The notes under the pieces are model-generated. The model did not search any database, was not told where the DNA came from, and saw only the letters and a list, made by a program, of their open reading frames with translations. Shown here in pieces: positions 1 through 39,281 of a stretch of DNA of 39,281 nucleotides. Position 1 is the stretch's first letter. Each line of letters begins with the position of its first letter. A program made the position numbers and the translations under genes. Source of the stretch: a bacterium (GTDB taxonomy: Bacteria > Calescibacteriota > Calescibacteriia > Calescibacteriales > Calescibacteriaceae); NCBI GenBank assembly GCA_030550715.1, contig JAUQOU010000017.1, forward strand, positions 1 through 39,281, read 5' to 3'.

Positions 1-1
1 A

Positions 2-1495
2 GATAGGATTATCATAGGGGATTCTGGCGTTGGCAAAACAGAAATCGCTTTGCGTGCTTCTGCTATTTGTGCCTACTCGGGAAAGCAGGTTGCATTTATT
101 GCTCCTACAACCCCCCTTGCGCTCCAGCACCACATGACTTTTAAACAGAGATTTTACGACTTTCCATTTGAAATAGCTATGCTCTCCCGCCTCACTCCCG
201 AAAAGGAAGAAAAAGAAATAATACGGAAGATCAGAGAGGGAAAAATTGATATAGTTATCGGAACTCACAAGGTTTTGAACATTCTCCCCTATTTTAAAAA
301 CCTCGGACTTCTGATAATAGACGAAGAACAGAGGTTTGGCGTATCACATAAAGAGAAGATAAATCGTATAAGAGCAACATGTGATGTGATATCGCTTACC
401 GCAACTCCTATACCGAGAACTTTGAAAATGGCTCTTTCTGGACTGAAAGATATATCTATTATAAAAACAAAACCCTTGAACAGAGGAACAATTTTCACAA
501 CTCTTATCCCAGAAAAAAATTTAAAAGATGTTATTGAGTATGAACTTGCAAGAGGGGGGCAGGTCATCTACGTCTTCCCTTTTATATCTGGACTTGAAAG
601 CATTATGTTGAAATTAGCAAAGATTTTCCCAACTTCCAGAATAAGCTCAATCCACGGTAAAATGAGACCGAAAGACATAGAAGATATAATTTTGGCTTTC
701 ATGTATGGTAAAGTAGATATTCTTGTTGCGACAAAAATTGTTGCGCTCGGACTTGATATACCTAACGCAAACACCATGGTTATTGAAAGAGCTGACCTTT
801 TCGGACTTTCAGAACTTTACCAGCTGAGGGGAAGAGTCGGAAGAGGAGATAAAGATGCGTTCTGCTATCTTGTTATTCCCGATAACATCTCTCAAAAATC
901 AAAAACAAGGATTGAATTTTTCATTGATTCTGTCAATTTTTCAGACGATAACATAGGTTTCAAGCTATCTTTGAAGGACTTGGAGATGAGAGGAGCAGGA
1001 AATATCTTTGGCAAAGAGCAAACGGGACACATATATTCTGTTGGTTTTGACTTGTATATTGAAATCTTGCAGGAAGTGATAGAGAGCATGAAAGAAAAGC
1101 TTGAACTCAAAAAAGTTGATTTTGAACCATATGTAGAGATTGACATTCCAGCTTTTATTCCCAAGTGGCTCGTAGATGATCCAATTGTGAGATTATCTTT
1201 TTACAGAGCTTTTGCTATGGCGGAAAGCGAAGATGATGTTGAAGAAATCAAAAAAGTCATTATTGAAAGATTTTCCAGAGATGAGAAGGAAATTTATCAA
1301 GAGCTTGAAAACTTCGTCAAAATCTCAAAGCTCAAAGTCCTTATGAGAAAGCTCAAAGTTTATTCCGCTATCTTCTCAAAGGATTTGAGCTATGTTGATA
1401 TAGAATCAGAGAAAGGAAAAGTGAGAATTCCTCTCCTGAACGGAATTGATGACTTTATGCAGATTATGAGAAAGTCCCTTCCAGAAAATGCGTAA
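2..1495 (+). CDS. mfd: Transcription-repair coupling factor Mfd, C-terminal part (5' truncated by window edge)
   Basis: Mfd is a superfamily-2 DNA translocase that displaces stalled RNA polymerase and recruits UvrA to transcribed-strand damage. The ORF track starts at a TTG at base 50, but the same frame is open to base 2 and encodes Walker A (GDSGVGKTE), so the gene runs off the left edge. Next come DEEQRFGV (motif II), TATPIPRTL (motif III) and GRVGRGDKDAF (motif VI). The stretch LEMRGAGNIFGKEQTGH followed by a roughly 130-residue C-terminal TRCF (D7) domain separates Mfd from RecG, which lacks that domain. It ends with TAA. No overlapping partner lies downstream; about 210 bases of AT-rich spacer follow. 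Identification is firm. The UvrB-like and RNA-polymerase-interaction domains would lie outside the window. Confidence 0.95.
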   Translation, partial: DRIIIGDSGVGKTEIALRASAICAYSGKQVAFIAPTTPLALQHHMTFKQRFYDFPFEIAMLSRLTPEKEEKEIIRKIREGKIDIVIGTHKVLNILPYFKNLGLLIIDEEQRFGVSHKEKINRIRATCDVISLTATPIPRTLKMALSGLKDISIIKTKPLNRGTIFTTLIPEKNLKDVIEYELARGGQVIYVFPFISGLESIMLKLAKIFPTSRISSIHGKMRPKDIEDIILAFMYGKVDILVATKIVALGLDIPNANTMVIERADLFGLSELYQLRGRVGRGDKDAFCYLVIPDNISQKSKTRIEFFIDSVNFSDDNIGFKLSLKDLEMRGAGNIFGKEQTGHIYSVGFDLYIEILQEVIESMKEKLELKKVDFEPYVEIDIPAFIPKWLVDDPIVRLSFYRAFAMAESEDDVEEIKKVIIERFSRDEKEIYQELENFVKISKLKVLMRKLKVYSAIFSKDLSYVDIESEKGKVRIPLLNGIDDFMQIMRKSLPENA

Positions 1496-1515
1496 TTTCA
1501 AAATCTGGTTTAAAT

Positions 1516-1634
1516 AAATGAAACAACCCAAGTTGCTAGTTTTTTTGCAAAAATTGGGAAAAATTTTTTATAATCCTTAAAAAAGCATGGGAAATCAAAT
1601 GAAGTTAGTAAAAAACTTGGGTTAAATGAAACAA
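1516..1634. repeat. Short direct and inverted repeats in the mfd/porin spacer
   Basis: The 11-mer AAATGAAACAA occurs at 1516-1526 and again at 1624-1634. The adjacent 10-mer AACCCAAGTT (1525-1534) has its exact reverse complement AACTTGGGTT at 1614-1623. The repeats bracket the candidate promoter of the downstream barrel gene, so they could be a looping operator or the ends of a small insertion. No protein-coding signal is visible in this 210-base spacer. The function is inferred only. Confidence 0.4.
1545..1574 (+). promoter_or_regulatory. Candidate sigma-70 promoter of the outer-membrane barrel gene
   Basis: TTGCAA (1545-1550) is followed 18 bases later by a perfect TATAAT (1569-1574). It lies about 130 bases before the start codon at 1707 and between the repeats listed for this spacer. 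It is a pattern match only; AT-rich DNA yields such matches by chance. Confidence 0.4.
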
Positions 1635-1706
1635 ATTTTGTTTGTTTTTAGTAAAGTAAAATAAAAAAAGCATATCTTGTAAAGAGTTGAGAGGAGGTGT
1701 TTTGGA

Positions 1707-3314
1707 ATGCTTTTTGAACTTTTGCTTTTGAACCTTTCAACCCAAAATATATATCATGGCAATCTTAAAAATTATTCGTTTCAAAACACGCAGAATCTTA
1801 TTCAATTAGTGCAAAGCGATGAAAATGAAAACGAGCAAGGTGAAGGAGAAGGTAAATCCGAAGGAGGAAACGAAGATGAAGAAAGTATAGAAAAAATTCT
1901 TGAAGAACAGCAGAATCAGGAAGAGGAAGAGGAGTTTGCTACCCCATACAACTTTGCCGAAGAGCAAGAGATTCCTGAGATGTTCAAAATAAACGGTTAT
2001 TTCAGGACAAGATTTTTCTTCTTCTCCAATCTACCGCACATTCCTGAAAAGGATGGATATTTCAATCCGAATTATGTTCAGTCAAGAGTGAGGTTAGACC
2101 CATCACTGAAAATATCACCGACTCTATCTCTTTACGGACAGGTTGATGTTCTTGACGATGTTGTATGGGGAGAGGGTATAAATGGTTTCACGCAGGGAGA
2201 AATTCTGTGCGACAGATACAATGAAGGAAGAAACTTCGCAAGCTGTTCAGGAATTTCAAGAATTTTTGCTTTGAAGAGATTTTGGGGAGAGATAGGAAGT
2301 ATCTTGACTTTGCCTATAAGCTTATCTGTTGGTCGTCAGCCGGTTCATTACGGACTTGGAATATTTTTCAACGACGGGAACGGTTTCAGAAATTTATGGG
2401 ATGACGCTCATTTTGGAAGCACAAGAGATAGAATATCGCTCGGAATAAAACCGACTGATAAATTCAAATTTGATTTAGGTTTTGACTTCCTGATGTCTGA
2501 AATAGGACAGCTAAAAGAGAACCTTGTCGACCCTTTTATTGTACCTACGATAAAAGGAGACAGAGTAGAGTTCTCTCTGTATAGCGGTGCTATATACTCA
2601 ACCTCAAAAAGTACAGAATTATACTTCGTTTTACCGTATATCAACTTCAGAATTTTGAGCGAACTTGAACTTGCGTTTGAGGGTAACCTCCTCACAGGGA
2701 AAACAAATCTTATCCCTGTTTTGGGGAACTTTTCAAGGTACTCTGTATCAGCATGGAACCTAGCAGGGCGACTGAAATGGGAAACGGGACTTATAAAACT
2801 GATTTTAGATGGCGGTTATGCGAGCGGAGACGATAATCCCAGAGATGATAAAGTAAAATCAATCCCTATACATCCCGATTACAACGCGGGATTTATTCTC
2901 TTTGAAGATGTTATGGCGAGGTATACTGCAAAGTTCGGAGGAAATATTGACAAGCTTTTTGGTAGCGGGGGAGAGTATTTTGCAACTCGTGGAGGGGTAA
3001 AAGGTGCTTGGTTTGTCATGCCTACGATCGGTCTGTTCCCGTTTGAAGCTATCGGGACTTATTTATCTGTTATGTCCGCTTTTTCTAATCAGAATACACT
3101 TATTGACCCGGTTTCTGGACAGCCGGCTTTTGGGAGAACCGCCAAAAAAGGTCTCCTTGGAGTTGAGATAGATTGGGCTTTGAAAGTTGGTATAGAGAAT
3201 TTTGAGTTTGGAACTCAGCTCGGATATTTGATTGTTGGTGATGCTCTGAAATCTGCACTACCGCAAAGTAAGAATACATTCAAAGCTCAGTTGAGGTTCA
3301 CCTATCTTTTCTGA
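1707..3314 (+). CDS. Putative outer-membrane beta-barrel (porin-like) protein with acidic N-terminal linker
   Basis: This 535-residue protein has a short hydrophobic start (MLFELLLLNL) that may be a weak signal peptide. A strongly acidic low-complexity segment, rich in Glu/Gln/Gly, follows at about residues 40-80. The rest consists of alternating amphipathic strands with many Tyr, Phe and Gly, as in porins. The last residues (RFTYLF) end in Phe, the classic BAM-recognition signature of outer-membrane barrels. An AGGAGGTG Shine-Dalgarno sits 6-7 bases before the ATG, which supports this start. I do not recognise a specific family; an alginate-export-like or generic porin is possible. It is probably monocistronic, since mfd ends 210 bases upstream. 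What I see is barrel-like composition and the terminal Phe; the location is inferred. Confidence 0.7.
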   Translation: MLFELLLLNLSTQNIYHGNLKNYSFQNTQNLIQLVQSDENENEQGEGEGKSEGGNEDEESIEKILEEQQNQEEEEEFATPYNFAEEQEIPEMFKINGYFRTRFFFFSNLPHIPEKDGYFNPNYVQSRVRLDPSLKISPTLSLYGQVDVLDDVVWGEGINGFTQGEILCDRYNEGRNFASCSGISRIFALKRFWGEIGSILTLPISLSVGRQPVHYGLGIFFNDGNGFRNLWDDAHFGSTRDRISLGIKPTDKFKFDLGFDFLMSEIGQLKENLVDPFIVPTIKGDRVEFSLYSGAIYSTSKSTELYFVLPYINFRILSELELAFEGNLLTGKTNLIPVLGNFSRYSVSAWNLAGRLKWETGLIKLILDGGYASGDDNPRDDKVKSIPIHPDYNAGFILFEDVMARYTAKFGGNIDKLFGSGGEYFATRGGVKGAWFVMPTIGLFPFEAIGTYLSVMSAFSNQNTLIDPVSGQPAFGRTAKKGLLGVEIDWALKVGIENFEFGTQLGYLIVGDALKSALPQSKNTFKAQLRFTYLF

Positions 3315-3350
3315 TTTTTCAAATATAGATTAGCAAACACTTTTTCACAG

Positions 3351-3746
3351 ATGAATAAAATCATTGAGGTTAAAAAGGTCTTTGTTTATGATGAGGATGG
3401 AATTTTCAAAGATGTTCCTCTCAAAAGGTATGAAGCAGTATTTTCTCTATTTCTCACAAGAGATGAGAAAATTTCTTTCTTGATTTACGGAAAAATTCCA
3501 GAAAAGGTAAAGAGTATTTTGGAAAATGTTGGATTCAAAACTGATTTGAGGAGGAATTTTTGTGGAGTATCCCTTTATGTTTATGTAGATGAGACAAAAA
3601 AATTGAATTTTCCGCGCGGGGATGAGATTTGCATTTTTCCTAACTCTCTTATTGTGATGAAGTCGCATCACAGAATTTTTTCTCTTCTGTGCTGTGAAAA
3701 AGAACTGTACGGAGATAAAGAGGTTCTGGATTTTTTTCTGCTCTGA
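3351..3746 (+). CDS. Hypothetical protein, 131 aa
   Basis: I do not recognise this protein. It has no signal peptide or clear membrane span. It alternates charged and hydrophobic stretches as a small cytosolic alpha/beta protein would, and has Cys-Cys near the C-terminus (LLCCEKE). It begins 36 bases after the barrel gene, so it may share its transcript. No convincing Shine-Dalgarno precedes the ATG. It converges on fliP with only two bases between the two stop codons. A minus-strand shadow ORF covers much of it, but this frame has the more protein-like composition. Confidence 0.55.
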   Translation: MNKIIEVKKVFVYDEDGIFKDVPLKRYEAVFSLFLTRDEKISFLIYGKIPEKVKSILENVGFKTDLRRNFCGVSLYVYVDETKKLNFPRGDEICIFPNSLIVMKSHHRIFSLLCCEKELYGDKEVLDFFLL

Positions 3747-3748
3747 TA

Positions 3749-4645
3749 TTATTTTATAAAACTTCCTACAAGTGAGCTTGACAGAAGCGTCCACCCATCT
3801 GCTACGACAAAAGCTATAAGTTTGAAGGGAACCGAAAGTATTATAGGCGGAACCATTATCATTCCCATAGCCATAAGTATTGATGCAATAACAATATCAA
3901 TGATTATAAAAGGAATATATATCAAAAATCCTATTTCAAATCCTTTTTTTATTTCAGATATGATAAATGCTGGAATCAGAACATCTGCTGAAATTTCTGA
4001 TGGAGAAGATGGTCTTCCTTTTCCTGCTATTTTCAGAAAAACATCAAGCTCTTTCTCTCCTACCTGTTTCAGCATGAATTTTTTGAACGGCTCAAAAGCC
4101 CTTGATATGAACTCTATTTCTTCAATCTTACCCTCTGAGTAAGGTTTGAATGCGTTTGAATAACTTTCTTGAAGAGCAGGTTTCATTATAAAAATAGAGA
4201 GAAATAATGCTAATCCTATAAGTACTTGGTTTGGAGGAACCTGAACAATGCCTATTGCCTGCCTCAAAAGGAAAAGGACTATAACTATTCTTGTGAAGGA
4301 GGTCATAAGTATAAGTAGTGATGGAGCAAGTGTCAGTATTGTGAGGAGGAGAACTATCCTTATTGAGTTTATAAATCCTTCTCTGCCTTCTCCTATCTGA
4401 ATTGTTATAGGAGGAATTGGTGGAGTAGGAGTGGTTGGTTTGGAAGGAGCGCGTGGGGGAGAAAGTTCTTTTTGCCTGTTCTCCTCCGCAAAAGCCAGAT
4501 GAGAAAAACCAAAATTTTTAAATTTATTCTCAAATTCGTAAGGCAGAAATCCAATGAAGATAAATGCTAAAAATAAATTTATCACGATTTTTGTTGGAGC
4601 TCTGAGCTCAGAACACTTAACCAGACCTGCAAAGGTTTTATTCAT
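3749..4645 (-). CDS. fliP: Flagellar type III export apparatus protein FliP
   Basis: FliP is one of the FliP/FliQ/FliR membrane proteins that form the export gate of the flagellar type III secretion channel. The 298-residue product has an N-terminal hydrophobic segment ending near AFAEEN, consistent with the cleaved signal peptide typical of FliP, then a Pro/Thr linker. The conserved core follows: LLTILTLAPSLLILMTSFTRIVIV, RQAIGIVQVPPNQVLIGLALFL and, near the end, SILMAMGMIMVPPIILSVPFK. Four transmembrane spans are evident in all. There is no Shine-Dalgarno before this ATG and a GTG in the signal region is an alternative start. The gene stands alone, about 3.3 kb from the other flagellar genes and without fliO/Q/R, so the flagellar regulon is split. 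Its 5' end overlaps an antisense coding remnant. Confidence 0.93.
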   Translation of the reverse strand: MNKTFAGLVKCSELRAPTKIVINLFLAFIFIGFLPYEFENKFKNFGFSHLAFAEENRQKELSPPRAPSKPTTPTPPIPPITIQIGEGREGFINSIRIVLLLTILTLAPSLLILMTSFTRIVIVLFLLRQAIGIVQVPPNQVLIGLALFLSIFIMKPALQESYSNAFKPYSEGKIEEIEFISRAFEPFKKFMLKQVGEKELDVFLKIAGKGRPSSPSEISADVLIPAFIISEIKKGFEIGFLIYIPFIIIDIVIASILMAMGMIMVPPIILSVPFKLIAFVVADGWTLLSSSLVGSFIK

Positions 4646-4755
4646 CAGAAGAAATTTTAAAAAAATCTAACGGAGAGAAAATAGAAGGAGAAATAGAAAT
4701 AGCAAAAGAAGTTATAGAGATTTATGTGGAAATCCTAAAAGAATACGGCAAATAA
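4621..4755 (+). pseudogene. Start-less coding remnant, possibly a HEPN-protein C-terminus
   Basis: The frame from 4621 to the TAA at 4753-4755 has no start codon. It encodes a 44-residue tail with strong alpha-helical heptad character (SSEEILKKSNGEKIEGEIE, then AKEVIEIYVEILKEYGK). The pattern of a Tyr-Pro-like entry, an EE pair and a terminal amphipathic helix resembles the end of HEPN-domain nucleotidyltransferase-partner proteins. That resemblance is weak and from memory. It overlaps the start of fliP antisense by 25 bases. It was probably left by a deletion or insertion next to fliP. A complete MNT/HEPN pair lies at about 19.6 kb. Confidence 0.3.
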
Positions 4756-4990
4756 ATACCGACTTATTCCTCCAGATTGTAAGAAACCATTTAGTTAATA
4801 AGGGCAATTGAGCCAATCATATTTTAAATACCTATTCTCGGTTTCCGAAGCTGTGCGATCTTATAATTCGTTGAAAACTCACATATAATCTGAATTTTCG
4901 CTCACTTAATTTATCTCCGCTTTGAAAAGTTAAGGGCAATTAATTCAGAATATTACCAATTGTGAATAAAATAATATTACATACTTATGT
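4756..4990. other. Noncoding spacer before asd with an 11-base direct repeat
   Basis: All frames are closed in this 235-base AT-rich stretch. The 11-mer TAAGGGCAATT occurs at 4799-4809 and at 4931-4941. This could be a target-site-like duplication or a regulator site. No strong -35/-10 pair or Shine-Dalgarno for asd is visible. An isolated TATAAT lies at 4884-4889. Confidence 0.35.
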
Positions 4991-5995
4991 ATGTATTCGG
5001 TAGCGGTAGTAGGAGCGACTGGACTTGTCGGAAGAGAAATGATAAAAACCTTGGAGCAGAGAAATTTTCCCGTGAAAGAACTGAGACTTTTTGCATCGGA
5101 AAGGTCAGAAGGCGAAGAATTAGAATTCAAGGGAGAAAAGATAAAAGTCAGAGCTCTTAAAGAAAACGGTGATTTCAAAGGAATACACATAGCTCTTTTT
5201 TCTGCTGGCTCAACGGTAAGCGGAATATTCGCCCCACTTTTCGCAAAAAACGGAGCAATAGTCATAGATAACTCTTCAAGATGGCGAATGGACCCAGAAG
5301 TTCCCCTGATAGTCCCAGAGGTCAATCCTCACAGAATAAACGACATCAAAAAAGGAATAATCGCTAATCCCAATTGTTCAACTATACAACTTGTTGTTGC
5401 TCTGAAACCTATTCACGATGCTTTTTATGTGAAAAAAGTTTCCGTTGCTACCTACCAATCTGTTTCCGGTGCCGGAAAAAAAGCTATTGACGAGCTCACC
5501 GAAAGTACTGTTTCCCATCTTGAAGGAAAAGATACAGTTCCCGGTGTCTTCCCAAAAAAAATAGCGTTCAACCTCATTCCGAGAATAGGCAAAGTGTTAG
5601 ATAATGGCTTCACCGAAGAGGAGATGAAGATGGTGAATGAGACAAAAAAGATAATGGAAGCAGACATAAAGGTTAATGTCACATGTGTTAGAGTTCCTGT
5701 TTATGTATGCCATTCAGAAGTCGTATACGCCGAGCTTCAAAGAGATTTCACTCCTTCTGATATAGAAAGGGTCTTGAGCTCCGCAAAAGGAATAACTCTT
5801 ATGAATAATACCAGAGAAGACATTTATCCGACTCCCGACGAGTTAAGCGGAACAGATGCTGTTTTTGTCGGAAGAATAAGAAAAACAGAGACAGGCGAAC
5901 TCGCTATGTGGGTTGTTGCAGATAACCTGAGAAAAGGAGCTGCTCTCAATGCTGTGCAAATAGCAGAACTTATCCATCAAAAAAATATAATCTGA
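4991..5995 (+). CDS. asd: Aspartate-semialdehyde dehydrogenase
   Basis: This enzyme reduces beta-aspartyl phosphate to aspartate semialdehyde with NADPH, the branch point to lysine/diaminopimelate, threonine and methionine. The 334-residue protein has the family's usual length. It opens with the nucleotide-binding GATGLVGREM. It then has FSAGSTVS, the catalytic-cysteine motif NPNCSTIQ, the YQSVSGAGKKAIDEL substrate region and a C-terminal GRIRKTE segment. Two overlapping ATGs lie at 4987 and 4991; only the second is in frame and it has no clear Shine-Dalgarno. The gene stands alone, with noncoding or decayed DNA on both sides. Identification is firm. Confidence 0.95.
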   Translation: MYSVAVVGATGLVGREMIKTLEQRNFPVKELRLFASERSEGEELEFKGEKIKVRALKENGDFKGIHIALFSAGSTVSGIFAPLFAKNGAIVIDNSSRWRMDPEVPLIVPEVNPHRINDIKKGIIANPNCSTIQLVVALKPIHDAFYVKKVSVATYQSVSGAGKKAIDELTESTVSHLEGKDTVPGVFPKKIAFNLIPRIGKVLDNGFTEEEMKMVNETKKIMEADIKVNVTCVRVPVYVCHSEVVYAELQRDFTPSDIERVLSSAKGITLMNNTREDIYPTPDELSGTDAVFVGRIRKTETGELAMWVVADNLRKGAALNAVQIAELIHQKNII

Positions 5996-6047
5996 AAAAT
6001 TTCACTTTTTGTTGAAATCTTTGTTTCTCTGTTTCAAATTAAAAGCA

Positions 6048-7357
6048 ATGCTTTGCTTTTCATCTCCCTTCCCGCATGTAAAAAGAGAGAAACCACTCAG
6101 ACCATTGAGGAAAAGAAAATAGTTGAAAAAACTATGTCAAATATCAGCTTCCAGAAGATGTATCACAGCTCAAAAAAGAAGATATGTCAGGAGTTATGAC
6201 TGCAAGATTTCGGACAGGTAGGATTATAACAGCAAGAGCACCGAGAATCTCGGAAAGACAAAAATCTCAAATAGAATTTCAGAAAGAGCTTACTTTTGTT
6301 GAAGTAGGAGGTAAAATTTTTGCTTTTGCAGAGCTTCCACCTGCAAACGGTGAATGGTAGGTTTGAATGAGGTTTTTCGCAAGAGGAGTTACAATTGTTG
6401 AAGCAAGCGGGAAAGTGAAAGTAGATGAATTTACAGCAGAGATTGATATAACTGGTTGGGTTCTTGTAGAATTTCCTGATACAGACGGAGATGGGGCTAA
6501 TAACATAAAAGAAATTCTTGCAGGAAAAGACCCGCTGAATGAAAGAGATTGTCCTTCTCCACATGTGTGGTACATAGATCAAGATGGAGATGAATATGGG
6601 AAAACCCGAGCAGTTCAGTTCAATCTTGCTCAACTTCTTCTGGTTATGTTAGTAATAACGACGATAACTGTAATGGTGTAGTTGAGAGAGTAGAGCTTGC
6701 TCCAAAGAATCTGATATGCTCTTTTGTTTCAACAGATACAGTAGGATTGAGGTGGCAAGATAATTCTCCGAACGAGAGCGAATTTGTGGTTCAGGTATCA
6801 ACGAATTCATCGTTTTCTTCAATTTTGATACAGGTGATTTTCTCGCAGAACGCTACTGTAAGGATATATAACAGGTTTGAACTGGGATACGACCTACTAT
6901 TTCAGGGTATATCAGTACAGCCCAAACAGATTATTCAGCAGTTGTGATTGCAAAGACATCGCCATCTCCATACTTTGAAGGAGCGGTGCAAATTGCTTTG
7001 GGTTATTCTCATACCCGTGTAGTGAAAACAGATGGTTCTTTGTGGTTTTGGGGATATAATGGGTCAGGTCAGCTTGGAGATGGAAACGCTTGAAAGGAGT
7101 ATCTGCTTCGCGTTGTTTTAGGAATTTTGTTATTACCTTCGCCTGTTTTCAGACCTGATATTGTTTCTGATAATTTTGCGGGTGATTTTGTAAGTAAAGA
7201 AGTTGTCTCTTACGGTTGTTCTTCATATCACTCTTTGTTTGTTATTTTAATTTTAGTTGTTCCAGCTTTTGTTGTGAGGAGGAAGTTTTTCGGTCGCCAA
7301 AAATCAAAGGTAATGATGCTTTTTGGCAAAAAATCTCTGCAAATCAAGAATAATTAA
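6048..7357 (+). pseudogene. Decayed multidomain surface protein (lipobox, thrombospondin-3/MopE, FnIII, RCC1)
   Basis: No single frame spans this 1.3 kb, yet coding meaning continues across frames. A lipobox-like LPAC followed by KKRETT occurs near 6065. After a frameshift comes PEDVSQLKKEDMSG up to NGEW, then in-frame TAG (6358) and TGA (6364), and the same frame continues as MRFFARGVTIVEA. This leads to a calcium-binding-like DTDGDGANNIKEILAG and DQDGDEYGKT. A frameshift near 6605 leads to the rest of a MopE-like unit (YVSNNDDNCNG) and a fibronectin-III domain (APKNLICSFVSTDTVGLRW). Another shift near 6946 gives an RCC1 repeat ([27 protein letters not shown]). Past an in-frame TGA (7091) comes a second RCC1-like piece and a hydrophobic tail followed by RRK. 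It is probably a pseudogene of the FnIII-MopE family seen at 24.5-27.4 kb. Confidence 0.75.
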
Positions 7358-7382
7358 GATTTAAATTTAAGGTGTGTCCAAG

Positions 7383-7901
7383 GTGAAAGACATAAGAGTT
7401 GGAGAAATTTTGCTTTTTTGTGCTTTTATAGTTTTTACAAACATAGCGGTTTTGAACGCAGAAACAAACCAGACTAAAAGAGAAGTCCCTTTTACACTTG
7501 AAGATAGAGACAGAATAATCAGAATAGAAACAAAACTCTCTGAGATGGAAAAGAGATTTAATGAGAGATTTGAACAGATAGATAAAAGGTTTGAAGATAT
7601 TAACAAAAGGTTTGATCAGATGATGACTTTTATGTGGATTTTGGCAAGTGTGTTTGCTGGAATAGTAGCTGTCACAATTTCCTTTGCTATATGGGATAGA
7701 AGGACCATGATAAGACCATTTGAAGAGAAAGTCAAAAAAATTGAAAAAGAAATTGCGACTCACGAAGAAAAAATAAAATCTTCCGAAAAGGAAATTATGG
7801 AGAGCAAAGAGAAGTTGTCAAATTTGATTTCTGCTCTGAAAGACCTTGCGAAAGATGACGAAAAACTTGCGGAAATACTCAAAAAATTCAATCTATTGTG
7901 A
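7383..7901 (+). CDS. Membrane-anchored coiled-coil protein, unknown function
   Basis: The track starts at GTG 7374, but AAGGTG at 7369-7374 is well placed (8 bases) for the GTG at 7383, which I prefer. The product (about 172 residues) has a hydrophobic N-terminal signal or anchor (ILLFCAFIVFTNIAVLNA). A coiled coil of repeated EKRFNERFEQIDKRFEDI units follows, then one central transmembrane helix (MWILASVFAGIVAVTISFAI) and a second Lys/Glu-rich coiled coil up to the C-terminus. Similar KRF/DINKRFD repeats with one membrane helix are common in bacterial and archaeal hypotheticals of unknown role. It converges on fliF with an 88-base AT-rich gap. I cannot assign a function. Confidence 0.65.
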   Translation: MKDIRVGEILLFCAFIVFTNIAVLNAETNQTKREVPFTLEDRDRIIRIETKLSEMEKRFNERFEQIDKRFEDINKRFDQMMTFMWILASVFAGIVAVTISFAIWDRRTMIRPFEEKVKKIEKEIATHEEKIKSSEKEIMESKEKLSNLISALKDLAKDDEKLAEILKKFNLL

Positions 7902-7989
7902 GTTATTTTTTTAATGTTTTGATTAGTTTTCATTATGTCAAGAAAATCGAAACTATTACTGGATTGTTTTGTATTTATTAATTTGTTTT

Positions 7990-9978
7990 TTATCTTTCAG
8001 ATAGCCATTTTCTTATGAGGTTTATGACTAAATCTTTATTTGTTCTTATGACATCTTTTGCGATTTCAACAGCTCTTTCAATTTCTTCTTCTGGTATAGC
8101 CGGTGGTGGAGCAACTTCTATTTCAGGTATCTGAATAAGAGGTGGAGGAGTTATCTCTATTTTTGGAAGCTCTACCTCCTCTTTTGGCGGAGGCGGAGGT
8201 GGTGGGGGTGGAGCTACTTCCTCTGGCGGGGGGGCTATTTCTTCAACTATAACCTCTTCTGGTGGTGGAGGCGGAGGAGCTACTTCTTCTCTCCGGGGCG
8301 GAGGCGGAGGTGGTGGAGGTGGGGCTACTTCCTCTGGTGGCGGTGGTGGGGGTGGAGTTATTACTATCTGCGGTACAGGCGGAGGGACTACTTCAACAAA
8401 TGCAGGCGGAGGAACGACCTCCTCAACCTTTACTTCCGGTGGGGTGATTGCTACTTCTGGTGGGGGCGGGGGTGGCTGAACCTCAACAATAACGGGGACT
8501 TCAACTTTCTCCGCAGGAGCTTTCTCAAACTTCGGAATTACAACCTCTACCTCCTGCGGTAATCTCCTCTCAAAAAGTTTTTTGAATATCAGATAGAGTG
8601 AGATGAAAAATCCTATTGCCGCTATCGCAATCCATTTGTACATGCTTGCCCTCTCCTTAGATACCTCTGAAAGCTGCAGCATAGCCAATCTTTCCGCATA
8701 TCTTAAAGAACCTTCAAACGGTACCGAAACAACAGATATCTGGTCCCCCCTTGCTTGCACTATTCCTACTGCTGACTCTACAAAACTTCTTATCTTTTCA
8801 AGCTCATCGTCTGGAAGCGGAATAAATCTTATGAATGGTTTTCCATCTCTCCACTCAACTTCATACTGCCCATCTACCATCACTGCTACAGAAATTCTTT
8901 TCAGATCTCCTACCTCTTCTTCAACATGTTCAACTATCTTTGATATTTCATAATTTCTTATCCTTTCGTTTCTTTCGTATTCAGATTTTCCGGGAAGTGG
9001 TTCAATTCCAATTTCTGGTGGGACGTTCTGCCTTGTTCCGGGGGGACCAACCGGAACCGCTCCGACTCCCTTAAATCTTTCTTCTATGGTCTGTTCGCTT
9101 CTTACTGCGGTTTCGGCTGGGTCATACCTTTCAGATACTCTTTTTACTTTTGTGAAATCAAGGTCAGCATCAACCTTTACTGCTACTTTTCCAGCTCCTA
9201 CGCTTTTTTCAAGTAGTTCGGTGAGTTTATCCTCTAAATTTCTTTCAAACTGCCTTTCAAGTTCAAGTTGTCCCTGAGTTGCTTCAACTGCTGTCAATCC
9301 CTCATCTTCTTTCTTCGGGTTCAGCATTCTACCTCTCTGATCAACAACGGTTACATTTTCTGGTTTCAGACCTTCAACTGCGAACGATACAAGGTGAATT
9401 ATTCCTTTTACTGATGCGGGGGAAATTGAGCATCCGGGTGTTAGCCACAGCATAACAGATGCGGTGGGTTCTTTTTGTTCTTCTGTGAAAAGTTTCTTTT
9501 CTGGAATTACTATATGCACTCTCGCATTTTCAACACAGTTTATTTTCATTATTGTTCTTTCAAGTTCATTTTGAATTGCTCTCTGATAATTTACTCTTTG
9601 CATAAACTCAGTGAGCCCAAACTTTGGTTTCTCAAATATTTCAAGTCCTGCTCTTTCCTGTGGAAGACCTTTGGTCGCTAATGTGTTTCTTATATCTGGA
9701 ACAAGCTCTTTGGGGACAAAAATTGTATCTGCTGTGTCTGAAAGTTTGTAAGGTATTTTCATTCTTTCAAGTTCATCTATTATTCTTGATACGTCTTGAG
9801 ATTTAAGGTCTGTATAAAGGACATCCCATTTTATTTCCTGTTTTTTTGAAGCTGTCATCTGATAAATGAAAATTCCTATTCCGCTTATGAGGAATATTGC
9901 TGCTATTCCAATGAGGACCGGCAGAGGGATTCTTCTTATTGATTCTCCTATCTGTCTTAAAATGTCTTGTGCTCTCAT
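7990..9978 (-). CDS. fliF: Flagellar MS-ring protein FliF with polyproline C-terminal extension
   Basis: FliF forms the inner-membrane MS ring on which the flagellar rotor and export gate assemble. The 662-residue product has the N-terminal helix (VLIGIAAIFLISGIGIFIY), the YscJ/FliF periplasmic domain (QRVNYQRAIQNELERTI, VHIVIPEKKLF) and a second transmembrane helix (WIAIAAIGFFISLYLIF) near residues 450-470. A roughly 150-residue segment of Pro runs (up to nine in a row) alternating with Glu/Val blocks occupies about residues 471-626. The last about 35 residues (RAVEIAKDVIRTNKDLVINLIRKWL) match the conserved FliG-binding tail. FliF is usually about 530-570 residues, so the proline spacer is the extra part. 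It is the last gene of rpsT-flgC-hypothetical-fliE-fliF, 18 bases after fliE. Confidence 0.95.
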   Translation of the reverse strand: MRAQDILRQIGESIRRIPLPVLIGIAAIFLISGIGIFIYQMTASKKQEIKWDVLYTDLKSQDVSRIIDELERMKIPYKLSDTADTIFVPKELVPDIRNTLATKGLPQERAGLEIFEKPKFGLTEFMQRVNYQRAIQNELERTIMKINCVENARVHIVIPEKKLFTEEQKEPTASVMLWLTPGCSISPASVKGIIHLVSFAVEGLKPENVTVVDQRGRMLNPKKEDEGLTAVEATQGQLELERQFERNLEDKLTELLEKSVGAGKVAVKVDADLDFTKVKRVSERYDPAETAVRSEQTIEERFKGVGAVPVGPPGTRQNVPPEIGIEPLPGKSEYERNERIRNYEISKIVEHVEEEVGDLKRISVAVMVDGQYEVEWRDGKPFIRFIPLPDDELEKIRSFVESAVGIVQARGDQISVVSVPFEGSLRYAERLAMLQLSEVSKERASMYKWIAIAAIGFFISLYLIFKKLFERRLPQEVEVVIPKFEKAPAEKVEVPVIVEVQPPPPPPEVAITPPEVKVEEVVPPPAFVEVVPPPVPQIVITPPPPPPPEEVAPPPPPPPPPRREEVAPPPPPPEEVIVEEIAPPPEEVAPPPPPPPPPKEEVELPKIEITPPPLIQIPEIEVAPPPAIPEEEIERAVEIAKDVIRTNKDLVINLIRKWLSER

Positions 9979-9996
9979 TTTTTTATTCCTTAATTT

Positions 9997-10338
9997 TTAA
10001 AATTGCATTCGCATTATGTTCTCAAAAGCTTGGATTGCTCTGTTTCTTATTTCTAAAAAAAGCTGAAAAAGCGTATCTGCTTTTTCTCTCGCTATCATAA
10101 CATCGTGTATGTCTTCGGTTTTTCCGAGAATCATTTTCACTGACTTTTCTTTTGCTTCGTTTTCCGCTTTTCTGACTGTTTCAAAAGCTGATTTTAGAGA
10201 TGAAAGGAACCCATCTTCTTTTTCATCGCCTTGTTTTATTTCTTCTTGAGGTTTTACGCTTTTTATTATTCTTTCAAACTCGCTGTTGAAAATCTTTTCT
10301 GTTATGTGAGGGTCTATGTTATTTATATCTATCTTCAT
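9997..10338 (-). CDS. fliE: Flagellar hook-basal body protein FliE
   Basis: FliE links the MS ring to the proximal rod. The 113-residue protein has the usual length and the diagnostic C-terminal pattern: DIHDVMIAREKADTLFQLFL, then EIRNRAIQAFENIMRMQ. The first third is variable and charged, as is normal for the family. It lies directly upstream of fliF in transcription order, the standard fliE-fliF arrangement. It follows a small unknown gene rather than flgC directly. Confidence 0.92.
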   Translation of the reverse strand: MKIDINNIDPHITEKIFNSEFERIIKSVKPQEEIKQGDEKEDGFLSSLKSAFETVRKAENEAKEKSVKMILGKTEDIHDVMIAREKADTLFQLFLEIRNRAIQAFENIMRMQF

Positions 10339-10365
10339 AAAATTAAATTTTACAATTTTATGCTT

Positions 10366-10626
10366 TTACTCGTTCTCTTCATTTTCCAAAATGATATTGC
10401 TTCTCAAAGATAAACCGTTTATGAACTGCATTATATCTTCTGTTATCACTTTTTCTTTTTCTCCTGTTTTTTGAGCTGATTTTTCTTTTCTTTCACTTTT
10501 GGTTAATTTCTCTATCTCTTTTTGAAGTTCAACAGAGAAGTTGTTTTCTTCGGAAGGGACACTCTGTATTTTCTGCGAGACAGAGCTTAAAATCTCTTTT
10601 ACCGCATCTATTTTCTTTGTCTCCAT
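10366..10626 (-). CDS. Small hypothetical protein inside the flagellar operon
   Basis: I do not recognise this 86-residue, highly charged protein. It has predicted helix (KKIDAVKEILSSVSQKIQSV; ELQKEIEKLTKSERKEK), no Cys and no membrane segment. It sits between flgC (30 bases) and fliE (27 bases) on the same strand, so it is almost certainly co-transcribed with rod genes. flgC and fliE are normally adjacent. A lineage-specific flagellar accessory or chaperone is possible, but nothing in the sequence proves it. Confidence 0.6.
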   Translation of the reverse strand: METKKIDAVKEILSSVSQKIQSVPSEENNFSVELQKEIEKLTKSERKEKSAQKTGEKEKVITEDIMQFINGLSLRSNIILENEENE

Positions 10627-10655
10627 CTTTAAAAATTTAATACTTTATTCACTTT

Positions 10656-11189
10656 TTATGTTCTTTGTCCTATTGTCAGGGCGGTATTTGCTATCTCTTT
10701 TGTCGCATTAACCACTGCAACATTTGCTTCAAAAGCTCTTTGAGCTGATATAAGATTCACCATCTCCTCTATTGGATTTATGTTCGGATATGCAACATAA
10801 CCGTTTTCGTCAGCATCGGGGTGATATGGTTCATATTTCAAAACCGGCGGTCTTGGGTCTTCAACTATTCCCTCAACCTCAACCTCCGACAGCACTGAAT
10901 CCACTGGTATTTTGGTTTCGGAAATCTTCTCTGCAATCCTTTCCCTTATGAAATCCGGAAGATACGAAAGATGAAATACAAGAGGTCTGAGATATATATT
11001 TTTTTCGGTCCAAAATTTTTCATCTACGGGTTTTGCCTTGAATATTACTTCTTTTCTCATGTAGGGACCTCCCTCAGGTGTTCTCGTTGTGTGTATATTG
11101 GCAAGGTTTGATGCGATAGTGTTCAATCTTATTCTTTCCGCTCGCAGTGCTGATGAAGATATTCTCAAAGCTGAAAGCCAAGCCCTCAT
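10656..11189 (-). CDS. flgC: Flagellar proximal rod protein FlgC
   Basis: FlgC is a proximal rod subunit exported through the flagellar type III gate. The N-terminal SALRISSSALRAERIRLNTI and ASNLANIHTTRTPEGGPYMR match the rod/hook N-domain (the SGL...NANTT-type motif). The C-terminal half has HPDADENGYVAYPNINPIEE and MVNLISAQRAFEANVAVVNA, both diagnostic of FlgC. At 177 residues it is longer than the common 135-150. The extra sequence is a middle segment (FHLSYLPDFIRERIAEKISE) with no obvious counterpart. flgB, the usual upstream neighbour, is absent. The next gene upstream is rpsT. Confidence 0.93.
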   Translation of the reverse strand: MRAWLSALRISSSALRAERIRLNTIASNLANIHTTRTPEGGPYMRKEVIFKAKPVDEKFWTEKNIYLRPLVFHLSYLPDFIRERIAEKISETKIPVDSVLSEVEVEGIVEDPRPPVLKYEPYHPDADENGYVAYPNINPIEEMVNLISAQRAFEANVAVVNATKEIANTALTIGQRT

Positions 11190-11220
11190 TTTTTCAGATT
11201 ACATAAGCAAAGTTTGTTCC

Positions 11221-11239
11221 GTAGGAAAATTTTTCCTAC
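11221..11239. other. Perfect 19-base palindrome between rpsT and flgC
   Basis: GTAGGAAAA-T-TTTTCCTAC has 9-base perfect arms. As RNA on the minus strand it would form a short hairpin just after rpsT. No T-run follows in that direction, so it is a poor intrinsic terminator. It may be a protein-binding site, an attenuating hairpin or an mRNA-stability element separating rpsT from the flagellar genes. Confidence 0.35.
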
Positions 11240-11265
11240 CGTCGCAAAGATTTGTTTCTTTTGGT

Positions 11266-11580
11266 TTATGCTTGCGACTCTTGTTTTTGAAGTTTTTCAG
11301 ATAGAACTTTGTTGAAAAATTTGGTAATTCGTGAAATCTTTCGGCTTGCTTCATTCCTATGTATTACGCCCTTTGATGCTATATGAGATATAATAGATAT
11401 AACTTTTCTCAACTCTTGTTCAAGTTGATTCTTTACCTGCTCCGTTATCTCCTTCTGTTCGGCTAATTTCTTCTTGAAAAGACGGATTGCGTTTTTCATC
11501 TTCGTGAGATGATATAGGTTCCTTTCTCTCCTTTTGAGCGATTTTTTCAGCTTCCTCTTTGCACTTTTTGTGACAGGCAT
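11266..11580 (-). CDS. rpsT: 30S ribosomal protein S20
   Basis: S20 binds 16S rRNA early in 30S assembly. The 104-residue, very basic three-helix protein starts MPVTKSAKRKLKKSLKRRER and contains the typical MKNAIRLFKKKLAE and HIASKGVIHRNEASRKISRI segments, matching the family's K-G-x-I-H-x-N-x-A-x-R-x-x-S-R core. It is divergently transcribed from thi4 and lies at the head of the flagellar rod/M-ring run on the same strand, separated from flgC by 76 bases containing a palindrome. Ribosome-flagella co-transcription would be unusual, so a promoter may lie in that gap. Confidence 0.93.
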   Translation of the reverse strand: MPVTKSAKRKLKKSLKRRERNLYHLTKMKNAIRLFKKKLAEQKEITEQVKNQLEQELRKVISIISHIASKGVIHRNEASRKISRITKFFNKVLSEKLQKQESQA

Positions 11581-11630
11581 AACTTCAATTTAAAAGCAAA
11601 AATCAATATATGAAAAATTTCAATATTTTT

Positions 11631-11686
11631 GAGGAAAGAAATAAAAGGGTTTTCCTCATTAAAATAAAATGAAATAGCTGTTTCAT
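11631..11686 (+). promoter_or_regulatory. Two leader hairpins upstream of thi4
   Basis: GAGGAAA (11631-11637) pairs with TTTCCTC (11651-11657). ATGAAA (11669-11674) pairs with TTTCAT (11681-11686), which directly abuts the strong AAGGAGGT Shine-Dalgarno at 11687-11694. I see no canonical TPP-riboswitch core, so this is not called a riboswitch. The second hairpin could influence ribosome access. Confidence 0.3.
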
Positions 11687-11704
11687 AAGGAGGTAAAAAA
11701 CGCT

Positions 11705-12532
11705 ATGAAAAACAACAAGAAAAAAAAGTTGTTCTCTGACATAGAGGAAAAAGATATAACACACGCGATAGTATCTGGCTTCACAAAAATGCTTGAAGAA
11801 TACGCTTATTCTGATGTTATAGTTTTAGGAGCAGGTCCAGCCGGACTTGTTGCTGCAAAAGAACTCGCTAAAAACGGAGTGAAAACCCTTGTCATAGAAA
11901 GAAATAACTACTTAGGTGGTGGATTCTGGATAGGTGGATATCTTATGAACACAATAACAGTAAGAGCTCCCGGAAACAAAATCCTTGAAGAAATAGGAGT
12001 GAAACTTCAAGAGATAAAACCAGGGCTTTTCATAACTCACGGACCAGAAGCGGTTTCAAAACTTATAGCTTCTGCCTGTGATGCAGGAGTGAAATTTTTG
12101 CAGATGACATCTTTTGATGACTTGGTTTTGAGAGATGGAAGAGTCTCAGGAGTTGTTGTGAACTGGACCCCTGTTTCCGCTCTCCCAAGAGAAATAACAT
12201 GTGTTGACCCCGTCGCTCTTGAATGCTCTTTTCTTATAGATGCAACAGGACACGATGCCTATGCTGTGAAAAGTTTGGAAGCCCGGGGGCTTGTCAAAAC
12301 AAAAGGTATGGGAGCAATGTGGGTTGAAATGTCAGAAGACCTCATCGTAGAACACACGGGCGAAGTTTTTCCGGGACTTTATGTCGCAGGAATGTCCGTC
12401 TCTGAAACCTATGGGCTGCCAAGAATGGGACCAACTTTCGGGGGTGTTCTTATGTCGGGAAAAAGAGCTGCTGAACTTATACTTAACGAGATTTCAAAAA
12501 GGCAAAGCATAAAGAAGAAAAAGACACTTTGA
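11705..12532 (+). CDS. thi4: Thi4-family thiazole synthase (sulfide-dependent or suicidal type unresolved)
   Basis: Thi4 proteins make the thiazole moiety of thiamine from NAD and glycine. Archaeal relatives were once annotated as ribose-1,5-bisphosphate isomerase. The 275-residue product has the FAD/NAD-binding VLGAGPAGLVAAKELAKNG, the ERNNYLGGGFWIGGY segment and the C-terminal YVAGMSVSETYGLPRMGPTF and GGVLMSGKRAA, all family hallmarks. Near residue 166 the motif is TCVDP. In yeast and plant Thi4 a Cys immediately before the residue preceding DP donates sulfur, whereas methanococcal enzymes have His there. This copy appears to keep Cys. A strong AAGGAGGT precedes the ATG. It is followed three bases later by a DUF6775 gene, an association I recall from archaea. 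Confidence 0.88.
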   Translation: MKNNKKKKLFSDIEEKDITHAIVSGFTKMLEEYAYSDVIVLGAGPAGLVAAKELAKNGVKTLVIERNNYLGGGFWIGGYLMNTITVRAPGNKILEEIGVKLQEIKPGLFITHGPEAVSKLIASACDAGVKFLQMTSFDDLVLRDGRVSGVVVNWTPVSALPREITCVDPVALECSFLIDATGHDAYAVKSLEARGLVKTKGMGAMWVEMSEDLIVEHTGEVFPGLYVAGMSVSETYGLPRMGPTFGGVLMSGKRAAELILNEISKRQSIKKKKTL

Positions 12533-12535
12533 AAC

Positions 12536-13339
12536 TTGCCAAAATCAAAAAAACATAACGAAAAAAAGTCCGAAAGAATAAAAATATTCTACGAAGGAGT
12601 TGAAGAAAAAGATGTAAAACTTCTTGTCAATCACACAAGAATTACAGCTCAGAACCTTAATCTCCCTGTTCAGATTGAAGATGCTGAAAGACTCTGGACC
12701 GAAAACCTCAAAGATGAAATTTTTGAAAAGCTGGCAAAAATAAGAGTTTTCAAATGGAATGAATTTGAAATTCAAAATTTTGTTTCCCCCGTAGAAATAC
12801 AGTTTGAAAGAAGAAAAGCGGAAGGGAAAATAAAATCTTTTGGAATAGTTTATGAGGGATTTTTACTGCAGGGAATTTTCCTTTCCGCTATATCAGGAAG
12901 GATTGATGAAAAAAGAGATTTCCCCGTTGTAATTACAGATAGACAGATTGCAACTTTTGGTGATGATGGTAGATTTCATCTCAGAGTGGCGGTTATCGGC
13001 TTCCCATCAATAGTATCAAAAACAGGATTATTCTCAGCTCCCGCTAAACCAAAAGAGTATCACATTGCAAAATTCGTAAGCGAAGATGTCGCTCTTTTGA
13101 AAGGATATTCTATAAAAGAAGAAGTTGAGAAAAAATTTTACTCCCTTGGAAGACCTTATGTGATTTTAACTTACCTCTGGTTGAAAGAAGCAATAGGATT
13201 TTGTGAAAATCCAGTTTGCTTTTTTTCAGATTCTCATACGATAGAAGAGCTTTTTATATCAAAATCTGGCAAAATCAAGCTGTGCGACTTCCACTCAACA
13301 GCAATAACCAACTCTTATAAGAGAAAAAAACTTTTTTGA
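12536..13339 (+). CDS. DUF6775-family protein (annotated elsewhere as putative metallopeptidase)
   Basis: The 267-residue product contains FGDDGRFHLRVAVIGFPSIV, SKTGLFSAPAKPKEYHIAK, and paired cysteines (FCENPVCFFSD, then LCDFH). I recall the same order in the archaeal DUF6775 family: GFPS-S-TG-APAKP-EYY, then FC-C and a closing CxxH. No HExxH is visible, so a peptidase activity is not supported by sequence; the Cys/His residues suggest a metal-binding site. The TTG start three bases after thi4 implies a two-gene operon. The role is unknown. Placement next to thi4 suggests thiamine-thiazole metabolism or its metal/sulfide supply, which is inference. Confidence 0.6.
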   Translation: MPKSKKHNEKKSERIKIFYEGVEEKDVKLLVNHTRITAQNLNLPVQIEDAERLWTENLKDEIFEKLAKIRVFKWNEFEIQNFVSPVEIQFERRKAEGKIKSFGIVYEGFLLQGIFLSAISGRIDEKRDFPVVITDRQIATFGDDGRFHLRVAVIGFPSIVSKTGLFSAPAKPKEYHIAKFVSEDVALLKGYSIKEEVEKKFYSLGRPYVILTYLWLKEAIGFCENPVCFFSDSHTIEELFISKSGKIKLCDFHSTAITNSYKRKKLF

Positions 13340-13351
13340 AATTTTTCTATT

Positions 13352-13380
13352 TTGACATTGTTTTCATTACTTTATGAATA
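13352..13380 (+). promoter_or_regulatory. Candidate promoter of fusA giving a very short leader
   Basis: A perfect TTGACA lies at 13352-13357. A TATGAA/TGAATA box lies 15-17 bases further on, ending at 13378-13380. A start site some 7 bases downstream would fall within a few bases of the fusA ATG at 13390. No Shine-Dalgarno lies before that ATG. Confidence 0.45.
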
Positions 13381-13389
13381 CTTTTCCTT

Positions 13390-15495
13390 ATGCCAGTAAA
13401 AGAAGAAAAAGTTCCGTTAGAGAGAGTGAGAAACATAGGTTTTGTTGCTCACATAGATGCCGGAAAAACTACTACAACAGAAAGAGTCCTTTTTTACACC
13501 GGAACAACTTATAAAATCGGAGATGTTGATGAGGGAACTACTGTGACAGATTGGATGCCTCAGGAAAAAGAAAGAGGTATAACAATAACTTCTGCTGCTG
13601 TCTCCTGCTACTGGAAACAACACAAAATAAACATAATTGATACGCCAGGGCACGTTGATTTCACAGTTGAAGTCGAAAGATCTCTGAGAGTCCTTGACGG
13701 ATGTGTGATAATTTTTGATGCTGTAAATGGAGTAGAACCCCAATCAGAAACTGTGTGGAGGCAGGCTAACAAATACTCTGTCCCAAGAATATGCTATGTT
13801 AATAAAATGGATAGAGTAGGAGCAGATTTCTTTGCAACATGTGAAGATATAAAGAAAAAATTAGATATAACTCCTATACCAGTTCAGATACCAAACGGAA
13901 TTGAGGAGAATTTCAAAGGACCAATAGACCTTATAAAGATGAAAGCGGTTTATTTTTCAGAAGAAGATGAAGGGAGAACATATTTTTACGAAGAGATTCC
14001 AGATGAACTCAAAAGACAATCTGCGGAGTGGAGAGAAAGAATGCTTGAACTCATAGCAGAACTTGACGATGAGTTTATGGCAAAATATGTTGAAGACCCA
14101 GATAAAATAACCGAAGATGATATTCACAAAGCCCTGAGAAGAATAACAGTATCTTTCAAGGGTGTTCCCGTTTTTTGTGGCTCATCGCTGAAAAATAAAG
14201 GGGTCCAACCAATGATAGATGGAATAGTCCTTTATCTTCCATCTCCACTTGACAGAGGAAGTGTGAAAGGAATTAATCCAGATACGGGTCAAGAAGTTGT
14301 CGTCTCACCTGATGAGAACTCCTCTTTCGTTGGACTTGTGTTCAAAATAATGAATGATCCATATGCAGGTCAGCTTTCCTATGTGAGAATATATTCAGGA
14401 AAAATAAAGCCCGGTCTTACAGTGTATAATCCACGCCTCAGAAGAACAGAAAGAGTAGGAAGAGTTATGAGGGTCTTTGCGAATAGAAGAGATGATATAG
14501 AAGAGGCAGGTGCAGGAGATGTTATAGCTACAACAGGTTTGAAAGATTCTCTGACAGGTGATACAATTTGCCTCAAAGAGTTTCCTGTTCTTCTTGAAGG
14601 TATTGATATCCCAGAGCCGGTTATATACGCTTCAATTGAACCGCTTACCAAGCAGGACCAAGAGAGACTCTTTATTTCTCTTCACAAACTTGAAATAGAA
14701 GACCCTTCTTTTAAGGTGAGATATAATAACGAAACTCAGGAGACAATAATATGGGGTATGGGTGAGCTACATCTTGAAATAATAAAGGATAGACTCGAGA
14801 GGGAGTATAATGTCAAAACAAGAATGGGCAAACCTCAGGTCGCATATAAGGAAACAATAGTTGGAGTTGCAGATGCCGAAGGAAAATATATAAGACAATC
14901 CGGAGGAAGAGGTCAGTATGGACACGTTATAATACGAGTTGAACCTCTGGAAAGAGGAAAAGGATTTGAATTTGTGAACCAGATAAAAGGAGGGATAATC
15001 CCAGCAGAATTTATACCTTCTGTCGAAAAGGGAATAAGAGATGCTATGGAAGAGGGAGTCCTTGCGGGTTATCCCGTTCAAGATATAAGAGTTATTTTGT
15101 ATGATGGTTCTTTTCACGAGGTTGATTCGTCTGATATAGCTTTCCGCATAGCTGCATCAATAGCTTTCAAAGAAGCAGCAAGGAAGGCAGGTCTGATACT
15201 TCTTGAACCAATAATGAGAATAGAGGTTTATACACCCGAAGAGTTTTTGGGTGCTGTCATAGGAGACCTGAATTCTCGCAGAGCAAAAATTATAGAAATT
15301 TCTGTGAAAGGTTCTTTCAGAGCTATTCAGGGCTATGTTCCGCTCGCCGAAATGTTCGGATATGCTACAACTTTGAGGTCCCTTACACAAGGTAGAGGAT
15401 ACTACATTATGGAATTTTACGGATACGAAGAGGTACCGCAAAATATAGCAAATCAAATAGTTGAACAAAGGAGAGTTTCAAAATCTAAAAATTAG
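13390..15495 (+). CDS. fusA: Translation elongation factor G
   Basis: EF-G is the GTPase that drives ribosomal translocation. The 701-residue product has the full five-domain length. It contains G1 [16 protein letters not shown]2 GITITSAA, G3 DTPGHVDF, G4 NKMD and the domain IV-V signature [15 protein letters not shown]. Domain III has [17 protein letters not shown]. The upstream genes expected in a str operon (rpsL, rpsG) are absent; a DUF6775 gene precedes it by 50 bases. Downstream, rpsJ follows after 26 bases with no tuf between. It lacks a Shine-Dalgarno, unlike the ribosomal-protein genes that follow. Confidence 0.97.
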
Positions 15496-15521
15496 TTGAA
15501 AAAGGAGATGGTTTTTGAGCT

Positions 15522-15836
15522 ATGCTTCAGTTTGGAAAAATAATTATAAAACTGAAAAGTTATGACCACAGATTGCTTGAATCAACGGTAAGAGAAATTG
15601 TCGGAGCTGCTGAAAGAACAAATGCAAGAGTAAAAGGTCCAATTCCGCTTCCAACAGAAATAAGAAGATGGACTGTTCTCAGGTCTCCGCATACCGATAA
15701 AAAATCCATGGAAACGTTTGAGCTTAGAGTTCATAAGCGACTTATTCATATACTTGACCCGCAACCTGCTACCATAGAGGAACTCAGAAAAATAGATGTC
15801 CCACCCGGCATACATATTGAAATGAAGGTTGAATAG
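15522..15836 (+). CDS. rpsJ: 30S ribosomal protein S10
   Basis: S10 is a 30S head protein that, with NusB, also acts in antitermination. The 104-residue product has [20 protein letters not shown], then [20 protein letters not shown] and [15 protein letters not shown], the conserved S10 blocks. An AAAAAGGAGATGG sequence serves as Shine-Dalgarno. It starts a five-gene partial S10 operon directly behind fusA. In many bacteria tuf sits between fusA and rpsJ but here it does not. Confidence 0.96.
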
Positions 15837-15886
15837 CTATGGAAAGTAAAAAATTTGGAAATTGAAAGACCGAGGTGATTTTGAAC

Positions 15887-16528
15887 ATGGTTTCAGGACT
15901 TATAATGCACAAGGTCGGAATGACAAGAATATTTGGTCAAGATGGTGAAGTCATTCCTGTGACTCTGCTAAAGCTTTCTGGCGGGGTAGTGGTTGGTTAT
16001 AAAGAGGTCAAAGGAGAAAAAAGAGTTATTCTAGCATTTGATGAGTGCAAACTCAAAAACATTCCAAAACCCATAGTCGGTATCATAAAAAAAGCCGGGT
16101 TAGATAAAGGGTTCAGAACTTTAAAGGAGTTCGCTCTTTTGAATGAAAGCGAATTGCCACCGCTCGGAACAAAGATGAGCGTAGATATATTCTCTGTTGG
16201 TGAGCTTGTAGATGTTACAGGAATATCTAAGGGAAGAGGTTTTCAAGGAGTTGTCAAGAGATGGGGGTTTGGTGGCGGTCCTGCAAGCCACGGTTCTATG
16301 TCTCATAGACGCCCCGGTTCAATCGGACAAAAAACTGAACCCGGAAGGGTCTGGAAAGGTAAAAAAATGGCAGGCCATATGGGAATGCAAACTATAACAA
16401 TCAAAAACCTCCAAGTTGTTTATGTTGATAAAGAGAACGAAGTTATAGCTGTGAAGGGCTCTGTACCTGGGTGGATCGGAGGAAGAATAATAGTTAAAAA
16501 GAAAAAATCAGGAGGCAAAACGCAATGA
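15887..16528 (+). CDS. rplC: 50S ribosomal protein L3
   Basis: L3 is an early-assembly protein near the peptidyl transferase centre. The track starts at GTG 15875, but GAGGTG at 15873-15878 is a Shine-Dalgarno for the ATG at 15887 (MVSGLIMHKVGMTRIF), which I prefer; an ATG at 15905 is a further option. The diagnostic loop GRGFQGVVKRWGFGGGPASH, then GSMSHRRPGSIGQ and GKKMAGHMG, is intact. The stop overlaps the start of rplD by four bases, so the two are translationally coupled. Confidence 0.95.
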   Translation: MVSGLIMHKVGMTRIFGQDGEVIPVTLLKLSGGVVVGYKEVKGEKRVILAFDECKLKNIPKPIVGIIKKAGLDKGFRTLKEFALLNESELPPLGTKMSVDIFSVGELVDVTGISKGRGFQGVVKRWGFGGGPASHGSMSHRRPGSIGQKTEPGRVWKGKKMAGHMGMQTITIKNLQVVYVDKENEVIAVKGSVPGWIGGRIIVKKKKSGGKTQ

Positions 16529-17214
16529 GTCAGCTAAGCTCAGAAATTACAGGAAAAGAACAAAAAAATATTAATTTTGTGGTTCTTGATGTTCTTAACC
16601 CTCTTTCGGGTGAGAAAGAGGGAGAAATCCATGTTAATGAGAACTTTTTTGATAAACCCAATAAGCATGTTCTGTGGTATTATGTGAAGTGGTATTTAGC
16701 ATCTCAAAGAGCTGGAACTCATGATACAAAAACAAGGTCTGATGTTCGCGGTGGAGGAAGAAAACCTTGGCCACAAAAACACACCGGTAGAGCTCGCCAA
16801 GGGTCAATAAGAAATCCTCACTGGGTAGGTGGAGCGGTTGCACACGGACCTCACCCCAGAGATTACTCATATAAGATGAACAAAAAAGAAAAAAGAGAAG
16901 CGATGAGAAGCGCTATATCAGAAAAATTTCACGAAAAAAAACTCAGAATCGTAAGCGAAATCGTTCTCGAACAACCCAAAACAAAAAAAGCCCTTGAAAT
17001 TATAAGAAATATTGATGCCTATCCTCTCACTCTCATCACAAGCTCATCAAAAAAGAATGTCTGGCTATCTTTCAGGAATATCCCTCTTACCGATGTCATA
17101 CCAGTAGATGAAGTTAATCCATACCAGATACTCCTGCGCGACTTTGTTGTATTTGAAAAGCAAGCTATTTTGAAAATCTTGCAAAGATACGGAGTGGAGG
17201 TGTTAGAAAAATGA
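16525..17214 (+). CDS. rplD: 50S ribosomal protein L4
   Basis: L4 lines the peptide exit tunnel. In enterobacteria it also represses its own operon. The 229-residue protein has the tunnel-loop motif [20 protein letters not shown] followed by [19 protein letters not shown] and [19 protein letters not shown]. An N-terminal extension of about 20 residues, rich in Ser/Glu/Lys, precedes the conserved part. Its start overlaps rplC and its stop overlaps rplW by four bases each (ATGA type). Confidence 0.96.
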
Positions 17215-17531
17215 ATTTCCTTGCAGATGTTATTATAAGACCTGTAATTACAGAGAAAGCTACAAAACTTTCAGAGGGGAAAAAGAAAAAGTATGTTTTT
17301 ATATGCAAGTTGAGCGCTACCAAACCTCAGATAAAAAGAGCTGTTGAAAAGCTTTTCGGTGTGAAAGTTGAAAAGGTGAATACTATGATATACAGAGGAA
17401 AAATCAAAAGAAGAGGTATCTTCATCGGACACAGACCGAGTTTCAAAAAAGCCATAGTTACGCTCAAACCTGGCTATCAGATAGATATAACAAAACTAAC
17501 AGAAAAATTCATCTCTCAACCATCAAAGTGA
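17211..17531 (+). CDS. rplW: 50S ribosomal protein L23
   Basis: L23 sits at the tunnel exit and docks trigger factor and SRP. The 106-residue product shows [40 protein letters not shown] and a basic loop, as in the family. It is coupled to rplD by an ATGA overlap. A 52-base gap with a small AACTC/GAGTT hairpin (17541-17556) and a strong AAGGAGGTG precede rplB. Confidence 0.95.
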
Positions 17532-17583
17532 TAAAATAAGAACTCTGAACCGAGTTTCGTTGAAAACAAGGAGGTGAAAAGAT

Positions 17584-18462
17584 ATGGGAATAGTTAAAAT
17601 GAAGCCCATTACCCCAGGTCAAAGACACATGTCAAAATACGATTTTTCTGAGATAACGAAGGAAGAACCGGAAAAATCTCTCCTTGACAGATGGAAACAA
17701 AAAGCGGGAAGAAATAACCTTGGGAGAATAACCGCCCGACACAGAGGAGGGGGACATAAAAAAAGATACAGAATAATTGATTTTAAAAGAGATAAGTTTG
17801 ATGTACCCGGAAGAGTTGAAGCGATAGAGTATGACCCATGTAGAACCGCTCGCATAGCTCTCATTTCTTATCAAGATGGAGAAAAAAGATATATAATCTG
17901 GCCAAAGGGATTGAGTGTGGGTGATATAGTCCTTTCTTCACAGAATAAAATTGAACCACGTGTCGGTTGGACTATGCCGCTCAAATACATTCCAGATGGA
18001 ACGATTATTCACAACATAGAGCTTGTTCCAGGCAAAGGAGGTCAGCTCTGCCGTTCTGCTGGAACATGGGCGCAAGTCCTCGCAAAAATAGGAAAATATG
18101 TCCTTATAAGATTACCATCAAAAGAGGAAAGATTGGTTCATGGAGATTGTCTTGCAACAGTAGGGCAGGTTGGTCTTGAAGAACACGAACTTATATCTCT
18201 TGGCAAAGCAGGTAGGTCTCGCTGGCTCGGGAGAAGACCCCATGTGAGAGGAGTTGCTATGAACCCTGTTGACCATCCACATGGCGGAGGCGAAGGTAGG
18301 TCGCCACAAGGTAATCCTCATCCTGTCTCCCCTTGGGGATTGCTTACAAAAGGTTATAAAACCAGAAGAGGTAAAAGACCTTCTGATAAGTTCATTATAA
18401 AAGACAGAAGAGGGAAAATTCTTCAAAGGATTGAACTTCAACCATCGCAAACCAAAACCTGA
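17584..18462 (+). CDS. rplB: 50S ribosomal protein L2
   Basis: L2 is required for subunit association and peptidyl transfer. The 292-residue product includes [40 protein letters not shown] and the critical [20 protein letters not shown] region with its conserved His. About 15 extra residues lie near the N-terminus ([19 protein letters not shown]), a modest difference from typical L2. The usual next genes (rpsS, rplV, rpsC, rplP...) do not follow. A transposase remnant begins 33 bases after the stop, so the S10 operon ends here. Confidence 0.97.
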
Positions 18463-18495
18463 TACCTTCCGCAAAAACTTAGGCGATTACTCAAT

Positions 18496-19320
18496 TTATT
18501 CCACCTTCAATAATTCCAATATTTTTTCAAATAAATTCTCACTTCTATTATTATACCTGAATTCAAGCTCTTTCAAATAATACGGAAAATTTTCCTCCTT
18601 CAAGCCATGATACTTTAATAACCTTTCTTTCGCATAACTCCAAAATCCCTCTATTCCTTTCCCATCAGGTCTGGGAGCCAGGGTTTCACAATCCACTTCA
18701 AGGAATTCCATCAGACCTGATGGGAAACCATTTATATAAACCCTTCCATTAGAAACCTTTCTCCATGGTCAATCCTTAATGCCTAAATCCATACATCACC
18801 AACCCATCATAGCTTTTGAATTTATCAGTGTATATCAAACTCCCTCTCTTGACTTTCTTTATCGCCTCTTTTAGGATGGTTTGGGCTTTTACATCCTTGA
18901 CTATTTCAACTTTTACTTTTCCTCCCCTTTCCAAAATGCCAAAGACAGGTCATCCCCGCATGTCGCAGTATATATCCTTTCCCTTATCAACATAAAAAGT
19001 TTATGAGTGGTATTATAGGCAAGATTTAATTCCTTTCCCGCTCTCAGTACAGGAACTTCAAGCTCAAAAAGTTTTAAAGCTAAAATGAATTTGGAAAAGG
19101 GAATTTTCAGGTTTTCAAGAATACTTCCTTTTCTCACACTCCACTCCTGCTTACAACGAAAACATTTTAAAAAGTTCCTTCTTACTTTACCGATGTGCTT
19201 ATTCCGGCAATATGGGTAATGCATAAAGGTTTTTAGAATACCCTTCTGTCTTAGAAACTCCTCTGCTTTCAGTTCATCTGTGATTAGTTTTGAAAGTTCA
19301 ACAATTTTCATCTTTTCCAC
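18496..19320 (-). mobile_element. Defective IS1595-family transposase
   Basis: Three collinear pieces on the minus strand match IS1595-type transposases. The N-terminal piece (18913-19320) has a degraded zinc ribbon (MHYPYCRNKHIG, FLKCFRCKQEWSVRKGSILE) and KIPFSKFILALKLFE. A middle piece in another frame carries VFGILERGGKVKVEIV and IYTDKFKSYDGL, including the second catalytic Asp. The C-terminal piece (18496-18711) carries IEGFWSYAKERLLKYHG and ELEFRYNNRSE. The segment that should hold the first catalytic Asp is missing between GDDL and VFGILE, with a frameshift. A TAA follows YGFRH, with another shift before NGRVYING. A 70-bp insertion sits in the last third. The element cannot encode an active enzyme. 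No clear terminal inverted repeats of the IS itself were found. The upstream AGGTGTGGAAAAG may be its Shine-Dalgarno. Confidence 0.85.
18658..18727. repeat. 70-bp MITE-like insertion with 16-bp perfect terminal inverted repeats
   Basis: TTTCCCATCAGGTCTG (18658-18673) and CAGACCTGATGGGAAA (18712-18727) are exact reverse complements separated by 38 bases. The element lies inside the transposase. On the minus strand it is flanked by GG on both sides. Removing 70 bases plus one GG leaves AATGGAATAGAGGG, restoring the family motif NGIEGFW. This fits a non-autonomous insertion with a 2-bp target duplication, or a palindromic REP-like unit. The insertion stays in frame, adding 24 residues. Confidence 0.65.
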
Positions 19321-19340
19321 ACCTCCGTGTTTTAATTTTT

Positions 19341-19415
19341 GGTTTAGAAGTAGTACTTAGGGTTTTATTTCAGCTAATTTATCTCTTCACTTTCCCCAAG
19401 CACTACCTCTAAACC
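19341..19415. repeat. 18-bp stem, 39-base loop inverted repeat with only G-U differences
   Basis: GGTTTAGAAGTAGTACTT (19341-19358) and AAGCACTACCTCTAAACC (19398-19415) are inverted repeats differing at two positions. In minus-strand RNA both differences are G-U pairs, so all 18 positions pair. The right arm lies inside the short coding remnant 19374-19496. It may be a transposon end, a terminator-like structure or a structured RNA. Confidence 0.5.
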
Positions 19416-19496
19416 AAATTTCCTCAAATCAAATCTCTCCCTATGCCTGAGTATGTGCCATATCACATTCACAAGCTTGTGTATCAGTATTATCAT
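19374..19496 (-). pseudogene. Short transposase-like C-terminal remnant
   Basis: A 40-residue frame (MIILIHKLVNVIWHILRHRE...) begins right after an in-frame TAG and ends with TAG. The amphipathic KLVNVIWHILRHRERFD pattern recalls the C-terminal tail of IS110-type transposases, from memory and with low certainty. It lies in the same mobile scar as the IS1595 remnant and directly before the MNT/HEPN pair. No start context supports independent expression. Confidence 0.3.
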
Positions 19497-19578
19497 CTAA
19501 AGATATTCTTGGAGTTGGGCGAGAGAATTTAAATTTTGTAATTTTGCTTTAACTTATAACAATAGGAGGAGAGCAAAA

Positions 19579-19887
19579 ATGAACCAAATTAAGACATTGG
19601 AGGAAATAAAGGAAACTCTAATAAGATTAAAACCATTTCTTCGTGAGAGGTATAAAGTTAAGGAGATAGGGATTTTTGGTTCTTGGGTAAGAGGGGAGCA
19701 AGGGGAAGGAAGCGATATAGATATACTTATTGAGTTTGAAAAGGACGCTAAAATAGGGCTTCTGGAATTTATCCGCATAGAAAATTTTTTAAGCGAATAT
19801 CTTGGAATTAAAGTTGACCTTGTCCTCAGGTCTGCCCTAAAACCAAATATTGGAAAGTATATTTTGGAGGAAGTGATTTATCTATGA
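19579..19887 (+). CDS. mntA: MNT-type nucleotidyltransferase antitoxin (MntA-like)
   Basis: The 102-residue minimal nucleotidyltransferase has the polymerase-beta motif [20 protein letters not shown] with the GS...DxD active site, and a later Asp in VDLVLRS. In characterised pairs MntA AMPylates a tyrosine of the partner HEPN toxin (HepT) and so neutralises it. AGGAGG lies a good distance before the ATG. Its stop overlaps the next gene's ATG (ATGA), which is typical of this operon. It lies inside a mobile scar, as toxin-antitoxin genes often do. Some MNTs act as toxin regulators only weakly, so the biochemical role is inferred from family. Confidence 0.88.
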
Positions 19888-20237
19888 GGAAAAGAGATGT
19901 AAGAGATTATTTACAAGATATACTTGATAACATGAGAAAAATAGAAAAGTTTATTTCAGGGGTAGAATATAAGGACTTTGCTAAAAATGAAGAGAAAGTT
20001 TATGCAGTGATAAGAGCAATTGAAATTATTGGAGAAGCTGTAAAGAGGATTCCAAAAGAAATAAGAGAAAAATATCCGGACATTCCATGGAAAGAAATGG
20101 CGGGTATGAGGGATAAAGTTATTCACGAATACTTTGGGGTAGATATTAAAATTGTGTGGACAACTGTAAAGGAGGAAATACCCCCCTTAAAAGAAAAAAT
20201 TGAGGTGATCATAAAAACATTAAAGGATGATAAATGA
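19884..20237 (+). CDS. hepT: HEPN (DUF86) toxin, HepT-like RNase
   Basis: The 117-residue all-helical protein has [20 protein letters not shown] and the HEPN catalytic motif [13 protein letters not shown] (R-x4-H-x-Y), in which Arg and His form the RNase site and Tyr is the AMPylation target in studied HepT proteins. It is coupled to mntA by a 4-base overlap. Key residues are all present, so it is likely functional. The pair is the only apparent intact cargo of this mobile region. Confidence 0.9.
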
Positions 20238-20346
20238 AAACTTAAATTATGCTGCATTAGTGAGAGAGTATGTTCTTCAAATCTCCACAATTTCTGTAAA
20301 AAGTTATATGGAGAGATTTGAAATTATTTACCCAAAATTTTCCTGA
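20227..20346 (+). CDS. Small ORF overlapping the hepT stop
   Basis: A 39-residue frame starts at ATG 20227, overlapping the hepT stop by 11 bases, and ends with TGA at 20344-20346. The peptide ([20 protein letters not shown]...) has a natural composition but no family I know. The overlap would allow translational coupling. It could equally be the stub of a truncated gene. The remaining bases up to 20463 contain an AAATCTCC/GGAGAGATTT hairpin and a purine-rich Shine-Dalgarno region for the next gene, and nothing else I can support. Confidence 0.3.
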
Positions 20347-20463
20347 TTCTTATTTTAATATCATTAAGAACAAATAAGAGAGCTGGCTCAAAACCAACAG
20401 TTCGCAGAGAAAAATTATTATATATTTTTTAAAAAGAAAGATAAATGAAGGGAGAAGGTTGAA

Positions 20464-23400
20464 ATGGATATAGGGAAAGTAAGAGAGAGAGGTAAGGAGA
20501 CAGGGAAAGTTATTTTTGCGCTTTTGCTTTTCGTTTTGGTAAGTTGCTTTGCCTTTATTTTTTCTTTTTCATCAGCATTTGCTCTGGGAATTCATAGTTT
20601 TGCCGAGTTCAGAAAAATTTATGGGAAAGATTGGCTATCTTTGTGGGAAACACAGAAAAATCCAAAACTTATATTCGGAGGGAAGTTCTTCTCTCAGAAT
20701 GCAATCCCTCTCCAACCCCCGAAAAATTACAAGACCGCAAACTTAAAATCTTCATATAAATTCTCTCCCTTTTCTATCACCGCTGAAAATGATAAACTCA
20801 TAATCACAGAAATTCCTTCTGAAATTATGTTCTCACCAAACGGTGATGGTTTTTTGGACTATGCTGTATTTTCCTTTCAGGTGAGAGTATCTCATACAGA
20901 TTCATGTGGGAGTCAAGGGAATACCCCATCGTATTGCTACATATCTTGGTCTCTTGAAATAAAAAAATGTGGGAGAGATAAAGGAGTGGAGGACAGAAAG
21001 GCGGAAGATGAAATAAGGAACAGTGAAACAGATGAGTGCAGTAAGGTAAGGGAGTTTGAGAGTGAATATAAAATACCTGAATTTCTGCCGGGTGAAATTA
21101 CAAAATCAATACCCATAAAAGTTGTTTGGGATGGGAAAGACGATGAAGGTCAATTGTCAGGTGAAGGGGTGTATAAATGGGATTTTTCGGTGGAGTATAA
21201 GAGAAGAAGTGAGTTATGTTATGGGGCGTGCAAGAGCGTATGTGAGGAGAATGAAAGGATATGTGGTTGCTATGAGAGATGCGATCCGGAATGCACGAAT
21301 AAGGAAAAGAAATTAGGAGCAGCATCAGTGAAATGGGAGCTTATACTTGACCTAACACCTCCAGAGATGGTTTTTTTGGGTCCCGAACCATTTTCAGATG
21401 ATAGAAGCAAGGTTGTTATAGCATATTCAGATGAGTTTGCGGGAGTGATAACAGAGAGTTTGAGTGTTTTTATGAATGGCAGGGATATAACGGAGGAATT
21501 CCAGAAAGGTGAGACACTCGCGATTTTTGAGCCATCAGAACCACTGCCTGAGGGAGAAATATCTTTGAGATTTTCTGTTTTTGATAGGGCGGGAAACTTT
21601 ACGGTTGGTGAAGGTAGATTTAAGGTTTTTTCATCGGATACGCTGAGGAAGTTTGGAGTTGCAAGAGATTTCCTAATTTCCCTGAAAGATGTTTATGGTT
21701 TCAGAGAGGATTTGGGAGACCTTTCATTTGATTGGTGGGGGTCAAAGCACCAAGTTCTGAGTTTTTCTGAGGGGGAAACAAGTATAACACTTGACATAAC
21801 ATTTGCGAAGTTTTTGCAGAGTTATGAGGGGATACCAGTTGCTGGAGCGAACCTATCTGTGATAGTAGATAGATATGGAGACGCGAGGGGGATATATGGA
21901 AGATATTTTCCTGATATATCAGCACCACGGGAACCGGTGATAAGTCCTGAGGAAGTAACAGAAATTGCACTCAGAGAATATATGAAAGGAAGAAGAGGGA
22001 AGGGACCATGTCCGACATGTGATATTGCGCCACTTCCACCCGGCATTGTTTTATTTCACCTTATGCTCTATTCTTCTGGAAACCCGCAGATTTTGGGAAA
22101 ACCGACTTTATGGATTTATCCTGTAATGAAGGGAGATGAATGGGAATATCATTTATGCTGGTTTGTAAGGGTTGGATACATTGGGTATTTTATAGACGCA
22201 GTAGATGGTAGTGTTGTGAAGAAAGTTAGATTTATCGCAAATTTTGGTGAACAGATAATTTACGCTTCTTCCGCAACAGGATATGTTTATGAAGATGACT
22301 GGTTCAGTGATAGTAAAGAAACATCAATTGTGGGACTTCCGAGGTTAATAGCAGGTATAGGAGGGAAGTATACATGTGGATGCGGGAGGACTCTTGACCT
22401 TTCTTGCTGTGCCTTTCTATTCCCTCTGTGCCCACTTTGCTGGAAAAGGGCTTGTTCAACATGCACATATTTTATTCCTTTGAATTTGGAGAGGTCTCTT
22501 TTGGGAGATATGGGTGGGAATCAAACACTTGAAGTTCTTACGTATCTTGGGTCTGCGACACATGTAGCAAAAGGAAATATTAACTGGTTTTACAGTTATC
22601 AGGGGACATCCTCTGATGAGACATTTTTTATTTCAGGTTTGGATAGTGATTTGGAGAGGGAAGAAGCGGGATTTCGTGAGGTGAATGCATACTACCATGT
22701 AATGAGAGCGAGAGATAGATTATCTCTTTTTGGAGTAAGTCTGACCGCCCCACTTACTGTTTATGCTACTTATTATCCTTATGACATTACCACATGCAAT
22801 GGATTTTCTACACACGGGGATAATAAATATGATATAGGATTATTGAATGGAGGGGAGATGGTAGTAGAATTCCTTTTACCTTTTACTATTCCTTGTATTC
22901 CCGCTTCATGGTCGGATGATGTAATATACCATGAATTCGGCCATGTTGTGCTATTTAACTACAAGATATTTGGTTCTGATACAGGTAGAGAACCTGTAGA
23001 TGGTTTTCATGAGGGTGTAGCAGATTATATATCTTCACTTGTTGATAGTCCCTTTTCCCCAGCAGATGGGCTTGACTCCATAATAGCCGAAGGATTCTAC
23101 TGCAACAATACAACTTGTGAAACGCCAAATTATATAAGAAATCTTGAAGAAAATATGAAGCAGGTCGGGCATTTTGTAAGAGTGGAATGCACCCCCGGAA
23201 AATATTATGTATGCTATATTAGAGAAATTTCGGAGGGAGTTCAGATAAACCCACACCGATACGGATTAGCGATAGGGAATGCGCTTTTCAGGTCAATAAA
23301 TCATTTTATGAGGAAGGGGGAAGCGATGGGAGTTGGGAGATTTTGGTCATACTCCCTTTTCAATTCGGTTTTGTTTTCTGCCCTGTATAACATGGTAGGT

Positions 23401-24234
23401 CAAAATGGAACATTTGAGCTTATGAATTATGGAGAATTTATTGCAAATATGATAGCGGTAATGTTTTCGCAGGACTGGGGTGGTTTTGAGGAACTCAAAG
23501 TGATATTCCATGACGTTTTGGCGACTATATCAGCAAGCAATTTTATAGCAGTTGATATTGATTCGCTCTCGGAAGGTGTAATATCAACGATAATTGTGGG
23601 AAAGCCGTATGTTACTGTGGGGAGGTGGCTATCAAGAGGGCAACTACCTTTGCTGGAAGCAGATGATGGTATTGTTTTCAGTTCGCCACTGACGTTGGTG
23701 GGATTTTTAGGAGGTTTGACGGATGGAGATATAATGTGGCGAGTTCGTCTTGCGACATCTCCTGATTTATTCTCAACCCCATCGGGTCGGACCAGCACAA
23801 ATTACTATGAGACAGATTGGACTACACCAACGTTCAGGAGTGAGGTAAGATTTTTCTATGGTTCATCACCCGAGGTAGTAACCTATTACTTTTTTGAATA
23901 TGAGATTCCCCGAGAGGTTTTTGATAATTTGAGGTCTGGGACACCCCGAAACCAGAACGCAAAAATATACGTTTTGATAGAGGTATCAAATGGTGGGCAA
24001 GTGAAGAACTCCACACTGAGGTTGGGTGGTAGAGAGATAAATTACTACTTTTATGCTCCGGGAACTGCAGAAGTAGGAGGAGGTGGTGGGGGTAGAGGAG
24101 GATGTTCATCTTTTTTGGCAATTTCAGAAATCCTGATGGTTCTGTTATTGGTTTGTTTCTACCGATGTATGAGAAGATTATCCCATGTTCTGGAAAAATT
24201 ATTACATTATAAGATGAGAAAGAAGCTGACATGA
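20464..24234 (+). CDS. Large secreted zinc metallopeptidase with FTP/PepSY propeptide and C-terminal sorting-like tail
   Basis: The 1256-residue product has an N-terminal signal/anchor (IFALLLFVLVSCFAFIFSF). At about residues 122-245 lies an Ig-like domain with FSPNGDGFLDYAVFSF and WDGKDDEGQLSGEGVYKWDF (FlgD-Ig/gliding-type). A second Ig-like domain follows LDLTPPEMVFLGPEP. From about 400 an FTP-like propeptide contains FLQSYEGIPVAGANLSVIVD and leads into a PepSY-like segment (PEEVTEIALREYM; FIDAVDGSVVKKV). The catalytic domain has HEFGH at 823-827 and FHEGVADY with Glu850, giving a gluzincin HExxH...E site as in M4/M36 peptidases. The C-terminus is Gly-rich, then GCSS, a hydrophobic stretch and RCMRR, resembling Cys-containing C-terminal sorting signals. 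Cys-rich loops suggest disulfides or metal binding. GGGAGAAGG precedes the ATG. Exact peptidase family is uncertain. Confidence 0.82.
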   Translation: MDIGKVRERGKETGKVIFALLLFVLVSCFAFIFSFSSAFALGIHSFAEFRKIYGKDWLSLWETQKNPKLIFGGKFFSQNAIPLQPPKNYKTANLKSSYKFSPFSITAENDKLIITEIPSEIMFSPNGDGFLDYAVFSFQVRVSHTDSCGSQGNTPSYCYISWSLEIKKCGRDKGVEDRKAEDEIRNSETDECSKVREFESEYKIPEFLPGEITKSIPIKVVWDGKDDEGQLSGEGVYKWDFSVEYKRRSELCYGACKSVCEENERICGCYERCDPECTNKEKKLGAASVKWELILDLTPPEMVFLGPEPFSDDRSKVVIAYSDEFAGVITESLSVFMNGRDITEEFQKGETLAIFEPSEPLPEGEISLRFSVFDRAGNFTVGEGRFKVFSSDTLRKFGVARDFLISLKDVYGFREDLGDLSFDWWGSKHQVLSFSEGETSITLDITFAKFLQSYEGIPVAGANLSVIVDRYGDARGIYGRYFPDISAPREPVISPEEVTEIALREYMKGRRGKGPCPTCDIAPLPPGIVLFHLMLYSSGNPQILGKPTLWIYPVMKGDEWEYHLCWFVRVGYIGYFIDAVDGSVVKKVRFIANFGEQIIYASSATGYVYEDDWFSDSKETSIVGLPRLIAGIGGKYTCGCGRTLDLSCCAFLFPLCPLCWKRACSTCTYFIPLNLERSLLGDMGGNQTLEVLTYLGSATHVAKGNINWFYSYQGTSSDETFFISGLDSDLEREEAGFREVNAYYHVMRARDRLSLFGVSLTAPLTVYATYYPYDITTCNGFSTHGDNKYDIGLLNGGEMVVEFLLPFTIPCIPASWSDDVIYHEFGHVVLFNYKIFGSDTGREPVDGFHEGVADYISSLVDSPFSPADGLDSIIAEGFYCNNTTCETPNYIRNLEENMKQVGHFVRVECTPGKYYVCYIREISEGVQINPHRYGLAIGNALFRSINHFMRKGEAMGVGRFWSYSLFNSVLFSALYNMVGQNGTFELMNYGEFIANMIAVMFSQDWGGFEELKVIFHDVLATISASNFIAVDIDSLSEGVISTIIVGKPYVTVGRWLSRGQLPLLEADDGIVFSSPLTLVGFLGGLTDGDIMWRVRLATSPDLFSTPSGRTSTNYYETDWTTPTFRSEVRFFYGSSPEVVTYYFFEYEIPREVFDNLRSGTPRNQNAKIYVLIEVSNGGQVKNSTLRLGGREINYYFYAPGTAEVGGGGGGRGGCSSFLAISEILMVLLLVCFYRCMRRLSHVLEKLLHYKMRKKLT

Positions 24235-24250
24235 ACATAGTGAAAATTGT

Positions 24251-24427
24251 AAGATATGTTTGAAGAAAGTGGTTTCAAGTGGAGTTAGTTTGTCATCTGA
24301 CTGTGATATGTGTTTTATGGATATAAGGGATTATGGAGAGGTAGGGGCGGATAGCCCATACTGCATGAGGTGTGTAGAGCAATGGGAGGACTTTTGGCAG
24401 AGTTATCAAAGTTCATTAACGCAGTAG
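24251..24427 (+). other. Cys-rich open frame without a standard start, possible remnant
   Basis: Directly after the metallopeptidase an open frame with no ATG at its head encodes KICLKKVVSS, then SDCDMCFMDI and SPYCMRCVEQW, ending with TAG at 24425-24427. Paired CxxC motifs hint at a zinc- or disulfide-bonded small domain. It may be a decayed gene, a shifted extension or chance. Bases 24428-24492 show nothing further except an AGAGG before ATG 24493. Confidence 0.25.
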
Positions 24428-24492
24428 AGATTGTAGGTAGGTTGATGGATGTAAAAAGATTTAATATATGTATGGGAAAGAGGTAAAAGAGT

Positions 24493-25378
24493 ATGGGTGA
24501 GATAAGAAGGATTAGTTTATATGTTTTTGTTTTTATGTGTTGTTTGTTTTGAGTGCTTGCGTGAGGGGAGTAGGGAAGGGACAGAATGAGAATGGAGGAA
24601 ATAAATCAAATGAAATTAGGGCAATGGGAGTTGCTGAGCTGAAAGAGAAAGTAGTTGAGATAAGATGGCAGAAGGTAAAATGCGAAGGTTATAGAATTTA
24701 CAAAACATCCTTAACTTTGTCTTTTTCTCCCTATTTTTCTTCTCCTCCGACAAAATCATCGGAAAAACTTATAGCTGTTTTGCCTTCCTCTGAGGAATCA
24801 TACAGGGACTATGAGGTTGAGGCATCAAGGCATTATATATACAGGATAGAAGCATTTGAAGGGGATAAGATAGTAGGAGAGACAAGGGCTGAGGTCAGGA
24901 CACCTTTTCCGCCATCCGTTGAATCTGCAGAAGTTGAAGTGATAACTTCTGAGCTTGTTATCATAAGGTGGAAGGGGAAAGGGGATGTGTATTCATATGA
25001 GGTTACAAGGGCAGATGAGAAGGGGGTAAAAATTTTAGCTGAGTTTCCATCTGGTATAACTTATTATCCAGATGGGAGTTTTGTGGGTGAAGGGAGGAAG
25101 TGTTGGTATATCAGAGGTAAATCAGGTTGGGGAGAGGATGAGAAGGTGGTCTGTTTGGAGGTTAGGTGAGGAGGAGCTTTACCACCTCCGCCATCACCAG
25201 CAAATCTTAAGGTTTTGATGACGGAGGGAGGTAAAGTTGAGTTAAGCTGGGATTTGAAGGGGGGATGGGATATAAGATTTTGAGGTGTGAGGTAGGAGGG
25301 AATGTGGGAAAGGAGGGAGAAGGGGGAGATGAGGAAAAGGTGGGGTATGAAACTTATATACAAAGAATACCAAGGTAA
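24493..25378 (+). pseudogene. FnIII lipoprotein gene, copy 1 (frameshifted, in-frame stop)
   Basis: The track begins at GTG 24537, leaving only seven residues before the lipobox LSAC. A better start is ATG 24493 (MGEIRRISLYVFVFMC) in another frame, so a one-base shift within the T-rich signal sequence breaks the gene. The main frame encodes two FnIII-like domains (VAELKEKVVEIRWQKVKCEG; VEVITSELVIIRWKGKG) up to CLEVR. There is a TGA at 25167, and the same frame continues with PPPPSPANLKVLMTEGGKVE. A further shift near 25260 gives GYKILRCEVGG and ends at 25378. Copy 2 immediately downstream has the same domains in the same order (GYRIYK, YPDGS, KSAWGED), so these are tandem paralogues. The product would have been an outer-surface lipoprotein. 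Confidence 0.7.
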
Positions 25379-25388
25379 TAAAAATGCT

Positions 25389-27401
25389 ATGAGGAACATA
25401 AAAAAAGAATTTTTTCTTCATAACAGCAGAGTTATCAGAGATGGGATTCATGGTAAGGAAGTCCCTTTATTTCTTTTGTGTTTTCTATTTATTTTTGTAT
25501 CAAACTTCATATTATGTTCTCAAAAAATTCCGAATGAAGATATAGCAGAGAAGTTGGGCAATGGAGAAGATAGAGGAAGAATATCCTTGCATAATGGAAT
25601 AGGAGCGGAGGTAAGCTTAAAAGAAAAATGTGTAAAAATATTTTGGGAAAAAGTAGAGGGAGATGGATACAGGATATACAAAATTGTAAATTTTGATTCT
25701 TCTTCGTCTGAACACCTGAAACAAGCTCAAAAGAATATTTTATCCCTTATTGCAACTTTACCTAACTCTGCAACTTCATATACCGATTGTGATGTTAAAC
25801 CATCTACTTCATACAAATATAAAGTAGTAGCATTTAAAGGTGATAAAGTTATACATTAGTTTGAGATTAAAATAACAACACCTTCACCACCTTTGGTCAG
25901 AGACCTAAAAGTAGATATAATATCTCCGAATCTTGCAGTATTAAAGTGGAGGAATGATGAGAATTCATATTTATACGAGGTAGCGAGAGCTAATTATAAA
26001 AAATCAAATAGGGCATTTCATTCATATCCTATAACTCTTGCTTTATTTCCTTCCGAAATAACTTTTTATCCTGATGGTAGCATAAGAGAGGGGGAGGAGT
26101 ATTGCTGGTTTGTAAGAGCAAAATCAGCTTGGGGAGAAGATACAGAGGTAACATGTGCCAGAGTGGTTGAGGTTCAAACAAAATTCCCAAATTCAAATTC
26201 CTTTTCAAATCTTTATCCGTATTTTCCTTTACCTCCGGAAAATCTTACTGCTGAAAAGAAAGAAGGAAAAGTTTATCTTACTTGGGAAGGGAGAGGAGGA
26301 GAAGGGTTCAAAATTCTAAGATGTGAATATGAAGATGAAAGGAAGTATTGTTCGGCTGATATAGCTATATGGATTACAGGGAAAGGAGAGTCATCTTTTA
26401 CCGATGAATTAGAAGAAGATAAAAAATATTGTTATAGGGTTCAAGTATATGATAAGTGAGGAGATTCAAGGAGTTCAAATCCTGTATGCGTTTCGGGATG
26501 TGAAAGGGAGTTTTTCAGAGATTTGGATGGAGATGGGTTTGGGAGTGGAGAAAAACTTAAAGGATGTGATATGCCCAAGGGTGTAACGATATATTCTGGG
26601 GATTGTAATGATGAGAATTCGTCTATAAATCCTGGAATGAGAGAGATTTGTGGAGATGGCATAGATAACAACTGTGATGGTTCGCCTGATGAGGGATGTG
26701 GTTGTGTAGAGGGAGAAACTCGTTTTTGCTATACTGGACCCATTGGTACTGAGGGTGTAGGGGAGTGTAGAGCAGGGATTCAAATGTGTGAGGGAGGTGG
26801 ATGGGGGAAGTGTGATGGTCAGGTATTACCTCGGATTGAAATTTGCGATGGTCTTGATAATGATTGTGATGGTAGGGTAGATGAAGCGGATATGTACATA
26901 TCATTTAAGGTTTATTGGGATAGTGATAGGATAAAGGAGCTTCCAGATTGGGTGTGTGAGAATTTGCCAAACTATCCATATAGGAGCACTGTAACATCAA
27001 GGTGGCCTGTAAATGTGATAATAGATGAGGTTAAGATAGAGGGGGTGGAAGCAAGGATAGAAACAAGAATTTATGTTGTTGATTTAGAGGATAGAACGAT
27101 TTTAATTTATGCCAAGGGACAGAACATTTTGGGTTATACAGAATTTGGAGAAAAATATAGTTGCGGTCAGACATTGGTATATATGGTGAAATCGATAAGG
27201 GTTCGTGGGGATACTATTTTTATTGAGGAGACCACAGAGGGCCTTATACCATTTATCAGGTTTGCTTGGATACCCCCAAGACCATATTTTGATTTTGTTG
27301 TTCTCCCGAAAGAATTTTCGCAAATCTTTAAAAATTCAAAAAACATAGTAGTGGTGGAGAGTAAGAGTGATGGTGATTTCTGTCCATTGGGAGAAATTTA
27401 A
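25389..27401 (+). pseudogene. FnIII-MopE lipoprotein gene, copy 2: one frame interrupted only by TAG and TGA
   Basis: The three track ORFs starting at 25302, 25893 and 26523 share one reading frame. They are separated only by TAG (25857-25859) and TGA (26457-26459). The product would have a hydrophobic signal with Cys (FVSNFILCSQK) and three FnIII-like domains (KCVKIFWEKVEGDGYRIYK; LAVLKWRNDENSYLYEVARA; EGKVYLTWEGRGGEGFKILR). Two MopE-type units follow (DLDGDGFGSGE, GDCNDENSSINPG, GDGIDNNCDGSPDEGC; then EICDGLDNDCDGRVDE) and a unique about 170-residue end. No frameshift occurs in some 2 kb, unlike copy 1. In-frame ATG 25389 is the likely start, though it has a weak Shine-Dalgarno. The upstream part of the track ORF 25302 is the tail of copy 1. 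The gene may be a recent pseudogene or may use readthrough; assembly error is also possible. Confidence 0.7.
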
Positions 27402-27491
27402 AAACAGCCCTCTTATGAAAATTAAGATATTTTTTTATGAAATTTTATCTTACATCTTATTGCAAAGAGCGATCAAATTTTATTTTAAATC

Positions 27492-28358
27492 ATGATAACT
27501 TTTCACATAATAACTATCTTTCCTGAGTTCTTCTCATCTCCGCTTGATGTTGGACTTATAAAAAAAGCAAGGGAGAAAAACATTGTTGATTTTGATATTA
27601 TAGACCTGAAAGAGTTCGGACTCGGGAAACACAAACTTATTGATGATAGACCATACGGCGGTGGCTCCGGAATGATTTTGAGACCTGAGCCAGTTTGCTC
27701 TGCTATTCAATCAGCTAAAATAAAAGACCCAAACCGAAAAAGAGTAATTCTTATGACACCATCAGGGGAACTCCTGATTCAGCAAAAACTAAAAGAATTG
27801 GCTTCTCTTTCAGATATAGTTATCGTATGCCCAAGATATGAAGGCGTTGATGAGAGAGTGAAAAAGTATGTTGATGAGGAAATCTCAATAGGTGATTATG
27901 TTATTCACTCAGGAGATACTGCGTCTCTGGTCCTGATAGAAGGAATTATTAGATTGAAAGAAGGATTTATGTCGTCTTCCCCGGAGGAAGAGATATATTT
28001 TTCACTGCTTGATTTTCCTCAATACACAAGACCGAGGTCTTTTGAAAATTCAGAAGTTCCATCGGTTCTTCTTTCAGGAGATCACAAAAAAATCAGGTTA
28101 TGGAGAATTGAGCAGTCGGTTAGAAAAACTGTTCAGAGAAGACCCGACCTTATTTTAAAACTCATCTTGCAAAACGATGAGCTGAAAGATTTTCTCAAAG
28201 ATGAGTTAGAGAAAATTATAAGTTATCTTCTGTCTCTCTCTTACTGTAAGGGCAAAGAGATTCAAAGGCGGACCGATTTTGATGAGAAAATTTTCTCTGC
28301 TGTTTTTCGCTTTTTTTCTGATATGCAACTGGAAAATGACCCTTTTTCTCCTTTCTGA
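27492..28358 (+). CDS. trmD: tRNA (guanine-37 N1)-methyltransferase TrmD
   Basis: TrmD methylates G37 of tRNAs with SAM and prevents +1 frameshifting. The 288-residue SPOUT protein begins MITFHIITIFPEFFSSPLDVG and has DDRPYGGGSGM, RYEGVDERV, EISIGDYVI, LLDFPQYTRP with the catalytic Asp, and VLLSGDHKKIRLWR. Two SAM-knot positions differ from the usual consensus: CGRYEG reads CPRYEG, and LSGGE reads HSGDT. The C-terminus is somewhat longer than in E. coli. It lacks a Shine-Dalgarno. The usual partners rpsP, rimM and rplS are absent. sat follows 56 bases downstream. Confidence 0.93.
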   Translation: MITFHIITIFPEFFSSPLDVGLIKKAREKNIVDFDIIDLKEFGLGKHKLIDDRPYGGGSGMILRPEPVCSAIQSAKIKDPNRKRVILMTPSGELLIQQKLKELASLSDIVIVCPRYEGVDERVKKYVDEEISIGDYVIHSGDTASLVLIEGIIRLKEGFMSSSPEEEIYFSLLDFPQYTRPRSFENSEVPSVLLSGDHKKIRLWRIEQSVRKTVQRRPDLILKLILQNDELKDFLKDELEKIISYLLSLSYCKGKEIQRRTDFDEKIFSAVFRFFSDMQLENDPFSPF

Positions 28359-28414
28359 AACAAAAATCTGAAAAATTTTCAAACTGTTTTTCTCTCTTTT
28401 TATGTTATCTTATT

Positions 28415-29629
28415 ATGTCATTTTCATATTCACGCTTATCAAAACCATCGGGAAAAAAAAGGTTGCAAGAGCTTGGTGATTATAAGCATAGGAAAAATGA
28501 AATTATCCCGCCTCACGGGGGAAAGCTTATTACAAGATATTATCCTGACCTGAAAATAAAAGATGGTTATCCTGTTGTGAAAATTACAAGACGGGAGTGG
28601 TGCGACCTCCAGCTCATAGCCACAGGGGCTCTTTCTCCCCTCAAAGGTTTTATGAAAAAGAAAGATTATAATTCTTGCGTTAAAGATATGCACCTTCACG
28701 ATGGTACCCTCTGGTCAATACCCATAACCCTATCTGTAAATGATGATACTTTTAAAATTCTGAAAAAGAAAGATATAGCATATCTTGAATACGAGGGAAA
28801 AGTTTGGGGATTGATTGAGATAGAAGATATGTATCGTCCAGATAAAGAAAAAGAGGCAGTTTATGTGTACAAAACCGATTCTCCCGAACATCCATCGGTT
28901 GCATATCTGAAATCAACAGGAGATATATATGTTGGCGGAGAAGTGAAGGTGCGGGAGATTTCTGACTTCAGATTTCCCGGAGAGTTCTTTACTCCTTTGC
29001 AAACTCGCGAGGAATTTAAAAAGAGAGGGTGGAGAAAAGTAGCAGGTTTTCAAACAAGGAACGCACCTCACAGGGGACACGAATACATACAGAAAACCGC
29101 TCTCGAATTTGTAGATGGACTATTTATAAATCCTCTTGTTGGAGAGACCAAAAAAGACGATGTCCCATCAGAGCTTATAATTCGATCTTACAAAGCTATA
29201 ATAAGCAAGTACTATAGGGTTGAAAGAGTTTTTCTTGGTATATTGCCTTCTGCGATGAGATACGGCGGTCCGCGTGAAGCAGTTCACCATGCAATAATAA
29301 GAAAAAATTTCGGTTGCACACATTTTATAGTAGGAAGAGACCACGCTGGATTTAAGAATTTTTATGGACCATACGATGCTCACAAGCTCTTGGAAAGCAT
29401 ACCAGAAAAAGATCTTGGCATAGTTCCTTTGTTCTTCGGGAACTCATTCTGGTGTAAAGAATGCGGTGGCATGGTTTCAGAGAAGATATGCCCTCACTCA
29501 GAAGAATTTCACATATCAATTTCGGGAACGAAAGTGAGAGAAATGCTTTCACGCGGAGAAGAACCACCATACGAGTTCATGCGTCCTGAAGTATCAAAAA
29601 TACTTATCAACTTCTATAAAAGCTTATAG
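28415..29629 (+). CDS. sat: Sulfate adenylyltransferase (ATP sulfurylase)
   Basis: ATP sulfurylase converts sulfate and ATP to APS and pyrophosphate, in assimilation or dissimilatory sulfate/sulfite metabolism. The 404-residue monofunctional enzyme has AGFQTRNAPHRGHEYIQKTA (QxRN and HxGH), GILPSAMRYGGPREAVHHAI and IVGRDHAG. A zinc knuckle, FWCKECGGM with a following ICPH, resembles the Zn site of the Thermus enzyme. There is no fused APS kinase domain. No cysC, cysH, apr or sulfate transporter is nearby, so the direction of use cannot be inferred. It ends 11 bases before a convergent lipoprotein gene. Confidence 0.95.
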   Translation: MSFSYSRLSKPSGKKRLQELGDYKHRKNEIIPPHGGKLITRYYPDLKIKDGYPVVKITRREWCDLQLIATGALSPLKGFMKKKDYNSCVKDMHLHDGTLWSIPITLSVNDDTFKILKKKDIAYLEYEGKVWGLIEIEDMYRPDKEKEAVYVYKTDSPEHPSVAYLKSTGDIYVGGEVKVREISDFRFPGEFFTPLQTREEFKKRGWRKVAGFQTRNAPHRGHEYIQKTALEFVDGLFINPLVGETKKDDVPSELIIRSYKAIISKYYRVERVFLGILPSAMRYGGPREAVHHAIIRKNFGCTHFIVGRDHAGFKNFYGPYDAHKLLESIPEKDLGIVPLFFGNSFWCKECGGMVSEKICPHSEEFHISISGTKVREMLSRGEEPPYEFMRPEVSKILINFYKSL

Positions 29630-29640
29630 ATTTTCAAACT

Positions 29641-30492
29641 TCAAGGGAATATGCAACCTGTCCGGCTTTCCTCGCAGGGAAGATCAAAATTTATTTTTTC
29701 CAAATTTATATCTCCTTCTATTTTTGTCGGGCAAATAGGAATTACTATTGCTGCTTCTCCTCCACTCACCATAAATGATTGTGATTTTATATTTGTATTA
29801 AGCTCCCCCTCATCTACACATCCACCGTTTGACTTTACTAATCCTTTTATCTCTATTACCCACTGAGTTCCAGAGTTTTGAAAAAATCTTGAGGAAAAAT
29901 CTCTGAGTTCCAGATTTATTCTATCAATCCAATCAACTTTTATACTGCCTATGTTTGAATCAACTTTGAATCCCCCTCTGAATTTGTAAGACGTTAGTCC
30001 GGAAAAATATATAAATCCCTGATACATTGCTCCGTTTTCTCTTTTTTGTATGAACAAATTTACATCTTTTAAGTTTATTCCTGTTTCAAAAGATACTTTC
30101 CCTGCTATTTCTGCTGAAATTGCCGATGTTTGTGAAGTGACTTTTAGCTGAAACTCGTATGAATTCTGCTCGGTCTTTACGATAAATCCGCTCACGGGAG
30201 GTGTAGTGTTATCGCAGTAAAATACAGATTTATTCTCGTTTTCTTTTTTTATGCATTCATAGTTCCATGAAAGAATTTCTTCAAAGAAATTTTGTATTTG
30301 TTTTGCAAGGTATAGAAGCGAAGATATTGAATACACAATTTTTGTTATCTCATCTTTCTGCACTGATTTTTTTTCCTTATCTTTTTTACAGTGAATTGTT
30401 CCCGAGAAGATAAGTGAAGTTGAAAATATCAGTACAGAGATTTTTCCCAGAATTCTTCTTTTGCTCCCAATTGCTTGCTCGCTCGCTATCAT
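29641..30492 (-). CDS. Putative lipoprotein, 283 aa
   Basis: The N-terminus has basic residues (SKRRILGK), a hydrophobic core (ISVLIFSTSLIFSG) and Cys-Lys-Lys, a plausible lipobox (GTIHC) followed by a Lys/Glu linker. The remainder is beta-rich (FIVKTEQNSYEFQLKV; GFIYFSGLTSYKFRGG), like an outer-membrane-associated beta-sandwich, with a Cys pair near the C-terminus. I recognise no family. It is divergent from the propeller lipoprotein at 30585. The 92-base shared spacer is very AT-rich with an AATATTT/AAATATT hairpin. Confidence 0.6.
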   Translation of the reverse strand: MIASEQAIGSKRRILGKISVLIFSTSLIFSGTIHCKKDKEKKSVQKDEITKIVYSISSLLYLAKQIQNFFEEILSWNYECIKKENENKSVFYCDNTTPPVSGFIVKTEQNSYEFQLKVTSQTSAISAEIAGKVSFETGINLKDVNLFIQKRENGAMYQGFIYFSGLTSYKFRGGFKVDSNIGSIKVDWIDRINLELRDFSSRFFQNSGTQWVIEIKGLVKSNGGCVDEGELNTNIKSQSFMVSGGEAAIVIPICPTKIEGDINLEKINFDLPCEESRTGCIFP

Positions 30493-30584
30493 CTCTTTTA
30501 TATTCTATATCTAAACCAATCTATTTTATCTTTAAATACAATATTTAGGAAAAATATTAAATTTTTTATAAGGATATAGTTTTT

Positions 30585-32249
30585 ATGCTTTGCAGAGCAA
30601 AATTTCTCATCACATTTTTATTTTTGATTTTTGTTTCTTTTTCTTGTGGAAGAGCATGGAAGGGGCTTTTCTTCCCGGAAGAAGGTGGAGTTGTTATTCC
30701 AAAAGAATCTGAAATTGTCTCAATCCCAGCTTCGCAAGGCGCAAGTATTCCAGAGGGTATACAGTGGGATTTTACCCTTGATAAAAACGACCTACCACAT
30801 ATCGCAATTTTTGATTTCTATCAGGGAGCTTTGTATTACTTTTCTCTTGATTTTCAAGGAAAATGGGTACCTGAAAAAGTTGATCCACCAGAAGAAGAAA
30901 GAAGCTTCCTTGTTTCAAGTTATGTAGCTGGAAAGAGCCCTCGGATATTCCTCGTAGATGGCATACCACACATCGTATATCTTTCCTCATCTTACAAAGA
31001 TAAGATACCGAGAACCTACCTGATAAAGGAGGCGTTCAAAGATAAATTTGGTATATGGAGATGTAGAACTATAAAACGCTGGACTACCGATATAGATTTC
31101 ATAGATGCCAGATATTCTCCGTCTCTTAAAAAAGTGATTTTAGTTCTGCTTGATAAAAGTGAGCCAGCTCTTTTCATAGGTAAATTTTCTCCGGGAAACG
31201 AAAATAACACGAAGGTTTGCAACTTCCCTGAACTTGAAGAAAGAGAGAAGGAAAATTCAGATATCTCTCTTGCTCCCATTTATTTCTTTGCCTCAGGAAT
31301 TCTGAGAATAAAATACAAGTTAGACAGCCGTTGCAATAATATAAGCAATGTCTCTCCGGGCTTTTCTCTTCAACTTGTAAACTTCAAAAGAAATCTTGTT
31401 GATATGACCGGCTTTGTATTCTATGAGTATGTTTTAAACCAAGCTTACTGGATTGAATTCAGACAAGACCAATTTCAGTTCTCCGATGAACTATCATCAC
31501 AGATTATAAATAATCCGTCTTTGAGCTATATTGAGTATTTGAGGGTGAACGAATCGGGAACCCAGTGTCTTCCTAATTCTTCTCCGGCATACCTTATAAA
31601 TCTCACTCATCCTGCGGCAGATATAGATTCAATTTCCATCCTTACCCAAAATGGTGAGATAAAATTAGATAAAGGAAATTACATTGTAGATTCCCCCCAG
31701 AGGATATTTCTGAACCTTTCGGGCATATATCCCGGGAAAATAAATTCTCCTGATGCAGTGAGTTCTGTTGTTGTGAGGTTTAAACCGATGATGGATTTTC
31801 GTATGGTTTCTCTTGGCGGTTTTCGTAAGCTTATTTCTGCTGCTTCTGATGAGAAAGGAGAAATTCATTTTTCAAATTTCAACAGTACTCCTCCGCTTTT
31901 TGCGGTTGAGTATGGCTTTTTACCATCGCCAGATAGTCCTCCTTCTATATTAGTTGTAGACGGAGGCGGTGGGGGAATATATACGGTAGGAACAGGTGGA
32001 ACATCTATATCGGTCACTCCCGAAGGATACCCTGTTATAGCTTATTTTTATCCATTCACATCAGACCTCAAAGTTGCTGTGAAGTTTTCAAATACATGGT
32101 ATGTTGTCTCTAAAAAAATGAAAGATGTTTCTGGCTTTGCTCCTAAATCCATTATGTTAAGTAATGAATCATCTGTTGCTATACTTGTTCCCACAAGGTC
32201 TGCTGATTCCTTCAAAATTTCCCTTATCTATGTTCCCATCGCTCCCTGA
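30585..32249 (+). CDS. Putative propeller-like lipoprotein A
   Basis: The 554-residue product has a lipoprotein signal (LITFLFLIFVSFSCGR) whose Cys would be lipidated. After a short linker it carries repeats of the form D-x-x-x-x-PHI-x-hydrophobic (LDKNDLPHIAIFDFYQGALY; VDGIPHIVYLSSS) typical of beta-propeller blades in surface proteins. The middle part (about 240-430) is beta-rich and the end returns to blade-like patterns (ITPEGYPVIAYFYP-type). AAGGA lies about 10 bases before the ATG. It is the first of three same-strand lipoproteins with short gaps. The ligand is unknown. Confidence 0.65.
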   Translation: MLCRAKFLITFLFLIFVSFSCGRAWKGLFFPEEGGVVIPKESEIVSIPASQGASIPEGIQWDFTLDKNDLPHIAIFDFYQGALYYFSLDFQGKWVPEKVDPPEEERSFLVSSYVAGKSPRIFLVDGIPHIVYLSSSYKDKIPRTYLIKEAFKDKFGIWRCRTIKRWTTDIDFIDARYSPSLKKVILVLLDKSEPALFIGKFSPGNENNTKVCNFPELEEREKENSDISLAPIYFFASGILRIKYKLDSRCNNISNVSPGFSLQLVNFKRNLVDMTGFVFYEYVLNQAYWIEFRQDQFQFSDELSSQIINNPSLSYIEYLRVNESGTQCLPNSSPAYLINLTHPAADIDSISILTQNGEIKLDKGNYIVDSPQRIFLNLSGIYPGKINSPDAVSSVVVRFKPMMDFRMVSLGGFRKLISAASDEKGEIHFSNFNSTPPLFAVEYGFLPSPDSPPSILVVDGGGGGIYTVGTGGTSISVTPEGYPVIAYFYPFTSDLKVAVKFSNTWYVVSKKMKDVSGFAPKSIMLSNESSVAILVPTRSADSFKISLIYVPIAP

Positions 32250-32326
32250 ATCAGGAATATGGAATTTTCATTTGAGAGAGATAAAATTATATTTTTGAGA
32301 TGGTTTTTGTTAGGGGAAAGGATTTT

Positions 32327-33826
32327 ATGAAGGTATATTTCTACTGCGGATGTGTTTTTTTGTTTTTGATTTTTCTGCTTTCTTGTGGGCGTTTTTCGGG
32401 AGATTATGAAACTAAAATACCTTTTTCTCTTTCTCCTGCTGAATATCTCATATCTGCTGGTGATAGCGGACTTTTCAACCACTTTGCACAAGATAAAAAC
32501 GGCGGAATTCATGTAGTGTATTACAACATGCTTTACCGAACTGTTTTCTGGGCTTATGCACCAGATCTGAAAACAGGTTTCAGAAATATAGAAATGGTAG
32601 ATGAAGCAGGACAAAATGATAACTTTGGACTATCTCCAAAAGTCGTCATAGATTCCCAGAACATCCCACATGTGATTTATATAAGACATAAAGAGAATGG
32701 AGAGGATAGCTTTTCTATCTACCACGCCCAGCGACTCGGAGATAATAAGTGGAAAATAGAGAGAGTTCAAAACCCGTGCCCTTATGAAAGCAAAGCCGAA
32801 CTCCTTTCCGCTGTCATAGACCCAGAAGATATAATACACATATCTTACATAGGAATGGATAAAAGATTGTATTACATTTCTTTGGGAGTTGATGGTAAAA
32901 TTTTGAGATGTGAGCAAGTAGACCCAGCGGTGGGAGAAGTAGCACGAGTCCCCTCTGGTGGAGCTATCTCGGGATGCCTTGATATGAAAATAGATGAAGC
33001 AGGAACCCTCAGATTAGCCTATTATGACTCAGAAAACGGTAATGTGAAATACGCATACAAGAAAAAAGACGAGCAAAATTGGGTTATATCTGTCGTCGGA
33101 TGGGATAGGGTCTTCAATGAAGAAATTCAATTTATAGCCCTTAACCCAAATCAATATCAAGCAGAACTGAAATTCCCATCTAATGAATCACGGCTTGATT
33201 CATCACTTTTCGCAATAGGTCCCGGAGGAAGAAAAGAAGTCCCCAAAGATTTCTGGAGATTTAGATCTCTAAAATATGTTCTTCTTGACGCAAGTGTTGT
33301 TGGTCCGGGTAAGGACTTTGACCTTAACACGATGAAATTTTATATAAGCTATGTAAGAATCGATACTTCTCCCGATGACGAAGGTATATTCTGCTCAGCG
33401 GGATATAACAAAAACTTTGACCACTATGTTGCTTACTTTAATGTGACAAAACTGCAGATTGAGTTTGCTTACTTTCAATCTGGTTCGTGGATCAGGGAGG
33501 TTGTAGATAATGTACCGGTAGGGACACAGATTCAGCTCACCAACTATAAGATCTCGCAAGACGTATGGGTTCCTGTTATATTCTATTCTGACTCCATAAG
33601 GTGGAATATAAAATCGGCTTTTTTACTTGAGAAACCAGAGAGAAGGTGGATGGTAAATACTCTTATATCAAAAGGAATTGCGGGAATTTATCTTTTTGCT
33701 GACTTTATGCCAAACTATGGTGATGCTGGACTATCTTATATGAGAAATATAGATGGAGATTACGTTCTATATTTCTCTCTTTTTGAAATTCCGAAAGAAA
33801 TAAAAGAACAGCTGACTCTAAAATAG
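32327..33826 (+). CDS. Putative propeller-like lipoprotein B (paralogue of A)
   Basis: The track starts at ATG 32300, but GGGGAAAGG stands just before ATG 32327, giving MKVYFYCGCVFLFLIFLLSC with a clean lipobox (LLSC). I use that start. At least four blade-like repeats are visible: AQDKNGGIHVVYYNMLYRTV, VIDSQNIPHVIYIRHKENGE, AVIDPEDIIHISYIGMDKRL and KIDEAGTLRLAYYDSENGNV. They share the D-x-x-x-x-HI-x-Y pattern with lipoprotein A, so the two are related. It may be a surface binding protein; no catalytic site is seen. Downstream, the next lipoprotein starts 38 bases after its stop. Confidence 0.68.
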   Translation: MKVYFYCGCVFLFLIFLLSCGRFSGDYETKIPFSLSPAEYLISAGDSGLFNHFAQDKNGGIHVVYYNMLYRTVFWAYAPDLKTGFRNIEMVDEAGQNDNFGLSPKVVIDSQNIPHVIYIRHKENGEDSFSIYHAQRLGDNKWKIERVQNPCPYESKAELLSAVIDPEDIIHISYIGMDKRLYYISLGVDGKILRCEQVDPAVGEVARVPSGGAISGCLDMKIDEAGTLRLAYYDSENGNVKYAYKKKDEQNWVISVVGWDRVFNEEIQFIALNPNQYQAELKFPSNESRLDSSLFAIGPGGRKEVPKDFWRFRSLKYVLLDASVVGPGKDFDLNTMKFYISYVRIDTSPDDEGIFCSAGYNKNFDHYVAYFNVTKLQIEFAYFQSGSWIREVVDNVPVGTQIQLTNYKISQDVWVPVIFYSDSIRWNIKSAFLLEKPERRWMVNTLISKGIAGIYLFADFMPNYGDAGLSYMRNIDGDYVLYFSLFEIPKEIKEQLTLK

Positions 33827-33864
33827 TTCTCTACTTATGCGAAAATAATTTTTTAGATGCTAAG

Positions 33865-36534
33865 ATGTTATTATTAAAGAATAAAATGACCTCTACAAGT
33901 AAAGAGGGAGAAAAAAATCCCCAATTTAGCAGATTTATAAATACCTTTCCTCACCGAATTTCTCTTACCTTTTTTATTTTTCTCTTTTTTTTGTTTTCCA
34001 GCATTTTATCATCGTGTTCAAAGAAAAAAGAGGGAAACGAACCGCCACCATCGTCTAACAATTCTAACAATAAGGAGTGTAAAAGCAGAATTGATTTCTT
34101 CCCGCAAACCGTTTCAGGAGAATCTCCTCTTGTTGTCTCATTCTATGCTTCTTTCTATCCAGAATCAAGTACTGGGCTGACCGCTGTTGCCATAGATTTC
34201 GGTGCTGATGGCTTTGTAGACCTTGTGACATATCAGGGACCAACATCTTTCTACTTCGTATCAACTTACTCATCTTTGGGAAGTTTTTCAGATAAGTTCA
34301 TTTTCTGGTGGAATGAAGATGGTAAGATCTGCGAGAGATCATTTTCTGCAAGCATAACAGTTTCAGGATTCTGTCCAAGACCATCTTATCAAATTGAGTC
34401 GTTTGGTTCAGTTGGGAACAGTGCCGTTGCTGTTATCAGAGTAATTAACCTCCCTCTTGAACAGGTTGAGTTTTATGCCGGATATGAGAAGTTAGAAAAA
34501 GTTCAATGTTATCCAGATAATCTCCTTCAAGGTAGATGTACTATTACTTCCCCTGCTCCATCTTGGGGCGACTGGTTGTTCTGCCTTTATGGTAAATCTT
34601 ACTGCGGAAATCAAGGAGAAACAATCTGCTCCCCAATAGTTATAAACTATCCGCAAACTCTTGCGGTCTCATACGGTATAGGAGGAGTAAGACGAGCCTT
34701 TTCAAACGGAATCTCTTTGTTTGCTGAAACACCTCCCTTTGTGACTCTCTTTGCAAGTGATGGCTCAATAATAAAGAGAATAAACTTGCCGGGGGGAGAT
34801 ATAAGATACTCAGATTTATCTTCTGATGGTTTTTTCACTTTCAATATTGTTGGAAGTGATTCTGTGCTTTACTTTGTCTCTTTTTCATCCGGAAAAATTA
34901 AAGAGGTTATAAAAGACCCAAATTTATATGGTGCAGTTGCTTTTGATGTTTTTGAAAGGTCTGGAAAAAGATATGCCGCTTTTCTGAGAAGTTTTTCTGG
35001 CGGAGCTCCGGGAGACATACTCGTCTATGATATAACAGGACTTCAAGCTTCTACTCCTATATGTCAGAAAAATTTAGATTCAGGCGGGAGAGAGATAAGA
35101 TTTGAAAAAGATAATCTCTTTGTGATTTACTCAAATAAGATTTTGGTTTTTCCTCTGAGTTTTTCTGGCGAAGTATGCAGTATATCAGACCCTTTTGAGT
35201 ATAATAATTTCTCTGCTTTCAACGATATTACAGACCTCCAGGCTTTCGGCTCAGAAGTCACTATTGTATGGACATCTTTCGAACAACCTATGAGGGGTAA
35301 TGTTGAAATTTTGTCATTTGATACTTTAGGTAGGGTTTTCAGACAGATTGGAATTTTTGATGTTTTTCCCGGCAAAGACAAAGATGTTTTTTCTCTTAAA
35401 GTTTCACCTTTCAACCTATCTGATGTAGCGGTGGGATACCTTCTGAAAGATTCAGGGAAGTATAAAGTGAAGCTTTATAACTGGGTCAGAGGGGAGAGCA
35501 GATGTGGAGTTGAGGGATTGGAAGTTCCATCAAGACCAATCTCTGCTTTATTTTTGAGTGAGGTGACGGTTGCAGTTTTTGATTTATCTAATAATTTGAC
35601 GATACTCAACTTTTCAGCTTGTGAGACAAAAAAAACAAAAGCTATCTCAGGAGCCGTAAATGGAGCGAATGTGCTTTCAGATATAGATTGTTCCAAATCA
35701 AAAGCAAAAGTTTATTTCCCCGATGGCAGTGCTCTTGCAGAACTTGACATTCTTCCTATATTCCTTTCTCCTTCTTCCTCACCTTCTTTATCAAAGGTCT
35801 ACCCCTTTGAAACTCTGAAACTATCATTTGATTTTTATAAGAATTTATACGGTGTGTTTAAAGAAGAGAGCGTTTTTGTTGCAGATATTACAGGTTATTT
35901 TTCTCCCATAAGCTTTTTCGGTTCAGATGTAAAATCGTTTTCAGCTGGAAAAGATGTTATATTGATAGGAAGTTCAAACGCTGTTTTTTACTCAAAAAAA
36001 GGAATTCCGAATTTTTATATCCTCAAAAACAAACAGGCGAAAAAAATAAAGTACATTAACGGATTATTTTTTATATTCTCCGGAAACGATATAGATGTTC
36101 TTGAAGAAAATTCTTTGAGTTTTGTTCTTGAAGGTTTTCCTGTTGACCCTCTCAGGTTTCAAGATGTTTCTTTTTCTCCCGATATGAAGATATACCTTCT
36201 TGGCTCAACTCAGGTTGTTGAATATACATATCAAGATAACAGTTTTTACAAAAACAGGGAAAGAACTTTTTATCTTCCAGCGGGAAGGATTATTGATTCT
36301 GAATTCAGCTCTGGACACATATTTTTCATCTCCGACCTCTCTATTGCTAACTTTCTTGGCATCATAAATACTGAAAATCTCAAAATTACCTTGCTTGCGA
36401 ACTTGGGAGAGGGAAGCAGAGCCATGAGCATCTGGGCTGAACCCTCTTGCTTACCGAATACTATTTTTGCATCAGTATATGGTGTTTTCGGAACTGATAT
36501 TTTCAGGGGATTTTCCATAATTATTCCAAAGTGA
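33865..36534 (+). CDS. Large putative lipoprotein with PKD-like and propeller-like regions
   Basis: The 889-residue product has a long charged N-region, hydrophobic FFIFLFFLFSSILSSC with lipobox LSSC, then a Lys/Pro/Ser/Asn-rich linker. At about residues 75-170 a PKD-like domain shows SGESPLVVSFYASFYPESSS-type residues and an AIDFGADGFVD core. From about 270 to the end, repeated short beta blades (VTLFASDGSIIKRINLPGGD; NLFVIYSNKILVFPLSFSG) suggest one or two propellers. No active-site signature is visible. ATG 33886 is an alternative start. It ends with TGA, and the same frame stays open beyond into a decayed coding segment. Confidence 0.65.
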   Translation: MLLLKNKMTSTSKEGEKNPQFSRFINTFPHRISLTFFIFLFFLFSSILSSCSKKKEGNEPPPSSNNSNNKECKSRIDFFPQTVSGESPLVVSFYASFYPESSTGLTAVAIDFGADGFVDLVTYQGPTSFYFVSTYSSLGSFSDKFIFWWNEDGKICERSFSASITVSGFCPRPSYQIESFGSVGNSAVAVIRVINLPLEQVEFYAGYEKLEKVQCYPDNLLQGRCTITSPAPSWGDWLFCLYGKSYCGNQGETICSPIVINYPQTLAVSYGIGGVRRAFSNGISLFAETPPFVTLFASDGSIIKRINLPGGDIRYSDLSSDGFFTFNIVGSDSVLYFVSFSSGKIKEVIKDPNLYGAVAFDVFERSGKRYAAFLRSFSGGAPGDILVYDITGLQASTPICQKNLDSGGREIRFEKDNLFVIYSNKILVFPLSFSGEVCSISDPFEYNNFSAFNDITDLQAFGSEVTIVWTSFEQPMRGNVEILSFDTLGRVFRQIGIFDVFPGKDKDVFSLKVSPFNLSDVAVGYLLKDSGKYKVKLYNWVRGESRCGVEGLEVPSRPISALFLSEVTVAVFDLSNNLTILNFSACETKKTKAISGAVNGANVLSDIDCSKSKAKVYFPDGSALAELDILPIFLSPSSSPSLSKVYPFETLKLSFDFYKNLYGVFKEESVFVADITGYFSPISFFGSDVKSFSAGKDVILIGSSNAVFYSKKGIPNFYILKNKQAKKIKYINGLFFIFSGNDIDVLEENSLSFVLEGFPVDPLRFQDVSFSPDMKIYLLGSTQVVEYTYQDNSFYKNRERTFYLPAGRIIDSEFSSGHIFFISDLSIANFLGIINTENLKITLLANLGEGSRAMSIWAEPSCLPNTIFASVYGVFGTDIFRGFSIIIPK

Positions 36535-36540
36535 GTTAAA

Positions 36541-36869
36541 TGCAGTTCCATTTCTCTTTTTGTCCCAACTCTTACTCAAAGCGAGCTTGAAGCTATAAAA
36601 AAGTATGAACAAGAGGGAAAAAAATTCGTCGGGAAGGAGTATCCGGCAAAATACGGACTTCTTTTTTTCTTCAATATAATTTTGGGAATAGATATTCCGA
36701 GTTATTATATAACTCGTGTTGTCACAGTTGAAGAAGGAAAAGCTAAGGAGATAGTTTCTTCTTCACAGGAGCTTGAAAAAAGATAGCAGAGCTTGAAAAG
36801 AAACTTGCTGAGCTTGAAAGTGAGAGAGCAAAACTTCTCATTCCCAGAAATTTCACAGTTCAACTTTAA
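36541..36869 (+). pseudogene. Start-less, frameshifted coding remnant
   Basis: After the TGA of the preceding gene the same frame continues without a start codon. It encodes CSSISLFVPTLTQSELEAIK, then KKYEQEGKKFVGKEYPAKYG and LLFFFNIILGIDIPSYYITR, ending at TAG 36784. Shifting by one base within GAAAAAAG continues a coiled coil (KIAELEKKLAELESERAKLL) to TAA at 36867-36869. Coding character is clear but no ATG, GTG or TTG is available, and the ORF track missed it. It looks like a truncated membrane-associated coiled-coil gene. Its end overlaps the convergent gene 36853-38202 by 17 bases. Confidence 0.6.
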
Positions 36870-38202
36870 AGAATGTCCCTATTCTTATCCTTGACCACGA
36901 GAAATATTTATTATCTGATTCATTTCCTTCAAAAATAAATCTTATTATGTGCCACTCAATAAGGTCTTGATTGATATATATAGATGATGATGCTAAAAAT
37001 ATCAGGTTTCTACTTCTGCCTTCAAAACTTTCAGGAAAGTTCATGAAATCAAAAATTGAGTATATGTTCAAGCCAATTTTTTCTATTGGTTCGAAGAATA
37101 TATCAAGATTTGGTGTGATGAAAGTTTCTGCAAACCTCTTATCTTGTGCAAATCTCTTACCAACTCCGATCTTTCCCATGACGAAAAATCTCATGTTCCC
37201 TTCTTTTTTATGGAAGAAGCTTCCAAGCTGAAAAAAAGTTAGAGGTCCTTTTCTGCCTTCTATTTCGTTTTTTGTCTCAATTCCTCCGCCAAGAGATGAG
37301 AAGATGAACTTTGTGGGAAAAGAATAAAGCGATATCAGGTGTGATAGAGAGAAAATTCCATTTTCAAAAGTAGAGAAATTCAGAGAATACTTTGAGCCGA
37401 GAACTATTTTTTCATTTGCCTCCGCTCCGACCGATATGGTATGAGAAGATATATTCGGAACATCTGTGTAAAATTCTCCTCCACCGTTATACTCTAAAAA
37501 TGGAGAAATAATCTTTCCATCCATAAAATCAGCTCTTGCATACCACGATATTTCATTTACTATATCCCATCTTTTCTGGACCTCCTGATCTTCAAATAGG
37601 ACAGGAAAGGATTTAGTTGAGAAAGAAGGAGAGATGAAGAATTTCCCGTTGAAATCAAATACTGACGATATATCTTTTATTTCTTTTTTCAGTTTTTTAA
37701 TTTTCACTTTATCCAGCATTTCGTTTTCTTCTGCTTTTTCGGCGTATGATTCTGCTTTTTTCCCGTTGCCCTTGAGAAGTTCTATGTTTGATAGAATGAA
37801 GCTATCTGCAGGACTTAAATTACTTTCTCCTTCAACAATAAGAACTTTTTCTGCTTTTTCAATTTCTCCCTTTTGCAAAAGAATCTTTGCCTTTTCAAAT
37901 TTTATTCTCTCCTTGAACCTTTCTTCTAAATCCTTTATTATTTCAAATTCTCTTTCAAGTTTGTTCTCGTCTTTTTCTTTTTGAGATATTATTATGTTCG
38001 CTATTAAACTATCTGTTATTTCACTTTCGTAGCTTTTTATTATTTGAAATGCTCTATCTTTTTCTCCATTTTCAAAGTAAAGAAGTGATTTTGTAAATGA
38101 GTTCAGCTTATCGCCTTCGGCTTCGTTGGGAGTGAGAGATAATTTGAATAAAAATATTATCAGGAGTATAGAGATTTGAGAAAAATTTATTTTCTTATTC
38201 AT
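36853..38202 (-). CDS. TPR-like periplasmic region fused to a predicted outer-membrane beta-barrel
   Basis: The track start is at 38250, but ATG 38202 (MNKKINFSQISILLIIFLFK) places a normal signal peptide at the N-terminus, so I prefer it. Residues about 25-180 (counted from that start) are helical with TPR/Sel1-like repeats (LLYFENGEKDRAFQIIKSYE; ILLQKGEIEKAEKVLIVEGE). The remaining about 250 residues are alternating strands (ISWYARADFMDGKIISPFLE; HTISVGAEANEKIVLGSKYS) as in an outer-membrane barrel such as the surface-lipoprotein-assembly-type TPR porins. The end (GTFFKVEL) is not the usual terminal Phe. It is divergent from an M23 peptidase gene. Role unknown; assembly or export of surface proteins is a guess from architecture. 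Confidence 0.62.
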   Translation of the reverse strand: MNKKINFSQISILLIIFLFKLSLTPNEAEGDKLNSFTKSLLYFENGEKDRAFQIIKSYESEITDSLIANIIISQKEKDENKLEREFEIIKDLEERFKERIKFEKAKILLQKGEIEKAEKVLIVEGESNLSPADSFILSNIELLKGNGKKAESYAEKAEENEMLDKVKIKKLKKEIKDISSVFDFNGKFFISPSFSTKSFPVLFEDQEVQKRWDIVNEISWYARADFMDGKIISPFLEYNGGGEFYTDVPNISSHTISVGAEANEKIVLGSKYSLNFSTFENGIFSLSHLISLYSFPTKFIFSSLGGGIETKNEIEGRKGPLTFFQLGSFFHKKEGNMRFFVMGKIGVGKRFAQDKRFAETFITPNLDIFFEPIEKIGLNIYSIFDFMNFPESFEGRSRNLIFLASSSIYINQDLIEWHIIRFIFEGNESDNKYFSWSRIRIGTFFKVEL

Positions 38203-38286
38203 TTTTTTTGTGTGCTCTTGTGCTTTCTCAACTTTTCTTTTACATTGCATTATTGATAAATTTTATGACAATTCTTAAAATATTTT

Positions 38287-39111
38287 GTGATGATGGTAGA
38301 AATTTTACTTTTTTCTGCCGTGCTTTTTTCAAAGAGTTTGGATTTTGAAGATATAAGAAGATTCACTTTCTTCGGAGATGAGAAAAAAGGTGATTCAGAA
38401 TGCGTGATGCCTGGCGGAATAATAATATCATATCAGAAGATTTCAGAGCTTTACTTTTCTGTTGATGGGAAAGAATTTTTTTTCTTACCGGTACCTATTA
38501 CTGCGTCTGGCTATATAAATGGCGTAAAAGTTTGTGAGCCAGATTTTCCCGTTGAAGAGATAAATTTAAGAAGAAGATTAAAAAAAAGGTTTGAGTCCTC
38601 TGATATGTATGACAAGATAAAGGCAGAAAAACAACTCCTCAAGGATATATTCTCCCAATTTTCCAATAAGATGTGGGAAGGTGATTTTATTTTCCCGGTC
38701 AAAGATTATAAATCTATAAGGTGGAATTTCGGCATGAGAAGAAAGATAAACGGTTATCTTTCTGGTTATCATAAGGGAATAGATATTTCTGCCCGTAAGG
38801 GGACTAAGGTTTTCGCTTCAAACTCAGGAGTTGTGGTTCTGGCGAGAAGATTTACGCTTGAGGGAAATCTTATAGTTATAGACCATGGAAATGGTGTATT
38901 TTCAATATACGCTCATCTTTGGAAATTTTTTGTGAAAGAGGGTGATAGGGTAAGTAAAGGAGAGCTTATCGGTCTTGTGGGTTCTACTGGAAGAAGTACT
39001 GCTCCACATCTCCATTTTGGAGTAAAGGTTAGCGGAGTTGATGTCCATCCAGCAATATTCTTTAATATATCTAAAATTGTCTCAGAAACCACCGGTTTGG
39101 TCGGAAAATAA
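38287..39111 (+). CDS. M23-family (LytM/gametolysin-type) peptidase
   Basis: M23 metallopeptidases cut peptidoglycan cross-links or, when degenerate, activate amidases. The 274-residue product has an N-terminal hydrophobic segment, a charged linker, and a C-terminal LytM domain with GYHKGIDISARKGTKVFASN (HxxxD zinc motif), SIYAHLWKFFVKEGDRVSKG and STAPHLHFGVKVSGVDVHPA (HxH). All three zinc ligands and the catalytic His appear present, so it is likely active. GTG 38287, ATG 38290 and ATG 38293 are consecutive possible starts with no strong Shine-Dalgarno. It lies divergent from the TPR-barrel gene, consistent with an envelope role. Confidence 0.9.
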   Translation: MMMVEILLFSAVLFSKSLDFEDIRRFTFFGDEKKGDSECVMPGGIIISYQKISELYFSVDGKEFFFLPVPITASGYINGVKVCEPDFPVEEINLRRRLKKRFESSDMYDKIKAEKQLLKDIFSQFSNKMWEGDFIFPVKDYKSIRWNFGMRRKINGYLSGYHKGIDISARKGTKVFASNSGVVVLARRFTLEGNLIVIDHGNGVFSIYAHLWKFFVKEGDRVSKGELIGLVGSTGRSTAPHLHFGVKVSGVDVHPAIFFNISKIVSETTGLVGK

Positions 39112-39189
39112 ACGAACTTTATTTTGAAAACTTTCAGTTTTTTACTTTTCAGCAACTTAAATTTTTATTTTTTATTTCTCTTTCTGTTT

Positions 39190-39281
39190 ATGACGAACTT
39201 TGAGAAAATGATGAAAAAGAAACTTGAACAGTTGAAGGCAAATATACTGTCAAAACTGCAAAAAGCAACATATGTCCCAGA
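39190..39281 (+). CDS. Start of an unidentified gene, truncated by window edge
   Basis: An open frame starts at ATG 39190 and runs to the edge: MTNFEKMMKKKLEQLKANIL followed by SKLQKATYVP. The basic, helical start recalls the first helix of DksA/TraR-type proteins but thirty residues are not enough to decide. The TTTCTGTTT before the ATG is not a Shine-Dalgarno. Confidence 0.35.
   Translation, partial: MTNFEKMMKKKLEQLKANILSKLQKATYVP

Follow-up and report, generated by a model that had tools for sequence, protein, structure and literature searches.

How the MS-ring is joined to the C-ring of the flagellar motor is the question raised by a FliF protein in which a long proline-rich, acidic tract separates the last membrane helix from the FliG-binding tail. 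Its gene lies on a stretch of 39,281 nucleotides (contig JAUQOU010000017.1, referred to as the window) from a relative of Candidatus Calescibacterium in the candidate phylum Calescibacteriota, uncultured thermal-spring bacteria for which flagellar genes have already been reported (PMC4791363). The gene (7990..9978, minus strand) opens with ATG and encodes an MS-ring protein of 662 aa that matches TIGR00206 with 351.4 bits (cut-off 129.75) and both the YscJ_FliF (PF01514, 214.7 bits) and the FliF C-terminal (PF08345, 146.9 bits) periplasmic domains. The SctJ model gives 64 bits, below its cut-off of 162. Profile matches identify fliE immediately upstream (9997..10338, minus strand) and flgC beyond it (10656..11189, minus strand). 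Among public sequences, the nearest are a contig of Bacterium HR19, at 96% identity, and two further MAG-derived contigs, one of them from Candidatus Calescibacterium sp. SKYB43. Between flgC and fliE there is an 86-aa open reading frame without a Pfam match (10366-10626, minus strand). Four large open reading frames elsewhere in the window also lack a Pfam match at 0.001: 20464-24234 (1256 aa), 33865-36534 (889 aa), 30585-32249 (554 aa), and 36853-38250 (465 aa).

Hydropathy places the second transmembrane helix (TM2) at residues 446-465 (8584..8643, minus strand), within a helix that spans residues 422-472 in a low-confidence structural model. It is followed by a juxtamembrane segment, KKLFERRLPQEVEVVIPKFEK (residues 466-486; 8521..8583, minus strand), in which 19 of 21 positions are invariant across four lineages. 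The proline/acidic tract itself covers residues 487-631 (8086..8520, minus strand) and holds 60 Pro, 26 acidic, and 6 basic residues, for a net charge of -20; Pro makes up 41% of its residues (60/145) as compared to 5.6% of residues 1-486. Five Pro runs of at least six residues occur (lengths 6, 7, 9, 6, and 9); shuffling the tract 20,000 times never gave as many, and shuffling the full-length protein 5,000 times never gave a run of nine. The two runs of nine fall at residues 553-561 (8296..8322, minus strand) and 590-598 (8185..8211, minus strand). EEV blocks and repeated PPP-E-E-V motifs are distributed within the tract, along with many PPP stall motifs. The distal part (residues 603-631; 8086..8172, minus strand) is nearly gap-free in alignments and recognisable across genera (P-x-I-E-I-A-P-P..I-E-I-A-x-P-P). 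A preliminary description of the locus had reported a spacer of about 150 residues before the FliG-binding tail, with EEV blocks and Pro runs of up to nine between TM2 and that tail, and both statements hold.

The tail (residues 632-662; 7993..8085, minus strand) comprises 31 residues with two predicted helices, and matches the profile of FliF tails from other families above all 2,000 shuffles. The same is true of the tails of all five Calescibacteriota genomes that we examined, so that by its profile the FliG-binding tail is intact and canonical. A search with the tail alone returned no significant PDB match. An AlphaFold model of the window protein, built from four sequences only and of low confidence (mean pLDDT 51), has no secondary structure between the long helix that includes TM2 and residue 629 (473-629, pLDDT 26-43), followed by helices at 630-646 and 648-661. 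The two modelled tail helices agree with the hinge described for the FliF tail of T. maritima (PMC6079021). Given the low confidence of the model, we infer disorder of the tract mainly from its composition.

To place the tract in context, we turned to FliF across bacteria, which was detected in 162 of the 386 sampled genomes; the sequences of 85 FliFs from other families were read for comparison. Their connectors between TM2 and the tail have a median length of 41 residues (range 21-141) and a median Pro content of 7%, with a maximum of 21% in a connector of 24 residues, and Pro runs above two were not seen in any of them. By the same measure, Calescibacteriota connectors have 155-182 residues and 31-38% Pro, and helix-forming residues account for 34-38% of them vs. 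a median of 57% in the other 85. The window protein shares with FliF of Salmonella and other bacteria (TIGR00206) the fliE-fliF gene order, the periplasmic ring-building domains, TM2, and the FliG-binding tail. It differs in the connector, which is short and predicted or modelled as helical in those proteins but about 3.5 times longer and 41% Pro here. The short helix-rich connector, a typical but not defining feature of FliF, is absent in Calescibacteriota. Length alone is not unique: in one other phylum the region after TM2 spans 172-205 aa, contrary to the earlier statement that no FliF is known with a spacer this long. That region is equal in length but Pro-poor (2-4%) and rich in helix formers, and represents an independent and different elongation. 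Judged from these sequences, it is composition and not length that sets the Calescibacteriota connector apart, and nothing else in the survey matches it in this respect. The literature searched contained no previous account of a FliF connector rich in Pro, and one may exist elsewhere. In the other phylum, the long region includes a conserved block, NNFFPEITD...EMTPEEQYL..EAF, that looks folded and may be an insertion separating TM2 from the FliG-binding tail.

The explanation that we favour, and regard as probable though well short of certain, is that Calescibacteriota have replaced the short helix-rich connector of FliF with a disordered, acidic, partly polyproline-II (PPII) tether that forms a compliant joint between MS-ring and C-ring. 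A tether of about 135-160 residues would take the place of the connector between TM2 and the FliG-binding tail, anchored at the MS-ring by the conserved juxtamembrane segment and at its other end by the conventional tail, which would co-fold with FliG_N. Selection on the middle of the tract would act on its content of P, E, V, I, and K and not on its sequence. About 34 parallel, negatively charged tethers, a ring copy number that we infer, would lengthen the joint and raise its compliance; instead of stiff helices, they would provide a spring or brush that is both entropic and electrostatic. For other bacteria, the stretch from TM2 to the tail has been predicted to be helical and proposed to provide helical fasteners that minimise compliance (PMC6079021). 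In the Salmonella motor structure, FliF residues 429-514 were filled in as AlphaFold helices, and the authors remark that a flexible link between the rings may be of importance (PMC11087270). With Pro at about every second to third position, the Calescibacteriota tract cannot form a connector helix.

The tract is present in all five Calescibacteriota genomes, which represent three genera, and in three public contigs, some of which derive from the same MAGs. Across the five genomes it is 134-161 residues long, with 34-43% Pro and a net charge of -16 to -22, and P, E, V, I, and K together make up 80-91% of it. Separate genomes and public contigs thus agree, which rules out an assembly artefact or collapsed repeat, one of the grounds on which the preliminary description would have been set aside. 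The other was that the tract might be common in FliF of the phylum together with a normal C-ring position; the first half of this applies, since alignment with the related genomes shows the tract to be common (5/5). A polyproline habit of the whole proteome was also rejected, since 12 of the 21 matches to a six-proline pattern in the genome fall in fliF; the few other sites are secreted or lipoprotein-like linkers and out-of-frame matches. Found across the phylum and conserved there, the connector is an uncommon version of an established motor component.

Comparison of the window species with its HRbin19-like relative gives a dN/dS of 0.072 for the tract and 0.024 for the FliF body, values from which we conclude that the tract is under purifying selection. 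Between genera, the middle aligns only with gaps, in contrast to the juxtamembrane segment and the distal 29 residues, where gaps are almost absent; in the sequences compared, the middle keeps its composition but not its sequence. This pattern could also arise if the connector tolerates changes in length and a low-complexity insert rich in Pro and Glu expanded in the phylum's ancestor while serving no mechanical purpose, with the excess looped out next to a C-ring in its normal place. Such neutral expansion is the best surviving alternative, although we consider it unlikely. It is consistent with the wide variation in connector length and sequence among bacteria, with the poor alignment of the tract middle, and with Pro runs that differ between close relatives (at most 7 residues in the HRbin19-like relative, 9 in the window species). 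Moreover, two copies of a 47-nt block, 91% identical to each other (8186-8232 and 8297-8343), overlap the two runs of nine, which therefore partly reflect recent duplication; repeat growth contributes to the exact lengths of the Pro runs. On the other hand, a search of the tract with TRF found no tandem repeats, only irregular direct repeats spaced 27-168 nt apart are present, and all four Pro codons are in use (CCA 25, CCT 14, CCG 13, CCC 7). Together with a dN/dS of 0.07, this leaves DNA repeat expansion alone unsupported as the main cause, despite the one recent duplication. Low dN/dS with mixed codons, the retention of length and composition across three genera, the conservation of both ends, and the translational cost of a long Pro-rich tract all argue against neutrality.

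Genes for the C-ring proteins FliG, FliM, and FliN occur in all five genomes, and loss of FliG or of the C-ring was rejected on this basis as the reason for the tract. FliG of every genome carries a Lys/Glu-rich extension of 45-58 residues ahead of FliG_N, as compared to mostly 7-18 residues in 30 other FliGs, only two of which exceed 30 (counted from the leftmost Met). Disordered sequence at the FliF-FliG junction is therefore longer on both partners. In FliM, about 40 charged residues precede the CheY-binding-type LTQDEVDALL motif that usually lies at the very N-terminus (L175:3859-5007). These extensions bear on the suggestion that the tract binds another protein, which is possible. As a full explanation, a docking platform, with PPII segments and acidic blocks as ligands for an export, chemotaxis, or placement protein or for the basic-rich FliG extension, seems distinctly unlikely. 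The repeated PPP-E-E-V motifs, the conserved distal block, and the Lys-rich N-terminal extensions on FliG and FliM of the same genomes point in its direction, and titin PEVK combines the roles of spring and scaffold (PMC3859903). Yet the motifs in the middle shift between genera, no partner with a PPII-binding domain was identified, and the mixed charge of the FliG and FliM extensions makes electrostatic pairing speculative. The fliG gene stands alone between iron-sulfur respiratory genes, apart from fliF (L117:4326-5474). A second, weak FliG_C match was found in four of the five genomes, in a protein of about 240 aa; one of these proteins (L031:1477-2196) resembles a fusion of a cyclic-nucleotide-binding domain with a helical domain of the FliG_C/MgtE_N-like type.

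Proline-rich chains that span a gap are known from other systems. The periplasmic spacer of TonB, in which Pro and charged residues bridge a membrane anchor and a docking domain, resembles the tract in this respect and differs in protein, compartment, and task. Closer in composition is titin PEVK, a disordered entropic spring with short PPII stretches and a persistence length of about 1 nm (PMC12295887, PMC3859903). Pro, Glu, Val, and Lys dominate both, with Ile added in the tract, but in the tract Lys is scarce, Pro runs are longer, and the charge is strongly negative; the 28-residue modular repeat of PEVK was not found by TRF or by the direct-repeat search, and no homology is claimed. By analogy, the tract would have PEVK-like entropic elasticity and PPII content. 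We estimate a contour length of 45-60 nm and a relaxed reach of about 10-11 nm at a persistence length of 1 nm, or about 14-15 nm at 2 nm.

Stators sit in the membrane, and FliG_C receives torque near it. A worm-like-chain estimate that takes a radius of 12 nm, 34 copies, and 2000 pN nm from other motors indicates that, under a load of about 5 pN per chain, unrestrained tethers would extend by about 20-37 nm. That is enough to wind one ring far around relative to the other, which makes a joint that bears load through flexible chains alone awkward in mechanical terms; direct ring contacts, packing of the chains, or a looped-out tract that bears no load are real possibilities. The stronger version of our favoured explanation, in which about 34 disordered, PEVK-like springs join the rings of the Calescibacteriota motor, couple torque compliantly, and possibly set the C-ring apart from the MS-ring, is one that we put forward tentatively and with more doubt than belief. 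If true, rings joined by springs would contradict the view of the FliF-FliG joint as built to minimise compliance. The torque path from C-ring to MS-ring is still partly modelled, via AlphaFold helices (PMC11087270), and a phylum with a non-helical connector is a natural experiment on the assumption of stiff helices: if a flexible tether works when put in place of the connector of another motor, a stiff joint is unnecessary, and if it does not, some other contact must compensate for it in the phylum.

Because of the awkward winding of free chains, we give low weight to the idea, also from the preliminary description, of a C-ring displaced from the membrane; displacement is possible but not implied by the sequence of the tract. 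A stiff, extended spacer holding the C-ring well away from the membrane is very improbable. Up to nine consecutive prolines and the long contour length would suit it, and like-charged chains, about 2.2 nm apart if the radius is taken as 12 nm, would force one another into extension. However, blocks of V, I, and E interrupt the Pro runs every few residues, the low-confidence model lacks secondary structure at residues 473-629, and a PEVK-type persistence length near 1 nm would bring the relaxed reach down to about 10-15 nm, which together make stiffness doubtful. Furthermore, FliG_C must remain near the membrane-embedded stators to receive torque.

Translation of so many PPP motifs plausibly requires EF-P, as had been proposed. 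EF-P is encoded once in each of the five genomes and scores above the curated EF-P cut-off, which fits such a need, but its tip loop is non-canonical. The canonical loop is KPGKGxAF, in which Lys34 is normally the modified residue. All five Calescibacteriota proteins have K(I/V)AQRQPH instead (L174:4576-5130 in the window genome), with Gln at the usual Lys34 position, whereas 27 of 30 other EF-Ps have KPGKG, a set of best-scoring matches that leans toward canonical loops. A published survey of 1,166 EF-Ps recorded Gln at this position in 0.6% of them (PMC6544042), which makes it a rare class, here in an organism with extreme polyproline. That the tract exists for translational pausing, with polyproline stalls after TM2 has left the ribosome slowing synthesis and aiding membrane insertion or co-assembly, is hardly credible: the first Pro run begins at residue 502, 37 residues past the end of TM2, B. 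subtilis fliF is among the genes with pauses alleviated by EF-P (PMC6613710), and the EF-P loop of the phylum is unusual, but a single PPP is enough for a pause, and ten runs plus acidic blocks exceed that need. In the genome of the window, fliN and efp are divergent and 82 bp apart (L174:4081-5130); the two genes are also close in one other Calescibacteriota genome (G002) but not in the rest.

Follow-up and report, generated by a model that had tools for sequence, protein, structure and literature searches.

A 70-bp insertion with perfectly inverted ends in a decayed IS1595-type transposase gene

The window analyzed here, a stretch of 39,281 nucleotides taken as a whole, contains a broken transposase gene in which 70 bases with perfectly inverted ends lie in frame. 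This locus raises the question of whether these bases are an insertion at all and, if they are, whether they belong to a family of small mobile repeats or are the trace of a single event.

An insertion bounded by its inverted ends

The 70-bp segment spans positions 18658-18727 and reads without a stop on the minus strand, in frame with the host transposase fragment (FPSGLMEFLEVDCETLAPRPDGK). Its ends, TTTCCCATCAGGTCTG at 18658-18673 (plus strand) and again at 18712-18727 (minus strand), are complementary over 16 of 16 bp and lie 38 bp apart; the perfect 16-bp inverted ends described in an earlier, sequence-only reading are thus exact in their coordinates and free of mismatches. The 38-bp core (18674-18711), for which no similarity was found elsewhere, has a G+C content of 47% and the whole insert one of 49%, as against 36% in the host insertion sequence (IS). 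Both sides are flanked by CC (GG on the minus strand), at 18656-18657 and 18728-18729, the two copies of an apparent 2-bp duplication. With 70 bp in total, the insert holds no gene of its own.

Perfect 16-bp pairs within 150 bp were not obtained in any of 150 simulated windows (first-order Markov, same base-step composition as the real window), and pairs of at least 15 bp arose only twice. Across the 0.78 Mb of the same genome covered by a palindrome survey, no further pair with a loop of 8 to 120 bp is perfect over 16 bp, the other 16-bp pair there carrying a mismatch. Both strands of the insert form a hairpin fold well below shuffled sequences (folding energy z about -5). Comparison with Rfam revealed nothing notable, the one far sub-threshold match, to a microRNA, falling at another hairpin.

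The 70 bases are absent from all five relatives of the host IS aligned at the DNA level, which come from the same genome (one, on contig C23), from the same genus (two), from the same family (one) and from a more remote genome within the same domain (one, intact). Four of these (own C23, G001 C40, G191 C7 and G003 C9) read through the site without additional bases, AATGG being followed directly by the next codons, and carry a single GG, so that what they lack is exactly the 70 bp and one of the two GGs of the window. The fifth, G001 C88, lacks the insert too, yet shows a small deletion of its own at the site. In the window, the minus-strand reading of the host runs RVYING-FPSGLMEFLEVDCETLAPRPDGKG-IEGFWSYAKERL and, with the 70 bp and one GG removed, becomes TTTATATAAATGGAATAGAGGGATTTTGG. 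The recovery of NGIEGFW by this excision, anticipated from the window by itself, is confirmed by the four empty sites, in which the uninterrupted motif is NGIEGFW or NGLEGFW. At the protein level, 56 transposase loci from GTDB were compared, 42 of which have a match spanning the site; more than four extra residues were found there in none of the 42, and the 24 residues that the insert adds to the host reading frame hence lie outside the protein family. The insertion has exact bounds, its inverted ends coincide with its junctions and its site is empty in relatives; the lack of a counterpart in five DNA relatives and 42 protein-level relatives shows that the 70 bp were truly acquired, with mirrored ends placed exactly at the junctions.

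The duplication proposed for the flanks can be upheld only in part. GG is present on both sides of the insert and single in the four empty sites, as expected if it marks a target duplication, but a 2-bp repeat is a weak sign of such an event and close to chance, the probability being about 1/16 or, since the junction allows several placements, higher. The flanking GG is therefore treated here as an apparent target duplication.

The host insertion sequence and its neighborhood

The insert sits in a decayed IS1595-type (ISXO2-like) IS at 18481-19320 on the minus strand, the transposase of which is broken by stop codons and frameshifts. PF12762 matches two stretches of this host (34.5 and 40.3 bits; cut-off 27), with a stop codon and frameshifts between them, and together with the empty sites these matches bear out the sequence-only reading of a real insertion in a broken IS1595-type gene. 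The intact G191 relative matches the IS1595 zinc ribbon (PF12760) as well. The right end of the host IS is the terminal repeat AGGCGATTACTCAA at 18481, with AGGTGATTGCTCAA as the corresponding end of the relative G001 C88; a matching left terminal repeat was not found by self-comparison, and the left side of the IS seems to have been lost. The ends of the insert differ from both AGGCGATTACTCAA and AGGTGATTGCTCAA, in agreement with the earlier view that it is unrelated to its host. No intact copy of the host IS was found in its own assembly, where two other IS-like regions, at 1-3500 and 8000-11000 of contig C23, are decayed or partial.

The host gene and its nearest paralogue in the same genome differ by about 24%. 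Since the arms have remained identical within a gene diverged to this extent, the insertion is suggested to be younger than the split between the two paralogues; by our own loose estimate, the 32 arm bases bound its age at roughly under 9% divergence per site. The same comparison, of perfect arms with a host copy about 24% diverged, leads us to infer that the host gene was already dead before the insertion. Insert and duplicated GG add 72 bp, so that the local frame is preserved, and no stop codon occurs within the insert. This open frame nonetheless means little, because just upstream of the insert, and on the same side, a stop codon and frameshifts already break the gene. One third of lengths would keep the frame by chance, and about one in three random stretches of 24 codons is open; an open in-frame insert of 24 codons is expected by chance about once in ten.

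Several other features surround the host. Just upstream of the IS1595 fragment, at 19338-19418, lies a larger imperfect inverted repeat (TTTGGTTTAGAAGTAGTACTTAGGG; 25-bp arms, 88% complementary, 31 bp between them), one arm of which falls within the 3' portion of an open frame of 40 codons; neither the genome nor its family yielded a further copy. On the other side, genes at 15875-18462 read, from their sequence, like the ribosomal protein run L3, L4, L23 and L2. The run ends after L2, and the usual place of S19 is taken by the decayed IS followed by a nucleotidyltransferase (PF01909) and a HepT-like ribonuclease (PF01934) at 19579-20237, a MntA/HepT-type toxin-antitoxin pair. Further along, 20464-24234 encodes a 1256-residue protein with an HEFGH zinc-protease signature and a weak match to a thermolysin propeptide motif.

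Further copies and the origin of the insert

Neither a second copy nor an arm pair was found in the insert's own genome (87% complete, 70 contigs), in the four genomes that make up, together with it, the five available for the phylum, or in a BLAST search of 386 genomes. Exact-pattern scans, from which diverged copies would escape, likewise returned no second copy from GTDB r220 contigs (exact 13+13 arm pairs) or from IMG/VR (three arm-pair patterns). Phages and plasmids yielded none either; weak DNA matches of 31 bp in a plasmid and 25 bp in a phage, each at E about 0.5, are attributed to chance. An autonomous element sharing the ends of the insert was not detected in its own genome, the four others of the phylum, the 386 genomes or the GTDB exact-arm, IMG/VR, phage and plasmid searches, and PF01797, the Y1 (RAYT-type) transposase, has no match in this genome, whereas 6 of 14 control genomes were positive. 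The MITE or REP family membership suggested from the sequence is not supported by these results: arm pairs in the genome and its relatives, a RAYT gene and an autonomous element with the same ends had been named as its expected signs, and none came to light. That reading had also named two observations that together would speak against it, of which one, the absence of other copies, was borne out and the other, the presence of the segment in related IS copies, was not. With no second copy in any collection searched, the insert is better described as the ordinary scar of a single event than as a member of a repeat family.

Single arms gave a different picture. Near-matches to one arm with up to three mismatches number 47 in the genome versus 7 in the control, and those with up to two number 17 (including the two arms themselves) versus none in the reversed control. 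A dispersed family was considered on this basis and rejected: the 20 stretches inspected are all unpaired and mostly unrelated coding sequence. Because most of them lie in long open frames and several read R-[PA]-[DE]-G-K, the excess looks like a coding-motif effect.

We give about even chances to the insert being a single-copy relic of a MITE-like element, mobilized in trans and inserted with GG duplication in an IS1595-family gene. A small element, non-autonomous and bounded by terminal inverted repeats of 16 bp, would have entered the transposase gene; since it has no gene of its own, the transposase would have acted in trans, from a source absent from the assembled genome or unrecognizable there. 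This enzyme would cut at the inverted ends and join them to a staggered target cut, leaving the 2-bp duplication of GG. Movement by transposition is favored because the mirrored ends coincide with the junctions and GG stands on both sides, as terminal-repeat transposition leaves them, and the difference in composition between insert and host was counted in the same direction. Mobile elements are a common landing place for other mobile elements, and here the insert sits inside one. Against this reading stands the lack of a second copy or arm pair in any collection searched. The main rival, filler DNA, accounts for that lack at least as well, and we consider it possible, though distinctly less probable. 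Here, a break in the IS would have been repaired with a short foreign or unsampled fragment, perhaps from a gene reading RPDGK, that had folded back at its own 3' end to copy 16 bases, and the joining would have relied on 2-bp microhomology. The single copy, a junction of only 2 bp and the frequency in this genome of arm-like single stretches, most of them in long open frames and several with the R-[PA]-[DE]-G-K motif, agree with such a scenario. It is weakened by DNA and protein searches of the genome, which yielded no donor for the inserted residues, and by the position of the inverted ends exactly at both junctions, which a fold-back need not produce.

The remaining explanations are less credible. 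An assembly or library artefact appears unlikely: the contig belongs to an incomplete draft (70 contigs, 87% complete) and inverted sequences are a typical product of chimeras, but the IS continues from one flank to the other across the insert with the expected spacing, and fold-back chimeras duplicate local sequence in reverse, whereas no local source for the insert was found. Less probable still is an element like the Rickettsia palindromic elements (RPEs), which insert in frame into protein-coding genes. The added 72 bp keep the frame and the insert is free of stops, as is often the case with RPEs (PMC10969869); there is, however, one copy, of 70 rather than about 150 bp, frame-keeping need not have been selected in a host broken just upstream by a stop and frameshifts, an open in-frame insert of 24 codons would arise by chance about once in ten, and long hairpins are not abundant in the genome (13 in 0.78 Mb versus 8 in one simulated set). 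We would be equally surprised if sampling had here reached, for the first time, a palindromic mobile element with an RPE-like habit of in-frame entry into coding sequence, its other copies lying in relatives yet to be sampled or in the 13% of the genome that the assembly lacks. Least credible of all is a REP unit moved by a RAYT, to which the small, hairpin-forming insert (z about -5) would be suited, given a genome with no Y1 match, an insert without repeat copies and a site within a gene rather than between genes.

The result carries limited weight: a clean small insertion is documented in a decayed IS, and a single mirrored insert is little evidence for a repeat family. Should further copies emerge in relatives, they would reveal a small mobile element, as yet undescribed, in a lineage of which little has been sampled.

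Comparison with known systems

The host gene has the DDE domain of the ISXO2/IS1595 type (PF12762), and the ends of the host IS, of the AGGTGATT type, are unrelated to those of the insert. REP sequences with their RAYT (Y1) resemble the insert as short hairpins and differ from it in that it is unrepeated and within a gene and its genome has no Y1 match. With RPEs, which are about 150 bp long, occur in many copies in ten families and lie inside working genes (PMC10969869), it shares a palindromic structure and a position in a coding region where the reading frame stays open, but it is 70 bp long, single and located in a dead gene. Prokaryotic MITEs range from 50 to 500 bp (review PMC10969869), and those of type II resemble their autonomous element in the ends only. 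The insert is like them in its small size, its terminal inverted repeats at the junctions (16 of 16 bp), its apparent short target duplication and its lack of a transposase gene, and unlike them in that neither a second copy nor an autonomous parent element with the same ends was found. For this last reason it is placed in no named MITE, REP or RPE family, yet in its anatomy it is MITE-like.
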